From Paenibacillus curdlanolyticus YK9 (GTDB taxonomy: Bacteria; Bacillota; Bacilli; Paenibacillales; Paenibacillaceae): a DNA stretch of 64,000 bases. The notes beneath the pieces were generated by a model that made no database searches, had not been told where the DNA came from, and saw nothing but the letters and a program-made list of their open reading frames with translations. This document shows positions 1 through 64,000 of the stretch, one piece after another (position 1 is the first letter of the stretch; every line of letters starts with the position of its first letter). The DNA lies in NCBI RefSeq assembly GCF_000179615.1, contig NZ_AEDD01000002.1, positions 1 through 64,000 of the forward strand. Direction: 5' to 3'. Both the position numbers and the translations under genes were made by a program.

Positions 1-1
1 A

Positions 2-1999
2 GCCGGCGAAGCCGGCAGCCGCGCGGCGGCATCGCCTGCGCAGGCCGCTGCGCCTTCGGCGCAAGGCGCAGCGGCGGCTGCTGCGCAGCTCGCGGGCGGC
101 GACGCCTTCGCGCCGCAGCGCCAAGCGGCAGCTCGGCTGCGCAGCGCCGCCGAGCTGCTGGCGCCGCACGCAGCGCTTGGCGCAGCAGCGCGCGCGATGC
201 GCGAGAAAGCGGACCGCCTGCAAAGCAGCCGGTTCACGATTGCGCTGTTCGGCGCGTTCAGCGCGGGCAAATCCTCGCTTGCCAATGCGCTGATTGGCGC
301 GCCGGCGCTGCCGGTTTCGCCGAATCCGACGACGGCGGCCATCAATCGGATCGTGCCGCCGACTGAGACGCAGCCGCATGGCAGCGCGCGCGTTGTCATG
401 AAATCGAAGGAAGGCATGCTCAGCGATTTGCAATATTCGTTGACGCTGCTTGGCGAGACGGATGTGCCATCCAATGAAGATGCGCTGCTTCGCCGGATCG
501 CGGCGCTCAGCCCGGATGCGGTTCAAGCTGGAGGACGGCCGCATTACAGTTTCCTTAAGGCAGCCGAGCAAGGCTGGAGCAAATTTGCATCGCATTTGAG
601 CAGCGTGCTGTCCGTGGACGAGACGGAATACCGTTTGTTCGTTGCGGAGGAATCCCGTTCATGCTTCGTTGCCGAGATTGAGCTCCATTACGGCTGTCCG
701 CTGACCGATGCAGGCATCGTCCTCGTCGACACGCCGGGCGCTGACTCCGTCAATGCGCGGCATACGGGCGTTGCGTTTAACTATATCAAGAACGCGGATG
801 CGGTATTGTTCGTCACCTATTATAACCATGCTTTCTCGCAAGCCGACCGCCAGTTTCTTATGCAGCTTGGCCGCGTGAAGGATCAATTCGAGCTTGATAA
901 AATGTTTTTCCTTGTCAATGCAGCCGATTTGGCGGCATCGCAAGAGGAATTGGACGGCGTCCTGAAGCATGTATCCGATAATCTGCTGCAGCATGGAATC
1001 CGATTCCCTCGCCTCTATCCGGTATCCAGCCTGCAAGCGTTGGATGCGAAAATGGATGGCAACCGCGACGCGCTTGCGCAATCCGGCGTAGAAGCATTCG
1101 AGACGTCGTTTACAACGTTTATTCGGGATGATTTGGGACGTATGGCAATTGAGTCGGCCGATCGCGATTTGGTGCGAACGGAAACCGTAGTGGGCGGCTG
1201 GATTCAAGCTGCACAAGGAAGCGCGGCTGAACGGGCGGAAGAGCGTACGAAGCTTGCCGCAAGCGCAGATGCAGCGGTTCGTACCGTACAATCGATCAGC
1301 GAACTCGCTGATTTGCAATATGACCGTTTGGCTCGAGAGCTGGAAGAGCTGCTGTTCTACGTCATTCAGCGCGTAGGGCTTCGGTTTAGCGAATTTTATA
1401 ACCTGGCGTTTAATCCTTCCACCCTTCGCGATGATGGACGGGATCTACGCAAAGCGTTATGGACGTCTTGGCTGGAGCTGGATCGCCAGCTTGGCGTTGA
1501 GCTCGCGCAAGAGCTGGACGCGACGACGCTGCGTATGGACAATGCGCTGCATGCTTTGTTGAAGGAGCGTTACGAGCGTGTGTCAGCAGAGGCTGCTGAG
1601 CAACTGGCTGGCTTTGAAGCGGCTGGCTACGTACGCGCGGATTGGGATGCGCACGATGTCGGGCAATTATGGAGCGTTGGGCCAGTTGATGCCAAATGGT
1701 TCTGGAGCCGGTTTAAGTCGCCTCGCCAATTTTTCGAAGGGGACGGCAAAGCAGCAATGCGCACGGCAATTGAGGAGCTGCTGGCGGAGCCGCTTAAACG
1801 TTGGTCGGAGCAGGCGGCTGGCGCGTGGAACGGAATCTATGCGGTTCGGCTGCGGGAGTCGGCGGGCGCGAATGGCGAGAAGCTGGCTGACGAAGTGCGC
1901 GCGTATGCAGAAGGCAAGCTAGCCTCGCTTCAGGATGGCAGCGATCTGGCTCAGTTAACCGAGCTTCACACGAAGCTGATCGCTATTCGCCGGAAGTAG
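2..1999 (+). CDS. Dynamin-family GTPase, C-terminal part (5' end outside window)
   Basis: Large dynamin-like GTPase, a membrane-associated protein implicated in membrane fusion or protection in Firmicutes. The GTPase motifs are visible: P-loop FGAFSAGKSS about 15 residues after the first internal Met (197), DTPG switch (LVDTPGADS) and a NAAD-type G4. A helical C-terminal half follows. The frame stays open upstream to base 2 through an Ala/Gln-rich stretch with no stop, so I treat 2-196 as coding and the gene as 5'-partial. B. subtilis DynA carries two fused dynamin modules in about 1190 residues. The 600 residues after Met-197 would fit the second module, with the Ala-rich stretch as linker, but this is inferred. 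The first 200 bases are very GC-rich compared with the rest. Confidence 0.85.
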   Translation, partial: AGEAGSRAAASPAQAAAPSAQGAAAAAAQLAGGDAFAPQRQAAARLRSAAELLAPHAALGAAARAMREKADRLQSSRFTIALFGAFSAGKSSLANALIGAPALPVSPNPTTAAINRIVPPTETQPHGSARVVMKSKEGMLSDLQYSLTLLGETDVPSNEDALLRRIAALSPDAVQAGGRPHYSFLKAAEQGWSKFASHLSSVLSVDETEYRLFVAEESRSCFVAEIELHYGCPLTDAGIVLVDTPGADSVNARHTGVAFNYIKNADAVLFVTYYNHAFSQADRQFLMQLGRVKDQFELDKMFFLVNAADLAASQEELDGVLKHVSDNLLQHGIRFPRLYPVSSLQALDAKMDGNRDALAQSGVEAFETSFTTFIRDDLGRMAIESADRDLVRTETVVGGWIQAAQGSAAERAEERTKLAASADAAVRTVQSISELADLQYDRLARELEELLFYVIQRVGLRFSEFYNLAFNPSTLRDDGRDLRKALWTSWLELDRQLGVELAQELDATTLRMDNALHALLKERYERVSAEAAEQLAGFEAAGYVRADWDAHDVGQLWSVGPVDAKWFWSRFKSPRQFFEGDGKAAMRTAIEELLAEPLKRWSEQAAGAWNGIYAVRLRESAGANGEKLADEVRAYAEGKLASLQDGSDLAQLTELHTKLIAIRRK

Positions 2000-2017
2000 C
2001 CTCGCATTACGTTTCCG

Positions 2018-2045
2018 CCCCGCGCGTGCATCACGGCGCGCGGGG
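2018..2045. terminator. GC-only hairpin after dynamin gene
   Basis: Perfect 9-bp inverted repeat CCCCGCGCG / CGCGCGGGG, 18 bases after the dynamin stop. No T-run follows, so it may act in RNA 3'-end stabilisation rather than as a classic intrinsic terminator. Confidence 0.4.
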
Positions 2046-2161
2046 CCATCGCGGCACGAGGTGTTCGGTCTTACGTCGCCTGTCAAACCGCATTCCATTA
2101 TCTTTTGCTACTTTTGCTCTATCTAACGAGCCAACGAATCTTGTCTCTTTTCACCTCAACA

Positions 2162-2208
2162 GGGGGTGTCCTTTTAGCCATGACGGCTGAGGGATACCCC
2201 CCTTTTTT
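2162..2208 (+). terminator. Intrinsic terminator
   Basis: GGGGGTGTCC pairs with GGATACCCCC. The loop holds a second small stem (AGCC/GGCT), and a six-T run follows. It probably ends the dynamin transcript. The GGRTGTCC core recurs in several other terminators of this window. Confidence 0.75.
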
Positions 2209-2227
2209 GCGTTGCAGCGGCTTGCTC

Positions 2228-2420
2228 ATTGCAGCTTGTACAATCAAATTAACCTGAACGGGAAAGCCAGAAGATATCCTTGCATTATGCGCAACGAAAA
2301 AGATGCTTTATTAGGTTTTCGGCGAGGTAGTCACTTCCTAATCATATTTTCGTTGCATGAACTGCAACGAGAACCTGTAAGACGGGTCTCTTCCTTCTTT
2401 CTCGTTGTACAAAGTGCAAT
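2228..2420 (+). repeat. Dispersed intergenic element, family A, copy 1
   Basis: Four 17-bp imperfect palindromes of the form YTTGYA-N5-TGCAAY start at 2228, 2279, 2352 and 2404, a spacing of 51/73/52. The reverse complement of 58746-58938 has the same four modules at the same spacing, with 13-16 of 17 matching bases each and weaker similarity between modules. The first module resembles the reverse complement of the last, so the whole element is mirror-symmetric. An 89-codon ORF overlaps it but has no ribosome site and I do not call it. The stretch 2421-2597 holds a run of CATGCC/GGCATG palindromes (about 2423-2466) and nothing else I recognise. Confidence 0.8.
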
Positions 2421-2597
2421 GTCACGGCATGCGCGGCATGGCACGGCGCGGCATGCCATGCCATGGCCATCTGATAAGTGAGGTCCATTTGGCACAAAGA
2501 AAAAGTCGAAAACGCATTCGATGAATCGAAGTCATTTTTCTCTACAGGATAATCAAAAAAATGCTATGGCAATATGTGCAAAAACGGAGGTGGATTC

Positions 2598-2738
2598 ATG
2601 CAAAAATGGAGGATTTGTGAGCATATCGACTGGATGGCAGACGATTTAGGAGCATACCCCCCGATAAGTTGCGCTCAGCGTGGCGAAGCGTCACTGAGGG
2701 AGTCATACGTTCGCATACTCTGTTTGAACATTCCATAG
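2598..2738 (+). CDS. Putative leader peptide upstream of ABC exporter
   Basis: A 46-codon ORF, ATG at 2598 with a strong ribosome site (GGAGGTGG, 5 bases upstream), ending TAG at 2738, 63 bases before the exporter gene. The peptide starts MQKWRICEHIDW and resembles no protein I know. Its second half overlaps potential stem-loops (CTCAG/CTGAG around 2672-2696 and GAGT/ACTC around 2699-2719). In B. subtilis the homologous bmrCD exporter is preceded by the leader ORF bmrB, whose translation controls transcription by ribosome-mediated attenuation. The arrangement here is analogous, and that role is inference. No sequence similarity to BmrB is claimed. Confidence 0.5.
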   Translation: MQKWRICEHIDWMADDLGAYPPISCAQRGEASLRESYVRILCLNIP

Positions 2739-2801
2739 GTTGCTGTTACGATTCATTCGTATTTCCAATTCATCAGGGTTAACGGGAGAGAGGGGTTCGT
2801 T

Positions 2802-4640
2802 GTGGACGTCTTCAGGCAGTTGAAATCGTTTTATTGGAGCGAGAAAAAGTATTTGATCACTTCGATTCTCTGTTTAATGGCAGCGACGGGGCTTGGCCTC
2901 GTGTATCCAAACCTGCTTCGGGTACTGATTGACGATGTGATTATGAAACAAAAATTCAGTATGGTTCCAACGTTGTCATTGACCGTCGTTGGCGTTATTG
3001 CAGTGAAAAGCAGCTTGCAGTTTTTACATGGCTTCTTCGGAGGAAGGCTGGGCAACCGAGTCGCATACCGACTGCGCAACGCATGCTATGATAAGCTGCA
3101 ATATTTATCGTTCAAATATTATGATACGGCTAAAACAGGCGATTTGATGTCCCGCCTTACTGCGGATCTGGAAGCCATCCGCAACTTTATCGCCTTCGGC
3201 TTTGCGCAAATTTTGAACATGGTGCTCATGATCGTATTCGGCGGAATTATGATGCTGACGATCCATTGGCAGCTGACGCTGATGACATTCGTCACGATTC
3301 CGCTGCTTGCGTTCACGGCGATCCGTCTAGAGAAAAACATCCATCCCGCATTCCGGGAGATGCGGCTTGCGATGAGCCGGTTAACGACGGCGGTGCAGGA
3401 AAATATTACGGGCGTTCGGACTGTTAAATCGTTTGCCCGCGAGTCGTTTGAGGTCAACAAGTTTTCGGAGAAAAGTCAGGATTACCAGACGAATCAGATC
3501 GGCGTTTCCCAGATTTGGGGACGGTTCTTCCCGATGATGGAGCTGCTTGCCAACCTTAGCGCTGTCATCCTGCTCGTAGCAGGCGGGCTGCTTGTCATTC
3601 ACGATTCGCTTACGATCGGGGAGTTTGTTGCCTTCTTCAGCTTAACCTGGTACATTATCGGTCCGATGTGGGGGATTGGCTTCCACCTGAACAACTATAC
3701 GCAATCCAAAGCTTCCGGCGAACGGATGCTGGAGCTGTTGAACGAATATGTGCATGTCAAAAATGCCGAGCATCCTGTCGCATTGGATCACGATACGATG
3801 AGAGGTCATGTCCGCTTCGACAATGTGACCTTCGGATATGGCAGCGGCGCTCCTGCGCTAAACGCATTTACGCTCGATGCGGCGCCAGGCAAGGTCATTG
3901 GCCTGCTAGGCGGCACGGGATCGGGTAAATCGACGGCGATTCAGCTGCTGATGCGCGCTTACGATGTGAAGTCTGGACGCATCACGATCGATGGCATCGA
4001 TGTACGCGAGCTGGAGATTGAATCGCTGCGCGGCGCCATCTCTCCGGTGTTCCAAGAGACGTTCCTGTTCTCAGCGTCAATTCGAGACAATATCGCATAT
4101 GGCGCATTGGATGCCACGATGGACGACATTATCCGCGCGGCGAAGCTGGCCAAAGCGCATGATTTTATTATGGAGCTTCCTCTAGGCTATGATACGGTCG
4201 TCGGCGAACGGGGCATGGGTCTATCCGGTGGGCAAAAGCAGCGTATCGCCATTGCGCGCGCGTTGATTCGCAATCCGCGAATTCTTGTTATGGATGACGC
4301 GACCAGCGCTGTCGATATGGAAACCGAGCATGAAATTCAATCGGGCTTCCGTGAATTGATGGCAGGCCGAACGACGTTTATTATCGCGCATCGTATCTCA
4401 TCGCTCCGTCATGCGGATGAAATTATTGTGCTGGATCAAGGGAAAACCGTACAACGCGGCACGCACGAGCAGCTGTTGGCTGAGCCGGGGCCGTATCGCG
4501 ACGTCTATCGGATTCAATATGCGGATCGCCCGGATTCCGCCAATGAAGAAGCGGGAACCGACGCATGGGTGCCTGGCGAGCCAGAGCCGTCCGCAGGCCA
4601 ACGCGTTCAGGCGAATACGGAAGGGAGGGTGCTCCATTGA
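2802..4640 (+). CDS. Multidrug ABC exporter half, degenerate-site subunit (BmrC-like)
   Basis: 612-residue half-transporter: six membrane segments (about residues 15-310), then a nucleotide-binding domain with Walker A GGTGSGKST, an intact LSGGQ signature and Walker B VMDDATSAVD. The residue after the Walker B Asp is Asp instead of the catalytic Glu, which is typical of the degenerate subunit in heterodimeric exporters (BmrCD, TM287/288, LmrCD). It starts at GTG 2802 after GGGAGAGAGGGG. The next gene begins 4 bases before its stop, so the two are translationally coupled and should form the heterodimer. Expected role: efflux of drugs or other amphiphiles. The leader ORF at 2598 suggests antibiotic-responsive control. 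Confidence 0.88.
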   Translation: MDVFRQLKSFYWSEKKYLITSILCLMAATGLGLVYPNLLRVLIDDVIMKQKFSMVPTLSLTVVGVIAVKSSLQFLHGFFGGRLGNRVAYRLRNACYDKLQYLSFKYYDTAKTGDLMSRLTADLEAIRNFIAFGFAQILNMVLMIVFGGIMMLTIHWQLTLMTFVTIPLLAFTAIRLEKNIHPAFREMRLAMSRLTTAVQENITGVRTVKSFARESFEVNKFSEKSQDYQTNQIGVSQIWGRFFPMMELLANLSAVILLVAGGLLVIHDSLTIGEFVAFFSLTWYIIGPMWGIGFHLNNYTQSKASGERMLELLNEYVHVKNAEHPVALDHDTMRGHVRFDNVTFGYGSGAPALNAFTLDAAPGKVIGLLGGTGSGKSTAIQLLMRAYDVKSGRITIDGIDVRELEIESLRGAISPVFQETFLFSASIRDNIAYGALDATMDDIIRAAKLAKAHDFIMELPLGYDTVVGERGMGLSGGQKQRIAIARALIRNPRILVMDDATSAVDMETEHEIQSGFRELMAGRTTFIIAHRISSLRHADEIIVLDQGKTVQRGTHEQLLAEPGPYRDVYRIQYADRPDSANEEAGTDAWVPGEPEPSAGQRVQANTEGRVLH

Positions 4641-6478
4641 CTACCGGACAAGAGCAGAAGAAGATATCAACGTCGGCACGCCGTGATCGATTCGTCTACC
4701 AAGACGATGAATTGATCGAGAAGCCGTTTAACTGGAGCCAGCTGGGCCGATTATTCACCTATTTGAAGCCGTATCGCAAACAGCTGCTGCCGGTCATTCT
4801 CGTCGGCATGATATTAGGAACGCTTACTCGCTTGGCGATTCCTGCAATCGTCATTATGGCAATTGATGAAGCGATTAACCCGAAAACAGGCGACTCAAGC
4901 GTTTCGAAGCTTCTATTATATGCGGGTCTCATGTTCGTCCTTTATCTCGTCCAATGGGGCTCTAACAAATATCGAATCAAGCATACGAACATCATTGGCC
5001 AACGGGTTATCCATGATTTGCGAAGCCATTTGTTTTCTCATATTCAGACGCTCTCCTTCAAGTTCTATGACAAGCGCCCGGCAGGCTCCGTTCTTGTAAG
5101 GGTCACGAATGATGTGAACGCCTTGCAGGACCTGTTTACGAACGGCGTCGTCAATTTGCTCATGGACTGCGTACAGCTGGTCGGCATCGTCATTATTCTG
5201 CTTGCATGGAACTTTAAGCTGGGCTTAGCCGTGATGCTGACCGTCCCGCTCATGTTCCTCGTGTCGAGTGCGCTACGCAAACGGATACGATTTGCATGGC
5301 AGGATGTGCGTATCAAGCAATCCCGCATCAATTCGCATTTGAACGAATCGATTCAAGGCATTAAAGTAACGCAGGCATACGCGCAAGAGAAGGACAATAT
5401 TCGCTTTTTCGAGCGGATGAATATGAGCAACATTAAGTCTTGGAACAAAGCATCCGCATTGAACCAATCCTTTGGGCCTATTATTGAGCTGACAAGTGCG
5501 GTTGGTACCCTTATTTTGTTCTGGTACGGCTCTTATTTGATCCAACAGGATGAATTAACGGTCGGCTTGCTCGTCGGATTCGCGAACTATATCGGGAATT
5601 TCTGGGAACCGATTAACCGACTAGGCCAAATGTACTCCCAGCTGCTGATCGCCATGGCTTCCTCGGAGCGGATTTTTGAATATTTGGATGAACGTCCAGC
5701 GGTAGGCGAGCTTCCAGCTGCGAACGAGCTGCCGGATGTGAAGGGCGATGTGTTGTTTGATCGCATCGTGTTCGAATATGAAGCGGGCCGTCCTGCGCTC
5801 AAAGGTGTAACGATTGACGTGAAGGCGGGACAATCAATTGCGCTGGTGGGGCATACGGGCTCTGGCAAAAGTACGATTATGAACCTGCTATGCCGGTTCT
5901 ACGATCCGGTAGAGGGACGCGTCTTGATAGATGGCACCGATATTCGCGACGTCTCGATCGAGAGCTTGCGTTCACAGATCGGCATCGTGCTGCAGGACAC
6001 CTTCATCTTCTCCGGAACGATCCGCGATAATCTTCGATTCGGCCGCCTGAACGCGACCAACGACGAGATTGTAGAGGCAGCCAAAGCCGTTCATGCCCAT
6101 GAGTTTATTATGAATTTGCCGGACGGGTACGATACCGAGGTGCAGGAGCGCGGCAACGTATTGTCGATGGGACAAAGGCAGCTGCTTTCGTTCGCACGTG
6201 CGCTGTTGGCGAACCCGCGCATTCTCATCCTGGATGAAGCGACGGCAAGCATCGATACGGAGACGGAGCTCAAAATTCAGAAAGCGCTGCAGACGCTGCT
6301 CCAAGGGCGCACCTCGTTTATCGTTGCGCACCGCTTGTCGACAATCCGCCATGCCGACTCGATTGTCGTATTGGATCATGGCTCCATCGTCGAGCAAGGG
6401 TCGCATCAGGAATTGATAGCGTTGCGTGGCACGTATCATGGACTCATTGAAGCGCAATATCGTTTTTTGTCCGCATAA
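4637..6478 (+). CDS. Multidrug ABC exporter half, catalytic subunit (BmrD-like)
   Basis: 613 residues from a TTG start at 4637, which overlaps the preceding stop and lies 7 bases after GGAAGGGAGGG. An ATG at 4565 in the same frame is inside the upstream gene and lacks a ribosome site. Six membrane segments precede a nucleotide-binding domain with Walker A GHTGSGKST and a canonical Walker B Glu (ILDEATASID). The signature is LSMGQ rather than LSGGQ. The partner has an Asp in place of the catalytic Glu, so the composite site made from the partner's Walker motifs and this signature should be degenerate, and the other site competent. Confidence 0.88.
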   Translation: MTTGQEQKKISTSARRDRFVYQDDELIEKPFNWSQLGRLFTYLKPYRKQLLPVILVGMILGTLTRLAIPAIVIMAIDEAINPKTGDSSVSKLLLYAGLMFVLYLVQWGSNKYRIKHTNIIGQRVIHDLRSHLFSHIQTLSFKFYDKRPAGSVLVRVTNDVNALQDLFTNGVVNLLMDCVQLVGIVIILLAWNFKLGLAVMLTVPLMFLVSSALRKRIRFAWQDVRIKQSRINSHLNESIQGIKVTQAYAQEKDNIRFFERMNMSNIKSWNKASALNQSFGPIIELTSAVGTLILFWYGSYLIQQDELTVGLLVGFANYIGNFWEPINRLGQMYSQLLIAMASSERIFEYLDERPAVGELPAANELPDVKGDVLFDRIVFEYEAGRPALKGVTIDVKAGQSIALVGHTGSGKSTIMNLLCRFYDPVEGRVLIDGTDIRDVSIESLRSQIGIVLQDTFIFSGTIRDNLRFGRLNATNDEIVEAAKAVHAHEFIMNLPDGYDTEVQERGNVLSMGQRQLLSFARALLANPRILILDEATASIDTETELKIQKALQTLLQGRTSFIVAHRLSTIRHADSIVVLDHGSIVEQGSHQELIALRGTYHGLIEAQYRFLSA

Positions 6479-6536
6479 CGGCAGGACAGGCTTGATTTTT
6501 GACGAAATTCCGTCCAAAATGGAAAGAAAACGCAAA

Positions 6537-6579
6537 ACGGCGGCAAATCTGGTGATGCGAGTGCCAGGTTTGCCGCCGT
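6537..6579. terminator. Long hairpin between exporter operon and purT
   Basis: 16-bp arms ACGGCGGCAAATCTGG / CCAGGTTTGCCGCCGT with one wobble pair and an 11-base loop. No T-run follows. It probably ends the exporter transcript, or it could belong to the purT leader. It matches no riboswitch class I know. Confidence 0.5.
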
Positions 6580-6603
6580 CCGCATGATTTCAGGAGGCCC
6601 CAC

Positions 6604-7791
6604 ATGTCTAAGTATGGTTCACCGTTATCGAAGCAAGCCCGCCGGATCGTATTGCTCGGTTCAGGCGAGCTCGGCAAGGAAGTCATTATCGAAGCGCAGC
6701 GGCTCGGCATTGAGACGGTTGCCGTGGACCGTTATGCGAATGCGCCAGCGATGCAGGTTGCGCACCGCTCCCATGTCATTGATATGCTTGACGGTGAAGC
6801 GCTTCGCCGCATTATCGAGCTGGAGCAGCCGGATCTCATCGTACCGGAAATTGAAGCAATTGCGACAGAGACGCTCGTTGAGCTGGAGAAGGAAGGCCGC
6901 ACGGTCGTTCCGACGGCACGCGCAGCGCGCTTGACGATGGACCGTGAGGGCATTCGCCGACTTGCTGCGGAGACGCTGGAGCTGCCGACAGCTCCGTATC
7001 GTTTTGCCGATTCGTTGGACGAGCTTCGCCAAGCCGTTGCAGAAATCGGTACGCCTTGCGTGATTAAGCCAATCATGAGCTCTTCGGGCAAAGGTCAAAG
7101 CGTGTGCCGAACAGACGCCGACATTGAAGCGTGTTGGGAATACGCGATGGAAGGCGGACGCGCGAAGAAGCAGCGTGTCATTGTTGAGGGCTTTATTCAT
7201 TTTGATTCGGAAATTACGCTGCTTACAATCCGTTCCGTATCGGGCACTTCGTTCTGCGCACCAATTGGCCATGTTCAGAAGGATGGCGACTACATCGAAT
7301 CGTGGCAGCCGCACCAGATGACGCCAGAGCAGATTCAGGAAGCGGAGCATATTGCTCGCAAGGTTACCGATTCGCTTGGCGGCTACGGGCTGTATGGCGT
7401 TGAGCTGTTCCTGACCAAAGACGGCGTGTTGTTCAGCGAGGTTTCGCCTCGCCCGCACGACACGGGCATGGTTACGATGGTCACGCAGGATTTGTCTGAA
7501 TTCGCTCTGCATGCGCGTGCGATTCTTGGTTTGCCGCTTCCAACGATTCGTTTGCTGACGCCAGGGGCGACGCATACGTTGAAGGCAGACCGCGACTGCG
7601 CGACGTTCCAGATCGGAGGGCTTGAAGAAGCGCTGTCGATTCCGAACACGCAAGTGCGCGTATTTGGCAAGCCGGAGACGAAGAAGGGCCGCCGAATGGC
7701 GGTTGCGATGAGCAGCGCCGACGATGTCGAGCAAGCGCGCGACATGGCTCGCCGTGCAGCACAAGCGCTTCATATCGATTACGAAGCGTAA
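6604..7791 (+). CDS. purT: Formate-dependent GAR transformylase PurT
   Basis: 395-residue ATP-grasp enzyme that makes formylglycinamide ribonucleotide from GAR, formate and ATP in purine synthesis. The N-terminal nucleotide-binding fold has [11 protein letters not shown] and the substrate-side segment [13 protein letters not shown]. The ATP-grasp core follows ([14 protein letters not shown], residues about 155-170), and the metal-binding segment is [24 protein letters not shown]. Length is normal for the family. The ATG at 6604 follows AGGAGG. It is monocistronic between a hairpin and a terminator. Most Firmicutes rely on folate-dependent PurN, so PurT is usually additional. Confidence 0.93.
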
Positions 7792-7828
7792 CTTGTTATT
7801 TCTTTTTGAATGATAATGGCAACATCAA

Positions 7829-7867
7829 CCGTAATGCCGCTGAATTAGCGTGCGTTACGGTTTTTTT
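7829..7867 (+). terminator. Intrinsic terminator after purT
   Basis: CCGTAATGC / GCGTTACGG stem followed by seven T. Confidence 0.85.
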
Positions 7868-7947
7868 GCGCATGATTTGCATTCTTTATTCGTTAGATTT
7901 ATGGTAGAAGGGATAAATTATCCACCGGTTACGGAAGGGAGCTTGTC

Positions 7948-8766
7948 ATGATGAATCGAGGCACAATCCTATGGCGGCTAATCGGAATCGTCGCTGTTCT
8001 AGCAACCGTTTTGCTGCTTGCCGGGTTTGGCTATGCCGTGAAGGATATGCTGCGTCCCGGACAAGCCATCAGCCCAATCGTTGATGATGAACGAGCTTCG
8101 CCAAGCCTTGCAGATCAACCAGTCATTCGCGTAACAGCACTAGGCGATTCGTTGACCAAAGGAACCGGCGACTCGACGGGCGAAGGTTACGTGAAGCCGG
8201 CCATGAAGCATTTGGAAGAGAAATACGGCAAGCCGGTAAAGCTGTTGAACAATTTGGCGATCAATGGGCTTCGAGCCGATCAATTGAACGAGAAGCTTGG
8301 GACGGACAAAGGATTCCAGCTAGCGATTCGCGAGTCGGATGTCATTCTCATGACGATCGGCGGCAATGACTTGTTTGCTTTCGCTGCGGGGAATGAGAAG
8401 GGCGTTGCAGCCAATCAAGGCCAGCTGTCGATGGAAGAACTGAATGCAAACCTAGCGGTCGGAACGAAGCGACTCGAGCAAACGCTTAAACGATTGAATG
8501 AGCTGAATCCGAACGCCAAAATCGTATATGTCGGACTGTACAACCCGTTCTACGATGTGAAGGATCTGCGGGAAGGCAGCTTGCAGGTGCAGGCATGGAA
8601 CAAAGAGGTTTATGCGATCATTTATCGTTATCCGAACATGAGGCTCGTCCCTACGTTTGATCTTTTTGAAGCGAATTTGTCGAAATATTTGTCGTCAGAC
8701 CATTTTCATCCCAATCACGAAGGCTATGCTGCGATTGCAGCGCGCATCGCACAAGCCATTAATTAG
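7948..8766 (+). CDS. SGNH/GDSL hydrolase, membrane-anchored (YpmR-like)
   Basis: 272-residue lipase/esterase-type hydrolase. One N-terminal membrane segment (residues about 9-32) anchors it facing outward. The SGNH blocks are visible: ALGDSLTKGTGD with the nucleophile Ser (block I), the conserved Gly/Asn region in LAINGLRADQ (block II), MTIGGNDLF (block III) and SSDHFHPNHEGY with the catalytic Asp and His (block V). This layout matches B. subtilis YpmR, whose substrate is unknown. The ATG at 7948 follows GGAAGGGAG; a second ATG at 7951 is equally possible. It is followed 35 bases later by an ABC transporter pair on the same strand. Confidence 0.85.
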   Translation: MMNRGTILWRLIGIVAVLATVLLLAGFGYAVKDMLRPGQAISPIVDDERASPSLADQPVIRVTALGDSLTKGTGDSTGEGYVKPAMKHLEEKYGKPVKLLNNLAINGLRADQLNEKLGTDKGFQLAIRESDVILMTIGGNDLFAFAAGNEKGVAANQGQLSMEELNANLAVGTKRLEQTLKRLNELNPNAKIVYVGLYNPFYDVKDLREGSLQVQAWNKEVYAIIYRYPNMRLVPTFDLFEANLSKYLSSDHFHPNHEGYAAIAARIAQAIN

Positions 8767-8801
8767 CATAGCCGCGGGGCAAATAGAGAGGAGAATGAGG
8801 G

Positions 8802-9833
8802 ATGGCGCTAATCGATAGAGAGACAAGGCACGCTGCTGAATCCGGCTCCAATGCCAACCGGCAAACACGAGATGCTGCATCGGCTGAAACCGTACTGGCT
8901 GTTCGCGGCGTGACGAAAAAAATTCGCGGTCGCGAGATCATACGCGGCGTTAGCTTTGAAGTGAAAGCGGGCGAAATTTTCGGCTTTCTCGGTCCGAACG
9001 GCTCTGGCAAAACGACAACTATCCGTATGCTCGTTGATCTGATTCGGCCTACTTCAGGCGAAATCGAGATTTGCGGCTTTAATGTCCAGCGCGATCCGGA
9101 AAATGCGCTTCGCCATGTCGGCTGCATCGTAGAAAATCCGGAAATGTACAGCTATTTGACAGGCTGGGAAAACCTTGAGCATTTCGCGAGAATGCAGGCT
9201 GGCATTGATGAAAATCGCATTCGCGAAGTTGTAGAGATCGTAGGAATGGACGGCCGGATTCATGATAAAGTCAAAACCTATTCGCTTGGCATGCGCCAGC
9301 GGCTCGGCATAGCGCAAGCGCTGCTCGGCAACCCGAGGCTGCTTATTTTGGATGAGCCGACGAACGGTCTGGACCCTAAAGGGATCAAGGAGCTGCGCGT
9401 ATTTATCCGATCCTTAGCTGAGCAAGGGCTCAGCTTGTTTATATCAAGCCATTTGCTCAGTGAAATCCAGCTCATGTGCGATCGGGTGGCGATCATTAGC
9501 AAGGGCCAAGTGCTTGCGGTTGGCGAAGTGGACGAGCTGATTTCAAATGCGGGAGCCTATGTGGTATGGCAATTCGAGGATCGAGCTGCCGGACTGCTTG
9601 GACTGCAAAACGAAGCGGACATTGCGATTTTGCCTGAAGATCAGCCGCGGGTCGATGAGACGATTCTTGCCATGCTTCCTGGCGCAATCGTGACAGCGAT
9701 GCCAGTCGAACGAATCCCGACGGTTATTGAGAAATTAGCGCGTGAAGGATTGCGGATCGGCGCTGTTCAGCAGGTTGCGCCTACGCTGGAGGAACTATTC
9801 TTGAACATGACGGAGGGCGATGAGGTTGAGTAA
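8802..9833 (+). CDS. ABC transporter ATP-binding protein
   Basis: 343 residues. Walker A GPNGSGKTT, signature YSLGMRQRLGIAQ, Walker B LLILDEPTNGLDP and an H-loop (SSHLLSE) place it with the DrrA/CcmA-type ATPases that work with ABC-2 permeases. The C-terminal extension of about 100 residues after the ATPase core is typical of this group. It has an N-terminal polar extension of roughly 28 residues before the domain. Start ATG 8802 follows GAGAGGAG. Its last codons overlap the permease gene by 14 bases, so the two form one transporter. Substrate unknown; bacitracin- or lantibiotic-type export and self-protection are common roles in the family. Confidence 0.88.
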   Translation: MALIDRETRHAAESGSNANRQTRDAASAETVLAVRGVTKKIRGREIIRGVSFEVKAGEIFGFLGPNGSGKTTTIRMLVDLIRPTSGEIEICGFNVQRDPENALRHVGCIVENPEMYSYLTGWENLEHFARMQAGIDENRIREVVEIVGMDGRIHDKVKTYSLGMRQRLGIAQALLGNPRLLILDEPTNGLDPKGIKELRVFIRSLAEQGLSLFISSHLLSEIQLMCDRVAIISKGQVLAVGEVDELISNAGAYVVWQFEDRAAGLLGLQNEADIAILPEDQPRVDETILAMLPGAIVTAMPVERIPTVIEKLAREGLRIGAVQQVAPTLEELFLNMTEGDEVE

Positions 9834-10812
9834 TCTGCTGCCGCTAGTGCGCAACGAGACGATGAAGGTGTGGAAGAAAAAACGGTTTCTCGTCGTCGTG
9901 TTGATTTTGCTCGTGCTTATCCCCGTGTTCACCTATGCGCAAATGAAAATGGCAGTCAACAATCGGGAGAAATTCGAAGATTGGCGGTTTCAGCTTCAGC
10001 AAAAAATAACCGATTATCAGAATCAGCTGTCGAGCGATCGGATTCCGGAGGAGTGGAAGCGGTATCGCCGCGTAGCCGTACAGCAGCTGCAATATTATTT
10101 GGATCATGATGTTAATCCTGACGCGCCGAATGCCGTTACATTTACAAGAGGGTTTCTTGACGCTTCGGTAACGATGTTTATTCCGCTGCTCGTATTGGCG
10201 ATTGCATCGGACCTCGTCTCGGGCGAGCGTTCGACCGGCACGATGAAGATGCTGCTGACGAGGCCTGTGCGGCGATGGAAAATATTGCTCAGCAAGCTGA
10301 TCGCGTTAACCTTATACGTATCCTTAACGCTGCTTGCAACCGTGGTGTTATCCTACCTGATCGCAGGGCTTGTTTTCGGTTACGGGGGATGGACATTGCC
10401 CGTATTTACCGGCTTCGTTATTCATGGCGCAGAGCTGGACAGCTCGGCTGTCCATGCCGTGCCGCATTGGCTGTACCTGCTTATGATGTCCGGACTCGTC
10501 TGGGTTTCAGCGATGACGGTTGCTTGCTTGGCGTTAATGGTATCCGTTCTGGTGCGCAGCACGGCCGCAAGCATCGTTACGATGATGGCTGCGATCATTG
10601 CGGGATCGATCCTTGCGACGATGGCATCCTCGTGGCATAGCGCGAAATATATTTTTTCGGTTAACTTGGAATTAAGCAATTATTTGGCAGGCTCGCCGCC
10701 GCCAATCGAAGGCATGAGCTTATCATTTTCGTTAGCCGTACTAGGCGTTTGGACGCTTCTTTCGTTGATCGTTTCGTTCAGCGTCTTTACGAAACAGGAT
10801 ATGTTGAATTAA
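9820..10812 (+). CDS. ABC-2 type permease subunit
   Basis: 330 residues, with a first membrane segment at about 20-40, then a polar external loop of about 80 residues and five further hydrophobic segments. The middle segment SGERSTGTMKMLLTRPVRRWKI is the conserved ABC-2/NatB-type cytoplasmic motif. The ATG at 9820 lies inside the end of the ATPase gene with GGAGGG upstream. It is the membrane partner of the preceding ATPase. Substrate unknown. Confidence 0.85.
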   Translation: MRLSNLLPLVRNETMKVWKKKRFLVVVLILLVLIPVFTYAQMKMAVNNREKFEDWRFQLQQKITDYQNQLSSDRIPEEWKRYRRVAVQQLQYYLDHDVNPDAPNAVTFTRGFLDASVTMFIPLLVLAIASDLVSGERSTGTMKMLLTRPVRRWKILLSKLIALTLYVSLTLLATVVLSYLIAGLVFGYGGWTLPVFTGFVIHGAELDSSAVHAVPHWLYLLMMSGLVWVSAMTVACLALMVSVLVRSTAASIVTMMAAIIAGSILATMASSWHSAKYIFSVNLELSNYLAGSPPPIEGMSLSFSLAVLGVWTLLSLIVSFSVFTKQDMLN

Positions 10813-10814
10813 AA

Positions 10815-10843
10815 TAGACCTCTGACGACAACTTTTTTATAAT
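10815..10843 (+). promoter_or_regulatory. Probable sigma-A promoter for parE-parC
   Basis: TATAAT at 10838-10843 with TAGACC (4 of 6 to TTGACA) 17 bases upstream. The leader to parE also contains the small palindrome GGACATAGATGTCC (10863-10876). Confidence 0.45.
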
Positions 10844-10934
10844 AAATCAATCCATAATAAGCGGACATAGATGTCCAACAGGCTACTGACCCGAGGCATC
10901 AGGGCAGAGGCAACACACATTTAGGGGGGCGCGT

Positions 10935-12908
10935 ATGGCCGAGCAAGTGGATCTGTTCGCGAAGGAATCACCATCCGCCGAACGGAAGTACGACGCGGAC
11001 GATATACAAATACTCGAGGGGCTGACCGCCGTTCGCAAACGGCCGGGCATGTACATCGGGAGCACGAGCAGCTCCGGTCTTCATCACCTCGTTTGGGAAA
11101 TTGTAGATAATGCGGTCGATGAGCATCTGGCAAAGCATTGCTCTGCGATCGATGTGACGATACACAAGGACAACTCGGTTTCCGTTAAGGACAACGGTCG
11201 CGGCATTCCGACAGGCATGCATAAGAGCGGAATCCCAACGCCTCAGGTCGTCTTTACGATGCTGCATGCAGGCGGCAAGTTTGGCGGCGGAGGCTACAAG
11301 AAGTCGGGCGGCCTTCACGGCGTAGGCGCTTCGGTAACGAATGCACTTTCCGAATGGCTTGAAGTTGAGATTTATCGCGACGGCAAAGTTCATAAGCAGC
11401 GGTTTGAATATTGGACGGACGCAGACGGCAAGGAGCATGTCGGCGAGCCGGTAACTGGTCTGACCATCATTGGCAATACCAATCGCACCGGCACGAAGGT
11501 TACCTTCAAGCCGGATGGTCGCGTGTTCCAAAGCGGAACAACGATTAATTTCGACTCGCTCTCCGAGCGGCTTCAGGAGATCGCATTCTTGAATTCGGGA
11601 TTGAAGGTCACGTTGAAGGACGAGCGGAGCGGCAACGAAGTCGTGTTTCATTATGAAGGCGGCGCGAAGCAGTTCGTGCAATTTTTGAATGAAGACAAGA
11701 CGGTTTTGCATGAGGTTGTGCACTTCGCAGCAGAGAAAGACGAGATTGAGGTAGAAATCGCCCTTCAGTACAATGACGGCTATACAGAGACGATTGCTTC
11801 CTTCGTAAACTCCATCCCGACGCGCGGCGGCGGTACGCATGAGACGGGTTTTAAGACAGCCTACACTCGTATCATGAATGATTATGCCCGCAAGAACGCG
11901 CTGCTTAAGGAGAAAGATAAGAACCTTGAGGGCAACGATCTGCGCGAAGGCATGATGGTTGTCATTAATATCAAAATGTCCGAGGTCGAATTCGTCGGCC
12001 AAACGAAGGATCAGCTTGGCAGCGCATCAGCGCGCAGTGCGGTAGACGCTGTTGTAACGGACAAAATGGCGGTATTCCTGGAGGAAAATCCGCAGGCCGC
12101 ACAAATGCTGATGAAGAAAGCGATTCAAGCGTCCAAAGCGCGCGAAGCGGCTCGCAAAGCGCGAGAGGAAATTCGCTCGGGCAAGAAAAAGAGCGAAAGC
12201 TCGAACCTTGGCGGAAAGCTGACGCCTGCCCAATCCAAGGATATTGCACGCAACGAATTGTTCATCGTGGAAGGCGACTCGGCAGGCGGATCGGCGAAGC
12301 AAGGCCGCGATTCCAAGCATCAGGCTATTTTGCCGTTGAAGGGCAAGCCGATGAATCCGGAGAAAGCGAAGCTGCTGGACATTCTTAAGAATGATGAGTA
12401 CAAAGCGATCATTGCTGCTATTGGCGCAGGCGTAGGTCCTGAGTTTGATGGCGAGGAGTGCAACTATAACAAAATTATTATTATGACCGATGCCGATACG
12501 GACGGCGCGCACATTCAAGTGCTGCTCCTGACGTTCTTCTACCGGTATATGAAGCCGTTAATCGATGCTGGCAAGGTATATATCGCGCAGCCTCCGCTTT
12601 ACAAGCTGACACGCAAGTCAGGCAAGCTGGAGACGGTTCGGTATGCCTGGACGGACGAACAGCTTCAGAACTATTTGAAGGAATTCGGGAAAAACTATGA
12701 GCTGCAGCGGTACAAAGGCCTCGGCGAGATGAACCCGGACCAGCTGTGGGAAACGACAATGAATCCGGAAACACGCACGCTGCTGCAGGTTCAGATTGAA
12801 GACGCAGCGAAGGCGGAACGTCGTGTGTCGACGCTGATGGGCGATAAGGTCGATCCGCGGAAGCGGTGGATTATCGACAATGTCGATTTCACCGAATACG
12901 AGGAGTAG
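10935..12908 (+). CDS. parE: DNA topoisomerase IV subunit B
   Basis: 657 residues, ATPase subunit of topoisomerase IV, which decatenates daughter chromosomes. The GHKL ATPase motifs are present: EIVDNAVDEH, KDNGRGIPTG and GLHGVGASVTNALS. The TOPRIM region has ELFIVEGDSAGGSAKQGRD and the metal-binding DADTDGAH. The opening (RPGMYIGSTSSSGLHHLV), the length and the pairing with a ParC-type gene favour ParE over GyrB. The ATG at 10935 follows TTAGGGGGG. parC follows after 12 bases. Confidence 0.92.
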   Translation: MAEQVDLFAKESPSAERKYDADDIQILEGLTAVRKRPGMYIGSTSSSGLHHLVWEIVDNAVDEHLAKHCSAIDVTIHKDNSVSVKDNGRGIPTGMHKSGIPTPQVVFTMLHAGGKFGGGGYKKSGGLHGVGASVTNALSEWLEVEIYRDGKVHKQRFEYWTDADGKEHVGEPVTGLTIIGNTNRTGTKVTFKPDGRVFQSGTTINFDSLSERLQEIAFLNSGLKVTLKDERSGNEVVFHYEGGAKQFVQFLNEDKTVLHEVVHFAAEKDEIEVEIALQYNDGYTETIASFVNSIPTRGGGTHETGFKTAYTRIMNDYARKNALLKEKDKNLEGNDLREGMMVVINIKMSEVEFVGQTKDQLGSASARSAVDAVVTDKMAVFLEENPQAAQMLMKKAIQASKAREAARKAREEIRSGKKKSESSNLGGKLTPAQSKDIARNELFIVEGDSAGGSAKQGRDSKHQAILPLKGKPMNPEKAKLLDILKNDEYKAIIAAIGAGVGPEFDGEECNYNKIIIMTDADTDGAHIQVLLLTFFYRYMKPLIDAGKVYIAQPPLYKLTRKSGKLETVRYAWTDEQLQNYLKEFGKNYELQRYKGLGEMNPDQLWETTMNPETRTLLQVQIEDAAKAERRVSTLMGDKVDPRKRWIIDNVDFTEYEE

Positions 12909-12920
12909 GAGGACAGATCA

Positions 12921-15365
12921 ATGGGTATGCTGGAACAGTTTTTACCGGCTTTTCTCGAAGAGGTCGTAGGCGACCGATTCGGGCGGTATTCTAAATATAT
13001 TATTCAAGATCGCGCGATCCCTGATGTTCGCGACGGATTAAAGCCGGTCCAACGGCGCATCCTGTATGCCATGTACGATTCGGGCAATACGCCGGACAAG
13101 CCATACCGCAAATCGGCTAAAACCGTCGGCGACGTCATGGGTAACTACCATCCGCATGGCGATTCCTCGATTTATGAGGGCATGGTCCGGATGGCGCAGC
13201 CTTGGAAAATGGGCCATATGCTCGTCGACGGCCATGGCAACTGGGGCTCGCAGGATGATGATCCGCCAGCTGCGATGCGGTATACAGAGGCAAGGCTGTC
13301 AACGATCGCGATGGAGCTGCTCCGTGATATCGATAAGCGGACGGTGCCGTTCAAGGACAACTTCGACAACACGACGAAGGAGCCAGTCGTCCTGCCGTCG
13401 CGTTATCCGAACTTGCTCGTGAACGGCGTCAGCGGCATTTCCGCTGGTTTTGCGACGGAAATTCCTCCGCATAACCTTCGTGAAATCATTGATGCATGCT
13501 TCGCGTTAATGGCGAACCCTTCGATGACTGTTGCTGAGCTGATGACGATCGTTAGAGGGCCGGATTTCCCTACGGGCGGTACGATCATGGGCGAGGAAGG
13601 AATCCGGGAAGCCTACGCTTCGGGCAAAGGCAGAATCTATATTCGTTCCAAAGCTGAGATTGAGGACGTTCGCGGCGGCAAGCAGCAAATTGTCATTACC
13701 GAGATTCCATACCAAGTGGTCAAGTCGCGCCTGGTTACGGCGATGGAGACGATACGCCTAGAGAAGCGCGTCGAGGGCATTGCCGAAGTGCGAGACGAGA
13801 GCGGGCGCAACGGATTGCGCATTGTCGTCGAGCTGAAGAAGGACGCTGACGCGCAAGGCATTCTTGCTTATCTGTTCAAGAAGACGGATCTGCAAGTGAC
13901 GTTTAACTTCAATATGGTCGCGATCGTTAATAAAGCGCCTAGGCAGCTTGGCTTGAAGGAAATGCTCGCAGCTTATATCGATCACCAGAAAGAAGTTGTG
14001 ACCAATCGAACGCGGTTCGACTTGGAGAAAGCGGAAGACCGTGCCCATGTGTTAGAGGGACTCGTGAAGGCGCTTAACTTGTTGGATGAGATTATCGCAA
14101 CGATTAAAGCGTCTAAAAACCGCCAAGATGCGCAAAACAACCTCGTTTCGAAGTTCGGCTTTACGGAAAGGCAAGCGGATGCGATTTTGACGCTCCAGCT
14201 TTATCGTTTAACGAATCTCGAAATTACGCAGCTTGAGAAAGAACTGCTGGAGACGCAGAAGCGTATCGCTTATTTGCAAAGCATTCTCGCAAGCGAGAAG
14301 AAGCTGCTGAGCGTCATTCGCGAGGAAATGCTCGAAATCCGGACGAAGTTCGGGATCGATCGCCGTTCGGATATCCGCGGCGAGGTCGAAGAGCTGAAGG
14401 TGAACCTCGAAGTCATGGTGCAGTCCGAGGACGTGCTCTTGACGGTGAGCCGAGAGGGCTATATCAAACGGACGACGATGCTGTCCTATACCCGCTCAGG
14501 CGGCGAATTGGAAAGCGCAGGCGTGAAGGACGGCGATGTCGTCCGACATCTTTTGAGCGTCAACACGATCGACAGCTTGCTGCTCTTCACGAAGAAAGGC
14601 CAGTATTTCGTGCTGCCTGTCCATCAAGTTCCAGAGTTCAAATGGAAAGACAACGGCACGGCGCTCGTTAATGTCATTCCGCTGTCCAAGGAGGATAGCG
14701 TCATTGGCATCGTGCCGATTCGCGACTTTGATCAGGCTAGCGCTTCTTTATTGTTCATTACGAAGCGTGGGCAGGTGAAACGAACGGAGCTTAAGGAATA
14801 CAAGTCGAATCGTTCGACGGCAATTGCAGCTTGCAAGGTCGGCGATGGCGATGAAGTGATTGCTGTGCTGGAGAGCAATAGCAATCAGGAATTGCTGCTA
14901 GTCAGCCGGCAAGGGATGGCGATTCGCTTCCCTGAGACAGAGGTCAACCCGATGGGCCGTGTTGCGGCTGGCGTGAGAGGGATGCAGCTGAAGGACGATG
15001 ATGAAATCGTTGGCTGCGCGCTTGTTGCGAACGATGAAGGGGAGGTGCTTGTCCTGTCCGATCTGGGCTATGGCAAACGCTCCTTGTTGGCTGAATATCC
15101 GATCCAGGGCCGTGGCGGCAAAGGAATCGCGACATTCGAGTTTAAAGAAGGCAAGCGTGTTAAACCTAACGGGAATGGCTTAACGGGTGCTGTTTATTGC
15201 AAAGAAGAGAAGTCATTGATTCTTATTGCGGCGAGCGGCGCCACATGGACACTTCCAACGGATAAAACACCAATCGACGAACGTCGTTCGATAGGCAAGC
15301 CGCTCGTCACACTGGATAAGAACGATCTCATCACAGAATGCTTCACTCGTCTCGTCTCAATTTAA
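12921..15365 (+). CDS. parC: DNA topoisomerase IV subunit A
   Basis: 814-residue cleavage subunit. The quinolone-resistance region is [18 protein letters not shown], with the Ser-Ser-x-x-Glu positions unmutated. The catalytic Tyr lies in [11 protein letters not shown]. The C-terminal half contains several beta-pinwheel repeats (for example [29 protein letters not shown] and GYGKRS), which carry DNA-wrapping activity. It starts at ATG 12921 after AGGAGGA and is co-transcribed with parE. Only one base separates its stop from the stop of the convergent small gene. Confidence 0.92.
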
Positions 15366-15366
15366 T

Positions 15367-15534
15367 TTAATCATAAGGCAGATGAGGCGGTTCAATACGC
15401 TCCATCACTTCTACTAGCGCTTCCAGAAGGACCCACAATGGCACCGGATCGTCCGGGTTATTTAACCATTGTGGGTCTTTCATTATGCCGTACGCGCGAA
15501 CTTTCCTCATGATTTCCGCTTTCCGATCATCCAT
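15367..15534 (-). CDS. Small conserved-looking protein of unknown function
   Basis: 55 residues from ATG 15534, starting MDDRKAEIMRKVRAYG, with an acidic, proline-containing C-terminus (MERIEPPHLPYD). The AAGGAGG site lies 11 bases upstream of this ATG; a longer in-frame reading to 15651 lacks a ribosome site. No known domain recognised. It is convergent with parC and nearly touches it. Confidence 0.55.
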   Translation of the reverse strand: MDDRKAEIMRKVRAYGIMKDPQWLNNPDDPVPLWVLLEALVEVMERIEPPHLPYD

Positions 15535-15750
15535 TGCGTAGTCAACCTCCTTCGAGCTGCTAAGCTGCTGGCGTCTTCCTACAAGAACGTACAAGTTATT
15601 TTGTCGTAGACGCAACAAATTTCCGCAACGAAGCCGCATCTGCCTTGCCACGAATCATTGTATGTCTAATCCTGTCATTGCGTTCTCGACTTTCGTCGAT
15701 TAATGACTCAAATTATTAAGTTGATTAACCTTTTATTCGACATTTTGAAC

Positions 15751-15759
15751 TGGTATAAT
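15751..15759 (+). promoter_or_regulatory. Extended -10 promoter for MarR gene
   Basis: TGGTATAAT (extended -10). No good -35 is visible at 17 bases. A candidate ATG at 15758 overlaps this -10, which supports the later start at 15800. Confidence 0.55.
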
Positions 15760-15799
15760 GAGGAATAGCAGGAATACAGTCAGGAAGCGGGGTAAGACG

Positions 15800-16231
15800 A
15801 TGATTTCTGAAGATTTTGCTCGATTGTGGATGAAATTAACGAGAGAGTGGAAGTTGCATTTGGAAGAAGCGTTGGCACCGAGCTTAACGGAAGGGCAACT
15901 TAATGTGCTGGAGCTGCTCCAGCAATATCAGCCGATGAAGCCGTCAGATTTGCTGCAATATTTGGAAACGACGCCGGCAGCCATTACGACGCTGCTTGAT
16001 CGAATGGAGCGTAATGGACTAATCATCCGAAATCGCGACGACGCCGATCGGCGTATCGTATGGGTGACGATGACGACCAAAGGTGAACAGGAATGCAGTA
16101 GAGGGGTCGAAGCACGTTCAGCGTTTATTAGCACTGCGCTAAATCGACTATCGTCCCATAACCAGCAGCATCTTGTCTACTTGTTGGGTAAAGTGACGAA
16201 CGCGCCTGAGCCTATCAGCCGCACATCCTAG
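15800..16231 (+). CDS. MarR-family transcriptional regulator
   Basis: 143 residues. The winged-helix core is clear: PSDLLQYLETTPAAITTLLDRMERNGLI is the recognition region, followed by the wing RNRDDADRRIVWVTMTTKG. MarR dimers usually repress their own gene or nearby stress or efflux genes. No obvious target gene lies next to it, as parE-parC are convergent through the small gene upstream. Start ATG 15800 is downstream of the promoter and preceded by GGAAGCGGGG. Confidence 0.85.
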   Translation: MISEDFARLWMKLTREWKLHLEEALAPSLTEGQLNVLELLQQYQPMKPSDLLQYLETTPAAITTLLDRMERNGLIIRNRDDADRRIVWVTMTTKGEQECSRGVEARSAFISTALNRLSSHNQQHLVYLLGKVTNAPEPISRTS

Positions 16232-16290
16232 ACGCTGCCATTCATACACACGTTCAATCAGACTGATTAACGCATATATGGAGTAGACGA

Positions 16291-16334
16291 AAAGGATGTC
16301 CCGAGAGCGTAAACTTGAGGACATCCTTCTTTCA
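16291..16334 (+). terminator. Intrinsic terminator after MarR gene
   Basis: AAAGGATGTCC / GGACATCCTT stem followed by a T-rich tail (CTTTC). Confidence 0.7.
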
Positions 16335-16346
16335 TTAATGATCCAA

Positions 16347-16409
16347 AAAGAAACCGTTCCTTGGTAAATGGGAGCTTACTCAGCCATTTACTTGAGGAAC
16401 GGTTTCTTT
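16347..16409. terminator. Long perfect hairpin, probably bidirectional terminator
   Basis: 15-bp perfect arms AAAGAAACCGTTCCT / AGGAACGGTTTCTTT, with an inner AAATGG/CCATTT stem. A- and T-rich flanks on both sides fit termination in either direction. Confidence 0.6.
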
Positions 16410-16439
16410 AGCGCGAAGCGTCTTTAATTCTGAGGCATC

Positions 16440-16622
16440 TAACGGACTCAGGGGCCCTTATATGACCGGAATCAGCCCTATTTTGGTTGTAACGGACCGT
16501 ACAGCCGCTATTTGACCAATAACGACCCGACTAAGCATTAAAAGGCTCAAATAACGTCTTTCGGGTCCGTTACAGTTTTAAATGGCGCGTACGGAGTGGA
16601 TTAGCGTCACTGTGGTCCGTTA
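16440..16622 (+). repeat. Dispersed intergenic element, family B, copy 1
   Basis: Two direct modules TAACGGACYC... start at 16440 and 16490, and two inverted modules ...GGTCCGTTA end at 16572 and 16622. The spacing is 50 bases in each pair. 54247-54428 has the same four modules at the same spacing. The full length is 183 bp, with terminal inverted repeats beginning TAACGGAC. No ORF or transposase lies inside. It sits between converging genes. Confidence 0.82.
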
Positions 16623-16636
16623 AAATGCGCTTGCCG

Positions 16637-17413
16637 TTATAAAAAGCGTGTACCCGCACGTTCCAAATCGTCTGCGTTCCAGCGAGACCAGCCTGTTAGG
16701 TTGGGATCCGGAATGGAACGAAACGTCAACATTTCCTTGGTGACTGGATGGGGGATCGTAACCGATGTCGACCACAGCAGGACGGTGCCATGCGAAGCGT
16801 GGCGTTTGTCATTGCCGGAGGCAGCCGGTGCGCCATATTTTGCGTCGCCGTAGAGCGGGCAGCCGATGGCAGCCATTTGCGCACGGATTTGATGGGAACG
16901 CCCTGTATGCAGCTTGACGGCTACAAGCGAGAGATTGCCGATTCGGTCCATCACAGCATAATCAAGCACGGCTTCCTTCGCATCGGCTACTGGACGATCG
17001 AACGTCTCCGATACATTGCGTTTGTTATCCTTGCGCATATAGTGCTTCAGCGTCCCGTAAGGCTGTGCTGGCGTGCCGTGAACGATCGCCATGTAGGTTT
17101 TACCAAACACGCGGCTTCGCACCGTCTCAGATAGCCTGGAGGCCGCCTTGGACGTCTTGGCGAATACCATCGCGCCGCCAACCGGCCGATCAAGACGGTG
17201 AACAAGCCCGAGAAACACGTTGCCAGGCTTGTTATGCCGCTCCTTGAGATCTTCCTTCAACAGCGTCAGCATGTCCGGGTCGCCTGAATCGTCCTCTTGT
17301 GAAGGAACGCCGGGCGGCTTAACAACGACTAGCAAATGATTGTCCTCGAAGAGGACCGGAATGCGCGAGCCAACAGACGCTGCTCGCGATTCCGGCTGGT
17401 TGCCGTCGATCAT
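16637..17413 (-). CDS. RluA-family pseudouridine synthase
   Basis: 258 residues. Converts uridine to pseudouridine in rRNA or tRNA. The catalytic motif is VHRLDRPVGG (Asp nucleophile), with the substrate loop LHTGRSHQIRAQMA and the start motif ILFEDNHLLVVVKPPG-like. No S4 domain is present, so it resembles the short RluA/YhcT-type members. The ATG at 17413 forms an ATGA overlap with the stop of the methyltransferase gene; a longer reading to 17494 would overlap that gene by 85 bases. Both probably modify RNA and are co-transcribed with the response regulator. Exact target unknown. Confidence 0.85.
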   Translation of the reverse strand: MIDGNQPESRAASVGSRIPVLFEDNHLLVVVKPPGVPSQEDDSGDPDMLTLLKEDLKERHNKPGNVFLGLVHRLDRPVGGAMVFAKTSKAASRLSETVRSRVFGKTYMAIVHGTPAQPYGTLKHYMRKDNKRNVSETFDRPVADAKEAVLDYAVMDRIGNLSLVAVKLHTGRSHQIRAQMAAIGCPLYGDAKYGAPAASGNDKRHASHGTVLLWSTSVTIPHPVTKEMLTFRSIPDPNLTGWSRWNADDLERAGTRFL

Positions 17414-18291
17414 TCGCCGGATTCCCAGCGGCCCAGAATGCCGCAAGGCAGATTCAGTCCCGATCCGGAAATCGGCAATCCGATTTCGCCGCAATGGATT
17501 TGGCCGCCGAATTTACGCCCTACCGTCATTTGCAAAATGTTATGCAGGACAGAAGGCGAGATGCCTGTCGTGTAGGAGTTAATCAAGACGAACAAAGGCT
17601 TGTCCGACAATATTGTCATACAAAGCTCGAGGAACGGATACAGGTTTTCTTCCAGCTTCCAGGTTTCTCCGTTGGTGCCGCGGCCGTAGGAAGGCGGGTC
17701 CATAATGATCGCCTCATATTGGCGTTCACGGCGCTGCTCGCGCTGTACGAATTTGAACACATCGTCCGTGATATAACGGATTGGAGCATCCTGCAGGCCA
17801 GACAGCTCGGCATTTTCTTTGCACCACTGCACCATGCCTTTGGCGGCGTCGACGTGTACGACATCAGCGCCTGCTGCTGCACAAGCGACAGTAGCTCCGC
17901 CCGTATAACCGAACAGATTAAGCACGCGGATCGGACGATTCGCGCTTTTGATTCGGTCCATCATCCACTGCCAGTTGACCGCTTGCTCAGGGAACAGTCC
18001 CGTATGCTTGAAGTTCGTTGGGCGAATATGAAATGAAAGGGGACCGTACGAGACGGTCCACCGGTCAGGAAGCTTCGTGCGATATTCCCATTGTCCGCCG
18101 CCGGAGCTGCTCCGGTGGTAATGTCCGTCTGCTGTTTTCCATTGCTGCGTTTCTTTGGCGATCGGCCAAATGATTTGGGGATCAGGCCGGCGCAAAATAT
18201 ATTTGCCCCAGCGTTCCAGCTTATCGCCGTCCCCTGTGTCTAAAAGTTCGTAGTCATTCCAGTTGTTAGCGATGTACATGCGGTAATTCAT
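17410..18291 (-). CDS. Class I SAM-dependent rRNA methyltransferase (RlmI/RlmK-like)
   Basis: 293 residues. The SAM-binding motif VLNLFGYTGGATVACAAAGA and the catalytic DPPSYGRG belong to the RlmI/RlmK C-terminal methyltransferase family (23S rRNA cytosine or guanine methylation). The preceding segment NFKHTGLFPEQ is conserved in this family. No PUA domain is present. Start ATG 18291 is preceded by GAGG six bases upstream. It overlaps the end of the response-regulator gene by 26 bases. Target nucleotide unknown. Confidence 0.82.
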   Translation of the reverse strand: MNYRMYIANNWNDYELLDTGDGDKLERWGKYILRRPDPQIIWPIAKETQQWKTADGHYHRSSSGGGQWEYRTKLPDRWTVSYGPLSFHIRPTNFKHTGLFPEQAVNWQWMMDRIKSANRPIRVLNLFGYTGGATVACAAAGADVVHVDAAKGMVQWCKENAELSGLQDAPIRYITDDVFKFVQREQRRERQYEAIIMDPPSYGRGTNGETWKLEENLYPFLELCMTILSDKPLFVLINSYTTGISPSVLHNILQMTVGRKFGGQIHCGEIGLPISGSGLNLPCGILGRWESGE

Positions 18292-18997
18292 TTCCTTCCT
18301 CAACGTTAAATTTATAGCCGACGCCGCGCAAGGTCACGATCCAGCGCGGGTTCGTAGGATCCGGCTCGATTTTTTTGCGCAAATTGCTCATATGTACCAT
18401 AAGCGTCCTCGTATCTCCGATACTGTTCACGCCCCAGACCGCCTCGTACAAATTGGCCAATTGGAAAGCGCGATTCGGCTGCGTGGCCAGCAGGGCAAGC
18501 AGCTCAAACTCTTTGACGGACAAGGAAACATACTGATCGCCGACCCGAACGGTACGAGCGGTCAAATCAATGATGAGGCCGTCAAATACAAGCTGGTCCC
18601 GCACTGGCTTGTCGCGCTGTTCGCTTTGCAGCGATTGCCGGCGCAAATGCGCTTTGACTCTAGCAACTAACTGTCCTGGGCTGAACGGCTTAGTCATATA
18701 GTCATCGCCGCCAACAGACAAACCGTGTATAATGTCGTTATCGTCGCTCTTGGCGCTGACGAAGAGTACAGGAACAGCCGTTATTTCACGGATTTGCTGG
18801 CATACATCAAGTCCGTTTAATTGCTTCAATAGGACGTCCAGTACAATTAGATCAGGGCGAACCTCGTCCACCAATCGCAGCGCATCGGTTCCGTTGTCAG
18901 CCGCATATACGGCGTAACCTTCCCGCTGGAGATAGAGGGTCATGAGCTCTATGATTTCAGGTTCGTCGTCCACGACCAAAATTTTGCTCACATTCAT
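18266..18997 (-). CDS. OmpR/PhoB-family response regulator
   Basis: 243 residues. The receiver domain (about 1-120) has the acidic pocket VVDDEPE, phospho-acceptor Asp in LIVLDVLL, the Thr/Ser switch FVSAKSDD and MTKPF Lys. A winged-helix DNA-binding domain (about 140-235) has EFELLALLATQPNRAF and RGVGYKF. Start ATG 18997 follows AGGAGG. It is divergent from a histidine kinase 109 bases away, so the two should form one signalling pair although they are transcribed apart. It shares a transcript with two RNA-modification genes, which is unusual. Input signal unknown. Confidence 0.9.
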   Translation of the reverse strand: MNVSKILVVDDEPEIIELMTLYLQREGYAVYAADNGTDALRLVDEVRPDLIVLDVLLKQLNGLDVCQQIREITAVPVLFVSAKSDDNDIIHGLSVGGDDYMTKPFSPGQLVARVKAHLRRQSLQSEQRDKPVRDQLVFDGLIIDLTARTVRVGDQYVSLSVKEFELLALLATQPNRAFQLANLYEAVWGVNSIGDTRTLMVHMSNLRKKIEPDPTNPRWIVTLRGVGYKFNVEEGNELPHVHR

Positions 18998-19023
18998 CTT
19001 CCATCCTCCTTGCTTTCTCGCTT

Positions 19024-19051
19024 ATTATAATCGAAGCGCTGTATTTGAAGC
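19024..19051 (-). promoter_or_regulatory. Probable promoter of response-regulator operon
   Basis: On the minus strand, TTGCTT-N18-TATAAT, with the -10 at 19024-19029, just upstream of the ribosome site of the regulator gene. Confidence 0.4.
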
Positions 19052-19106
19052 AACGATGTTCATAGGGAATGCCGCGCAACATATACCCTCTAGGGAGTGA
19101 TAGGCT

Positions 19107-21236
19107 ATTCGCAAACCTGCCTGGATAACCGTTATCGTGCTGATCGCGGTTGTCATCTTAAACGTAAGCCTCTTTAATCAATATGATGCGAACAACGGGC
19201 CTAAGCAGCCGCTCGCAGCGAATGGCATGCTAGACCTGTCCCAATGGGACATAGAGAACGACGGAATTGCCAAGCTGGATGGCAAATGGAGCTTCTACGA
19301 CGGGCAATTGTTAGAGCCTTCATCGCATTGGGATCAAACGCATAAGGCGGATTATGTTCCCGTGCCCTCCTCATGGAACAGCTATTCCAGTGACAAAGGC
19401 GTAGCAAGCGGACAAGGCTTTGCGACCTATCGGCTTACGATCCGAACAGAGCCGGATTTGGGCGCGCTCGCGATCCGCGTCCCGAACATTTTCAGCGCAT
19501 ACAAGCTGTGGATTAATGGCCGACTGCTAGCTGAAGCAGGCCATGTGGCGACAGACAAGAAGCATTCTGAAGCCGAGCAGTACCCGCGGATCATTACTTT
19601 CAATGCGGACAGCGGAACGGCGGATCTGATCATTCAAGTATCCAATTACGAGCATCGCAAGGGGGGCATATGGTCCGGCTTTACGATGGGGACGAGCCAG
19701 CAGATTGCGAGGCAAGAAATTATTGCAGTAGCGGAGCAGATGCTGATCATCGGCAGCTTGTTTATTATCGGCACCTATCATCTTGGTCTCTATGCGTTCA
19801 GGCGAAGAGAGCGATTTACGCTGCCATTTGGCTTATTATGCTTGCTCGTTGCGCTTCGGATGGGCGTTACTGGCGAAACGATGCTGTTCCAGCGATTCCC
19901 GGAGCTGCCTTGGGAAGTCGGCATGCGAATTGAATACATAGCCTTCGCGCTTACTGGCGTTGCCGGGTATGCTTACATCTTCCGAATGTTCCCGATGGAT
20001 GGCTCCAAGCGCTTTTATAGGCTTGCGTATGGAATTGGCATCGGACTTTCGATTGCGACGCTGGGTTTGCCGACCATCGTCTTCACGCGATGGCTCGTCG
20101 TCTATCAGCTGTTTATTATTACGGTTTGCGCGTATTGCTTCTATGTTGTCGTTAAGGCGAGGCTGCGAAAGCGAGAGGGCTCGACCCTTGTGCTCACCGG
20201 CTTATCGATCTTTATAGCGACGGTCATCAACGATATTTTGTTTTATGGCGAGCAGCTTGTCTCCGTACAGCTTGTGCCGATCGGTGTGACCTGCTTTATT
20301 TTGATGCAATCATTGATCTTATCCAATCGGTTTACGTTCGCGCTTCGCAAAGTCGAACTCGTGTCCGAAGAGCTCCGCGAGCTCAACATGCACCTGGAGA
20401 AGCGCGTCGTCGAGCGGACAGACGAGCTGCAGCGCTCGTATGCCTCCCTTGAGCAGTCGACTGGAGAGCTGGAGCGGCAAGAGAAATCAAGGCGCCACTT
20501 GCTCTCGAATATTTCGCATGATCTACGGACTCCGATAACGCTTGTCCAAGGCTATTTGGAAGCGATGCGGGATGGCGTCGTCGACGATAAAGAGCAGCAG
20601 CGGCGTTATATCCAGATGATGCTCGGCAAGCTGTCGCGTTTAAACGGGCTCATCGATGATTTATTCGAGCTGTCCAAACTAGAAGCGGGTCAGGTTCGAT
20701 TCCATTATGAAACAGTTGGTCTTAAGGACTGGCTGGAATCGCTGTATCTATCATTCGAGATGGATGTTGCCAAAGACGGAGGGATACTGGAGTGCCGTTA
20801 CAATGGCGAGCTTCTCGCTGGAGATGAAAGCATGGATGAAGTCGTCGCTTCGGAAGCTTCCCCGGATCATCGGGCAGTACGCATTGATCTAGCGCGTATG
20901 GAGCAGGTCATTTCGAATCTGATCTATAATGCGCTTCGTTATTTGCCGGATGGCGAACCTGATCAGCGGATTTACATTGACGCTTATGAGTCGGGGGAGG
21001 TTGCAATTATTGAGGTAAGGGATACGGGAAGCGGCATCGATCCAGAGGATTTACCTCATATATTCGATCGATTTTACAAGAAAGACAAGTCGCGCAATTC
21101 CTCTGAAGGAGGAAGCGGTCTGGGGTTAGCCATTGTCAAAGAGATTGTGCAGCAGCATGGCGGCGGGATCGAGGCGCGCAGCGAGAAAAATAAAGGGGCA
21201 TTATTTATCATTCATTTGCCTATCGCGAGGTCATAG
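19107..21236 (+). CDS. Sensor histidine kinase with 7TMR-DISM sensor
   Basis: About 709 residues. Order: N-terminal membrane anchor, extracellular jelly-roll (7TMR-DISMED2-like, about residues 40-200), seven membrane segments (about 205-400), coiled coil, HisKA with the phospho-acceptor in LLSNISHDLRTP, and an ATPase domain with NLIYNALRYL, VRDTGSGI, FDRFYK and GGSGLGLAIVK. Start choice: no ATG/GTG/TTG lies near the ribosome site AGGGAGTG (19092-19099). An ATT at 19107, 7 bases after it, gives (M)RKPAWITVIVLIAVVIL, a full membrane anchor. The first normal start, GTG 19137, has no ribosome site and cuts this anchor short. The stop context suggests coupling to the PAP2 gene downstream. Confidence 0.88.
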   Translation: MRKPAWITVIVLIAVVILNVSLFNQYDANNGPKQPLAANGMLDLSQWDIENDGIAKLDGKWSFYDGQLLEPSSHWDQTHKADYVPVPSSWNSYSSDKGVASGQGFATYRLTIRTEPDLGALAIRVPNIFSAYKLWINGRLLAEAGHVATDKKHSEAEQYPRIITFNADSGTADLIIQVSNYEHRKGGIWSGFTMGTSQQIARQEIIAVAEQMLIIGSLFIIGTYHLGLYAFRRRERFTLPFGLLCLLVALRMGVTGETMLFQRFPELPWEVGMRIEYIAFALTGVAGYAYIFRMFPMDGSKRFYRLAYGIGIGLSIATLGLPTIVFTRWLVVYQLFIITVCAYCFYVVVKARLRKREGSTLVLTGLSIFIATVINDILFYGEQLVSVQLVPIGVTCFILMQSLILSNRFTFALRKVELVSEELRELNMHLEKRVVERTDELQRSYASLEQSTGELERQEKSRRHLLSNISHDLRTPITLVQGYLEAMRDGVVDDKEQQRRYIQMMLGKLSRLNGLIDDLFELSKLEAGQVRFHYETVGLKDWLESLYLSFEMDVAKDGGILECRYNGELLAGDESMDEVVASEASPDHRAVRIDLARMEQVISNLIYNALRYLPDGEPDQRIYIDAYESGEVAIIEVRDTGSGIDPEDLPHIFDRFYKKDKSRNSSEGGSGLGLAIVKEIVQQHGGGIEARSEKNKGALFIIHLPIARS

Positions 21237-21274
21237 GGTTGGCAAGGAAAGCATCGGCAAGGGAGAGAGAAAAA

Positions 21275-21913
21275 GTGAAGAAGCAGCAATTGATCGCAGG
21301 GGCGGCTTTCGCCCTTTGTATCATCGTATTCGTCATCATAGCATTCACATTGCCCGAGGCAGGGCCAGCGCGTTTCGATGAGCGAGTTGCTCAAGCCGTT
21401 CATTCTTTAGCTGGCGACAGCGGGGAGGGATGGTGGAAAGCGGTGACCCAGCTCGGGTCATCCGTGGCAATCGTCGTCGTGTCGCTAGCGTATGCGGCAT
21501 GGTTCGGCTGGCGGAATCGCACATTTGGCGCATTATGGATACCGCTTGCAGGAATAGCCGCGTATGGCGTAAATCAAGTATTGAAAATGATGGTAGATCG
21601 TCCGCGTCCAGCAGGCGCTTGGGGCATAGAAACCGACGGCGCAAGCTTTCCAAGCGGCAATGCGATGCTCGCAGCTGCTGTTTATGGAACGATTGCGGCT
21701 TCGTTTGTTTTGTATGCTGCAGCCAGCCGAGTCGTGAAGGCAACAGTCGGTGCGGTCGGCTTCATCATTATCATCGCTGTAGGCTTTAGCCGGCTATACT
21801 TTAGTGTGCATTATTTCACGGACATCTTGGCTGGCTATGCAGCTGGCGCCTGTGTCATGCTCGCGGCGCTCCATTTGTTGAACATGGCGCTAAGCCGGGT
21901 TAAGCGATACTAA
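21275..21913 (+). CDS. PAP2-family membrane phosphatase
   Basis: 212 residues, five to six membrane segments. Lipid phosphatase motifs: KMMVDRPRP (motif 1), PSGN at residues 126-129 (motif 2) and SRLYFSVHYFTD (motif 3). Motif 2 normally reads PSGH, with the His as general acid. Here it is Asn129, so catalysis may be altered. Start GTG 21275 has AAGGGAGAG 7 bases upstream; a TTG at 21239 in frame lacks this. It follows the kinase gene closely. The likely substrate class is a phosphatidic acid or undecaprenyl pyrophosphate type lipid. Confidence 0.85.
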   Translation: MKKQQLIAGAAFALCIIVFVIIAFTLPEAGPARFDERVAQAVHSLAGDSGEGWWKAVTQLGSSVAIVVVSLAYAAWFGWRNRTFGALWIPLAGIAAYGVNQVLKMMVDRPRPAGAWGIETDGASFPSGNAMLAAAVYGTIAASFVLYAAASRVVKATVGAVGFIIIIAVGFSRLYFSVHYFTDILAGYAAGACVMLAALHLLNMALSRVKRY

Positions 21914-21964
21914 CAACCTTGGTATTGATGGCAGAAGCAACTATTCTTGTGGTCGTCTGGCAGG

Positions 21965-22294
21965 TCAATCCGACTGCCGGATGACGTCCATCATTTTGGT
22001 GATCGACTGTTTACGTTTATCCTGATCCATCGTGTTGAGCAATCGGAAGATCTCAACCGTCTCCGGAGATAACCCCGCTTCTGACTTGCTGAATTCCCCT
22101 CCGATAATATAATCCAATGAAACCTCGAAGTAGGATGAAAGCTTGATTAAGGTGTCATACACAGGCTGCCGATTGTTAATCTCGTAATGACTGTACGCGG
22201 AGCGTGTAATACCGATCTGTTTCGCCACCTCCTCCTGAGATAAATTTTTTCGCAATCGAAGCTCTCTCAATCGATCTCCCATCGTCATCGTCAT
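21965..22294 (-). CDS. XRE-family transcriptional regulator
   Basis: 109 residues. The helix-turn-helix (about residues 6-62) is LRLRKNLSQEEVAKQIGITRSAYSHYEINNRQP, close to SinR/SlrR-type repressors. The C-terminal 45 residues (SPETVEIFRLLNTMDQDKRK) are probably for dimerisation. Start ATG 22294 follows AAGGAG. A perfect 19-bp palindrome at 22350-22368 in its own upstream region is a natural autoregulatory operator, and it could also affect the divergent aminopeptidase gene. Confidence 0.85.
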   Translation of the reverse strand: MTMTMGDRLRELRLRKNLSQEEVAKQIGITRSAYSHYEINNRQPVYDTLIKLSSYFEVSLDYIIGGEFSKSEAGLSPETVEIFRLLNTMDQDKRKQSITKMMDVIRQSD

Positions 22295-22349
22295 GTCATT
22301 ACTCCTTACGGTTAAACTGCAACTCGCATTCTGTACTACTATTTAATTT

Positions 22350-22368
22350 ATGATACAAATTGTATCAT
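22350..22368. promoter_or_regulatory. 19-bp palindromic operator
   Basis: ATGATACAA-A-TTGTATCAT, perfect inverted repeat, 56 bases upstream of the XRE gene start and between it and the divergent map-like gene. Inferred binding site for the XRE protein. Confidence 0.6.
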
Positions 22369-22524
22369 TGTCAAGTTTTTGGACAATTTTTCACGCAAAA
22401 ATGCAAATCTGATGCACGGAAGCCGAAACGATGGCAAGGCAGTCGCCAATGGAGTATACTTTAGCAATAGACATTTACCCGCAGGAATGCTTCGGGTGGG
22501 ATAGGAAAGGAAGTTAGGACAGTC

Positions 22525-23286
22525 ATGATTGTAAAGACAGAGGAAGAATGGCAGGGATTGCGAGAAATCGGAGCGATCGTCGCGCATGTACGTGATGCAT
22601 TGATCGCGCAGGTTCGAGTAGGCGTTACGACGCTCGAGCTGGATAAGCTAGGCGGGGAGCTGCTTGCCAAACACGGAGCAGAATCGGCTCCGATCAAAAT
22701 GTATGAGTTCCCAGGCTTCACGTGCATTAGCGTGAATGAAACGGTAGCGCATGGCATTCCAGGCGACTATGTCATCAAGGAAGGCGATATCGTCAACGTC
22801 GACGTGTCCGCCTACAAGAATGGTTTTTATGCCGATACGGGTGCTACGACGGTCGCAGGATCGGACGTTTCTCCATTAAAACAGCGGCTGCTTGAAACGG
22901 CAGAGCTTGTTGTCGATGTGTCGATTAAGAAAGCGCGGGCGGGTGCGAAGCTGAACTCGCTAGGCGCTGCTGTATACAGAGAAGCGCGCAAGCGCGGCTT
23001 CCATATCGTTCAGAACCTGACCGGACACGGGATCGGTCGTTCCCTTCACGAGGAGCCTGAGCATATCGTCAGCTACTACGATCCTGACGATACGACGGTT
23101 TTGGAAGAAGGTCATGTTATCGCATTGGAGTCGTTCGTATCGACGGGTGCAGATCATGTTGTGCAGGGGACGGACGGTTGGGCGCTGCAGACGACCGACG
23201 GCAGCCTTGTTGCGCAATTCGAGCATACCGTTGTCGTGACGAAGGATAAGGCCGTCATTTTGACGCTTGGCGGTCAATTGGATTAA
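22525..23286 (+). CDS. Methionine aminopeptidase type I (second-copy type)
   Basis: 253 residues. Removes initiator Met from nascent proteins. Metal-binding residues are visible in NVDVSAYKNGFYADTGAT (two Asp), NLTGHGIGRSLHEEP (His), IALESF (Glu) and QFEHTVVV (Glu). It lacks a zinc-finger extension. The main map gene normally sits in the ribosomal-protein cluster, so this stand-alone gene is probably an accessory copy like B. subtilis YflG. Start ATG 22525 follows GGAAAGGAAG. Confidence 0.9.
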   Translation: MIVKTEEEWQGLREIGAIVAHVRDALIAQVRVGVTTLELDKLGGELLAKHGAESAPIKMYEFPGFTCISVNETVAHGIPGDYVIKEGDIVNVDVSAYKNGFYADTGATTVAGSDVSPLKQRLLETAELVVDVSIKKARAGAKLNSLGAAVYREARKRGFHIVQNLTGHGIGRSLHEEPEHIVSYYDPDDTTVLEEGHVIALESFVSTGADHVVQGTDGWALQTTDGSLVAQFEHTVVVTKDKAVILTLGGQLD

Positions 23287-23291
23287 CAAAT

Positions 23292-23341
23292 AAAGAGCAT
23301 CGGGTGTTCGCCGTTAAGGGGAAACCAGATGCTCTTTTATT
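23292..23341 (+). terminator. Intrinsic terminator
   Basis: AAAGAGCATC / GATGCTCTTTT with T-rich tail after the aminopeptidase gene. Confidence 0.75.
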
Positions 23342-23361
23342 GTGCTATTCGTTAGGTTGAA

Positions 23362-23778
23362 TTACAAGGCGTTGTAGTTCACTTGCCATTGAATGCCGAA
23401 TTTGTCGGTGAGGCTGCCATAACATTCACTCCAAAACGTTTTTTGGAGTTCCATTTGAACCGTGCCGCCAACTTTCAGCTTATTGAATACATGTTGAGTT
23501 TCCTCAATACTGTTGCTTTGGTAGGACAAGCTAATGTTCGTGCCCTGCGTATATGGCATGCCTGGGAATACGTCGGAGAACATCAAGATGCTGCCGCCGA
23601 TTACGAGGTTTGCGTGCATAACCAGGTTTTTCGCTTCCTCTGGCAGTGGGAAGGAAGGGTCTGATGGGGACTCACCGAACGTATGGATTTGTGAAACCTC
23701 AACGCCGAATACCTCGGCATAGAACTCGACAACCTCACGCGTATTTCCGTTAAAGTTCAAGTAAGCATTGATAGACAA
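23362..23778 (-). CDS. PhnB-like VOC-fold protein
   Basis: 138 residues beginning SINAYLNFNGNTREVVEFYAEVF, the classic opening of the PhnB / 3-demethylubiquinone-methyltransferase-like family (glyoxalase fold). Later motifs: MHANLVIGGSILMFSD and the C-terminal FWSECYGSLTDKFGIQW. Enzymatic activity is unknown for most members. A TTG start at 23778 is chosen because AAGGAG lies 8 bases upstream; the longer reading to 23859 has no ribosome site. Confidence 0.8.
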   Translation of the reverse strand: MSINAYLNFNGNTREVVEFYAEVFGVEVSQIHTFGESPSDPSFPLPEEAKNLVMHANLVIGGSILMFSDVFPGMPYTQGTNISLSYQSNSIEETQHVFNKLKVGGTVQMELQKTFWSECYGSLTDKFGIQWQVNYNAL

Positions 23779-24082
23779 CAGAATCACTCCTTGGTTTAGA
23801 TTCGGACAAGCTTTACCCACCTCACCATTGTATACGATCTCATACCTTTCCATAAGCATAAATTGTTAATTTCAACAAAAATCAACATGAGGTATGTAAT
23901 TCGAGAGATCGGTCCCATAGGTGAGGAAGTCGTCCGATGGCATTATTATCATAGAACATTTGTTCGCGTTAATCAAGTGCGGAATATGAGATATTTTGCA
24001 AAGGAAGGATATTACTTAATGTTGTCGAAATATAGGTTTACAAGTGCAAAATGTCGAATTAACAGAGAAAAGGGGCTTTACA

Positions 24083-24661
24083 GTGAATCCTAAATTTAGC
24101 CATACAAATTATCTAATTAGAAAAAAAGTGCTCTCTCTAGTTGGAGCAAAATTTCATATCTATGATAACAACGAGCAATTAGTCATGTTCTCGCAGCTGA
24201 AGGCTTTTAAGCTGAAGGAGGATATTCGCTTGTACGGCGACGAATCGATGAAAGAAGAGCTGATCACCATCCAAGCGCGCAGCGTGATCGACTTCTCTGC
24301 AACATATGATGTGATCGACGCCGTAACCGGAGAAAATCTCGGCTCCCTTCGCCGCAAAGGCATGAAGTCGATCCTCAAGGACGAATGGGTCATTCTCAGC
24401 CCGAATGAAACGGAGGTTGGGCTGATTAAAGAGGACAGCGCTCTGATGGCGATGCTGAGAAGGTTCCTGACAAACCTGATTCCGCAAAAGTTCAACGTTG
24501 AGCTGCAAGGGAGAAACGTTGCCTTATTTTATCAAAATTTCAACCCGTTCGTTAGCAAGCTTAATGTCGATTTTTCGTTGGATGCATCGAAACAGCTCGA
24601 TCGTCGCTTAGGCATTGCGGCAGCGGTTCTGCTGCTTGCAATCGAAGGGAAGCAAGGCTAA
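24083..24661 (+). CDS. LURP-one-related (LOR) domain protein
   Basis: 192 residues. The pattern LIRKKVLSLVGAKFHIYDNNEQLVMFSQ... followed by IQARSVIDFSATYDVIDAVTGENLGSLRRKG, KDEWVILSPNETEVGLIKED and a C-terminal hydrophobic segment fits the LOR/scramblase-like beta-barrel fold (Tubby-like). Function in bacteria is unknown. Start GTG 24083 follows AAGGGG by 7 bases; the earlier in-frame ATG 24044 lacks one. The 220 bases upstream are AT-rich with no other gene I trust. Confidence 0.75.
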   Translation: MNPKFSHTNYLIRKKVLSLVGAKFHIYDNNEQLVMFSQLKAFKLKEDIRLYGDESMKEELITIQARSVIDFSATYDVIDAVTGENLGSLRRKGMKSILKDEWVILSPNETEVGLIKEDSALMAMLRRFLTNLIPQKFNVELQGRNVALFYQNFNPFVSKLNVDFSLDASKQLDRRLGIAAAVLLLAIEGKQG

Positions 24662-24687
24662 CGGCTGCCGCACCTGCATAAAATAAC

Positions 24688-24722
24688 AACAGCGTATCGA
24701 TGGTTAATCGATGCGCTGTTTG
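24688..24722 (+). terminator. Probable terminator after LOR gene
   Basis: AACAGCGTATCGAT / ATCGATGCGCTGTT stem followed by a short T-rich tail (TGTGT). Confidence 0.6.
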
Positions 24723-24823
24723 TGTATACAAGAGAGATGCTGTATGCCCTTCGAAACGGTGCACCGAATGTCGGATAACGACTCGTTGCCTCTGTTATTC
24801 TACGAATGAGGGAGGCTGCTTGC

Positions 24824-25711
24824 ATGAATATGCTTGAGAATATGAACAAAGCAATGGCCTATATTGAAGCCAATCTGGCAAATGACATCGCGTACAGTGA
24901 AGCAGCGAAGCTGGCGGTTTGCTCGGAATTTCATTTTAAACGGATGTTTTCGTTCCTGGCGGGTGTTTCGTTGTCCGAATACGTACGCCGCAGAAGGCTA
25001 ACGCTGGCGGCATTCGACTTGCGGAACAGCTCTGCGCGGGTCATCGACGTAGCGATCAAGTATGGCTATGATTCACCGGATTCTTTCGCCAGAGCTTTCC
25101 AAACGCTGCACGGCGTCACGCCGTCAGAGGCTAGACATGCAGGTCAATTGTTGAAAGCCTTCCCTCCAATGACGTTTCAATTAACGATTCAAGGAGGAAG
25201 CGAAATGAACTATCGTATCGAGGACAAAGAAGCGTTTCGAATCGTAGGCTTGATGAAGAGGGTGCCTATTGTTTTTCATGGCGTTAATCCTGATATTGCT
25301 GCCATGTGGCAGAGCCTGAATGAGCAAATGATCCAGGAGCTCAAGCAGCTTTCCAACGGATCGCCTGCAGGTCTGATCAGCGCTTCTACGAATTTTTCGG
25401 AAGGGCGGATGGAGGAGAAGGGAGAGCTCGATCACTATATCGGCGTAGCTACCACGGAGGAATGTCCCGCGCATTACGCCCATCTTGAGGTGAAGGCGTC
25501 GACATGGGCTATTTTTGAAGCAGTAGGGCCTTTTCCGGCAACGCTCCAAAATGTATGGGGCCGGATCTATTCGGAATGGTTCCCTTCTTCCAACTATGAG
25601 CAAGCTGACGGGCCCGAGATGCTCTGGAATGAAAGCAAGGATATGACGTCGCCTACGTATAGAAGCGAGATTTGGATTCCGGTATCGAAGGCGAAACCAA
25701 TGGATGCCTAA
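24824..25711 (+). CDS. AraC-family regulator with GyrI-like effector domain
   Basis: 295 residues. The N-terminal AraC DNA-binding domain (about 5-105) has two helix-turn-helices ([51 protein letters not shown]). The C-terminal GyrI/SOUL-like domain (about 130-290) begins [11 protein letters not shown] and ends with SEIWIPV, typical of ligand-binding Rob/BmrR-type modules that respond to small hydrophobic compounds. Start ATG 24824 has GGGAGG upstream. No regulated gene is obvious nearby. Confidence 0.87.
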
Positions 25712-25733
25712 ACGGTTTAAAAGAGAAATAGCA

Positions 25734-25760
25734 GAGGCAGCCTGTCACGCAGGCTGCCTC
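25734..25760. terminator. Bidirectional terminator
   Basis: GAGGCAGCCTG / CAGGCTGCCTC perfect 11-bp stem between the convergent AraC and alkaline phosphatase genes. Confidence 0.7.
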
Positions 25761-25781
25761 TTGCAATTTCAAAACGATTGT

Positions 25782-27050
25782 TTATTTCTTGATTTTGAAT
25801 CCGAGCGCTTGCGCGAGCTTATCCAACACTTGCGTGTTCTCATAAATGCCAGTGAACAGCTCAGCGTTTTGGCCCATTGCCGTAATTGGAATGTCTACAG
25901 CCGTATGACCGGAAGTCGTCCAATCAACGACGAAGTTCAGCTTGGAGTTCGCGATTGCGAATGGACCGTCTTCCTTGGAGATGCCGTCGCCGGATTCGTC
26001 GTCCGCGTTCACTTCCTCGATCGAGAAGCCGCCGGTTTCATGGTCAGCGAGCACAAGCACGAGCGTATCGGGGTTCTTTTTGGCAAAGTCTTTCGCAACT
26101 TGAACGGATTTATCCAGCTCTTGACCGGATTTAATCGTCATTTTCGCGTTGTTATGATGTGCGAATTCATCCGTGCCTTCTTCCTCGACCATCAGGAAGA
26201 AGCCTTTTTTGTTAGCGGAGAGCGTTTCGATCGCTTTCTTCGTCATCTCCGGGAGGGAAACGACCGGATTGTAAATGTCGCCTTCGCCTTCAGCACGCTG
26301 TTGGAACATCTCCTCGTTCGCGAAGAGGCCAAGCAGCTTGCCGCCTTTTGCTTTTTGCAGCTCGCTTTTGCTCGATACGAAGCTGTAACCTAATTTTTTA
26401 GCTTTGTCGACCAGATTGCCTTGCGTGCCTTTGCTTTTCTCGGACGGATCTTCAGCCGGCTGATCCTGGAATTTGCCCGGCGTGCCAGCAGGGTACCAGA
26501 AGTCTTCGCCGCCGCCGAGGATGACGTCGATTTTGCTTTGCGTCAGGAATTGCAGGGCGATATCGCTTTGCTTCGAACGGTCTTCCACATGCGCGCCGAA
26601 TGCCGCGCCAGTCGCATCCGTCACTTGGCTCGTTGTCACAACGCCAGTCGATTTGCCTGCATCCTTGGCATATTCCATGATCGTTTTTACTGATTTCTTA
26701 TCAGCGTCCATGCCGATAGCGCCATTGTATGTTTTCACGCCGCTAGCATAAGCCGTCGCAGAAGCAGCCGAGTCCGTTACAGGCACAGTCGAGCTTGTAT
26801 GTATCAGTCCAGCGTAAGGCATGGAATCCATTGCAAGGCTGCCTTTCTCGCCTACCGTTGCCAGGCGAATGGCATCACGCTGTGCCATGCCCATGCCGTC
26901 GCCGACGAACAGGATAACATTTTTCGTTTGCTTGGTAGCTGCGTTCGCTTGCTCTGGGGCTTGTCCACCGATGCTTGCCGTAACGATCAGCGCAGTTGCC
27001 GCCGTCCCGAGAATGGCAGCCTTCATACCATGTTTTTTAACGAGTTTCAC
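25782..27050 (-). CDS. Secreted alkaline phosphatase
   Basis: 422 residues. A signal peptide (about 1-38, ending QANA-A) exports it. PhoA-type active site: FVGDGMGMAQ (metal Asp), nucleophile Ser in PVTDSAASATAYASG, VEEEGTDEFAHHNN, LADHETGGFSI and the C-terminal SGHTAVDIP. It scavenges phosphate from esters outside the cell. Start GTG 27050 follows GAGGAGG; an upstream ATG at 27086 lacks a ribosome site. Pho-box-like hexamers (TTAACC, TTAACA on the minus strand, 27120-27165) lie upstream but are imperfect, so PhoP control is only a guess. Confidence 0.92.
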   Translation of the reverse strand: MKLVKKHGMKAAILGTAATALIVTASIGGQAPEQANAATKQTKNVILFVGDGMGMAQRDAIRLATVGEKGSLAMDSMPYAGLIHTSSTVPVTDSAASATAYASGVKTYNGAIGMDADKKSVKTIMEYAKDAGKSTGVVTTSQVTDATGAAFGAHVEDRSKQSDIALQFLTQSKIDVILGGGEDFWYPAGTPGKFQDQPAEDPSEKSKGTQGNLVDKAKKLGYSFVSSKSELQKAKGGKLLGLFANEEMFQQRAEGEGDIYNPVVSLPEMTKKAIETLSANKKGFFLMVEEEGTDEFAHHNNAKMTIKSGQELDKSVQVAKDFAKKNPDTLVLVLADHETGGFSIEEVNADDESGDGISKEDGPFAIANSKLNFVVDWTTSGHTAVDIPITAMGQNAELFTGIYENTQVLDKLAQALGFKIKK

Positions 27051-27247
27051 TATGATTCCTCCTCTATTAGGTTTCGAATCGATCATAGTTTACGAGTATT
27101 AGGGGATTGTTTTCGTGATATCGAGATAATGTTAAGGCGTTCGGAGGGCTCAATGGGGGTTAATTGTGACTGAAAGCCTTTACATTCCCCTCATTTGGGT
27201 ATAGTATCCACATTATGCTTGCAAAAACCTTTGGGAGGGATGGATGG

Positions 27248-28159
27248 ATGAGGAAGGCATTCGTAGGTTCATTATTGCTTAGCGTGTTATGTGCAGGGTG
27301 TTCATCGGCGAGCGAGGAAACGTTGAACGGTTCATCTGAGCAATCAACGGCTGGGACAGCGAATAAAGCGGGTTCCCACATCCAGCACATTCAAGTTGGC
27401 AGCCAGGTGCTTGGCCGGGATATGGCGGTTGACGTCTATTTGCCGCCAGGGTATTCCGATCAACAGCAATATCCGGTTCTGTACATGCTGCATGGATACG
27501 GTGGAAATGCGAGCACGTGGTTCGATTGGCTGGACTTGGACGGGGCTGCCGACCGGTTGATTCATGAAGGAAAGCTTCAACCAATCATCATCGTCAGTCC
27601 GGATATCGCGCGAAGCTTCGGCATCAATTCCATTCCGGGACAAGGCGTGAATCAGGGCGACGTGGATGAAGGGCTATATGAAACGTATTTGAACGAGGAG
27701 CTCGTTGCCTACATGGACAGCCATTACCGGACCCTCGCATCACGCGAAAGCCGTTATATCGGCGGATTTTCCATGGGCGGTTACGCAGCGTTGTACTTGG
27801 CAATGACGCATGTCGAGGATTATAGCAAAGCTGGCGGGCATAGCGCAGCCTTGTGGGATTATACGGACACGGATTTGTATACGGGGCAGAGGGATTGGTT
27901 GTATCCGACTGAAGAACTACGCAGGCTTCGCGATCCGATCTGGATGGCAAGCTACAAGGCTAAACCTCAGCAAGGGCTGGAGATGTATTTGGACGCAGGG
28001 GAATCCGATGAATTGGCTGAGAAGGACGAGAAGCTGTATGACGCGCTGAAAGCGGGCGGTTATAAGGTGGAATGGCATTTATCGGAAGGCGGACATGACA
28101 TTAATTATTGGTCGAGCCAGCTGGACAACTACCTTTTATTCTATGCGAAAAAACGGTGA
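27248..28159 (+). CDS. Lipoprotein esterase (alpha/beta hydrolase, esterase-D type)
   Basis: 303 residues. The N-terminus MRKAFVGSLLLSVLCAGCSS is a lipoprotein signal with Cys about 18 as the lipidation site; the -3 position is Cys, slightly atypical. The alpha/beta-hydrolase core has VLYMLHGYGG (oxyanion region), nucleophile Ser in GGFSMGGYAAL, the acid in YLDAGESDEL and His in SEGGHDINYW. It resembles tributyrin esterase / enterochelin-esterase-like proteins. It sits on the outer face of the membrane. ATG 27248 follows GGGAGGG. Substrate unknown. Confidence 0.85.
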   Translation: MRKAFVGSLLLSVLCAGCSSASEETLNGSSEQSTAGTANKAGSHIQHIQVGSQVLGRDMAVDVYLPPGYSDQQQYPVLYMLHGYGGNASTWFDWLDLDGAADRLIHEGKLQPIIIVSPDIARSFGINSIPGQGVNQGDVDEGLYETYLNEELVAYMDSHYRTLASRESRYIGGFSMGGYAALYLAMTHVEDYSKAGGHSAALWDYTDTDLYTGQRDWLYPTEELRRLRDPIWMASYKAKPQQGLEMYLDAGESDELAEKDEKLYDALKAGGYKVEWHLSEGGHDINYWSSQLDNYLLFYAKKR

Positions 28160-28274
28160 ACCAGCCTATGTGCAAGTTTTGAATAAGCTCGATTCGACAT
28201 TTTTCATAAGATTCAGATAGGATAAAAGTCCCTTATTAGATAACGTTAGTCAATTATCTATTATTTTATTTTCT

Positions 28275-28304
28275 TTGACAAAAGATGGAGCGCGATGATA
28301 GAAT
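28275..28304 (+). promoter_or_regulatory. Sigma-A promoter of the heptose-glycan operon
   Basis: TTGACA (28275-28280), N18, TAGAAT (28299-28304). A 5' leader of about 195 bases would separate the start site from gmhA. Confidence 0.65.
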
Positions 28305-28396
28305 CCGAATCGAAATAACGATAAACTGATCGCAATGCATCGATTATTCGCAGCAATTGTCTGATTGCTCGAATTAAGCGGTTCGAGGAGGTGTTT

Positions 28397-28474
28397 GTGC
28401 AAACGTTTGCGCGAATTCGTAGACCCAATGAATCCATTCGTAAACGAAGCAAGCTAGAAACATACGAAAGATAA
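28397..28474 (+). CDS. Putative leader peptide in heptose operon 5' leader
   Basis: 25-codon ORF, GTG 28397 with a strong GGAGG 5 bases upstream, ending TAA at 28474, 31 bases before gmhA. The peptide is basic (QTFARIRRPNESIRKR...) and unlike anything I recognise. The start region coincides with the palindrome at 28398-28411. It may be a translated leader that affects expression, or the good ribosome site may be chance. Confidence 0.4.
   Translation: MQTFARIRRPNESIRKRSKLETYER
28398..28411. promoter_or_regulatory. cre-like palindrome (CcpA or LacI-family operator)
   Basis: TGCAAACGTTTGCG matches the cre pattern TGNAANCGNTNNCA except the last base, and its core GCAAACGTTTGC is a perfect palindrome. 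It lies about 90 bases downstream of the inferred transcription start, a position used for roadblock repression. Carbon-source control of the operon is inferred. Confidence 0.55.
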
Positions 28475-28505
28475 GCATGACCACTATCGAGAGGGGCGTT
28501 TAGAG

Positions 28506-29111
28506 ATGAGTGAATTGGCAGAAAAAACGGTATTGGATTTTCGAGCAGATATTAACGGGTATTTGGACGGCTTGAAGGCAGTGCTCGACCAAATGGATTT
28601 GGACGAAATCAATACGGTCATGAGCAAGCTGGTGGAGGCCAACCGAAGACAGGGCTTTATTTATATTTTTGGCAATGGTGGAAGCGCTTCAACGGCGTCC
28701 CATTTCGTAAACGATTTTAACAAAGGCACAAGCGAGAACTTACGTACTAAATTCCGTTTTTACTGCTTGAACGATAGTGTTTCAACGGTGATGGCCATTG
28801 CCAACGACGTAGGCTATGAGCATATTTTCAAAATGCAGCTCGAAAACCTGTTGACGCCTAATGACATTGTCATCGGCATCTCGGGCAGCGGCAATTCGAA
28901 AAACGTCGTGGCAGCAATCGAATATGCGAATTCAGTCGGAGCGGAAACGATTGGATTGGTCGGCTATGACGGCGGCAAAGTCAAACAGCTGGCCGACTGC
29001 TCGATCCACGTACCGATTCACGATATGCAAAAGGTAGAGGATGTCCATATGATTATGGATCATCTCATGATGGGCATTTTGAAAGAGTATCTGGAGAGGT
29101 GCCAGGCATGA
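28506..29111 (+). CDS. gmhA: Sedoheptulose-7-phosphate isomerase GmhA (SIS domain)
   Basis: 201 residues. Converts sedoheptulose 7-phosphate to D-glycero-D-manno-heptose 7-phosphate, the first step to activated heptose. The SIS fold has IFGNGGSASTASHFVNDF (substrate loop with the GmhA-type Asn/Ser), VIGISGSGNSKNV and the C-terminal VEDVHMIMDHLMMG, with the conserved E-x2-H metal/catalytic region. It is the first gene of a nine-gene operon; ATG 28506 follows GAGAGGGG. The following kinase gene overlaps it by 4 bases, and the rest of the heptose pathway downstream makes the assignment much stronger than a generic SIS call. Confidence 0.85.
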   Translation: MSELAEKTVLDFRADINGYLDGLKAVLDQMDLDEINTVMSKLVEANRRQGFIYIFGNGGSASTASHFVNDFNKGTSENLRTKFRFYCLNDSVSTVMAIANDVGYEHIFKMQLENLLTPNDIVIGISGSGNSKNVVAAIEYANSVGAETIGLVGYDGGKVKQLADCSIHVPIHDMQKVEDVHMIMDHLMMGILKEYLERCQA

Positions 29112-30136
29112 TTATTAGCCAGACGCCGCTGCGCGTCAGCTTCTTCGGCGGCGGGACGGATTTGAAGGACTATTACGAGCTGCACGGCGGAGCAGTCACT
29201 AGCGTGACGATAGATAAGTACGTCTATGTGACCGTAAAACGCCGCTGCGACGACGAAATCGTGCTGAACTACGCCGAACGGGAGCAGGTAAGCAATGTCA
29301 GCGACATTCAGCATCCGATTTTTCGGGAGGCGCTTCGTATCGCCGGCATTGCGAAGGGAGTCGAAATTACGAGCGTTGCAGACATCCCTTCGCAAGGCAG
29401 CGGGCTTGGCTCCTCCAGCACGTTCACGGTCGGGTTGCTTAACGCTTTATTCGCGTATCAAGGACAATTAAAAAACGCACATGAGCTGGCAGAGCTGGCC
29501 TGCCATATCGAGATCGAGCTGCTGAGAGAGCCGATAGGTAAGCAGGACCAATATGCTGCCGCTTTCGGCGGCTTCAAGCAATATGTGTTTCAGCCGGATG
29601 GCACGGTCGATGTCGAATCGCTAGGCTTGTCGCTAGAGCAAGCTCGGCTGCTGCAGCGCAACGTATTGATGTTCTACACGGGCATCACGCGCAGAGCGTC
29701 GGCTGTACTAGGTGATCAGAAGGCAAATACCGGCGGCAATTTGAATCATCTGCATGCGCTGAAGGGGCTGTCCGAGCAAGGCAAAGGCAGCTTGGCAAGC
29801 TGCGACATTCCGTTGATTGGAGAGCTGCTCGACCGGAACTGGGAAAGCAAGAAGCAGCTGTCCGATAAGATTCACAATGAGGAAATCAACCGGATTTACG
29901 ATCTGGGCAAACAAGCCGGCGCGTACGGCGGAAAGCTGCTTGGCGCTGGCGGAGGCGGGTTTTTCTTGTTCGTGTGTCCGCCGGACAAGCAGCAGGACGT
30001 CCGCAAGGCGCTTCGGGACTATAAGGAATTGCCGGTCACGTTCGATGCGTACGGCAGCCGCATTATTCTTAGCATGACCGACACTAGCGGTTTTTTGCAG
30101 TATCAGGAAGCGGACGCGCTTGCAACAGTCGGTTAA
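29108..30136 (+). CDS. hddA: D-glycero-alpha-D-manno-heptose-7-phosphate kinase HddA (GHMP family)
   Basis: 342 residues. Phosphorylates heptose 7-phosphate at C1 to the alpha-1,7-bisphosphate. GHMP motifs: TPLRVSFFGGGTDL (N-terminal), the ATP loop IPSQGSGLGSSSTFTVG, REPIGKQDQYAAAFGG and the C-terminal GKLLGAGGGGFFLF. This series is the HddA/FKP-kinase-like subgroup used for GDP-heptose in Gram-positive S-layer glycosylation. The ATG at 29108 overlaps the gmhA stop (ATGA). After it, a 102-base gap holds a hairpin (CATCCGGC / GCCGGATG, about 30151-30187) before the transporter genes, perhaps a processing site. Confidence 0.85.
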   Translation: MIISQTPLRVSFFGGGTDLKDYYELHGGAVTSVTIDKYVYVTVKRRCDDEIVLNYAEREQVSNVSDIQHPIFREALRIAGIAKGVEITSVADIPSQGSGLGSSSTFTVGLLNALFAYQGQLKNAHELAELACHIEIELLREPIGKQDQYAAAFGGFKQYVFQPDGTVDVESLGLSLEQARLLQRNVLMFYTGITRRASAVLGDQKANTGGNLNHLHALKGLSEQGKGSLASCDIPLIGELLDRNWESKKQLSDKIHNEEINRIYDLGKQAGAYGGKLLGAGGGGFFLFVCPPDKQQDVRKALRDYKELPVTFDAYGSRIILSMTDTSGFLQYQEADALATVG

Positions 30137-30238
30137 CAATCGCAGCATCGGCCATCCGGCAGCAGGCAGCTATGCCCGTCGCCGGATGTTCGTTTATACA
30201 CATGACTGTGGGACAGTTGCTGCGGAAAGGACAGCGAA

Positions 30239-32008
30239 ATGGATGATGAGGTGAAAAGTGTAGTTAAAACGAGACGCGTACTGGCCTACATCCTCTCCCT
30301 ATGCAAGCCTTACCCGTTTGAGATTGGGATATGTTTTCTGGGAGCGGTATGCGGCACGTTTTTCGATCTGATCCAAGCCCGATATTTGAAGGATGTCGTG
30401 GATCAGGCGCTTGCAGGCGACAGACGCGGTTTCCAGATGGCGGTTGCCGCCATCGTCGTTATTTTGCTGGCAGGCTGCGCGTTCCGGTATGCCATCAAAT
30501 ATTTTTCGGGGCATCTCGGCATTCGGATCGTGCAGGATATTCGGCGCCAGCTGGCCTACCGGATTGGGCGGCTTCCGTCTTCGTATCTGGATAACGCGCA
30601 TTCCGGCGATATCGTTGCCCGTTTGAACAATGACGTTGGCTCGATCGCGGGGTTTGCCGAGTGGCAGCTGGTGAATTTGATTTATTCGCCGCTCGTTATT
30701 ATTGGCGTCATGTCCTATCTGCTTATTTTTAATTGGAAGCTGCTGCTTGCCAGCATGATCCTGCTGCCCGCAGCGATGTTCGCTTCGCGAAAGCTGGGCA
30801 AGGCCATCAGTAAATATGCGATCCAGCTGCAGAGAAGCTTTGCAGACTATAACGCCGTTATTCAAGACGCAACCGCGGGTATCGTAACCGTCAAAGCGTT
30901 TCGGCTGGAGCCTGTCTTATTTGCCAAAATGCAGCGCGTGACGGAACGTATACGCGATCTTCAACGGAAGACGGATTGGCGATGCCTTTTCATTGCGCCG
31001 GTATCGATGGTCCTGCAAGTCGCGCCGCAAATGAGCTGCGTGCTGTACGGCGGATATTTGACGACGACGGGCCAGCTGACGCCGGGGGAGCTGCTGACCT
31101 TTACGTATTTGCTCGGATTTGTAACGGGACCGTTATCCGGCTTGCCGAGTCTAATCGTGAACGTCAGAGTTACGTTGGAATCAGCGAAGCGGGTCGTTGA
31201 GCTGGTCGATGAACCTGAAGAGCGAAGCGGGGGCGACGTTTATGTGCTCCAGGATGGGGCTGCGCCCGTCCGTTTCGACGGCGTTCGCTTCGCTTATGAG
31301 GATCGCGAGCTGGTCCTGCATGATTTTGAAGCGGAGCTAAAGGCGAATGCGATGACGGCCATCGTAGGACCGAGCGGCTGCGGCAAGAGCACCGTTGTCA
31401 AGCTGTTATGCGGCTTCGATGAACGGTACGAGGGCTCGATTTCCTTGTTTGGCGGAGAGCTTAAGCGTTGGGATATGAAGGAAGCGCGGGCGCAAATTGC
31501 GATCGTTTCGCAGTTTTCCTATTTGTTTCCGGCTTCTGTCCATGACAATATCGCTTACGGCAATTTAAGCGCGACCAGAGAAGAAGTGGTCGAAGCCGCC
31601 CGAATGGCGAACGCCGACGGCTTTATTCAAGCTTGGCCCGATGGGTATGAGACGATTGTGGGCGAACGCGGCGCCTCATTGTCGGGCGGGCAGCGACAGC
31701 GGATTGCGATTGCTCGGGCATTGCTGAAGAACGCGCCTATTCTCGTGTTGGATGAGCCAACCTCAGCCTTGGATGCCCAAGCCGAAGCGGAGGTTCAAGC
31801 TGTGCTGGAGCAGCTCGTGCGAAGCCGAACCGTGCTTGTCATTGCGCATCGACTGTCTACGATCCGAGAAGCGGATGAAATTATCGTCATGGCGGAAGGG
31901 AAAGTGGCGGATCGGGGAACCCATCTGGAGCTGATGGCGCGCAACGTTTGGTATCGCGATATGTGCAGGAGGCAGCAAGCAGGGACCGAGGTGGGAGAGG
32001 CGGTATGA
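30239..32008 (+). CDS. ABC exporter half-transporter 1 of heptose operon
   Basis: 589 residues: six membrane segments (about 20-310) and one ATPase domain with Walker A GPSGCGKST, signature LSGGQRQRIAIARAL, Walker B ILVLDEPTSALD and H-loop AHRLST. All catalytic residues are intact. It is coupled by ATGA overlap to a second half-transporter, so the two probably form a heterodimer of MsbA/lipid-oligosaccharide-exporter type. Position inside the operon, between sugar-activation and glycosyltransferase genes, suggests it exports the operon's product or its lipid-linked form. Start follows GGAAAGG. Confidence 0.85.
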   Translation: MDDEVKSVVKTRRVLAYILSLCKPYPFEIGICFLGAVCGTFFDLIQARYLKDVVDQALAGDRRGFQMAVAAIVVILLAGCAFRYAIKYFSGHLGIRIVQDIRRQLAYRIGRLPSSYLDNAHSGDIVARLNNDVGSIAGFAEWQLVNLIYSPLVIIGVMSYLLIFNWKLLLASMILLPAAMFASRKLGKAISKYAIQLQRSFADYNAVIQDATAGIVTVKAFRLEPVLFAKMQRVTERIRDLQRKTDWRCLFIAPVSMVLQVAPQMSCVLYGGYLTTTGQLTPGELLTFTYLLGFVTGPLSGLPSLIVNVRVTLESAKRVVELVDEPEERSGGDVYVLQDGAAPVRFDGVRFAYEDRELVLHDFEAELKANAMTAIVGPSGCGKSTVVKLLCGFDERYEGSISLFGGELKRWDMKEARAQIAIVSQFSYLFPASVHDNIAYGNLSATREEVVEAARMANADGFIQAWPDGYETIVGERGASLSGGQRQRIAIARALLKNAPILVLDEPTSALDAQAEAEVQAVLEQLVRSRTVLVIAHRLSTIREADEIIVMAEGKVADRGTHLELMARNVWYRDMCRRQQAGTEVGEAV

Positions 32009-33771
32009 TCATTACGCAATATTGGAAGGAATTCGTGCGCGTGATGGCCTATATGAAGCCTCGCGCATGGGATTACGGGATCGGAATCGTTGGCAATAAC
32101 GCAATTGCAGCAATTGGACTCAATATTTTGATGGCATTTATGTATAAAGACATCGTGAACGCGGCTGTTCAAGGGGATGGCGCGATGCTAATTCGGTCGG
32201 TTGCTTCGGCAGTCGGCATATTAGCGGTATCGAGCTTCGCCTGCACGTTCTTGACCTATCGATACAACACGTGCATCCGGTATACGATGACCGACATTCG
32301 GCAGCAGGCGTTTCGGCATGTCGAGAAGCTGCCATTAAGCCGGTTCGAGAAAACGCATAGCGGCGAGCTTCTGTCCAGACTGACGAACGATCTGAATACC
32401 GTCGAGCATTTGTATGCGGATTCGCTCGGCGGATTAGTTTATGCCGTCGTTGTCGGCGTGGGGGCGATGATCGCCATGTTCGCCTTGAATGTGCCGATCG
32501 CGCTGTTCGCTATCGGGCTCGGCATCGTAACGTTTTTGTTGAACACGGCTTTCGCGGGCTCGTTCCGAAGGATAAACGATGATATTCAGCGTGGCGCTGG
32601 CAAGATGACGCAGGCGTTGTCTGATGTGCTGGCTGGCATGCCGATCGTCAAAATGTTCGCGCTCGACCGCATCATCATCCGCAAATACGATGACACCAAT
32701 GCGAATGTAGCGAATCTGAGCATCAAGCGCGTACGCAAATACGCGGTGCTCGATATCGTCAATTCCATAATGGGCAGCCTCAGCTTCGTCGGCATCGTCA
32801 TTATCGGTGGCGTGATGGCGCTCAACAAAGGCACGGATTTCGGCACCGTCATGGCGTTTGTAAAGCTGCAGGGCAATATCGGATTTCTATTCATGCAAGC
32901 AGGCAATCTCATGAATGATGTGCAGCGCGTGCTATCGGGCGCAAGCAGGGTGTTCGAGCTGCTGGATACGGATACGGAGCAAGAAAGCCATTCGGAGCGC
33001 CTGCCGGAAAACGGGCTTTATGCAATCGAATTAAACAATATGCGGTTCGAATACGCAGCTGGGCTGCCCGTCTTGAATGGGCTCAATCTTCAAATCCGCA
33101 GCGGACAGACTGTAGCGCTCGTTGGCCCGAGCGGTAGCGGCAAAAGCACGATCGCCAAGCTGCTGCTTGGCTTGTATCCATCTGCGGAAGGCTCGGTTCG
33201 CTACTGGGGAAGGGATGCCTCGGTCTACAGCTTAACCCAAATCAGAGAGATGATAGCATATGTGCCGCAGGATGCCTATTTGTTTGACGGTACGATCGAG
33301 GAAAATATCGGCTACGGCAATCTTGTTAAGGACAAGAACAAGCGGGATCGGATCATGGGGGCGGCAGCTGCGGCGAATGCGCATGCTTTTATTTCGAAAG
33401 AGCCGGACGGCTACGCGACGGAAATCGGCGAAGCTGGGGCGCGATTGTCAGGCGGGCAGAAGCAGCGGGTGTCGATTGCGCGGGCGCTGTTGGCGGATGC
33501 GCCGATTTTGCTCATGGACGAGCCAACCTCCGCGTTGGATGCGGACTCGGAAAGACAGATCGAGGAGGCGCTTCGCGAGCTGAGAGAAACGCGCAAGGAG
33601 CAGACGGTTATCATCATTGCGCATCGGCTTTCAACAATTGAGCATGCGGACCGCATCTTCGTGATGGAGCACGGACAGGTCATTGAAGAGGGGGATCATA
33701 ACGAGCTCATGCAGCAACGAGGATTGTACGAGCAATTATACCGGCTTCAATGTCAAGCTGCGGCAGGTTAA
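32005..33771 (+). CDS. ABC exporter half-transporter 2 of heptose operon
   Basis: 588 residues, the same architecture as its neighbour and nearly the same length. Walker A GPSGSGKST, signature LSGGQKQRVSIARAL, Walker B ILLMDEPTSALD and H-loop AHRLST are all canonical. Unlike the exporter at 2802-6478, neither half has lost the catalytic Glu. The start at ATG 32005 overlaps the previous stop; the in-frame GTG 31948 is inside the previous gene. GT5 genes follow after 11 bases. The cargo is unknown. Confidence 0.85.
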   Translation: MIITQYWKEFVRVMAYMKPRAWDYGIGIVGNNAIAAIGLNILMAFMYKDIVNAAVQGDGAMLIRSVASAVGILAVSSFACTFLTYRYNTCIRYTMTDIRQQAFRHVEKLPLSRFEKTHSGELLSRLTNDLNTVEHLYADSLGGLVYAVVVGVGAMIAMFALNVPIALFAIGLGIVTFLLNTAFAGSFRRINDDIQRGAGKMTQALSDVLAGMPIVKMFALDRIIIRKYDDTNANVANLSIKRVRKYAVLDIVNSIMGSLSFVGIVIIGGVMALNKGTDFGTVMAFVKLQGNIGFLFMQAGNLMNDVQRVLSGASRVFELLDTDTEQESHSERLPENGLYAIELNNMRFEYAAGLPVLNGLNLQIRSGQTVALVGPSGSGKSTIAKLLLGLYPSAEGSVRYWGRDASVYSLTQIREMIAYVPQDAYLFDGTIEENIGYGNLVKDKNKRDRIMGAAAAANAHAFISKEPDGYATEIGEAGARLSGGQKQRVSIARALLADAPILLMDEPTSALDADSERQIEEALRELRETRKEQTVIIIAHRLSTIEHADRIFVMEHGQVIEEGDHNELMQQRGLYEQLYRLQCQAAAG

Positions 33772-33782
33772 GGGGGAGCATG

Positions 33783-35276
33783 ATGAGCAAGGCTATTTTA
33801 TTTGCTGCGGGCTATGTAGATCCAAACGGCATCGAAACATGCAATACGCAGTTCATGAGCAAGATGCAAGACAAAGGGCTAACGGTCGGCGCAATCGTGC
33901 CTTTGCACCGATTGAACGGCGACGCATCCGAAGGGGCGAATGGACGCATTTTGGCGGTCATCGAGGTGGCGATGCCTTATCGCACCGTTCAAACCGTCAT
34001 TCGCCGAACGGAACGGTCCGGCATTCCATTTTATTGGATCGATGCGCCGACGTATTTCGATCGGCCGAATCGATTCGGCGAGCTGGATGATGCCGAGCGT
34101 TATCTCTTTTGGTGCAAAGCGGTAGTACAAGCGCTGCCAGCTCTCGATATGATGCCGGATTTGATCCATTGCCAGGACTGGCCATCCGCGTTTATTCCGT
34201 TTTTGCTGGCACATCGGTATCGTTCGATTACCGCTTATAAAGCGATACGCACGATGTATACGTTCCATTCCATTGGCAATCAAGGCATCTTCGATCAGGA
34301 AAATTGCTGGAATGCCGGGTTGTTCATTGAGGAGCTGCAGGAATTCGGACTGGATTATTACGAGCAATTGAATTTTATGCAGGCAGGCTTACGGTATGCG
34401 GACGCGATTACGACGGTCAGCCCGCAATATGCCCGGGAGATCGCTACAGAAATGTGCGGGATGACGATGGAGCAGTTGATTGCCGATAAGCAGGAGCAGC
34501 TATACGGAATCGTCAACGGGATCGACCATGAAACGTTTGACCCGGCGACGGATCAGCAAATCGCAGCGAACTATAAGGTTGACCATCTAGCCGGCAAGAG
34601 CATGAATAAAGCGGCGCTTCAGCTGGAGCTCGGCTTGCCGCAGCGGGCTGACGTCCCCGTTCTACTGTTCCATTCTGCTTTCAGCAGCGAGAAGGGAGCG
34701 GATATGCTGCGATATGGCCTGCCTGATTTGCTGAAAAGCGATTTGCAGCTCATTGTCCTGCATGCCGGGCCTGATAGCTGTGGCTTCGAGGAGGCGCCAT
34801 TCGCACGCTTCTTCGCGGAGGCTGCGCAATCGAATGAGTCAAAGTTCCGGTTTCACCCGTATGATGCCAAGCGGAAGCGCCGATTGTTCGCTGGCGCGGA
34901 TATGCTCTTGATGCCGTCTGCTTCCGAGCCATGCGGGTTCGAGCAGCAGCTTGCGATGCGCTACGGGACCGTGCCGATTGTACGGTCTGTCGGTGGGCTG
35001 GCAGATACGGTTATTCCATATAGTGAAAATCCAGCTGATGCAACAGGCTTTGCCTTCCATTATGCCAATGAGAAGGTGATGCTTCATGCGGTTCGCCAAG
35101 CGATCGGGCTCTACAACAGCAAAGAGCAATGGGAGAAGCTCATCCGCAACGGGATGAAGCGCCACTACAGCATTGACGATACAGTCGATGCTTATTGGAA
35201 CGTCTATCGCAAGCTGATCGGTGACTCTATAGGCATGGCAGCATCTTCGCATGGAAACGAGGGTTATCAACGATGA
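33783..35276 (+). CDS. GT5 (glycogen-synthase-like) glycosyltransferase, divergent copy
   Basis: 497 residues, GT-B fold. The C-terminal donor site is well kept: LLMPSASEPCGFEQQLAMRYG (Glu382 at the position of the catalytic-region Glu of GlgA) and VRSVGGLADTV. The N-terminal half is divergent: the KTGGL donor-binding motif of glycogen synthases is absent (AGYVDPNGIETCN instead), the HxHDW segment reads HCQDWPSA, and the HNxxYQG segment reads HSIGNQG. It may use a donor other than ADP-glucose, or serve as a partner of the next, more regular GT5. Start at ATG 33783 after AGGGGGAG. The next gene overlaps by 4 bases. Confidence 0.82.
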   Translation: MSKAILFAAGYVDPNGIETCNTQFMSKMQDKGLTVGAIVPLHRLNGDASEGANGRILAVIEVAMPYRTVQTVIRRTERSGIPFYWIDAPTYFDRPNRFGELDDAERYLFWCKAVVQALPALDMMPDLIHCQDWPSAFIPFLLAHRYRSITAYKAIRTMYTFHSIGNQGIFDQENCWNAGLFIEELQEFGLDYYEQLNFMQAGLRYADAITTVSPQYAREIATEMCGMTMEQLIADKQEQLYGIVNGIDHETFDPATDQQIAANYKVDHLAGKSMNKAALQLELGLPQRADVPVLLFHSAFSSEKGADMLRYGLPDLLKSDLQLIVLHAGPDSCGFEEAPFARFFAEAAQSNESKFRFHPYDAKRKRRLFAGADMLLMPSASEPCGFEQQLAMRYGTVPIVRSVGGLADTVIPYSENPADATGFAFHYANEKVMLHAVRQAIGLYNSKEQWEKLIRNGMKRHYSIDDTVDAYWNVYRKLIGDSIGMAASSHGNEGYQR

Positions 35277-36703
35277 GTCGCAATATCTTGTTCGTTACTT
35301 CACAAATGTATCCATTCGTCACAGGTACGATGGGTATTTTCAATTATTCGCTGCCCAAAAAGCTCGCAGAGCTCGGCTGGGATGCTCGGGTTATCGTCCC
35401 GCGCATTCGCAACGTCCATCGCGATTATCCCGAGATAACCGAGGAGGTCGCCCAGCTCTTTCTTCCGATGGGAGAGCGGCTGATTGCATGCCGAGTCGTA
35501 TCATGCTTGGTCGATAGCGTTACGGTCTATTTAATCGACGCACCTGATTATTTTGATCGGCCTAATCTGTATGGTTACGAGGATGAGGCGGAGCGTTTCG
35601 GCCTGTTCTGCAAAGCGGTGCTGGCTGCGCTGCCTTTATTGGCTTTTAAGCCGCAGCTGCTTCATTTGCAGGATTGGCATACGGGACTCATCCCGATGCT
35701 GATGGAAACGAAGCATGCCGGCGATCCGTTTTACGAGGACATTCAAACGCTATTAACGATCCATAACCTTGGCTACCAAGGCATATTCGACCGCGATTAT
35801 GCGGCGCTGCTTGACCTTCAATGGGAGGATTGGGTAGATAGCGGCGCAGCCTATTATGACCAAATCAATTTTATGAAAGCGGGCATTTTGCACGCCGATG
35901 CAATTACGACGGTCAGCCCTTCCTATGCTAAGGAAATCGCGACCAAGCAATACGGCTCGACGCTGGAGGAGGCGATTCAGTCGCGAAGCGAGCATCTATT
36001 CGGCGTCTTATGCGGGCTTGATTTGCAAATTAACGATCCTTCGACCGATTCACGCCTTCACGTGACGTACGATGCGGATACCTTAGAACGCAAGGCAATG
36101 AATAAAGCGGCTTTGCAGCAGGCGCTCGGATTTCCGATTCGGGCGGAAATTCCGGTGCTGTCGTTGTTTTCCCGGCTCAAAACGGAGAAGGGGCTTGACC
36201 TGGTCGTCAATGCGATGGACGATCTCATGCGAATGGATGTCCAGTTCGTCATCGTGTCGAACGGCGATGATATTTACGAGGATTTTTTCCGCGAAGCGGC
36301 ATTGCGGTATCCGGATCGGTTTGCATTCGTGCTTTATGATAACGATTTTGCCTACCAAGCGTACGCTGGCTCCGACATGTTCCTGATGCCCTCCGGCTAT
36401 GAGCCATGCGGCATTGGGCAATTAATTGCGCTGCGGTACGGGGCTGTTCCAATCGTGCGGCAAGTCGGGGGATTGAGCGACAGCATCCAACCGTTCGACG
36501 AGCAGACGGGCGAGGGCAACGGGTTCGTGTTCAAGCCCTATTTTGCCAAAGTGATGCTGTATACGATTCGCAAAGCGATTGAAGCCTTTCACCGACCGGA
36601 CAGCTGGCGGACCGTCGTCCAGAACGGGATGCGGGAAGATCACAGCTGGAATAAGTATACGAAGCAATATGCAGACGTCTATGAGAGGGTGTTGAATCGA
36701 TGA
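35273..36703 (+). CDS. GT5 (glycogen-synthase-like) glycosyltransferase, more canonical copy
   Basis: 476 residues, the normal GlgA length. The acceptor/active-site region is close to the family (LLHLQDWHTGLIPM, TIHNLGYQGIFD), and the C-terminal PSGYEPCGIGQL places Glu at residue 377, the same number as the E. coli GlgA catalytic-region Glu. The donor motif KTGGL is again missing: the segment reads PFVTGTMGIFNYSLPKKL. Loss of that Lys in both copies is the main reason to doubt ADP-glucose as donor. The retaining GT5 mechanism would fit an alpha-linked nucleotide-heptose donor. Starts with an ATGA overlap. Confidence 0.83.
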   Translation: MSRNILFVTSQMYPFVTGTMGIFNYSLPKKLAELGWDARVIVPRIRNVHRDYPEITEEVAQLFLPMGERLIACRVVSCLVDSVTVYLIDAPDYFDRPNLYGYEDEAERFGLFCKAVLAALPLLAFKPQLLHLQDWHTGLIPMLMETKHAGDPFYEDIQTLLTIHNLGYQGIFDRDYAALLDLQWEDWVDSGAAYYDQINFMKAGILHADAITTVSPSYAKEIATKQYGSTLEEAIQSRSEHLFGVLCGLDLQINDPSTDSRLHVTYDADTLERKAMNKAALQQALGFPIRAEIPVLSLFSRLKTEKGLDLVVNAMDDLMRMDVQFVIVSNGDDIYEDFFREAALRYPDRFAFVLYDNDFAYQAYAGSDMFLMPSGYEPCGIGQLIALRYGAVPIVRQVGGLSDSIQPFDEQTGEGNGFVFKPYFAKVMLYTIRKAIEAFHRPDSWRTVVQNGMREDHSWNKYTKQYADVYERVLNR

Positions 36704-38034
36704 AAGCTGTCATTATGGCAGGGGGCAAAGGGACCCGTCTGGGACAACGTACCCTGGATTTGCCGAAGCCGCTCGTCCCAGTTAACGGGAAGCCCGTGCT
36801 GGAGCATCAAATCGATAACTTTGCCCGATACGGAATCACGGAGATTTGGGTTGTTATCGGGCATCTTGGGGAGCAGATCGAGCAGCATTTGGGGGATGGC
36901 TCGCAATATGGCGTGAGCATCCGATACATACGCGAGGATCGGCCGCTCGGGACGGCGGGTGCGCTGCATGGCATGCAGGAGACGCTTGGCGAATCGTTCG
37001 TGCTTGCGTATGGCGATGTTGTATTTGATGTGAATTTGGGCCAAATGATCGACTATCATCTCGCGCATCATTGGCTGGGAACGCTCGCCGTGCATCCGAA
37101 CAACCATCCTTACGACAGCGATGTGCTGAAGGTCGGGGTCGACGGCACTGTGCAAGCGATCTATCCCAAAAACGAAAAGCGCGATTTCGATTATCGCAAC
37201 TGCGTCAATGCCGGATTATTCGTGCTGCGAAGCAGCCTGATTGCTGCTATTGCGCCGGATGCGAAGCAGGATCTAGAGAAGGATGTACTGACGCATCTCA
37301 TCGCGGAGGGAGCGATCGGCGCTTACAAAACGACGGAATATATGAAGGATATGGGGACGCCTGATCGGTTCGACAAGGTGCAGGCGCATATGGAGCAGGG
37401 CGTCGTGCATGCCAAAAACTTATCCCAGAAGCAAAAGGCGATATTCCTTGACCGCGACGGCACGATTAACCGGTATGTCGGGCTCGTGACGAATCCGGAT
37501 GCGCTGGAGCTGGAAACTTTCGTCATCGATGCGCTGAAGCGAATCAATGATTCGTCGTTCCTTTGCATTGTCGTTACGAACCAGCCGGTCGTAGCACGGA
37601 ATCTATGCACGGAGGAAGAGGTCGACCGCATTCACGATCGGATGGAGACGCTGCTGGGCAATGAAGGCGCGTATGTGGACGATATTTTATATTGTCCCCA
37701 TCATCCAGACAGAGGCTATCCGGAGGAAAATAAAGCGTATAAAATCGCATGCAGTTGCCGCAAGCCTGGCATCGGCATGGTCTTGGAGGCCGCAGGCCGA
37801 TATAACATCGATCTGTCCGCTTCCTATTTCATAGGCGATACGACCGTGGATATCCAAACCGGCTACAATGCGCAAACGACGACGATTCTGGTCGGCACGG
37901 GTCTAGGCGGCTCGGACGATAAGTATGCGATCGGGCCGGATTATACGGCCCAGCATCTGCTGGAGGCAGTGGACGGCATTTTGTCGGGCGCCTTCCAACC
38001 AAGGAGCGAAAGAAAATATGTCGAGCATAGCTGA
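36700..38034 (+). CDS. Fused heptose-1-phosphate nucleotidyltransferase (HddC-like) and heptose-bisphosphate phosphatase (GmhB-like)
   Basis: 444 residues with two enzymes. Residues 1-235: sugar-1-phosphate nucleotidyltransferase, with MAGGKGTRLG, LPKPLVPVNGKPVLEHQ, PLGTAGAL and the metal-binding YGDVVFD. Residues about 245-420: HAD phosphatase of the GmhB type, with FLDRDGTINR, VVTNQP, the zinc-loop pattern CPHH...CSC, the Lys in CRKPGIGM and FIGDTTVDI. Together these would remove the C7 phosphate from heptose 1,7-bisphosphate and activate the C1 phosphate, the last two steps after GmhA and HddA. The nucleotide (GDP, ADP or other) cannot be read from the sequence. ATGA overlaps tie it to the preceding GT5. 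Confidence 0.83.
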   Translation: MKAVIMAGGKGTRLGQRTLDLPKPLVPVNGKPVLEHQIDNFARYGITEIWVVIGHLGEQIEQHLGDGSQYGVSIRYIREDRPLGTAGALHGMQETLGESFVLAYGDVVFDVNLGQMIDYHLAHHWLGTLAVHPNNHPYDSDVLKVGVDGTVQAIYPKNEKRDFDYRNCVNAGLFVLRSSLIAAIAPDAKQDLEKDVLTHLIAEGAIGAYKTTEYMKDMGTPDRFDKVQAHMEQGVVHAKNLSQKQKAIFLDRDGTINRYVGLVTNPDALELETFVIDALKRINDSSFLCIVVTNQPVVARNLCTEEEVDRIHDRMETLLGNEGAYVDDILYCPHHPDRGYPEENKAYKIACSCRKPGIGMVLEAAGRYNIDLSASYFIGDTTVDIQTGYNAQTTTILVGTGLGGSDDKYAIGPDYTAQHLLEAVDGILSGAFQPRSERKYVEHS

Positions 38035-39838
38035 GCTATTATTGCAAACGAATGCCGCGGAGCAGTGGAAGCGAATCGGAACGGAGCGCAGAGTCGGCGT
38101 TCTAATGCCGCTTTCCAGCCTTTATTCGAGCCGCAGCGCAGGCGTTGGCGATTTTGAAGATTTGAAGCTGGCAGCGGATTGGTGCGCACGAACGGGCCAT
38201 ACCATTTTGCAGCTGCTGCCGCTTAACGATTATTACCATTCGCCTTATTCAACCTTCAGCTTGTTCGCGCTTGACCCGATGTATACGGCGCTTGATCGGC
38301 TGATTGGCGTGCCGCCAAGCGAGATAGCGCCTGAGATCGAAGCGATTCGCGAACGATTTCCAACCGGGCTAGGCTGCATCGATTATGACGTCAAGCAGGC
38401 GAAGCTCGATGCGCTGTATGCCGTTTTCACGAGGCTGGACAATGCTGAAGATCACATGGCTTACCAGGACTTCGCAGCGGAAAACCGTGATTGGCTCGAC
38501 GATTATGCCCTGTATACGGCGTTGAAATACGATTATTCCCCTTTCAGCTGGGAGCAGTGGGAACCGGAATATCGCGATGCGGAGCCATCGACGATGCTGG
38601 CGTTTACAGCGGCGAATGATGTGAGAATCCGTTTCGTGAAATGGCTGCAATGGCAGTTATATGAGCAGTTGAAAGCTGCCAAGCAGCATGCGAATGCGAT
38701 CGATGTACAGCTCATGGGCGATCTGTTCTATATCGTTTCCCGCGATAGCGCAGACGTATGGAAACGAAGAGAATGCTTCTGGCTCGATCTCGTGCCAGGC
38801 CTGCCTCCGGAGCCTGCGCATATGCAAGGCCAAAGGTGGGGCGACCAGCCGGTTTATCACTGGGATACGGTGACGGAAGCGGGCGGGCTGATGGAACGGC
38901 GCCTGCAATATTGCGAGCATTTTTATAACATTGCCCGGTTAGACACGGTATCCGCCTTATTCAAAATGTGGTACATCCCGCGATCGGCGCCGGATGAACT
39001 GCAGGGCGTTCCGGGCTTCTATTATCCGGATTCGTGCGGCGACTTCTCGCAGCGTGGACGGGATGCGCTTACTAAACTGCAGAGCTTCACCAGCATGCTG
39101 CTTTGTGCAGAAAACCTGTCTCCCGCATGCCTGGTCTATACGCCAGTCATTCGAGAGCTCGGCGTGCCGCCGATTAATTTCCAGCGCTGGGACAAGGATT
39201 GGGATGTCAGACATGATTTCATTCCGCCGAATGAGCTGCATCCGGTCACGATCTTCACGTTATCCAATCATGATACATCGTTATGGGCCGATTGGTGGGA
39301 GCGGGAAGCCGGTACGATTGACGCTTCGAAGCTCGAGAGCTTTTGCGAGCAGCATCAGCTGGACGCCGCTCGTATTCAGCGTCGATTGTTCGACGCGACG
39401 CGTTCCTCGGCAGGCAAATTGCGTTGGCGAGATACCGTGTCCACCCCGAAAAAGCTTGCTGAGTTAGTCGGTTTGCCGATGGAGCATATCGGCGCGTTCA
39501 TTCACGATTACCGCAATAGCTACGGCGAGAAAGAAAAGCTTTGGGCACAGATGAAACTCCAAGGGCCGATGCGCGAGAAGGCGGATCGCGAAATCATACA
39601 GAGCGCAATTGAACTCATCTTCTCCTCCAACGCGGTTTGGTCGATCGTCTCTATGCTGGATTACCTCTGCATGCTTGCGATCATCGACGGCGATTACGAT
39701 CAGTATCGGCTGAATCGGCCTGGGACGGAGCGAGGCCGTAACTGGACGCTGGCGCTTCCTGTTCCGCTTGAAGCTTTATTAGAAGAAAAGCATTGCAGTT
39801 CGATAAGGCAAATGATCGGGGCGGTGGCTGTGTCATGA
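38018..39838 (+). CDS. GH77 (4-alpha-glucanotransferase-like) protein, divergent copy
   Basis: 606 residues, MalQ-type (beta/alpha)8 fold. The opening SSLYSSRSAGVGDFEDL matches the MalQ N-terminus, and LMGDLFYIVSRDSADVW is a conserved block. Catalytic candidates: nucleophile Asp309 in ARLDT, acid/base Glu365 in CAENL and stabiliser Asp419 in SNHDT. The usual nucleophile motif is RIDH; here the residue after Asp is Thr310. The ATG at 38018 has AAGGAG upstream and overlaps the preceding gene by 17 bases; an earlier in-frame start at 37925 is inside that gene. It is coupled by ATGA to a second GH77 gene. Canonical substrate is alpha-1,4-glucan, but the operon suggests a modified glycan. Confidence 0.83.
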   Translation: MSSIAELLLQTNAAEQWKRIGTERRVGVLMPLSSLYSSRSAGVGDFEDLKLAADWCARTGHTILQLLPLNDYYHSPYSTFSLFALDPMYTALDRLIGVPPSEIAPEIEAIRERFPTGLGCIDYDVKQAKLDALYAVFTRLDNAEDHMAYQDFAAENRDWLDDYALYTALKYDYSPFSWEQWEPEYRDAEPSTMLAFTAANDVRIRFVKWLQWQLYEQLKAAKQHANAIDVQLMGDLFYIVSRDSADVWKRRECFWLDLVPGLPPEPAHMQGQRWGDQPVYHWDTVTEAGGLMERRLQYCEHFYNIARLDTVSALFKMWYIPRSAPDELQGVPGFYYPDSCGDFSQRGRDALTKLQSFTSMLLCAENLSPACLVYTPVIRELGVPPINFQRWDKDWDVRHDFIPPNELHPVTIFTLSNHDTSLWADWWEREAGTIDASKLESFCEQHQLDAARIQRRLFDATRSSAGKLRWRDTVSTPKKLAELVGLPMEHIGAFIHDYRNSYGEKEKLWAQMKLQGPMREKADREIIQSAIELIFSSNAVWSIVSMLDYLCMLAIIDGDYDQYRLNRPGTERGRNWTLALPVPLEALLEEKHCSSIRQMIGAVAVS

Positions 39839-41637
39839 ACAGAGCAATTAAGCAGTTAGAGAGAAAAACAGGCGTGTTCGCGCCTTTGTTTTCCGTTCAT
39901 TCCTCACGAAGCGCCGGCGTAGGCGACTTCGAGGATCTGAAGCGCGTTGTCGACTGGTGCGCCTTAACCGGCCAGTCGATTATTCAGCTGCTGCCGATGA
40001 ACGATCGTTTGACATCGGTTTATGCGCCATCCAGCTTATTCGCGTTGGAGCCGCAATATATGGCGATGGAGCGACTTATCGGCGTTGATCAGCATGTCGC
40101 TGAATTCGCGGCAGCGGCAGTTAGGCGGCAATATCCGGCGGGTCAAGGCTACGTAGATTATGCGGTAAAAGGCGAGAAGCTCAAGTGGCTTTACGAGCTG
40201 TTCGCTGCGATTGAAGAGCCGCTGCCCGAGGCGTATTTTGCATTCATCCATGAGCAAAGGGAATGGCTTCATGATTACGCGCTGTACAAGACGATCAAGC
40301 GCGAGCATTCCGAGGATCGCTGGGAGTATTGGGATGAGCCGCTCAGAGATCGGCATCCCGAAGCGCTCGCGGCGTTCGAGCGGAAGCATGAGAAGCGTCT
40401 TCAATTTTTCAAGTGGCTGCAATGGCAGTTGTTTGAGCAGTTCCGTGAAGCGAGAGCGTACGCCGAGTCACGCGGCGTCAGCTTAATGGGCGATTTTTTC
40501 TACATCGTCATGAGCGATAGCGTCGATACGTGGGCAAGCCGCGAGATGTTCCAATTGGATCGCTGTCCGGGCTTGCCGCCGGAGCCGGGCAGTCCGCGAG
40601 GGCAGCGATGGGATGACCAGCCGGTGTATAACTGGAAGCGGATGCAGGAGGATGGCTACCGGTTTCTAACCCGGCGGGTCACGTATCAGGAAAATTTCTT
40701 CCACATTCTGCGAATTGATCATATATCGTCCTTCTTCCGCGTGTGGAGCATTCCAGCGAACGAGCCGTGGGAAACGCTTGGCCTGAACGGGCGATATGAG
40801 CCTTCCACCTATTCGGAATGGGAAGAGCAAGGGAGAGCGATGCTCGAAGCGATGCGGCAGGGGACATCCATGATGTTTTGTGCGGAAAATCTCGGTCCAT
40901 TCACGACGTTCTTCACGCCAGTCGTTCGCGACCTAGGCATTCCGATCATTAACTTCCAGCGCTGGGAGAAGGATTATGACGGGACCTGCAAATTTAAAGC
41001 GCTGCAAGACTACGACGAATTGACGATGATTACCTTGTCCAATCATGACACCTCCTGCTGGACCGATTGGTGGGAAAACGAGGCGGGGACGGTCGAGGAC
41101 AGCTGGTTCCGGGAATATTGCGGTTATCTTGAGCTGCACTATGAGACCGTTCGGGACAAGCTATTTAATCTGGAGCAGTCCGCAAGCGGCAAGCTGCGAT
41201 GGCGGGATGATGTCGATACGGTGGACATTATGCTTGAACGTATTCAGCGGCATGCCTTCCAAGTGGCGGGGCTGATCCATCGTTATCACTGCACATTTCA
41301 AGAACGAGAGCAGCTAGCCAGCCAAGTGCTGGCGGGAATCGCCGATCCAGCGGAAACGGATAGCCGGCGAATGCTGCAAGCGGCGATGATCGGCGCGATG
41401 CGGTCGAACGCTGTATTTTGTGCCCATTCGATCATCGACTGGTTGGCTGTGCTCGGCTTAGTCGAGAAGGAGGCGGCAGCCGAGATGCGCATTAGCCGCC
41501 CGGGCATCGCGGATGTGAAGGATTGGTCGCTGACGATCCCGATTCCGATTGAGAAGCTGCTGGAGGATGCGGTAGTCGCGGAAGCGAGGCGGATTGTAGA
41601 GGCGGGGCGAGTAAGCCAAGTGGAGAGCGTGAGCTAG
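39835..41637 (+). CDS. GH77 (4-alpha-glucanotransferase-like) protein, canonical copy
   Basis: 600 residues. All GH77 catalytic elements are present: RIDH with Asp295, CAENLG with Glu351 and SNHDT with Asp405. LMGDFFYIVMSDSVDTW and the N-terminal SSRSAGVGDFEDL match its neighbour closely, so the two genes are duplicates that have diverged. Transfer of alpha-1,4-linked segments, or cyclisation, is the family reaction. It is the last gene of the operon. No clear terminator follows; the next 200 bases contain a riboswitch. The pairing of a canonical with a less canonical copy mirrors the two GT5 genes. Confidence 0.85.
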   Translation: MNRAIKQLERKTGVFAPLFSVHSSRSAGVGDFEDLKRVVDWCALTGQSIIQLLPMNDRLTSVYAPSSLFALEPQYMAMERLIGVDQHVAEFAAAAVRRQYPAGQGYVDYAVKGEKLKWLYELFAAIEEPLPEAYFAFIHEQREWLHDYALYKTIKREHSEDRWEYWDEPLRDRHPEALAAFERKHEKRLQFFKWLQWQLFEQFREARAYAESRGVSLMGDFFYIVMSDSVDTWASREMFQLDRCPGLPPEPGSPRGQRWDDQPVYNWKRMQEDGYRFLTRRVTYQENFFHILRIDHISSFFRVWSIPANEPWETLGLNGRYEPSTYSEWEEQGRAMLEAMRQGTSMMFCAENLGPFTTFFTPVVRDLGIPIINFQRWEKDYDGTCKFKALQDYDELTMITLSNHDTSCWTDWWENEAGTVEDSWFREYCGYLELHYETVRDKLFNLEQSASGKLRWRDDVDTVDIMLERIQRHAFQVAGLIHRYHCTFQEREQLASQVLAGIADPAETDSRRMLQAAMIGAMRSNAVFCAHSIIDWLAVLGLVEKEAAAEMRISRPGIADVKDWSLTIPIPIEKLLEDAVVAEARRIVEAGRVSQVESVS

Positions 41638-41716
41638 TCGCTATCTAGGCTATTACATTATTTAGAAATAACTTGTAAATAATCAAACCATTGTGTAAAA
41701 TCTTCATCAGAATGAA

Positions 41717-41786
41717 CCTGTGTGTTACTGGCGCGAACATGGTGAACCATGAGGGAGCGCACAGGATAACAGCCGTACGCCTGGGC
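41717..41786 (+). promoter_or_regulatory. ZTP riboswitch (pfl RNA)
   Basis: The aptamer core matches the ZTP class: stem CCTGTGTG / CGCACAGG, the conserved segment TTACTGGCGCGAAC, a short ATGGT-GAA-ACCAT hairpin, GAGGGAGCGC, a pseudoknot-side segment and the signature CGCCTGGGC ending at 41785. A terminator follows directly. ZTP/ZMP accumulate when 10-formyl-THF is low, and the downstream gene encodes the AICAR (ZMP) formyltransferase, the usual target. Confidence 0.85.
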
Positions 41787-41822
41787 AAAGTATTCGGACT
41801 TTCAGTCTGAATACTTTTTTTA
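41787..41822 (+). terminator. Riboswitch expression-platform terminator
   Basis: AAAGTATTCGGACT / AGTCTGAATACTTT with one wobble, then a T-run. Ligand binding upstream should prevent its formation and turn on the gene at 41845. Confidence 0.85.
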
Positions 41823-41844
41823 TTTTCGGAGAGGGGTTTTTGAG

Positions 41845-43011
41845 ATGGAAGAAGTGAAATTGCGCTATGGCATGAATCCACATCAAAAAAACGCGAAGAT
41901 GTACGCCGGAGAAAGTCTGCCCATTAAGATTCTAAATGGCGACGCCAGTTACATTAACCTGCTGGATGCATTAAATGCGTTCCAGCTTGTGCGAGAGCTG
42001 AGGACAAGCACGGGTCAACCGGCAGCGGCCTCTTTCAAGCATGTAAGCCCAGCTGGAGCAGCGGTATATTCTCCGTTGTGCGACTCGCTTACGAAAGCTT
42101 ATTTTGTGGAAGGCTTATCGTTATCTCCACTGGCTACCGCTTACGCGAGGGCGAGAGGCGCGGACCGAATGTCCTCCTTCGGCGACTGCGCGGCTTTTAG
42201 CGACAAGGTGGATGTATCGGTAGCGAATTTGCTGAAAAAAGAAGTGTCCGACCTCATTGTTGCGCCAGGCTACGACGAGGATGCACTGCTCCTTCTAAAG
42301 CAGAAAAAGAACGGCAATTATCTGATTATAGAAATCGACCCTGCCTATCGGCCAAACCCAATTGAACAAAGATCCGTGTTCGGCATTACGATGGAGCAAG
42401 AACGAAATGCAGCGGAAATCACGGACGATATTTTTGCTACTCTTGTAACGGAACAACGAGCATTGCCTGATAACGCGAAGAGGGATCTGCTGGTTGCGAT
42501 GATTACGCTCAAATACACGCAATCCAACTCCGTTTGTTTTGCGCTGGACGGTCAAACGATTGGGATTGGCGCAGGGCAGCAATCACGGATTCACTGCACT
42601 CGCCTTGCCGCCGGCAAAGCGGACAATTGGCGGTTGCGCCAGCATCCCATTGTTCAGCGAATGATGTTCCGTTCTGGATTATCTCGTGCGGAAATAAACA
42701 ATGCGATTGATGGCTGGACGAATGAGGATTTTACGCTTGCTGAAGAAAAGCAATGGAGACGATATTTTGAGGTGGTGCCAGAGAGGCTGACGAAAGAGGA
42801 GAAACAACATTGGCTGGCAGGGCTGAGAGAGGTTTCGTATGCTTCCGACGCTTTTCTGCCTTTCCGCGATAATATTGATCGAGCTGCGCAGAGCGGCGTT
42901 CGGTATGTCGTGCAAGCCGGAAATTCGCTCCGAGATGAGCAGGTGATAGAGGCCGCTAACGAATATGGAATGGTAATGGCTTATTCGAATATTCGGTTAT
43001 TTCATCATTAA
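41845..43011 (+). CDS. Stand-alone AICAR formyltransferase (PurH C-terminal-type)
   Basis: 388 residues. Formylates AICAR (ZMP) with 10-formyl-THF in purine synthesis. Family segments: LRYGMNPHQKNA, the catalytic Lys-His in AASFKHVSPAGAA, MSSFGDCAAFSDKVD, IVAPGYDEDAL, KYTQSNSVCFA, IGIGAGQQSRIHCTRLA and DAFLPFRDNIDRA. The IMP-cyclohydrolase (MGS-like) domain of bifunctional PurH is missing, so a separate enzyme or the full PurH elsewhere must finish the pathway. Start ATG 41845 follows GGAGAGGGG. It is controlled by the ZTP riboswitch upstream and probably works when folate is limiting. Confidence 0.9.
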   Translation: MEEVKLRYGMNPHQKNAKMYAGESLPIKILNGDASYINLLDALNAFQLVRELRTSTGQPAAASFKHVSPAGAAVYSPLCDSLTKAYFVEGLSLSPLATAYARARGADRMSSFGDCAAFSDKVDVSVANLLKKEVSDLIVAPGYDEDALLLLKQKKNGNYLIIEIDPAYRPNPIEQRSVFGITMEQERNAAEITDDIFATLVTEQRALPDNAKRDLLVAMITLKYTQSNSVCFALDGQTIGIGAGQQSRIHCTRLAAGKADNWRLRQHPIVQRMMFRSGLSRAEINNAIDGWTNEDFTLAEEKQWRRYFEVVPERLTKEEKQHWLAGLREVSYASDAFLPFRDNIDRAAQSGVRYVVQAGNSLRDEQVIEAANEYGMVMAYSNIRLFHH

Positions 43012-43041
43012 AACATGTTGATTCACCGGATAATCAGAAAG

Positions 43042-43070
43042 GGCAGCCAGATGATCTGACTGCCTTTTTT
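43042..43070 (+). terminator. Intrinsic terminator
   Basis: GGCAG-CCAGA / TCTGA-CTGCC stem followed by six T, after the AICAR formyltransferase gene. Confidence 0.8.
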
Positions 43071-43107
43071 CAATGGAATACTATGTTATTATGTTCTGAT
43101 TAGCAAC

Positions 43108-43539
43108 CTAACCTTCATACGACAGACAGCCCGCGATAACCATGCCGACCGCGACAGAAATGACGAGAATCAGCAGACCAACCGCGATATTGTTGTTATC
43201 AACGGCAGACACGATCGTCACCTTGACGTGCGTCATTTTACCAACCAGAATCGAAATGCCCTCCGCAATATAGAAGAGGACGATGAGCGCCACGATTCCG
43301 ATTAAGCCCCAGATCAGCATATCCGACAGGGACACCGAGTTTTCCGCCGCTGCGCGTACGACGATGGCAAGCCCAATCAGCCTTCCGCCCAACGAAAGCG
43401 CCGCCGATACATTTCCTTTGAAAATTAATGCAAACTCTTTATTTTTCGTCGTAATTTCGAATAGGAACAGACCTACGATCAGAATCGCGAACCCTACCAA
43501 TGCATAAGAAATGAAATCCACATACAAATTATCGCTCAT
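43108..43539 (-). CDS. DUF350 (YjfL-like) membrane protein
   Basis: 143 residues, four membrane segments. The segment GRLIGLAIVVRAAAENS between helices two and three is a DUF350/UPF0719 hallmark. E. coli YjfL belongs to the same family. Function unknown. It is the last gene of a trio that also encodes a glutathionylspermidine-synthase-like protein and a Ser-rich lipoprotein. Confidence 0.82.
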   Translation of the reverse strand: MSDNLYVDFISYALVGFAILIVGLFLFEITTKNKEFALIFKGNVSAALSLGGRLIGLAIVVRAAAENSVSLSDMLIWGLIGIVALIVLFYIAEGISILVGKMTHVKVTIVSAVDNNNIAVGLLILVISVAVGMVIAGCLSYEG

Positions 43540-43558
43540 TGCTTATAACTCCCTTTGT

Positions 43559-44809
43559 TTATGTTTTAGTAATGCCTATCGGTAAAAAATAGGATAAATT
43601 GTCCGTGATGCGATTGCCGACTCGGATGCCGATCGCTCCAGCCTGACCGCCAATGAGGAAGCTGCCGAACATGACAGAGCCATGCTTGATGCCTGATTCC
43701 GTATGGAAATTCGTCGTCGGCAGTTCAATGTACTGCTGATAGACAGGCAGGAAGTGCGTATACGAATCATTCGCATCCTTCAATTCCAGCTCGCCTTGCC
43801 CGTTGAAAATCGTCACCGTATCGCCTTCTCTGCCGAAGGAAGGCTTGCTAACGTAGGGCGTATTGCTGCTCAAGAACGAATCCGGCTCTAAATAGGTCGG
43901 CAAAAAATAAGCTTCAATCCATCCAAGCTCGGTCTCGTCGAAAAACGGATTTCGTTCCTCATACAATCCCCAGATGACGGCCTGCACCGCCTTGGACTGC
44001 AATAAGAAGGCGGAGGGAGGATTCACGACCGCAACCTTGTCTTGCTGGATCAGCTCCAGCAGCCACAAGCCGATCGGATTGCCTTCCTCATCGTGATCCT
44101 CGATCAGATTTTCGATGGGGAACGTTTGCCGATAGAGTATGTCAACCCGGTCACCGTTGTCATCATAAAGTCCGTCATGCTGCACGATTTGCAGCTGATC
44201 CAGCGGGACAAACCGTGCTGGAATATTCGACAAGCCCATTAAGTAAGCAGCTGTATTGGCATCCTCGACATTATCCTGATGCGCAGTAAACACGACATTC
44301 GGACTCGAAAGATCGAAGTCCACTTGCAGCCGGTCGAGGCTTTCGACGATCGCCCTTTCGACCGCTAAAGCGAGCTGGCGCTCATAGCCAGCATTCGGAT
44401 TGGGCAAGTCAAACGCTTCACACACGAGGCTATTAATCGCATGAAGCTCCTTAATGAATGTCGGCGTGTCCGCGTTGATTTCCAAGCATTTGAACGTATC
44501 GTTCTGCTGCACGAGGTCCAGCCTTGCAATTACGCTCTCGACGGATAGGTGATTCAGTCGAATGTAGGGGAGCGTTTCGGGCGGGAAGCCGAGATCGAGC
44601 AGCGTCTTGTCGTCGACGGCACGAAGCAGTTGGGCGGTTTTGAAAAAAATATGCCCGATGCGCTGCGTCGCTTCTCGAATCCTTAATACATCTTCCTTCG
44701 CTACTTCGTAGACGTCGAATAGCGAGTATTCTTGCCCATACAGATCAGCCCAATAGTCGGGAATAGCGTCGTAAAATCGTTTGCGTCGTTCAGCGTGTTC
44801 CGTATCCAT
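43559..44809 (-). CDS. Glutathionylspermidine-synthase-family ATP-grasp protein (YjfC-like)
   Basis: 416 residues. Diagnostic segments: CLEINADTPTF, NVVFTAHQDNVEDANTAAYL, VDILYRQTFPIENL, YVSKPSFGREGDTVTIFNG (ATP-grasp core) and the C-terminal GSFLIGGQAGAIGIRVGNRITDN. The family forms amide bonds between a carboxylate and an amine; E. coli YjfC and YgiC are stand-alone members without known substrates. Start at ATG 44809, 7 bases after the lipoprotein stop; a longer reading to 44848 overlaps that gene. Neighbours match E. coli yjfL/yjfM/yjfC. Confidence 0.85.
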   Translation of the reverse strand: MDTEHAERRKRFYDAIPDYWADLYGQEYSLFDVYEVAKEDVLRIREATQRIGHIFFKTAQLLRAVDDKTLLDLGFPPETLPYIRLNHLSVESVIARLDLVQQNDTFKCLEINADTPTFIKELHAINSLVCEAFDLPNPNAGYERQLALAVERAIVESLDRLQVDFDLSSPNVVFTAHQDNVEDANTAAYLMGLSNIPARFVPLDQLQIVQHDGLYDDNGDRVDILYRQTFPIENLIEDHDEEGNPIGLWLLELIQQDKVAVVNPPSAFLLQSKAVQAVIWGLYEERNPFFDETELGWIEAYFLPTYLEPDSFLSSNTPYVSKPSFGREGDTVTIFNGQGELELKDANDSYTHFLPVYQQYIELPTTNFHTESGIKHGSVMFGSFLIGGQAGAIGIRVGNRITDNLSYFLPIGITKT

Positions 44810-44816
44810 TGGCGAC

Positions 44817-45155
44817 TTAGCCTCCGCTGCTGAAGCTGCCTTTGCCAAATCCGGAGCTCTTCTTCGGCGTTAACGTCGACTTGTACGATTTGTAAGAACT
44901 ATCTTTGTGCAAGGAGGAACTGGAAGAATAATAACGATTATTATGATAATAAGACCGATAGTGGGATGAGCTTGAATCGTCACACTCATAGACGCCTTGC
45001 GTGCTGTTCCATTCCCAATCGTTGCAACTGATATCGTTCGGCGGCCTTGGCGGAGATGGCTCCGGATAGGTCGTCTGGCCGCATCCCGACATCGCCGACG
45101 CCACGGCTACCGTTGAAATGCCCAGCATCACTTTTTTGGTTAAACTGCTCTTCAT
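44817..45155 (-). CDS. Ser/Tyr-rich lipoprotein (YjfM/DUF1190-like position)
   Basis: 112 residues. Lipoprotein signal ending AMSGC (Cys about 25). Then CNDWEWNSTQGVYECDDSSS, a low-complexity Ser/Tyr/His/Lys region and a C-terminal GFGKGSFSSGG. The Cys pair and the Ser-rich GFG tail resemble DUF1190 (YgiB/YjfM) proteins, which co-occur with YjfC/YgiC-type enzymes. Start ATG 45155 follows GGAGGG; an in-frame start at 45173 precedes the ribosome site. Probably on the outer face of the membrane. Function unknown. Confidence 0.72.
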   Translation of the reverse strand: MKSSLTKKVMLGISTVAVASAMSGCGQTTYPEPSPPRPPNDISCNDWEWNSTQGVYECDDSSSSHYRSYYHNNRYYSSSSSLHKDSSYKSYKSTLTPKKSSGFGKGSFSSGG

Positions 45156-45290
45156 GAACAAAAGACCCTCCAATTAAAAATTCAAATCGTCTTTCATTAT
45201 AAAACACATAGAAAAAGAATAGAGCAAAAAACGAAATATTTCTCAAAAAAATGGTATCATTTTAAAAAATGGAACTTGGAGTGATCGACC

Positions 45291-45737
45291 ATGAATAAAC
45301 TCACTTATTATATCAAAACAGGATACGACCAATACCAGACGTTTATGTCCTATTATTCGGGTAATGTCGGCATCGACGAAATGTATGCGCGCCAGCTTTG
45401 CACTTATCTGGTCGCCAACGGCAGACAATATGAGCTTCTTTCGAACGAAATGCAGTATGAAGAAGAAGCGTTAATTATAAAAGAACTCGGGCCTAATGAA
45501 AGATACATGGATGAAGTGAATTATCGCGGTCAAGGCATATTTGTTGAATTCAGAAAGCCAAGCGAGGGTGGAAGAAGACTGGCGGAGCGGCATTGCTCGG
45601 ACCATTACTCCGTGATGCGATACTTATTGAAGGATGTTGTGGACGTGCCGGGGTTTGGGCAGATGTATACGACGTCGACGGAAGTAGACGAGGATCGTGG
45701 GTGTTATGTGGTTTATGTGAAGGGGTTGGAGGAGTAG
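45291..45737 (+). CDS. Hypothetical protein
   Basis: 148 residues, soluble, starting MNKLTYYIKTGYDQYQ; no signal or membrane segment. It contains several short beta-like stretches and ends with VYVKGLEE. Not recognised. Codon use is more like the chromosome than the AT-rich genes that follow. The ATG at 45291 follows TTGGAGTG. It is divergent from the lipoprotein trio. Confidence 0.65.
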   Translation: MNKLTYYIKTGYDQYQTFMSYYSGNVGIDEMYARQLCTYLVANGRQYELLSNEMQYEEEALIIKELGPNERYMDEVNYRGQGIFVEFRKPSEGGRRLAERHCSDHYSVMRYLLKDVVDVPGFGQMYTTSTEVDEDRGCYVVYVKGLEE

Positions 45738-45769
45738 GTGGGGGGAAAGTTTAAAGAGAGGAATTAAGG

Positions 45770-45907
45770 ATGAACGAAGATCAAAGAGATAAAAAACTTA
45801 AATATTTATGCGATCAACATGAGAGTTCAACAGGAAATTATAAAATGTATCTAGTGAATATTTATAATTTTATTTTGAATGAATCTAAAGTGAATAAGAG
45901 AGGGTAA
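45770..45907 (+). CDS. Small AT-rich ORF of unknown function
   Basis: 45 codons from ATG 45770 with AGAGAGGAATTAAGG upstream, starting MNEDQRDKKLKYLCDQHES, highly charged. Not recognised. It could be a remnant of a longer acquired gene. Confidence 0.35.
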   Translation: MNEDQRDKKLKYLCDQHESSTGNYKMYLVNIYNFILNESKVNKRG

Positions 45908-46071
45908 TTCTAATCTCATCGACCCGAGTAATACCTATCGCCGATCCGTTTTTATGCCTTGGCACTCTACAAATTAGACGGATGCAGTAGTGATTTGGCT
46001 AGTAAGATTGTTAATCATATTTATAGACATATTTGAAATATTTTAATTTTATCTAAAGGAGTCTTGATCGT

Positions 46072-47196
46072 ATGGGGTATTATAATCTTGATCCAAACGA
46101 TATTTCGGAACTAATAAGTAGTTTCCTTGAGAAAAATAATAAACAGAATCTCCAGTTAGACGAAGTAACGAAGATGTTTGAAGAGTACTTCGAGATGAAA
46201 GCGAATGAAACGTACCCTCAATACGCTAATAATTACCCACCCAAAACACTTGCTCTTTTACATTCATACCATTTAAATAGAGAAGAATTTTTAAAGACAT
46301 TTGAATTAATACATAATGAAGAAATACAGAATTTAAAAAGTAAAGTAACCAAAAATAAGTATACTATTTCAGGGATTTTGAGAGTTTTATTAAATGATGA
46401 GACTTGTAATGACCTAGAGGTACAAAGTATTGCTGCTATTTGTTCGCTAAACCGACTACATAAAAAGATAATAGATTATACATCTACTAGTTTGTTTTAT
46501 TCTGATACTTTCGAAGGATTAATAAATACATATGGTAATATGCTGTTCGATGCAGAATGTTTAGGAGGTTTCTCAAGTAGGAGGCAATCGCGACTTGTAA
46601 GCATGGAGATTTTTCCTCTTTCAAGACAAATGATCGAATATAATTTCACATATCAATATCCAGTTGTAGAATCAGCTGTATTTCTTATAAGACAGGCCAT
46701 TGAAGTTCAAATTAAAAGAGGATTGGGAATTTTATATTTAAAACGTAATAAATCAAATGGTTCTTTAGCAGATGTTCCAATAACTCAATTAATTAAATAT
46801 ATAAAAAAAGAAATAAGTAATAAGAGGATTGCGTTATCGGTAGATATAAATATTTTAGAATTAATCAATAAGTGGGTTAATTCGTATATACATACCGGGA
46901 TTTTTAACTATCCTTTATGGTATATAGAATGGATACAATTTTATTTAAATGATTTCTTTTATGTACAAAAAGCAATAAGTAATTTATATGAATCTAGTGA
47001 GTTTAATTCAAACGCCTCGATTTTTGCTGAAAGAAATTATGCTAAAAAGATTCAAGAAAACCTTAAAAGGTATTTCAAGGATTGTGACCTTACACCTTAC
47101 TCTAAACCAGAAATAATTTCCATAAGCCGTTCTGAAATTATTGTCATACAAAATGAAATAAGAAATCTCGAAAATCGTTTAATATGTAAAGTATAG
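46072..47196 (+). CDS. Unknown AT-rich gene product, possible defence-type protein
   Basis: 374 residues, no signal peptide or clear membrane segment, rich in Asn, Lys and Ile. Start ATG 46072 follows AAAGGAG. I do not recognise a family. The C-terminal part has RQAIEVQIKRGLGI and NKWVNSYIHTGIFNYP, a helical Arg...His pattern loosely like HEPN-type domains, but the R-x4-6-H spacing is not met, so that is only a hint. The gene lies alone on an AT-rich island beside a truncated gene, which fits horizontal gain. Confidence 0.6.
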   Translation: MGYYNLDPNDISELISSFLEKNNKQNLQLDEVTKMFEEYFEMKANETYPQYANNYPPKTLALLHSYHLNREEFLKTFELIHNEEIQNLKSKVTKNKYTISGILRVLLNDETCNDLEVQSIAAICSLNRLHKKIIDYTSTSLFYSDTFEGLINTYGNMLFDAECLGGFSSRRQSRLVSMEIFPLSRQMIEYNFTYQYPVVESAVFLIRQAIEVQIKRGLGILYLKRNKSNGSLADVPITQLIKYIKKEISNKRIALSVDINILELINKWVNSYIHTGIFNYPLWYIEWIQFYLNDFFYVQKAISNLYESSEFNSNASIFAERNYAKKIQENLKRYFKDCDLTPYSKPEIISISRSEIIVIQNEIRNLENRLICKV

Positions 47197-47355
47197 TTTA
47201 TACTCAAATTGTCTACTGACCATGCGAACATGCGCATCTAGGCGATAACGTCTGAGCTAGTGGCGGGCGAAAAGGTTTTTGCAGTAGTTCACGAAATCTA
47301 GCGTTCATGTCTGCACCTATAACCTTTCGGGTATTTCCCCATCATACGATGATGC

Positions 47356-47784
47356 ATGAGGAAACTTGTGCTCGACGAACAGGATCTATTTATTCCCGAA
47401 CGTCCAGGCAATCGGAGGATGGACTCGGTTCAAAATATTTTGACAAACCCGCATATCGGTATTCAGTTTTTTATTCCGGGCTTTGGAGAGACGCTGCGGG
47501 TGAATGGGAAAGCGTTCGTAAGTCGGGATCCGGAGCTTCTCGAACAATGCGTTGCAAACGGACGTAGTCCTTTATTCGGAATCGGCGTAGAGGTGGAGGA
47601 GTGTTACACGCATTGTGCGAGGGCGTTCATCCGATCGGGGCTATGGACTCCGGAATCGTGGTTCCCCAAAGAACAACTTCCTACCTTTCCCCGCATGCTG
47701 ATTGACCATGCGAGGTTTTTGAATGTGATGGAAGAGCAATTGGCTATAGACTTGAATGAAGGCTATAAGAGCCAATTGTATTAA
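47356..47784 (+). pseudogene. Pyridoxamine-5'-phosphate-oxidase-like protein, 5'-truncated
   Basis: The readable 142 codons begin within the family: LVLDEQDLFIPERPGNRRMDSVQNIL, then IQFFIPGFGETLRVNGKAFV, GIGVEVEECYTHCARAFIRSGLW and an ordinary C-terminus. Full proteins of this PPOX group (about 205-210 residues) have some 60-70 further N-terminal residues, including the segment with SPRGDAPGF. Nothing like that is found upstream in 47197-47355, which joins the AT-rich island. No ribosome site precedes ATG 47356. I conclude the 5' end was lost when the island arrived. Confidence 0.7.
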
Positions 47785-47791
47785 AGGAACG

Positions 47792-47853
47792 AAAAAGAAG
47801 GCTATCAACACGCCCCTCATGAAGGAAAGGACTCGTGTGAAAGCCTTCTTTTT
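47792..47853 (+). terminator. Intrinsic terminator
   Basis: AAAAAGAAGGCT / AGCCTTCTTTTT with an internal ACACG/CGTGT stem. Confidence 0.7.
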
Positions 47854-47896
47854 GCATCATTCCCGGTCTACATAAACTGACTAGCGCGGATTAACA

Positions 47897-48055
47897 TTAA
47901 CCCTCGCCACCCTCATAAGCCACCAACACCACGCCCAAATCCTGCTCCAGCTGCTGAATTCTCAGCACGTCGTCATCATTGATTTGAGCGACAGGGAAGG
48001 GGAAGGACTCGTAAATGCCGAGCTCCCCCGATTGTTCTCTTGCTGCACTATCCAT
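47897..48055 (-). CDS. Small acidic hypothetical protein
   Basis: 52 residues from ATG 48055, with GAGGAGGT 6 bases upstream. It begins MDSAAREQSGELGIYESF and ends GVVLVAYEGGEG. Acidic, no signal. Similar short proteins are common beside other genes in this lineage, but I cannot name a function. The in-frame longer reading to 48112 lacks a ribosome site. Confidence 0.55.
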   Translation of the reverse strand: MDSAAREQSGELGIYESFPFPVAQINDDDVLRIQQLEQDLGVVLVAYEGGEG

Positions 48056-48210
48056 CGAATGACCTCCTCTTCCACAAACAGATACAAGCATGCATCCCAA
48101 TTCTGTCTGCAAAGTGAGGAAATATACGGCAGGCTAACCCCTAATTACGATGCCTGAATCTTGCAATTTTCAATCGCATCCTGAAACAAGGAACAAATCA
48201 GTTCACTCCG

Positions 48211-50157
48211 TCACTTCTCCCGCAGCATCGACGTCCACAAATCCGTGCTCTCATACCCCAGCCGCCAGAATGCAACGCCTGCGAGATCATATTGCTGCGC
48301 AATCGAAATTCGCTCCAGAATCGTATTCGCGGTTTCGGACCAGAACACGTAGGTGTAGCCGTTCTCGTAATATTTGTATTTGGTCTGGCCAAACTCTGGA
48401 TCATAGGTGCCAACAGCGCCTTTGTCCGCAATCAATTTCGGCACTTGGCTCATGATAACTGCGCGAGAAACATATTCGCCGTTGCTATCCTTCACGATTT
48501 GCCCATTCGCATCCAGCTTCCATTCCCGTACATAGAACGGGACGCCGAGCATGAGCTTCGAGCGTGGAATACCGTAATCGAGGTACTGCTGCACGCCTTC
48601 CTTCACCCAGTCGAGTCCAGCGACGGAGCCGGGCGTGTCGCTGCCTTGCCAATATTGATCATAAGCCATAATGATGACGGTATCGACGATTTTGCCGATA
48701 GCTTCGATATCATAAGCGGTTCTGTTGTTCCATGCGATGTCGCCGCGAAGCAGGTCGATCGACACTTTGAGACCTTGCGCATGCGCAGCAGACGTTAGTT
48801 GCGAGACGAAGGACGTAAGTGCAGCGCGATTCGCGTACGAAACGCCTTCAAAATCAAGATTGACGCCCTCGGCGCCAAGCGCCTTCAGTCTGCTGACCAG
48901 CTTCTGGACGAACTGCTGTCTAGCCTGCGGATTCGAGAGGAATTGGTTCGTCCTTTTCGCATCAAAATCATTATGGACAAGCGGCCAAATTCGCAACCCG
49001 CGCGCGTGCAGGGACGCGGCCAATTCATTGTTGGACAGGTCAGTTAATGTGCCGGAACCGTCCTTAAGCGAGAACCAGGTCGGCGACGTAATGTCGAGCC
49101 CTTGCGTATTCGCCAGCTGGCTCTGAATCGTGCCGACGGCAGCGGTTCCGTTCCAGCCTAAGTAGGCCAACGACTGCACATTGGACCAAATGGAATGTCC
49201 ATCCGAGGTCGTCACCGTTGAACGGGCGAATTTGGCTGCATACGCCACTGCACCGCTCACTGTATGGAACGCGCCGATTTTAGTTTCGCCTTGGTAGACG
49301 CCGAGATAAGGGATGTTCGTCCATAGCTCTTTGTCTCCTTGCATAACTTGCGCATTCGCAAAGGGCTTCGCTGCATTCACAGCTGCCAACAGCCCGGTGT
49401 AAACGCCAATTTTCCGACCATTCTGACGAACCTCGAATGCGGGAATATTGGAATGGACGACCGTGTTGGTCGCCGAATTGATGACTTGGCTATTCGGGAT
49501 TTTGGACGCCGCTTGGATCGCATCGTAAAGGAACGCATAAGCAGCGCCATCCTCCGAACCAACCTCCGATGTCACGGTATAATTGGTCGGGCCAGCCTGC
49601 TGCTGCTGCTTCTGAGCGGCGGTTAGATTGCTCCACACCCATAGGTTGGTCGCCAAATCGATCACATGCGCATTGGACCATTTGGCCGCTTCCTGCTTGG
49701 CCGCTGCGAGCGTAGGGAACGTCCAATTCGGCTTTGTGCTGTCTCCTTGATAAAGCTGGAAGGAGCCGATCTGGCTGTAAGCCCATCCCGGTTGCTGCAA
49801 ATCGCGTATGTACACATTACGCATCGTCTTGGCGAGTCTCAAGGCGTCGTTATACGATTTAAATTGCCAGCTTGATTTGGTCACGCCGCTCTGGTAAACC
49901 GCGTAGCGGGGGATGTTGTCCCATTTCCAGTAGCGTCCCGAAATTTTCTCGACGTGGCTGTAGGCAAATGACTTTGCATAAGCTACCGCTCGATTATAGT
50001 CGGCGAATTCCTTTAATGCGCTGTCGTTCTGATAGACTCTGTACTGTGTCATTTTCGTAGATTCAGCGGCGGATGCCCATGATGTTGCTCCAGCCTGAAG
50101 GGCCATTACAAGCGCGCCCGCCGCAATCCAATGTTTAAGTTGCAAGCTGCTGTTCAC
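48211..50157 (-). CDS. Secreted GH18 hydrolase with N-terminal tandem repeats
   Basis: 648 residues. Signal peptide (about 1-30, ending ASA). Residues about 36-330 contain roughly six repeats of about 45-50 residues, each with a YxVYQ-like strand, an Ala/Tyr-rich helix and a closing W(S/T)N(I/L)P segment. Residues about 335-645 form a GH18 barrel with catalytic GVNLDFEGV, VIIMAYDQYW, LMLGVPFYVREW and GVAFWRLGYE, like spore cortex-lytic SleL/YaaH-type enzymes (N-acetylglucosaminidase). The repeats are not LysM and probably bind the wall. Start GTG 50157 follows AGAGGGAG at short spacing. Confidence 0.85.
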   Translation of the reverse strand: MNSSLQLKHWIAAGALVMALQAGATSWASAAESTKMTQYRVYQNDSALKEFADYNRAVAYAKSFAYSHVEKISGRYWKWDNIPRYAVYQSGVTKSSWQFKSYNDALRLAKTMRNVYIRDLQQPGWAYSQIGSFQLYQGDSTKPNWTFPTLAAAKQEAAKWSNAHVIDLATNLWVWSNLTAAQKQQQQAGPTNYTVTSEVGSEDGAAYAFLYDAIQAASKIPNSQVINSATNTVVHSNIPAFEVRQNGRKIGVYTGLLAAVNAAKPFANAQVMQGDKELWTNIPYLGVYQGETKIGAFHTVSGAVAYAAKFARSTVTTSDGHSIWSNVQSLAYLGWNGTAAVGTIQSQLANTQGLDITSPTWFSLKDGSGTLTDLSNNELAASLHARGLRIWPLVHNDFDAKRTNQFLSNPQARQQFVQKLVSRLKALGAEGVNLDFEGVSYANRAALTSFVSQLTSAAHAQGLKVSIDLLRGDIAWNNRTAYDIEAIGKIVDTVIIMAYDQYWQGSDTPGSVAGLDWVKEGVQQYLDYGIPRSKLMLGVPFYVREWKLDANGQIVKDSNGEYVSRAVIMSQVPKLIADKGAVGTYDPEFGQTKYKYYENGYTYVFWSETANTILERISIAQQYDLAGVAFWRLGYESTDLWTSMLREK

Positions 50158-50243
50158 ACTCCCTCTGATTGGTCTACTCTATTAGACGCAAGTTTCCGAG
50201 AGAGGTTTCTTGGTAATTACTATCATTAATTAATAGAGCGTTT

Positions 50244-51320
50244 TCACTGGTACCATTGTTGGATGAGTGCCATTACGCCTTTCATTTCCTCCTCGGTTCC
50301 GATCGAGATCCGAATCTTGTCCTGCAAGCGAGGCGCGTCAAAATATCTTACAGCCACGCCATGCTCGGCCAACCTGCGCTTGAGCGCAGGAGCATCAGGT
50401 GTGGCGTCACGATCCGGCGGCGTGCAGAGGAGGAAGTTCGTATCGGAAGGGACGACGTCGAACCCGAGCTTTCGAAGCGCTGCTTCTGTCTGAATACGCG
50501 TTGTGCGAATGTTGGCCGCGATTTGCTTAGTGTACGCTTGATCCGCAAGTGCGGCAATCGCCAGCGATTCGCTCGTGGCGCTGATGTTGTAGATTGTTTT
50601 GGTCAAATGGAGCGCATCGATGATGGACGGATGTCCGAGGCCATAACCGACTCGCGTTCCGGCGAGTCCATGCGCTTTGGAAAACGTCCGCAGCACGAGG
50701 AGATTCGGATACTTCTCAACGAGCGGGATCGCGGTATGCGGCAGCCCGGCAAAATCGATATACGCTTCGTCGATCACGACCAGCCCTTTTGACAAGCGGA
50801 CAAGTCGCTCCACCTCGCCAAGGGCGAGCAGCCGACCAGTCGGCGCATTCGGATTGACGAGCGCAATTGCCGCTGCTTGAGCAGCAAGGAGCGCATCGAC
50901 GTCAATCGTGAAATCTGCGCGCGTTTCAACGCGAATGAGCTTAGCCTGTGCAGCGTTAGCCGCCGTTTCATAAAAGTTGAACGAGGGATAAGGCATTGCG
51001 ATCGTGCCGCCAAGGCCGATGAACGTATGGAAAAGCATCGTGATCAGCTCGCTTGAGCCGTTGCCGCAGATGATCTGCGCAGGACTTACGGCGTGATGCT
51101 CAGCGATAGCGGACTTGAGCTTTCCGTAATCGGCAGAAGGATAACGGCTGACGGCTTGCTCCAACAGCGCCTTCATTTGCTCGCGAACGAACGGGGAAGG
51201 CGGGTAGGGACTCTCATTTTGATCCAGCTTGATCGTCGCTGCTGCTTCTGGTCTTTCCTGTGCCGAGGGCACGCTGCTGTAAGGCTTCAATTGGCTAACG
51301 TGGGGGAGTGCGTAGGTCAT
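50244..51320 (-). CDS. hisC: Histidinol-phosphate-aminotransferase-like class I/II aminotransferase
   Basis: 358 residues, PLP fold type I. KLDQNESPYPPSP at the start, GNGSSELI, NPNAPTGRLL, IDEAYIDFAG (Asp and Tyr for PLP) and RTFSKAHGLAGTRVGY with the Schiff-base Lys, then IRISIGTEEEM. This is the HisC pattern. It stands alone, not in a his operon, so it may serve another amino acid. The divergent MocR regulator next to it probably controls it. Start ATG 51320 follows GAGGAGGAAC. Confidence 0.87.
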   Translation of the reverse strand: MTYALPHVSQLKPYSSVPSAQERPEAAATIKLDQNESPYPPSPFVREQMKALLEQAVSRYPSADYGKLKSAIAEHHAVSPAQIICGNGSSELITMLFHTFIGLGGTIAMPYPSFNFYETAANAAQAKLIRVETRADFTIDVDALLAAQAAAIALVNPNAPTGRLLALGEVERLVRLSKGLVVIDEAYIDFAGLPHTAIPLVEKYPNLLVLRTFSKAHGLAGTRVGYGLGHPSIIDALHLTKTIYNISATSESLAIAALADQAYTKQIAANIRTTRIQTEAALRKLGFDVVPSDTNFLLCTPPDRDATPDAPALKRRLAEHGVAVRYFDAPRLQDKIRISIGTEEEMKGVMALIQQWYQ

Positions 51321-51468
51321 GTTAGTTCCTCCTCTTGATTGGGTGATGACGACTTCTTTTCTTTTGGCTGTGTCGATGATAGGATGATCTTACGATGCAT
51401 CTGTCATATGATAAAGGTGCAGATTCAGAGAATTGAAAGTGACAGATAGGAAAAGAAGGGGATTGTTT

Positions 51469-52977
51469 ATGGCGGAGCTGACGCCTTTTATCGATGAGCA
51501 TTCGGGAGAGCCGATCTATATCCAGCTGTACCGGTATGTTCGCAAGGAGATGGTGGAGGGGCGGATCGTAGCCGGCACGAAGCTGCCTTCCGTTAGAGAG
51601 CTGGCACAGCGGCTGCGCATTAGCCGGACGCCAGTCGCGCTGGCGTATGATCAGCTGCAAGCGGAAGGGTATGTGCGGACAAGGCCGCGCAGCGGGATTT
51701 TCGCAGAAGCGCTGCCAGAAGCGGCGGAATCAGCTAGCGGAATGAGAGGCGCAGGACAGAAGCGGCGAGAGGGTCGAGACCATGATCAGCCGATCACGGC
51801 TTCCAGCGAGGTGTCGTCTGGCGGGAACCGTCTTATCGATCCAGTGATCGATTTCGGCGTTGGCGCTATCGATTGGTCGAGGTTTCCTGCAGCGGCGTGG
51901 CGCAAATGGATGAATGAATGCTTGCATCTGGACAATGGTCGGTTGTATCAGCATGGCGAGCTGCAAGGGGAGCGGGAGCTGCGGGAAGAAATCGCAGCCT
52001 ATTTGCATCGAACGCGAGGCGTGCGTTGTACGCCGGAGTCGATTGTAGTCGGAGCAGGTACGTATCATTCCTTAGACCTGGCGCTAATGCTTATCTATGA
52101 CGAGGATTCGGAGAAGCTTATCGCTTCAGAGGCAGCAGTGAATGAGGGGGTTCAGCGATTGTTTGAGCGCCATCGGCTGCAGGTTCAACCATTCGTGCTC
52201 GAAGCGGATGGGATAAACGTAGATGAACTGCGGAATAGTTGTCCATCGTCAGCACGGGCCGCTTATGTCACGCCCTCGCATCAATATCCGCTAGGTATGA
52301 CGTTAGCGGTCGCCAAGCGATTAAAGCTCTTGCAATGGGCAGCGGACACAGGCGCTTACATCATCGAAAATGATTATGACGGCGAGTTTCGGTACGCGGG
52401 ACGTCCGATTCCAGCGCTTCAGGGGCTGGACGAGCAGGGCTCCGTCGTTTATATCGGAACCTTCTCGCAAGCAGTGACGCCTTCGTTTCGATTAAGCTAT
52501 GCCGTACTTCCGCCGGCGCTGCTTGCGCGGTTTCAGGAGCGGAGACACAGCTATGACCAGTTCGCTTCTACGGTTTTTCAGCATGCGATGCGTTTATTCA
52601 TGTCGTCAGGCGGTTTCGGACGCCATATGCGCACGATGCGTGCTTTGTATCAGCGCAAGCGAGACACGGCGCTTCATACGATTCGCAGCATTTTTCAAGT
52701 GGAACCCGAAGAAGGAAGCGGAGGTAAAGTTCAAGTCATCGGCGAACAGTCCGGTCTCCATATGCTGATACGGCTCCACAATGGGTTATCGGAGCAAGAG
52801 ATGATTGCCAGAGCAGCAGCAGCCGGAGTTAGCGTGTACCCGATTTCCGGGTACTGGCTCCAAGCGAGCGATGCGCAGGATTACTCGTCTACCGTGTTAA
52901 TTGGCTTCGGCGGGTTGACAGAGGAGGCGATTCGGGAGGGAATTGCACGGTTAGCGATTGCTTGGCGAGCGGAGTAA
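51469..52977 (+). CDS. MocR-type GntR regulator with aminotransferase-like domain lacking PLP lysine
   Basis: 502 residues. The N-terminal GntR winged helix (about 10-80) has IYIQLYRYVRKEMVEGRI and LPSVRELAQRLRISRTPVALAYDQL. The aminotransferase-like domain (about 120-500) has VVGAGTYHSLDLAL, VTPSHQYPLGMTL and IIENDYDGEFRY. The usual PLP-binding GTFSK reads GTFSQ (Gln334), so a Schiff base with PLP cannot form. The effector may bind non-covalently or not be PLP. Start ATG 51469 follows AAGAAGGGG. It is divergent from the hisC-like gene, 148 bases away, the likely target. Confidence 0.88.
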   Translation: MAELTPFIDEHSGEPIYIQLYRYVRKEMVEGRIVAGTKLPSVRELAQRLRISRTPVALAYDQLQAEGYVRTRPRSGIFAEALPEAAESASGMRGAGQKRREGRDHDQPITASSEVSSGGNRLIDPVIDFGVGAIDWSRFPAAAWRKWMNECLHLDNGRLYQHGELQGERELREEIAAYLHRTRGVRCTPESIVVGAGTYHSLDLALMLIYDEDSEKLIASEAAVNEGVQRLFERHRLQVQPFVLEADGINVDELRNSCPSSARAAYVTPSHQYPLGMTLAVAKRLKLLQWAADTGAYIIENDYDGEFRYAGRPIPALQGLDEQGSVVYIGTFSQAVTPSFRLSYAVLPPALLARFQERRHSYDQFASTVFQHAMRLFMSSGGFGRHMRTMRALYQRKRDTALHTIRSIFQVEPEEGSGGKVQVIGEQSGLHMLIRLHNGLSEQEMIARAAAAGVSVYPISGYWLQASDAQDYSSTVLIGFGGLTEEAIREGIARLAIAWRAE

Positions 52978-53068
52978 TCGGATACCGAGGATATCGGTGG
53001 CGTAAAAGCTATCGCGGGGCCATTTGGTATAATAATCCCGTGGCTGATGAAAATCGACAGAATAGGAC

Positions 53069-53671
53069 GTGGGGAAATTGGGAAACGAGCTAATTGCAGC
53101 TGCTCAGCGTGGGGACGTACAGAAACTTGTACAGCTGTTGGAACAAGGAGCCGACAAGAACGGAAGAGATCATAAGGGACGGACTGCAATGTTAGCTGCA
53201 ACCCATGCGAATAAGCCGGAGATTGTCCGCATTCTTATCGATGCCGGGGCGGATATGAACCTGCAAGACAACATAAAGGATAATCCGTTTCTATATGCCG
53301 GAGCACAGGGCCGCTTGGAAATTTTGAAGCTCCTTATTGAGGCTGGAGCGGATACAAAGCTAACAAACCGGTTTGGGGGATCTGCCCTCATTCCCGCGGC
53401 TGAGAAAGGTCATGTAGAAAATGTGAGAGTGCTGCTGACGAGCACGGATGTCAACATCGACCATATCAACAACTTGGGTTGGACTGCGCTGCTTGAGGTT
53501 GCGATTCTGGGCAATGGCGGGCAGCGTCACCAGCAAATTGCGCAGCTGCTCGTCGATCATGGCGCGGATTTAAATATTGCCGATCGAGACGGCGTGACTT
53601 CTTTGCAGCATGCCAGACGGAATGGTTTTGCGGAGATTGAACGCATTCTAGTAAAAGCCGGGGCTAAGTAA
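53069..53671 (+). CDS. Ankyrin-repeat protein
   Basis: 200 residues made of about five ankyrin repeats (for example DHKGRTAMLAATHANKPEIVRILIDAGADMNLQD and DRDGVTSLQHARRNGFAEIERILVKAGAK). No signal peptide, so probably cytoplasmic. Ankyrin repeats bind proteins; the partner is unknown. Start GTG 53069 is weakly supported: GGAC precedes it, and TTG at 53078 is an alternative. Confidence 0.8.
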   Translation: MGKLGNELIAAAQRGDVQKLVQLLEQGADKNGRDHKGRTAMLAATHANKPEIVRILIDAGADMNLQDNIKDNPFLYAGAQGRLEILKLLIEAGADTKLTNRFGGSALIPAAEKGHVENVRVLLTSTDVNIDHINNLGWTALLEVAILGNGGQRHQQIAQLLVDHGADLNIADRDGVTSLQHARRNGFAEIERILVKAGAK

Positions 53672-53743
53672 ATTAATCTCATCTAAAAGTCGATTTATCC
53701 TTGAGTGTTGTCTACTTAGCCAATAGACGTCTCTAAATCTTAA

Positions 53744-53796
53744 GCCACCGAGTAGATTGATGTATGTAAATACATGAATCTACTCGGTGGCTTTTT
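53744..53796 (+). terminator. Strong intrinsic terminator
   Basis: GCCACCGAGTAGATT-ATGTAT / ATACAT-AATCTACTCGGTGGC, about 21 paired bases, followed by five T, after the ankyrin gene. Confidence 0.85.
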
Positions 53797-54299
53797 ATGA
53801 ATTCGGTATATGGATTGATCGGGCAAGCGTACGTATAGACGGTCAGTCTATCGCGATTCCATTCGGCTTGTTAGAGGGAATTCCGATTGGCAGCATAGCG
53901 TCCGCCCAGCGTATTCTGATCACGTATTCCGCGTTGGTCGATAGCCTCCCGACGAATGCTGTTGTGCTGAACCAAGCGTTTATCGAGGGCGATTTGGCGC
54001 CTCCTGGCAGCCTGCCTATACCAATCGAAATTCCGTCCAACATCGTCTCTGTTCCGATTCTCGATAATCAGGTGCGTATTGTCAAAAAAGCCGGTGTCTC
54101 GCTCTCGTTCATAGGCTCTGCGATTGATTATCTCATTGCTATGGAAAATGGCGGGGGAACGGATCTGACCGACGTCACGCTGAGCGATGCGTTGCCTGCC
54201 GGTACCCGGTTTGTGAAGGGGAGAATGGTATTGGGCGCTCCTTTTTTAACGGACTCCAGAGCCACTATATTTCTCCAATCGCGTCAGTTACAAATGTAA
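53787..54299 (+). pseudogene. Fragment of a DUF11-type surface protein
   Basis: 170 codons without ribosome site or proper start. The C-terminal part IVSVPILDNQVRIVKKAGVS, IDYLIAMENGGGTDLTDV and LSDALPAGTRFVKG is a DUF11 repeat, found in long, secreted beta-rich proteins. The 5' edge runs directly out of the terminator at 53744-53796, and the 3' end runs into the family B element at 54247. It is therefore a remnant of a much larger gene, cut at both sides. Confidence 0.7.
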
Positions 54300-54428
54300 C
54301 GGACTCCACAGCCTTTATTTAGCTGTTTTATCGCCTTTGGGGACGAATTGGGTCAAATAGCGGCCGCTCGGTCCGTTACAGAAAATAAGCGACGTATTCT
54401 GCCCCAATAAGGGCTCATGAGTCCGTTA
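54247..54428 (+). repeat. Dispersed intergenic element, family B, copy 2
   Basis: Direct modules TAACGGACTCCAGAGCC (54247) and TAACGGACTCCACAGCC (54297); inverted modules end GGTCCGTTA (54378) and GAGTCCGTTA (54428). The 50-base spacing in each pair and the total length (182 bp) are the same as 16440-16622. It interrupts the DUF11 remnant. The rest of 54429-54511 contains nothing I can name. Confidence 0.82.
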
Positions 54429-54511
54429 GAGCGCCTCGCCAACCATTGACGCCGAACTACAGGCTTTTCATCAATGGTCGGGTCGTTTCGGATGGTTTGT
54501 TTCCCATATTG

Positions 54512-54549
54512 AAAAAGGGTGCCCCCAAGCTACGCTTATGGGACACCCT
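54512..54549 (-). terminator. Intrinsic terminator for the YxcD-like gene
   Basis: On the minus strand AGGGTGTCCC-ATAAGC / GCTTGGGGGCACCCT, followed by five T. Confidence 0.7.
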
Positions 54550-54573
54550 CTATTCATCATTAAGCCATCATGT

Positions 54574-54852
54574 TCAAATCGTGATGTCGGCCCAAAACTC
54601 TTCGTCGGCATCCAGCGTAATCTGGGAGCGATACACGCGTGTGTTGTACTGCTCCAGCATGTAACGTTCGATTGCCTCAAGCAGGTTCGCTTCCACGAGA
54701 TATTGGCTTCGGCCTTCCACCCAAACCTCGGCGGTAAAGCCGTATTCCTCATCCCACGACAGCTGCACTTCAACCTCGGTAGGCGAGATGCCCCTTCGGC
54801 TTCCGATGTGCAGACAGACGGCATTAATGATTTCATCGGTTAGGATTCGCAT
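54574..54852 (-). CDS. YxcD-like (DUF2653) protein
   Basis: 92 residues, starting MRILTDEIINAVCLHIGSRRG, with VEVQLSWDEEYGFTAEVWVEGR and a C-terminal ADEEFWADI. This fits the Firmicute YxcD/DUF2653 family, function unknown. It starts 2 bases after the stop of the upstream membrane-protein gene, so the two are co-translated. A terminator follows. Confidence 0.75.
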   Translation of the reverse strand: MRILTDEIINAVCLHIGSRRGISPTEVEVQLSWDEEYGFTAEVWVEGRSQYLVEANLLEAIERYMLEQYNTRVYRSQITLDADEEFWADITI

Positions 54853-54854
54853 CT

Positions 54855-55277
54855 TTAGTAGCGTCTCCGATTGTCATGATTCGTTCGGTTTCGGCGGAAG
54901 TACTGAATGGCCGCCCGGATAAGCGCGAACAAGGCGAAGATCGCGAATACGTTAAGCAGCAAACCGATCAGGTTTCCGAAAAATCCCATGTTGGAGAAAA
55001 TACCGCCGAACAGCAGTCCTGCGAGTCCGCCGATCATAAGGCCTTTCATGAAGCTGCCGCCGCTGAAAAATCCTCGTTTGGCAGTCGTATTCGCTGTCGA
55101 TCCTGATTTGGAGCCCGGATTCGATTGGCTTACGTTGTTGGTATCCTTTTTAGGCGTTTGCGTGTAGCTTTGCTTAGGCGATTTAACGGACCTGCGCGGC
55201 TTAGCGTCAGCTGATTCCGTCACTACGACGAATAGCAGGGTGAAGACCATAAATAAGGCTAGTGCTTTTTTGAACAA
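54855..55277 (-). CDS. Membrane protein resembling a Tim44-like N-terminal region
   Basis: 140 residues. Signal or anchor helix (about 3-22), a basic Ser/Thr/Gln-rich linker, FFSGGSFMKGLMIGGLAGLLFGGIF (Gly-rich hydrophobic) and a final membrane helix with Arg-rich tail. The layout matches short bacterial Tim44-like proteins that lack the Tim44 domain. Function unknown. Start ATG 55277 follows GGAGGAG. Confidence 0.65.
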   Translation of the reverse strand: MFKKALALFMVFTLLFVVVTESADAKPRRSVKSPKQSYTQTPKKDTNNVSQSNPGSKSGSTANTTAKRGFFSGGSFMKGLMIGGLAGLLFGGIFSNMGFFGNLIGLLLNVFAIFALFALIRAAIQYFRRNRTNHDNRRRY

Positions 55278-55388
55278 GTGAATCTCCTCCAGTTATTTCG
55301 ATGTTAGGCTGTCGTTGCACTCTAGTCCTATTACGGCTACAATGAACGTTGGTTTCAAAAATAAGACGATCTGGGGGATGCGGCCGAG

Positions 55389-55928
55389 ATGGAACAACGT
55401 TATCCGCTATCATATATATCCTATTTGTCCGAATTTCATGCAACACGCGATTTTTTTGAATGCCATGAATTGCTGGAAGAGTATTGGAAAGAGCATCCGA
55501 ACGAGCCGTTAACCGATACGTGGCACGGCCTCATTCAGTTGGCAGTCGGATTGTACCATCATCGCAGGGGCAATCGGGCAGGCGCGCTCAAAATGTGGGC
55601 GCAGGCGCTTATACGCCTTCATGCAGACAAGCTGGAGCAGCTTGGGTTGGACGGAAGAGCATTGTTGAGCGAGCTAGCTGAACGCAGGAAGCTGCTGGAG
55701 CTGGATGCAACGTACGGCTACACCGATATGACGCTATCAATCCAAGATGCGCAGCTGAAGGCGGCATGCTTGCAGCAATGTGAGGAAAACGGATGGGTCT
55801 GGGGAATGCCGAGCTCGGAGGCGGATGAGTCGGTCATTCATCGCCATCTGACAAGGGATCGCAGCGAGGTTGTTGCGGCAAGGGCGTTGTCGGCGGAGCA
55901 GAAGCGGCAAGCGCGTCATTCGGAATGA
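55389..55928 (+). CDS. DUF309 family protein
   Basis: 179 residues. The DUF309 hallmark is residues about 17-60: FHATRDFFECHELLEEYWK followed by LIQLAVGLYHHRRGNRAGALKM, a helical bundle with conserved His/Glu (E-x-W-E type metal-like pattern). The C-terminal 90 residues are less conserved. Function unknown, common in Firmicutes. No good ribosome site precedes ATG 55389 (GGGGGATGCGGCCGAG). Confidence 0.82.
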   Translation: MEQRYPLSYISYLSEFHATRDFFECHELLEEYWKEHPNEPLTDTWHGLIQLAVGLYHHRRGNRAGALKMWAQALIRLHADKLEQLGLDGRALLSELAERRKLLELDATYGYTDMTLSIQDAQLKAACLQQCEENGWVWGMPSSEADESVIHRHLTRDRSEVVAARALSAEQKRQARHSE

Positions 55929-55951
55929 ACCAATTACATATGGATAGAACA

Positions 55952-55992
55952 AGGACACCTGACCATGCGATGCATGGGAGGTGTCCTGATTT
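55952..55992 (+). terminator. Intrinsic terminator
   Basis: AGGACACCT / AGGTGTCCT with an internal CCATGC/GCATGG stem, after the DUF309 gene and converging with the carbonic anhydrase gene. Confidence 0.65.
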
Positions 55993-56011
55993 GTTACGGT
56001 AGATTTAAGGT

Positions 56012-56587
56012 TTACTCGGCTAGAAGCGCTTGATAGCCTTCGGTCACGACTTCCAGCTTGCCCGTCTCTGGGTGAACGATCAGGCCGTGTACCGGCGTGC
56101 CTGGCGGCAGCAGCGGGTGATTGCGAATGATATTAACGGAGTTCTCAACGCTCTGATGAACGTTCTCGAAGCCGCGCAGCCAGCGCATCAGGTCGAGGCC
56201 GGAGTTTTTCAGCGTCTTGATCGTGTCGCCGGATACGCCGCGGTCGACCATTTTGCTAACGCTTTTCTCGGGGTTGATGCCGGTCATGCCGCAGTCATGG
56301 TGGCCGATAACGACGACTTCGTCTGCGCCGAGCTCATAGATGGCTACGAGTACGCTCCGCATAATGTTGCCGAACGGCTGCGTGACGATTGCGCCGGCAT
56401 TTTTGATGATTTTGACATCGCCGTTATGGATGTTCATAGCTTTAGGCAGAAGCTCAGTCAGGCGCGTGTCCATACACGTAACAATGACCATTTTGCGATT
56501 TGGGAATTTATCCGTTTTGTAAGGCTCATACTGCTTGTCTTGCACGAATTGCTCGTTGTACGCGATAATTTGATCTAATTGAGTCAT
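56012..56587 (-). CDS. Beta-class carbonic anhydrase
   Basis: 191 residues. Zinc-binding CMDTRL (Cys, with Asp-Arg dyad) and HHDCGM (His and Cys), plus NAGAIVTQPFGNIMRS. Interconverts CO2 and bicarbonate in the cytoplasm. Similar to B. subtilis YtiB/YvdA. The ATG at 56587 follows AAGGAGG. Single gene. Confidence 0.92.
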   Translation of the reverse strand: MTQLDQIIAYNEQFVQDKQYEPYKTDKFPNRKMVIVTCMDTRLTELLPKAMNIHNGDVKIIKNAGAIVTQPFGNIMRSVLVAIYELGADEVVVIGHHDCGMTGINPEKSVSKMVDRGVSGDTIKTLKNSGLDLMRWLRGFENVHQSVENSVNIIRNHPLLPPGTPVHGLIVHPETGKLEVVTEGYQALLAE

Positions 56588-56653
56588 GGGAAAGTCCTCC
56601 TTGGTTTTGGGTTCATATATTTTTAAAATGACGGATAAATGGAGAGTATGAGA

Positions 56654-56974
56654 TCACGACTTCAGCAGCCGCAGGTTGTTCGTATAAATTTGCCCGTCGC
56701 TTTTCAGGCTGAAGGCATGGCGCGATTCGTCGAAGTCGACGCGAAGCTTCGGCTCGAAAAAAACTTCGAAGCGGGGTTCGTACCAGAATGAAAACGGATC
56801 GCCGTTGCCGAGCGCTTCGTCTGGCCCGCCAGTCTCGATCATTTGCAGCGCGGGAACGCCGCTAACGACACAACCGCACCCTTCGGTATCGTACAAAAGC
56901 TTGATCTGGCGACTTCCGTCTGCAAGATACGGCTTAAGCGCGGCTTGTGCCGAAGGGGTAAACGTAATATGCAT
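56654..56974 (-). CDS. HesB/YqkB-like iron-sulfur-biosynthesis-type protein
   Basis: 106 residues, starting MHITFTPSAQAALKPY, with KLLYDTEGCGCVVSGVPAL (a CGC pair) and VFFEPKLRVDFDESRHAFSLKS. It resembles B. subtilis YqkB and the HesB/IscA family without the usual C-terminal CGCG, so a direct cluster-scaffold role is doubtful. Start ATG 56974 follows GGAGGAGAT; the in-frame start at 57013 lies upstream of the ribosome site. Confidence 0.8.
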   Translation of the reverse strand: MHITFTPSAQAALKPYLADGSRQIKLLYDTEGCGCVVSGVPALQMIETGGPDEALGNGDPFSFWYEPRFEVFFEPKLRVDFDESRHAFSLKSDGQIYTNNLRLLKS

Positions 56975-57087
56975 TAGGATCTCCTCCACTCTATCTATCT
57001 CTAGTATGTGCATTAAAGTTGATTATAAGTGGTTCAAAAAGTATGATCAAGTAGAATGCAATCAGAAATGAAAGGTGGAGAGAACGA

Positions 57088-58605
57088 ATGACGACAACCT
57101 ACGAGCAGGCATTACATACGTTCAAAGAAAAAATCAAGCAAATCAAGAGCTATGATGAGGCGCTAGGCGTGCTGTATTGGGATCTGCGCACGGGAGCGCC
57201 GCGCAAAGGCGTCAACACCCGTTCGGAGGCAATCGGCGTGTTATCGACGGAAATGTTCAAGCTGTCAACGTCGAAGGAGATGGGCGAGCTGCTTTCCCAG
57301 CTGGAGGACTCGGCAGCAAGCGAGCAGCTCAGCGATATCGACCGTCGCCTTGTGGCGGAGACGCGCAAGGATTACGACCGAAGCGTTCTAATTCCACCGC
57401 AGCTATATCAGGAATATGTGGTGCTGACTTCGCAATCGGAGTCGGCGTGGGAAGAGGCGAAGGAGAAGGGCGATTACGAAGAGTTCCGTCCTTATTTGGA
57501 TAAAATCATTAACTATACGAATCAATTCATCGATCTGTGGGGTACCAAAGCGACGCGTTATGACACGCTGCTCGACCAGTACGAACCGGGCATGACCGTT
57601 GCCGAGCTGGACCGAGTATTCAGCGGGCTGCGCGACAAGCTGGTTCCGCTGGCGTCGGCCATTGCCGCATCGCCGCATCAGCCGAATACCTCGTTCTTGA
57701 AGCAGCAATATGCGAAGGATGCGCAAAAATCGTTCAGCCTGTTCGTGCTCGAACAGATGGGCTTTGACTTCCAGGCCGGAAGACTCGATGAGAGCGTGCA
57801 TCCATTCGCGACAGGCTTGAACCCGGGCGATGTGCGGATTACGACGCGCTACCTGCAAGATGATGTTACGAGCGCTTTGTTCGGCACGATCCATGAGGGC
57901 GGTCATGCGCTGTATGAGCAAAATATCGGCGAAGATTTGATCGGCACGACGCTTGCGACGGGAACGTCGATGGGGATTCACGAATCGCAGTCCCGTTTCT
58001 GGGAAAATGTGATCGGACGCAGCCGTCCGTTCTGGGAGCGCTACTACGGCGATCTGACGAGTCGCTTCCCAGGGCAGTTGGATCATGTGCCAGTGGACGA
58101 CTTCTATCGCGCGACGAACGTCGTAGCGCCTTCGCTCATCCGGATCGAGGCTGATGAGCTGACATATAACCTTCACATCATCATCCGTTATGAGATCGAG
58201 AAGCTGATCTTTAATGAAGGGGCGAAAGCAGCGGATCTGCCGCAAATCTGGAATGACAAGTACCGCGAGTATCTTGGCATCGTTCCTGACAGCAATGCGA
58301 ATGGCGTGCTCCAGGACGTGCATTGGTCAGGCGGCGCGTTCGGGTATTTCCCTTCGTACTCGCTTGGCAATATGTACGCTGCGCAAATCGCGGATACGCT
58401 GGAGCGCGAGCTGCCAAGCTTCTGGCAGTTGGTCGGAAGCGGCGATTTGCTGCCCATTAAGCAATGGCTGACCGAGCGCGTGTACAAGTGGGGCAAGGCG
58501 CGGACGCCGTCCGAGATTATCGTGGGCGCAACGGGCAAACCGCTGGATCCATCGCATCTAGTGACGTATCTGGAACGGAAATATAAAGATATTTATAAAT
58601 TGTAA
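57088..58605 (+). CDS. M32-family carboxypeptidase
   Basis: 505 residues, thermostable-carboxypeptidase-1 type. Zinc motif HEGGHALYEQ (HExxH) about residue 269, followed by IHESQSRFWENVIGRS and the C-terminal GAFGYFPSYSLGNMYAAQI. Removes C-terminal residues from peptides, metal dependent, cytoplasmic. Similar to B. subtilis YpwA. Start ATG 57088 follows AAAGGTGGAGAG. It is divergent from the HesB-like gene. Confidence 0.92.
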   Translation: MTTTYEQALHTFKEKIKQIKSYDEALGVLYWDLRTGAPRKGVNTRSEAIGVLSTEMFKLSTSKEMGELLSQLEDSAASEQLSDIDRRLVAETRKDYDRSVLIPPQLYQEYVVLTSQSESAWEEAKEKGDYEEFRPYLDKIINYTNQFIDLWGTKATRYDTLLDQYEPGMTVAELDRVFSGLRDKLVPLASAIAASPHQPNTSFLKQQYAKDAQKSFSLFVLEQMGFDFQAGRLDESVHPFATGLNPGDVRITTRYLQDDVTSALFGTIHEGGHALYEQNIGEDLIGTTLATGTSMGIHESQSRFWENVIGRSRPFWERYYGDLTSRFPGQLDHVPVDDFYRATNVVAPSLIRIEADELTYNLHIIIRYEIEKLIFNEGAKAADLPQIWNDKYREYLGIVPDSNANGVLQDVHWSGGAFGYFPSYSLGNMYAAQIADTLERELPSFWQLVGSGDLLPIKQWLTERVYKWGKARTPSEIIVGATGKPLDPSHLVTYLERKYKDIYKL

Positions 58606-58616
58606 GCCCAAGTAGG

Positions 58617-58664
58617 GGCTGTCCCGAAAGCCGTTGTGAATCGGCATTCGGGACAGCCTTTTTT
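58617..58664 (+). terminator. Intrinsic terminator
   Basis: GGCTGTCCCGAA / TTCGGGACAGCC with an inner GCCG/CGGC stem and six T. Confidence 0.88.
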
Positions 58665-58745
58665 CATTTGCTCATATGGTAGATGTCCTACATGATGCGG
58701 CCTTAGCGAGACAGAGCTTTGCTCTCAGCCCGCCACCGCCATGTC

Positions 58746-58938
58746 GTTGCATTTAGTACAACGGGAAGGGCAGGAGTGGCCCGTCCCGAAGGTTTCCATT
58801 GCAGTTCATGCAACGAGATAAATTCCAGAAGAGCCGTGATGTGCTTAAAGCCCGGAAAGTCTGCTTTCCCGTTGCCCAGAATGCAATGATGCCTCCTTAC
58901 TTCCGTGCTACCGTTGGTTCCGTTGTACGAACTGCAAT
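58746..58938 (-). repeat. Dispersed intergenic element, family A, copy 2 (inverted)
   Basis: Four 17-bp modules start at 58746, 58798, 58871 and 58922, a spacing of 52/73/51, the mirror image of copy 1 (51/73/52). GTTGCATGAACTGCAA is identical between the copies at the third module (reverse-complemented here). A 159-codon minus-strand ORF that covers it has no ribosome site and I do not call it a gene. Confidence 0.8.
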
Positions 58939-59046
58939 GAGCAGGCTGCTGCACGCCCACCCACTCCACCTTCAATAGGATGTACACCGTAGTTCGCACG
59001 CAACCGCAATTGCAACCGTAACGCGAACCGCTCGCTGAGGCGTTAA

Positions 59047-59093
59047 AACAGGGGTGCCCCCAGCCGGAACGGCTTGTGGGAGATCCCTTGTTT
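59047..59093. terminator. Long hairpin upstream of NitT/TauT-type operon
   Basis: AAACAGGG-CCCC-AGCCG / CGGCT-GGG-CCCTTGTTT. No T-run on the plus strand. Nearby, CTGTAGT / ACTACAG (59160-59178) forms a second small hairpin. The rest of 58939-59231 shows no gene. A regulatory leader for the operon is possible, but I match no known riboswitch. Confidence 0.45.
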
Positions 59094-59231
59094 GGTGTCG
59101 CAGCAGTTCGGCCTATACCATTCAGTTCGCATGCACCTCCGCATCCGCCCATGCATACGCTGTAGTACTCAACTACAGGCATACCGGTTCGTTAGCGTAA
59201 TAACGAATGCACGGATAATGGAGGGATCTCG

Positions 59232-60248
59232 ATGACAAGGAATGCGCGCAAGGGCTGGATCGCAGCGGCGCTGGCAATCGTAATGATTGCATCGCTGCTG
59301 GCTTCATGCGGCAAATCAGGGGACGGCAAAACGAAAGTAACGATTGGCGAGGTTACACGGTCGCTGTTTTATGCGCCGGAGTACGTAGCGGTTGCCAAAG
59401 GCTATTTTGAAGCAGAAGGGCTCGATGTCGAGCTGACGACGACGCCGGGCGGCGATAAAACAATGACGGCGCTGCTCTCGAATACGATTGACGTTGCGCT
59501 GGTAGGATCGGAAACGTCGATATACGTGGCGCAGCAAGGCGCGGATGACCCGGTCATAAACTTTGCGCAGCTGACGCAGACGGATGGCACGTTCCTCGTA
59601 GCGCGCAAGCCCGTGGACGCGTTCGATTGGTCTTCGCTGAAGGGCGTAGATTTTCTCGGGCAGCGTAAGGGCGGAATGCCGCAGATGGCAGGCGAATTCA
59701 CGCTGAAGAAGCATGGCATTGATCCGAAGAAGGATTTGAATCTGATTCAAAACATTGATTTTGCCAATATTCCAGCAGCATTCTTGTCCGGCACAGGCGC
59801 ATACGTGCAGCTGTTCGAGCCGCAAGCGTCGATCATCGAGAAGGAAGGCAAGGGCCACGTTGTCGCTTCGTTCGGGGTAGAGAGCGGGCATCTGCCTTAT
59901 ACGGTATTCATGGCGAAGCAAAGCTTCATCAGCAAGCATAAAGATACAGTGCAGTCGTTCACGAACGCGATCCATCAAGCACAGCGGTGGGTGGCGGAGC
60001 ATTCAGCTGAGGAAATCGCTGATGTTGTGCTCCCTTATTTCCAAAATACAGACCGCGCCATCGCGGTAAGCGCGATTGATCGCTACAAAAAACAAGGCTC
60101 GTATGCATCCGATCCGATCGTTGACGAGGCGGAGTGGAACAACCTGCTCGACGTCATGACGACGGCCGGCGAATTGAAAGAACGCGTTCCTTACGAGAAA
60201 TTGGTCGATACCACATATGCGCAAGCGGCAATCGAAGCTTCTAAATAA
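59232..60248 (+). CDS. NitT/TauT-family ABC substrate-binding lipoprotein
   Basis: 338 residues. Lipobox LLASC (Cys about 26). NMT1/SsuA-type core: APEYVAVAKGYFEAEGLDVEL, ALLSNTIDVALVGSETSIY, DFLGQRKGGMPQMAGEF and VQLFEPQASIIEKEG. Binds an organic ligand outside the membrane; nitrate, sulfonate, taurine and pyrimidine-precursor uptake occur in this family. Followed by an ATPase and a permease on the same strand. Start ATG 59232 follows GGAGGGA. Confidence 0.88.
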   Translation: MTRNARKGWIAAALAIVMIASLLASCGKSGDGKTKVTIGEVTRSLFYAPEYVAVAKGYFEAEGLDVELTTTPGGDKTMTALLSNTIDVALVGSETSIYVAQQGADDPVINFAQLTQTDGTFLVARKPVDAFDWSSLKGVDFLGQRKGGMPQMAGEFTLKKHGIDPKKDLNLIQNIDFANIPAAFLSGTGAYVQLFEPQASIIEKEGKGHVVASFGVESGHLPYTVFMAKQSFISKHKDTVQSFTNAIHQAQRWVAEHSAEEIADVVLPYFQNTDRAIAVSAIDRYKKQGSYASDPIVDEAEWNNLLDVMTTAGELKERVPYEKLVDTTYAQAAIEASK

Positions 60249-60283
60249 TTGCGATTTGCGATCGATAAAGGAGAGGGCGAGCA

Positions 60284-61099
60284 ATGCCGGAGCTAGAGAA
60301 GCTGCAGCTGCGGAACGTATCGCATGTATATGTCAATGACCACGGCGCATCGCTCGCGGTTGATTCCATCGACCTGACGATTCGAGCAGGCGAATTCGTC
60401 AGCTTCGTTGGGCCGAGCGGCTGCGGCAAAACGACGCTGCTGCATCTCATTGCAGGATTGCTGAAACCTGCTCGCGGCAGCGTGCTCATCGACGGGAAGC
60501 CAGTCAGCGAACCTTCAACGGCAGTTGGCTATATGCTTCAGCAGGATTATTTGTTCCCGTGGCGCACGATCCGGGAGAATGCCGAGCTCGGCCTGAAGAT
60601 CAGCGGCAGGCTGACCAAGGAGGGAGCGGCTCGCGTGCATGGTCTGCTGGAAGAGCTGGAGCTTGGCGGCACAGAGGATCGTTACCCGCATGAGCTGTCC
60701 GGCGGCATGCGCCAGCGAGTCGCGCTTGCCCGGACGCTGGCAACAGAGCCGGAGATGATGCTGCTGGATGAACCTTTTTCCGCACTGGATATGCATATCA
60801 AGCTGCAGCTCGAGGATCTTGTGTGGCAAACGATTCGAAGGCGCGGCCAGACGGCCATCCTTGTAACGCATGATTTGGCTGAAGCCGCGGCCATGAGCGA
60901 CAGGGTGATCGTTCTCGGACGGAATCCTGGTCATATCCGGCTAACGGTCGAATCGCCGGAGCAATTGCGATCGATCCCGCCAATGGAGACGCGTCGCCAT
61001 GCGGATTTTCAAGCGGTATTCGAACGGCTGTGGTCGGAGCTTGATCATGAAGAGCAGCTGACGAGCGAGCTGGAGGAAAGGGGTGGACAGCATGCTTGA
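60284..61099 (+). CDS. NitT/TauT-family ABC ATP-binding protein
   Basis: 271 residues. Walker A GPSGCGKTTLLH, MLQQDYLFPWRT (Q-loop with the PW motif of the family), signature LSGGMRQRVALARTL, Walker B MMLLDEPFSALD and H-loop THDLAEAAAMSDRV. Partner of the lipoprotein and permease beside it. Start ATG 60284 follows AGGAGAGGG. The permease gene begins 8 bases before its stop. Confidence 0.9.
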   Translation: MPELEKLQLRNVSHVYVNDHGASLAVDSIDLTIRAGEFVSFVGPSGCGKTTLLHLIAGLLKPARGSVLIDGKPVSEPSTAVGYMLQQDYLFPWRTIRENAELGLKISGRLTKEGAARVHGLLEELELGGTEDRYPHELSGGMRQRVALARTLATEPEMMLLDEPFSALDMHIKLQLEDLVWQTIRRRGQTAILVTHDLAEAAAMSDRVIVLGRNPGHIRLTVESPEQLRSIPPMETRRHADFQAVFERLWSELDHEEQLTSELEERGGQHA

Positions 61100-61946
61100 C
61101 GATTCGAACGAACAGCGATCCGTCCATACGAGTGCCTCCAGTGACTGGATCAAGCCGTTATATACGGAGCATCAGAAGCGAACGCGCCGCCGTACGACGG
61201 CCGTATTCGTTGTGCGGACTGTGCTGTTGATCCTGTTTATTGGACTGTGGGAAGCTGCGGGCCGGAACAAATGGATCGACCCGCTTCTGTTCAGCTTCCC
61301 GTCACGCATTATGAATCTGCTCGGTGATATGGTGCGCGATGGCACGATATGGTCGCATGTCGGGATGACGGTCGGAGAGACGATTGGCGGTTTTATTCTC
61401 GGCACGGCGCTGGGCACGCTGATCGCGGCATTGCTTTGGCTGTTTCCTTTTGTATCGCGCGTATTGGACCCTTACTTGGTCGTGTTGAACAGCATGCCGA
61501 AGGTTGCCCTCGGGCCAATCTTCATCGTCGTGCTCGGACCGGGCTTCCTGTCCATCGTTGTGACAACATTGTCCGTGACGGTCATCATCACTACCCTTAA
61601 CATATACAATCAGTTTCGCGAAGTGGAAGAAGGGTATATCAAGGTTGTCCGGCTGTTCGGCGCTTCCCGGCTGCGAACGTTCTGGTACGTCATCGTACCT
61701 GCCTCGTTCCCCGTTATCATATCGACGTTGAAGGTGAATGTCGGCTTATCCTGGGTCGGCGTGATCGTCGGCGAATTTCTAGTGGCAAAGCTCGGACTCG
61801 GGTACCTCATTATTTACGGCTTCCAAGTGTTCAACTTCACGCTCGTGCTGGCCAGCTTATTCGTTATCGCGATCGTGGCGACGATCATGTATCAGCTTGT
61901 GTCGATACTGGAGCATAGGTTGACTGGCAGACGGCGCGAGCGGTAG
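61092..61946 (+). CDS. NitT/TauT-family ABC permease
   Basis: 284 residues, six membrane segments after a polar N-terminus of about 35 residues. The EAA-like cytoplasmic loop reads VEEGYIKVVRLFGASRLRTF, typical of SsuC/TauC permeases. Start ATG 61092 is chosen because AAAGGGG lies 8 bases upstream; GTG 61083 sits too close to it. Completes the importer with the two preceding genes. Confidence 0.87.
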   Translation: MLDDSNEQRSVHTSASSDWIKPLYTEHQKRTRRRTTAVFVVRTVLLILFIGLWEAAGRNKWIDPLLFSFPSRIMNLLGDMVRDGTIWSHVGMTVGETIGGFILGTALGTLIAALLWLFPFVSRVLDPYLVVLNSMPKVALGPIFIVVLGPGFLSIVVTTLSVTVIITTLNIYNQFREVEEGYIKVVRLFGASRLRTFWYVIVPASFPVIISTLKVNVGLSWVGVIVGEFLVAKLGLGYLIIYGFQVFNFTLVLASLFVIAIVATIMYQLVSILEHRLTGRRRER

Positions 61947-61988
61947 GATAAAAGAACAAATTTGGTTGTGCGGATGAGGGATGCTGTG

Positions 61989-62963
61989 ATGGGAATTCGC
62001 GTTATAAAAACTGCGTTAGCCGCTTTAGCGGCGATTTATACTGCTGCTTATTTCGATCTGAGCCCGCCGTTATCGGCGGGCATTTTGGCGATTCTCGGCG
62101 TTGAGGTCACGCGAATGAAGGGGCTGAAAAGCTCCCTCGTGCGTTTCGTCGCAGCCGTGCTCGGACTATTCCTTGCATCGATTCTATTTGTGACATTAGG
62201 GTTCCATATTTGGGCCGTCTCGTTGTTCATTCTCGTGACGTTCCCGCTGCTTGCGCGATTCCAACTGAAGGACGGGATCGTCACGTCCTCCGTCATCGTC
62301 TTTCATATCTTCGATCATGGCGAAGTGACAACAGCGCTTATCCGGAATGAAATTATGCTGTTGCTGGCTGGCTTAGGCTGGGCGACGATCATAAACCTCA
62401 TCTATATGCCGACGGAGGAGAAGCGTTTGGCTGCGATGCGATCGGAAACGGAGCGGCTGTTCGGCGAAATTTTCCGGCAGATGGCACATACGCTTCGCGA
62501 TCCGGCTCATGTATGGGATGGCAACGAGCTGCTGGAGGCGCATAAGGCGATTGACCATGGCATAATTCGAGCGGCGGTTAGCCGGGAAAATCGGTTCGGT
62601 CGAGGCGAACGGTATTGGGAAGTGTATTTTCTCATGCGGAAGTATCAATTGGATTCCATTCAGCAAATGCTTGTCCTGCTTGCATTCGTCTATGAGAGCG
62701 TGCCTCAGGGCGAGCAAATCGCGGAGCTGCTGGAATCGCTGATGGATGACGTGAAATCGGATGTTTATGAAGGAAAAGTGGAAGAACGGCTGACGGCGCT
62801 GGAAAACGAGTTCCGGTCGATGGATCTTCCTCAGACTCGCAAGGAGTTCGAGGTGCGCGCTTCGCTGTTTCAGCTGTGCAGAGAGCTTGAACGGTATCTC
62901 GCTACGGCAAAAAGAAGCAAACGAAAGAAGAGTCATGTTCGCGATTCTAAGGCCATACAATAG
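61989..62963 (+). CDS. Aromatic-acid-exporter-family (ArAE_1) membrane protein
   Basis: 324 residues. Four to five N-terminal membrane helices, with MGIRVIKTALAALAAIY and LSPPLSAGILAILGVEVTRMKGLKSS. A C-terminal cytoplasmic helical domain has ERLFGEIFRQMAHTLRD and YEGKVEERLTALENEFRSM. This resembles B. subtilis YqjA and related ArAE/FUSC proteins. Transport role inferred from family only. Start ATG 61989 has GAGGG 8 bases upstream. It lies 42 bases after the ABC permease and may be co-transcribed. Confidence 0.83.
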   Translation: MGIRVIKTALAALAAIYTAAYFDLSPPLSAGILAILGVEVTRMKGLKSSLVRFVAAVLGLFLASILFVTLGFHIWAVSLFILVTFPLLARFQLKDGIVTSSVIVFHIFDHGEVTTALIRNEIMLLLAGLGWATIINLIYMPTEEKRLAAMRSETERLFGEIFRQMAHTLRDPAHVWDGNELLEAHKAIDHGIIRAAVSRENRFGRGERYWEVYFLMRKYQLDSIQQMLVLLAFVYESVPQGEQIAELLESLMDDVKSDVYEGKVEERLTALENEFRSMDLPQTRKEFEVRASLFQLCRELERYLATAKRSKRKKSHVRDSKAIQ

Positions 62964-63003
62964 ATAGGGAAGAAAATTCGTTGAGGCGTTACAAAGATTC
63001 AGT

Positions 63004-63031
63004 CACCCTAGACGAATGTCCTGCATACACT
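63004..63031 (+). promoter_or_regulatory. Sporulation promoter of cotE (sigma-K-type, overlapping sigma-E-type -10)
   Basis: CACC, N16, CATACACTT fits the sigma-K pattern, and CATACACT also matches the sigma-E -10 consensus. In B. subtilis cotE is driven by sigma-E and sigma-K promoters. Confidence 0.6.
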
Positions 63032-63066
63032 TTAAATGAATGATTGTATGGAGGAGGTTATAATCG

Positions 63067-63633
63067 ATGGCATTTGCAGATAAACAGCTTCAGTACAGAG
63101 AGATTATCACGAAAGCTGTCTGCGGCAAAGGTCGTAAGTTTTCCACAGTGACCCATACCGTAACACCGCCTCATAATCCCACGAGCATCCTCGGCGCGTG
63201 GATTATCAACCACCAGTATGAAGCGGTTCGTTCGGGCGACGGCATCGAGGTCATTGGTACTTACGATATTAACATCTGGTATTCTTACAGCAAAAACTCG
63301 CAAACCGAGGTGGCGAAAGAAACGGTATCCTATGTGGAGAACATACCGCTTTCGTATGTAGACCCGAAGCATCGGGCGACGACTGAAGAAGTGTCGGCTG
63401 ATGCAACGCAAGAACCGAACTGCATCGAGGCTAACATCTCGTCGAGCGGTTCGAGCGTTGTCATTCGGGTGGAGCGGGAATTTGCCGTAGAGATGGTCGC
63501 CGAGACGAAAGTGTTCGTCGCTTGCGTTCCTGGCGGTGTGGATGATCTCGAGGGCAAGGATATCGAGTATGGACTCGGCGACGACGGAGACTACGAGGAT
63601 CTGGACCCGGATCTGCTCGACGACGAGGTGTAA
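63067..63633 (+). CDS. cotE: Outer spore coat morphogenetic protein CotE
   Basis: 188 residues. Recruits outer-coat proteins to the forespore surface. Family segments: QYREIITKAVCGKGRKFST, THTVTPPHNPTSILGAWIINHQYEA, VIGTYDINIWYSYSKNSQT and VERE...VETKVFV-like strands; the very acidic C-terminal tail (EDLDPDLLDDEV) is typical. Start ATG 63067 follows GGAGGAGG. A hairpin (AAGCCGCC / GGCGGTTT, about 63638-63662) and a T-run terminator follow. Confidence 0.93.
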   Translation: MAFADKQLQYREIITKAVCGKGRKFSTVTHTVTPPHNPTSILGAWIINHQYEAVRSGDGIEVIGTYDINIWYSYSKNSQTEVAKETVSYVENIPLSYVDPKHRATTEEVSADATQEPNCIEANISSSGSSVVIRVEREFAVEMVAETKVFVACVPGGVDDLEGKDIEYGLGDDGDYEDLDPDLLDDEV

Positions 63634-63693
63634 GCCGTAAGCCGCCTTCAGGGGGCGGTTTACAATAGGATATGCGCCGCATGCGGCGAATAC

Positions 63694-63721
63694 GAGGGCG
63701 CCAGCCCTCTTTTTGTTTTTT
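63694..63721 (+). terminator. Intrinsic terminator after cotE
   Basis: GAGGGC-GCCA-GCCCTC stem followed by a T-rich run (TTTTTGTTTTTTT). Confidence 0.85.
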
Positions 63722-63760
63722 GGGCTTTCTGGCATGGGAAGCGCGAGGGAGGGTTGCCGC

Positions 63761-64000
63761 ATGCATGAAGGCGTCACGATGTCAGCGCATGTCTGGATAC
63801 AAGACGAACGAGCAGGGAGCAGCTCCTTGGTTCGAGCAGAGGATTACGGCGATAAGTCAGGTGTACAAGGAAGCGGCAGTCGCGATGCGAATGCCGCTTC
63901 TTTCCATGCGCAGCAGGATGCGATTATTGTGCTTGGCGGAGGTGCAACCGCAGCCGAGGATGCGATTCATCCAAGCAGCGTATGGAGACTGTACGCTTTA
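63761..64000 (+). CDS. Unknown protein, 3' end outside window
   Basis: 80 codons open to the window edge, from ATG 63761 with GAGGGAGGG upstream. The fragment (MHEGVTMSAHVWIQDERAGS...) shows no domain I know; it is Ala/Ser/Gly-rich, with IIVLGGGATAAED and WRLYAL at the end. A second ATG at 63779 is possible. In related genomes cotE is often followed by mutS or an amidoligase-type gene, but I cannot confirm either from 80 residues. Confidence 0.5.
   Translation, partial: MHEGVTMSAHVWIQDERAGSSSLVRAEDYGDKSGVQGSGSRDANAASFHAQQDAIIVLGGGATAAEDAIHPSSVWRLYAL

Follow-up and report, generated by a model that had tools for sequence, protein, structure and literature searches.

Gene organization of the locus

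In the 64,000-nucleotide stretch of Paenibacillus curdlanolyticus YK9 DNA that was analyzed (the window), ORF calls and family scans identified nine genes between 28506 and 41637, all on the + strand, encoding, in this order, a GmhA-like protein, an HddA-like protein, ABC1, ABC2, GT5a, GT5b, an HddC-GmhB fusion, GH77a, and GH77b. ATGA overlaps were found at 29108 (GmhA/HddA), 32005 (ABC1/ABC2), 35273 (GT5a/GT5b), 36700 (GT5b/HddC-GmhB), and 39835 (GH77a/GH77b), and HddC-GmhB and GH77a overlapped by 17 bases; the base-by-base check thus confirmed the five ATGA junctions and the one 17-base overlap described in the initial annotation. HddA and ABC1 were separated by 102 bases, and ABC2 and GT5a either overlapped by 22 bases, with the first ATG (33750) as the start of GT5a, or were separated by 11 bases, with ATG 33783. 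A promoter-like site, TTGACA-18-TAGAAT with TG preceding the second hexamer, was located at 28275..28304 on the + strand (11/12 matches), where four promoter-like sites were counted against a shuffle mean of 1.3. The TTTGACAAA stretch at this site could be aligned in loci L047 and L069. A terminator-like hairpin followed by a T-run lay at 41787..41817 on the + strand (one found, compared with 0.4 in shuffles). The ORF and junction checks bore out the earlier description of nine same-strand genes, and we infer from this layout, with its promoter-like and terminator-like sites, that the nine genes form one transcript from a single promoter.

Enzymes for synthesis of an activated heptose

Family scans assigned the gene at 28506..29111 to the phosphoheptose isomerases (SIS; GmhA-like), the gene at 29108..30136 to the GHMP kinases of the heptose 7-phosphate 1-kinase type (HddA-like), and the gene at 36700..38034 to a fusion of a sugar-1-phosphate nucleotidyltransferase with a HAD heptose bisphosphate phosphatase (HddC-GmhB). 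The motifs expected in such proteins are DxDGT, CxCRK, and GDxxxD for HAD and GSGLGSSS for GHMP kinases. All of these were present in the operon proteins, and a second, looser kinase pattern gave no match in the HddA-like protein. Among solved structures, HddA was best matched by a putative heptose kinase, and the HAD part by a heptose bisphosphate phosphatase. Judged by family, the isomerase, 1-kinase, 7-phosphatase, and nucleotidyltransferase are predicted to be encoded together at 6/6 loci, and to this extent the GmhA/HddA/GmhB/HddC pathway named in the initial annotation stood. The zinc ligands of GmhA are given as H, E, Q, and H in the excerpt of PMC5387315, whereas those at 6/6 loci were H, D, E, and H, with both histidines retained and E replaced by D and Q by E. 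The protein is therefore named only GmhA-like, and these altered ligands weaken the assignment of the sugar as a heptose. The GmhA, HddA, and HddC scores also fell below the NCBIfam curated (equivalog) cut-offs; because of these scores and the changed ligands, a sugar other than this heptose could be made.

The four enzymes might accordingly produce a different activated sugar, another heptose epimer or a hexose, for use by GT5b and the GH77 proteins. We consider this unlikely, since all four steps of one pathway occur together and the solved relatives of HddA and the HAD part point to heptose, and since the same association is found elsewhere in the phylum. HddC-GmhB relatives occurred in 11 regions of 10 genomes, with an HddA match in nine and a GmhA match in eight of these regions, and the GmhA of one region (L187) had the same D and E ligands as the operon protein. 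The one-protein HddC-GmhB beside HddA and GmhA, like the four activities as assigned by family, is thus shared with NDP-D,D-heptose biosynthesis in other genomes; the operon differs in its GmhA zinc ligands and in its link with GT5 and GH77 and, in most cases, with an ABC exporter. Neither GT5 nor GH77 was found within 10–20 kb of these relatives (0/11 regions).

GT5 proteins

GT5b (35273..36703, + strand) and GT5a (33750..35276, + strand; start possibly 33780 or 33783) both matched PF08323 of Pfam, with 241.7 and 161.9 bits, respectively, against a cut-off of 22.7. In GT5b, K15 was deleted and the substitutions G18T, N246C, and G328S were present. These four residues were lost in 6/6 GT5b proteins and kept in 35/35 other GT5s, while the catalytic residues H161, R300, K305, and E377 were retained in 6/6. 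We take H161 and N246 of GT5 to hold O6 of the sugar. The table in the excerpt of PMC6210743 prints "O6 ribose", a wording that we regard as a slip. When the conserved columns lost in all GT5b proteins were compared with the ADP-glucose contact table in the excerpt of PMC2576272, in which G327 was mapped to position 328 via a one-residue offset, four of the eight were contacts (hypergeometric 0.004, a post hoc value with the contact number of 7 set by hand). By sequence distance, 4/8 lost columns lay near listed sites compared with 21/60, an enrichment that was not clear; these counts, and those for GH77 below, were restricted to columns in which 85% or more of the background rows had a residue. 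Because the ADP-glucose contacts K15, G18, and N246 were lost in 6/6, GT5b was filed as a member of GT5 and not as a glycogen synthase. A structural model of GT5b superposed on E. coli GlgA (PDB ID: 2qzs) with a TM-score of 0.90 and 34% identity, confirming a glycogen-synthase fold; the low-confidence stretches of the model include the active-site loops (14–22, 247–252, 302–304, and 376–379), and the comparison applies to the fold level only. The predicted fold and the four catalytic residues are thus those of GlgA, and the replaced residues and the location in a heptose operon set GT5b apart from it.

A GT5b profile was searched against 249 genomes of the phylum (E ≤ 1e-100); its own score was 970 bits and the next best in another genome was 518 bits. 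The nine best matches in other genomes, two of which were already among the 35 above, kept K15, G18, N246, and G328 as well as H161, R300, K305, and E377, and these nine were regarded as ordinary GT5s. The two other GT5 genes of the P. curdlanolyticus genome also kept the normal residues. One of them, on contig C31, adjoins a GlgC-like nucleotidyltransferase gene and was taken as part of a glg operon by order and size. The normal residues of this GT5, unlike those of GT5b, led us to reject an ordinary glycogen operon at the locus under study.

The initial annotation treated GT5a and GT5b as equivalent enzymes, a view that could not be maintained. GT5a is degenerate and lacks the KTGG motif; among five genomes, R300 was lost in four (kept in 1/5) and H161 in three, and K305 and E377 were kept in 3/5 and 4/5, respectively, whereas GT5b keeps its catalytic residues. 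These losses led us to reject GT5a as a second active synthase, and it is probably a non-catalytic pseudo-enzyme. A pseudogene was also rejected, since the dN/dS of GT5a against locus L068 was 0.144, indicating constraint, although the least of the nine genes. Regarding donors, the excerpt of the review PMC11046441 reports that a Pyrococcus furiosus GT5 uses GDP-glucose and divides prokaryotic GT5s into UDP-glucose, ADP-glucose, and mixed subgroups only; in the part of this review that was searched, heptose is not mentioned.

GH77 proteins

GH77a (38018..39838, + strand) was an amylomaltase-like transglycosylase, and GH77b (39835..41637, + strand) was identified by family scans, alignment, and tree as its paralogue with the same changes; such paralogues were paired in 5/6 loci. 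The catalytic triad D293, E340, and D395 was kept in 11/11 operon GH77 copies, as were R291, Q256, and W258. On the other hand, P215, D249, and D341 were lost in 11/11 (P215F, D249E, and D341N), compared with retention in 72/72, 71/72, and 71/72 other GH77s, respectively, in a residue table to which L130, L131, and L135 of the 74 non-cluster loci described below gave no row. A small residue occupied position 251 in 11/11, and columns 297 and 499 were likewise lost in all operon copies. The lost columns lay near listed sites by sequence distance in 3/5 compared with 21/52, and the enrichment was not clear. Since P215, D249, and D341 were lost, the proteins were filed as GH77 members with no claim of glucan activity. 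Thus the residues kept are those of 4-alpha-glucanotransferase/amylomaltase, and the substitutions, the separate clade, and the paralogue pairs are the differences.

In a quick tree (no bootstrap; 77 of 83 rows, leaving out rows shorter than 480 residues and L110, L125, and L127), the operon GH77s formed a single clade with SH-aLRT support of 100, containing a and b branches; its neighbors in the tree (support 90) were mainly enzymes from Candidatus Omnitrophota. The changes in the six GT5b and 11 GH77 proteins may therefore represent few events, as each set is one clade. Substrate-side changes found throughout the species together with kept catalytic residues are as expected if GT5b and the GH77s no longer handle glucose. 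This pattern fits a retuning of both from glucose to another alpha-linked sugar, which would most simply be the adjacent heptose.

Conservation of the gene set

The core of GmhA, HddA, the HddC-GmhB fusion, GT5b, and at least one GH77 was found in five other genomes of Paenibacillus-type bacteria. All nine genes had the identical order in the window and two other genomes; another genome had all nine rearranged, another had a single GH77, and P. plantiphilus had neither the ABC genes nor GT5a, and for this reason the exporter and GT5a were placed outside the core. The coupling of heptose, GT5, and GH77 genes claimed in the initial annotation was upheld by this co-occurrence check, in which the core stayed together in 6/6 loci although the order differed in three. 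Between the window and L068, dN/dS of the nine genes ranged from 0.038 to 0.144; this constraint, together with the presence of all nine families in one order in two further genomes and of the core in five, led us to reject a chance gene set. Beyond the cluster, the flanks of the five named clusters shared genes only between L071 and L072. Among L047, L062, and L063, an esterase match was listed only for L047.

A search with the GH77b protein in 295 genomes of the family gave four matches, 4/4 with the cluster. In a GH77 scan of genome contigs, which required one of two peptide patterns, the best 80 of 120 relatives gave 79 loci, five of which carried the cluster; many contigs were short, and members were possibly missed. 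Among the 74 other loci from the best 80 of 120, one (L126) had GT5, with two GT5s keeping N246, four (L084, L095, L097, and L103) had weak HddC- or GmhB-like matches, and none had both GT5 and HddC-/GmhB-like matches. It is conceivable that ordinary glycogen or maltodextrin enzymes merely share the operon with an unrelated heptose pathway, as their family annotation and an operator motif common to starch genes (see below) would suggest. However, the association of the core through changes of order, the fixation of the active-site changes across genomes, and the normal residues of the two other GT5s in the genome make this highly improbable.

Upstream operator and ABC pair

The palindrome GCAAACGTTTGC (28399..28410, + strand), approximately 95 bases upstream of GmhA, matches the pneumococcal MalR operators in the excerpt of PMC4451989 and is a candidate operator of the MalR/CcpA (LacI-family) type. 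It was exact in L047/L068, had one mismatch in L069, and was not found in the upstream stretch searched in L070, L071, and L072. CcpA cre sites resemble MalR operators, and the regulator was therefore left as either of the two. The genome contained nine other exact sites, one preceding an alpha-amylase gene and one preceding a gene for a protein with pullulanase-associated domains, and one-mismatch sites preceded two more alpha-amylase genes and the third GT5 gene. This distribution hints that the operator may tie the operon to starch-degrading genes, with an alpha-glucan as partner. The link is loose, because copies of the palindrome are also present upstream of AMP-binding and BtrH_N genes and because sites with at most one mismatch were only twice as frequent as in the control (43 compared with 21).

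The operator bears on another explanation, in which heptose is added to an ordinary alpha-1,4-glucan or maltodextrin as a cap, primer, or branch: GT5b would attach one heptosyl residue to a maltodextrin, the GH77s would reshape the glucan portion, and the ABC pair would export the resulting mixed oligosaccharide. Besides the operator shared with amylase- and pullulanase-type genes, the kept GH77 catalytic residues agree with this, and D341N, found also in the Streptococcus agalactiae amylomaltase in the excerpt of PMC8465469, is compatible with a starch enzyme; a heptosyltransferase caps a glucan in H. pylori LPS according to the excerpt of PMC6892558. Against it, the changes at GH77 positions 215, 249, and 251 in every copy are unexpected with a maltodextrin acceptor, and D249 and F251 mutants of Thermus enzymes have lower starch activity (PMC8465469, same excerpt). 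In addition, both GT5b and the GH77s are altered, no GH77 outside the operon was found by Pfam in the genome, and the operator is loosely linked to starch and was not found in three loci. We regard glucan capping as rather improbable, though credible.

ABC1 (30239..32008) and ABC2 (32005..33771), both on the + strand, were MsbA-like exporter subunits with Walker A, signature, Walker B, and H-loop motifs. Their best model, TIGR02203, gave 401 and 418 bits, under the cut-off of 602; they belong to the same broad exporter superfamily as the ChvA glucan exporters and MsbA but score well below the curated cut-offs of these families. The MsbA-like pair, and the D,D-heptose that the excerpt of PMC5387315 describes for the Aneurinibacillus thermoaerophilus S-layer glycan, would agree with a cell-wall or S-layer glycan operon whose exporter flips a lipid-linked heptose glycan. 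We consider this very unlikely, as the nine genes include no wall-anchoring gene, visual inspection of the GT5 and GH77 proteins showed no evident signal peptide, and the ABC pair is absent from one genome. Nor did family scans find a lipid-carrier priming enzyme, polymerase, or ligase among the nine genes, which left the wall polymer suggested in the initial annotation unsupported.

Proposed pathway and its significance

Gene content, conservation, constraint, and kept catalytic with replaced substrate-side residues were the observations on which we built our preferred reading, that the operon directs the synthesis, along glycogen-like lines, of an oligo- or polysaccharide containing heptose and, in most genomes that have it, the export of this product; we give it slightly better than an even chance. 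HddA would place a phosphate on C1 in alpha configuration, the GmhB domain would remove the 7-phosphate, and the HddC domain would form an NDP-alpha-heptose, most likely with GDP by family kinship. The HddA route yields an alpha-activated sugar, and this chemistry fits because an alpha-retaining GT5 needs one. GT5b, an alpha-retaining GT-B enzyme with replaced glucose-binding residues, would then add heptose to a growing alpha-linked chain with GT5a as a non-catalytic partner, GH77a and GH77b would cut and re-join the chain in the cytoplasm by disproportionation or cyclization, and ABC1/ABC2 would export it; the substrate, linkage, cyclization, GT5a partnership, and export are what we infer from the observations. 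A more specific form is a heptose counterpart of glycogen or cycloamylose synthesis, in which GT5b as a "heptan synthase" polymerizes NDP-alpha-heptose and the paired GH77s cyclize or trim a secreted, possibly cyclic alpha-linked product, and this we put forward only tentatively as a doubtful possibility.

We know of no GT5 donor other than NDP-glucose and of no GH77 devoted to a non-glucan chain, and no description of heptose with GT5 or GH77 was found among the matches listed in the open-licence literature. The DD-heptan of H. pylori LPS is, according to the excerpt of PMC6892558, a known D,D-heptose homopolymer on a glucan, but it is built on LPS by a GT9 enzyme (HP1283), without GT5 or GH77. 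The gene set, joining synthesis of a seven-carbon sugar to altered glycogen/starch enzymes, points to an undescribed sugar chain. GT5 and GH77 are customarily regarded as alpha-glucan families; if the heptan-synthase reading is true, GT5b would be, to our knowledge, the first GT5 to use a donor that is not an NDP-glucose and the GH77s the first dedicated to a non-glucan chain. A simultaneous natural donor switch in both families would reveal sugar-choice residues testable by a few point changes. It would also give Gram-positive bacteria a new class of heptose glycan and caution that not every GT5/GH77 pair should be annotated as glycogen metabolism.

Organization and family assignment of the operon

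The initial annotation correctly recognized an operon of nine genes, and the overlaps at the gene junctions agreed with its account. The ORFs occupy positions 28506–41637 on the plus strand, with a promoter-like site at 28275–28304 and a terminator-like hairpin at 41787–41817. They encode an SIS isomerase nearest to GmhA (TIGR00441, 123 bits; cut-off 209), a GHMP kinase nearest to HddA (NF049969, 181.5 bits; cut-off 600), two ABC exporters nearest to MsbA (401 and 418 bits; cut-off 602), two GT5 proteins (TIGR02095 glgA, 389 and 475 bits; cut-off 328), two GH77 proteins assigned by a family scan, and a fusion protein, HddC-GmhB. The fusion consists of a sugar-1-phosphate nucleotidyltransferase part, for which the best model was mannose-1-phosphate guanylyltransferase (145 bits; cut-off 440), and a GmhB-type HAD phosphatase part (139.5 bits; cut-off 178). 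Among the named matches, the curated NCBIfam cut-offs were passed only by the GT5s (TIGR02095) and by general HAD domain models. Since most scores fell below these cut-offs, the gene names used here denote families, and the functions are unproven.

The best solved relative of the HddA-like kinase, which carries the motif GSGLGSSS, was a putative heptose 7-phosphate kinase, and that of the HAD part of the fusion, with the motifs DRDGT, TNQ, CPH, CSCRK, and GDTTVD, was a heptose bisphosphate phosphatase. In the GmhA-like proteins of all six cluster loci described below, both zinc histidines were kept, and the other ligands were changed from E to D and from Q to E. The GmhA-like proteins of other regions (n = 9) had E and Q in eight cases and D and E in one (locus L187). 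These changed ligands genuinely weaken the heptose assignment.

Conservation and specificity of the cluster

A search of 295 genomes of the family with the GH77b protein (the second of the pair) matched four, namely the P. curdlanolyticus genome itself, G002 of the same genus, and G292 and G119 of other genera, and the cluster was present in all four. A wider GH77 scan covered one genome per species for 84,980 species, and loci were taken from the best 80 of 120 relatives. Five cluster loci in other genomes were compared with the window: L068 (Paenibacillus sp. MMS18-CY102), L069 (Cohnella faecalis), L070 (Bacillota MAG BP5.bin74), L071 (P. oenotherae), and L072 (P. plantiphilus). The gene maps of L068 and L069 showed the gene order of the window and all nine families. 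The nine families were also present in L070, where the ABC genes lead the cluster and GmhA sits between HddC-GmhB and GH77a. L071 had eight genes with a single GH77, and L072 had HddA, GT5b, HddC-GmhB, two a-type GH77s, and GmhA, without the ABC genes and GT5a. A core of GmhA, HddA, HddC-GmhB, GT5b, and at least one GH77 was thus found in 6/6 loci. The dN/dS values between the window and L068 ranged from 0.038 to 0.144 across the nine genes. In C. faecalis, ABC1 appeared as two overlapping ORFs (L069:2251-4007), reflecting a frameshift or a sequencing error.

Four GT5 genes are present in the P. curdlanolyticus genome: two belong to the operon, and C31 and C32 carry one each. Its two GH77 genes are both within the operon. 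The HddC-GmhB profile was searched against 398 genomes of the phylum, and 11 regions were taken from 10 of these. Within the matched parts, their HddC-GmhB relatives were 29–45% identical, and the GmhB part of the L181 relative reached 61.7%. HddA and GmhA matches occurred in nine and eight of these regions, respectively, and a GT5 or GH77 match in none within the 10–20 kb examined. With the GT5b profile, the operon's own protein scored 970 bits among 249 genomes and the next genome 518. The 74 other GH77 loci from the best 80 of 120 relatives, 49 of them titled as Candidatus Omnitrophota, contained no heptose gene set, and a GT5 match was found in one (L126). Within the range of these searches, the coupling is a property of a single lineage of clusters, found in Paenibacillaceae and in one Bacillota MAG.

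Among the same best 80 of 120 relatives, the GH77 subfamily that contains the nearest kin of the operon GH77s (L073–L137), whose gene neighborhoods were scanned for matches to this operon, was spread across Candidatus Omnitrophota, Elusimicrobiota, Ignavibacteria, and others. In a Patescibacteria MAG (L126:4054-11500), two GT5 genes adjoin a GH77 of the operon-related subfamily.

Operator-like sites in the genome

A palindrome, GCAAACGTTTGC, is located approximately 95 bases upstream of GmhA; it was exact in L047/L068, had one mismatch in L069, and was not seen in L070–L072. It is similar to cre sites. It agrees with the MalR operators described in PMC4451989. The 13-base form occurred at seven distinct sites in the P. 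curdlanolyticus genome (G000) versus none for the reversed control, and the 12-base form at 10 exact sites, or at 43 versus 21 in the control when up to one mismatch was allowed. Among the other nine exact sites, one lies 247 bases upstream of an alpha-amylase gene, another at the start of a protein carrying pullulanase-associated domains, and others upstream of an AMP-binding gene (G000:C37:352013, L211), one aminotransferase gene, and two related BtrH_N-type genes (G000:C38:169704 and 171138, L236); the remainder had no clear target. One-mismatch sites were found upstream of two further alpha-amylases and, at G000:C32:264202-264213 (L045:8203), 22 bases upstream of the genome's third GT5 gene. 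These targets, in starch use and elsewhere, suggest that the operon is probably part of a LacI-family carbon regulon that covers starch use without being confined to it, and the sites before the AMP-binding and BtrH_N-type genes indicate that the regulon may extend to secondary metabolism. Two operator-like sites are also shared by a CBM25 alpha-amylase gene and a divergently oriented gene for an alpha-1,3-glucanase-type (CatAgl) protein (G000:C36:318500-324000, L224).

Active sites of the GT5 and GH77 proteins

In E. coli GlgA numbering, K15, G18, H161, N246, R300, K305, G328, and E377 were kept in 35/35 GT5 proteins outside the operon, and all eight were retained in the best nine GT5b-profile matches from other genomes, two of which (L189 and L197) were already counted among the 35. 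In all six GT5b proteins, H161, R300, K305, and E377 were retained, K15 was missing, and residues 18, 246, and 328 were T, C, and S, respectively. One of the two GT5s of L126 had S at 15, with G18 and N246 retained. The glucose O6 is presumably held by N246 and H161, by analogy with phosphorylase; if so, N246C would alter the pocket where heptose has its extra carbon. A table of PMC2576272 includes K15, G18, N246, and G327 among the ADP-glucose contacts of the Agrobacterium enzyme, and a passage of PMC7137382 names His161, Asn246, Arg300, Lys305, and Glu377; where the O6 contact is concerned, the 'O6 ribose' printed in a table of PMC6210743 cannot be taken literally. By distance along the sequence, the columns lost in GT5b showed no clear enrichment near catalytic sites (4/8 versus 21/60). 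The GT5a proteins had lost K15 in 5/5, R300 in 4/5, and H161 in 3/5 cases, the N-terminal alignment being uncertain, and GT5a was under constraint by dN/dS between the window and L068. From its sequence, GT5a is likely a pseudo-enzyme partner.

In Thermus numbering, R291, D293, E340, D395, Q256, and W258 were kept in all 11 operon GH77s and H394 in 10. At position 215, all 11 had F and all 72 other rows had P. At positions 249 and 341, the 11 had E and N, respectively, versus D at each in 71 of the 72 other rows, and residue 251 was one of A, G, S, and T in the operon copies versus F, Y, L, H, or M in the other rows. By distance along the sequence, the lost columns again showed no clear enrichment near catalytic sites (3/5 versus 21/52). 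The operon GH77s formed a single clade (SH-aLRT 100) with the a and b branches nested within, and its sister group was mostly Omnitrophota (support 90). According to PMC8465469, starch activity falls on mutation of D249 or F251, and D341N occurs naturally in the S. agalactiae amylomaltase.

The central proposal of the initial annotation, that heptose synthesis is coupled to GT5 and GH77 enzymes, was supported by independent evidence, and no description of such coupling was found in the open-licence literature searched. The best rival explanation is that heptose is placed on an alpha-glucan. Most likely, the operon specifies a glycogen-like route to a putative heptose glycan, in which GT5b and the GH77 enzymes have switched substrate.
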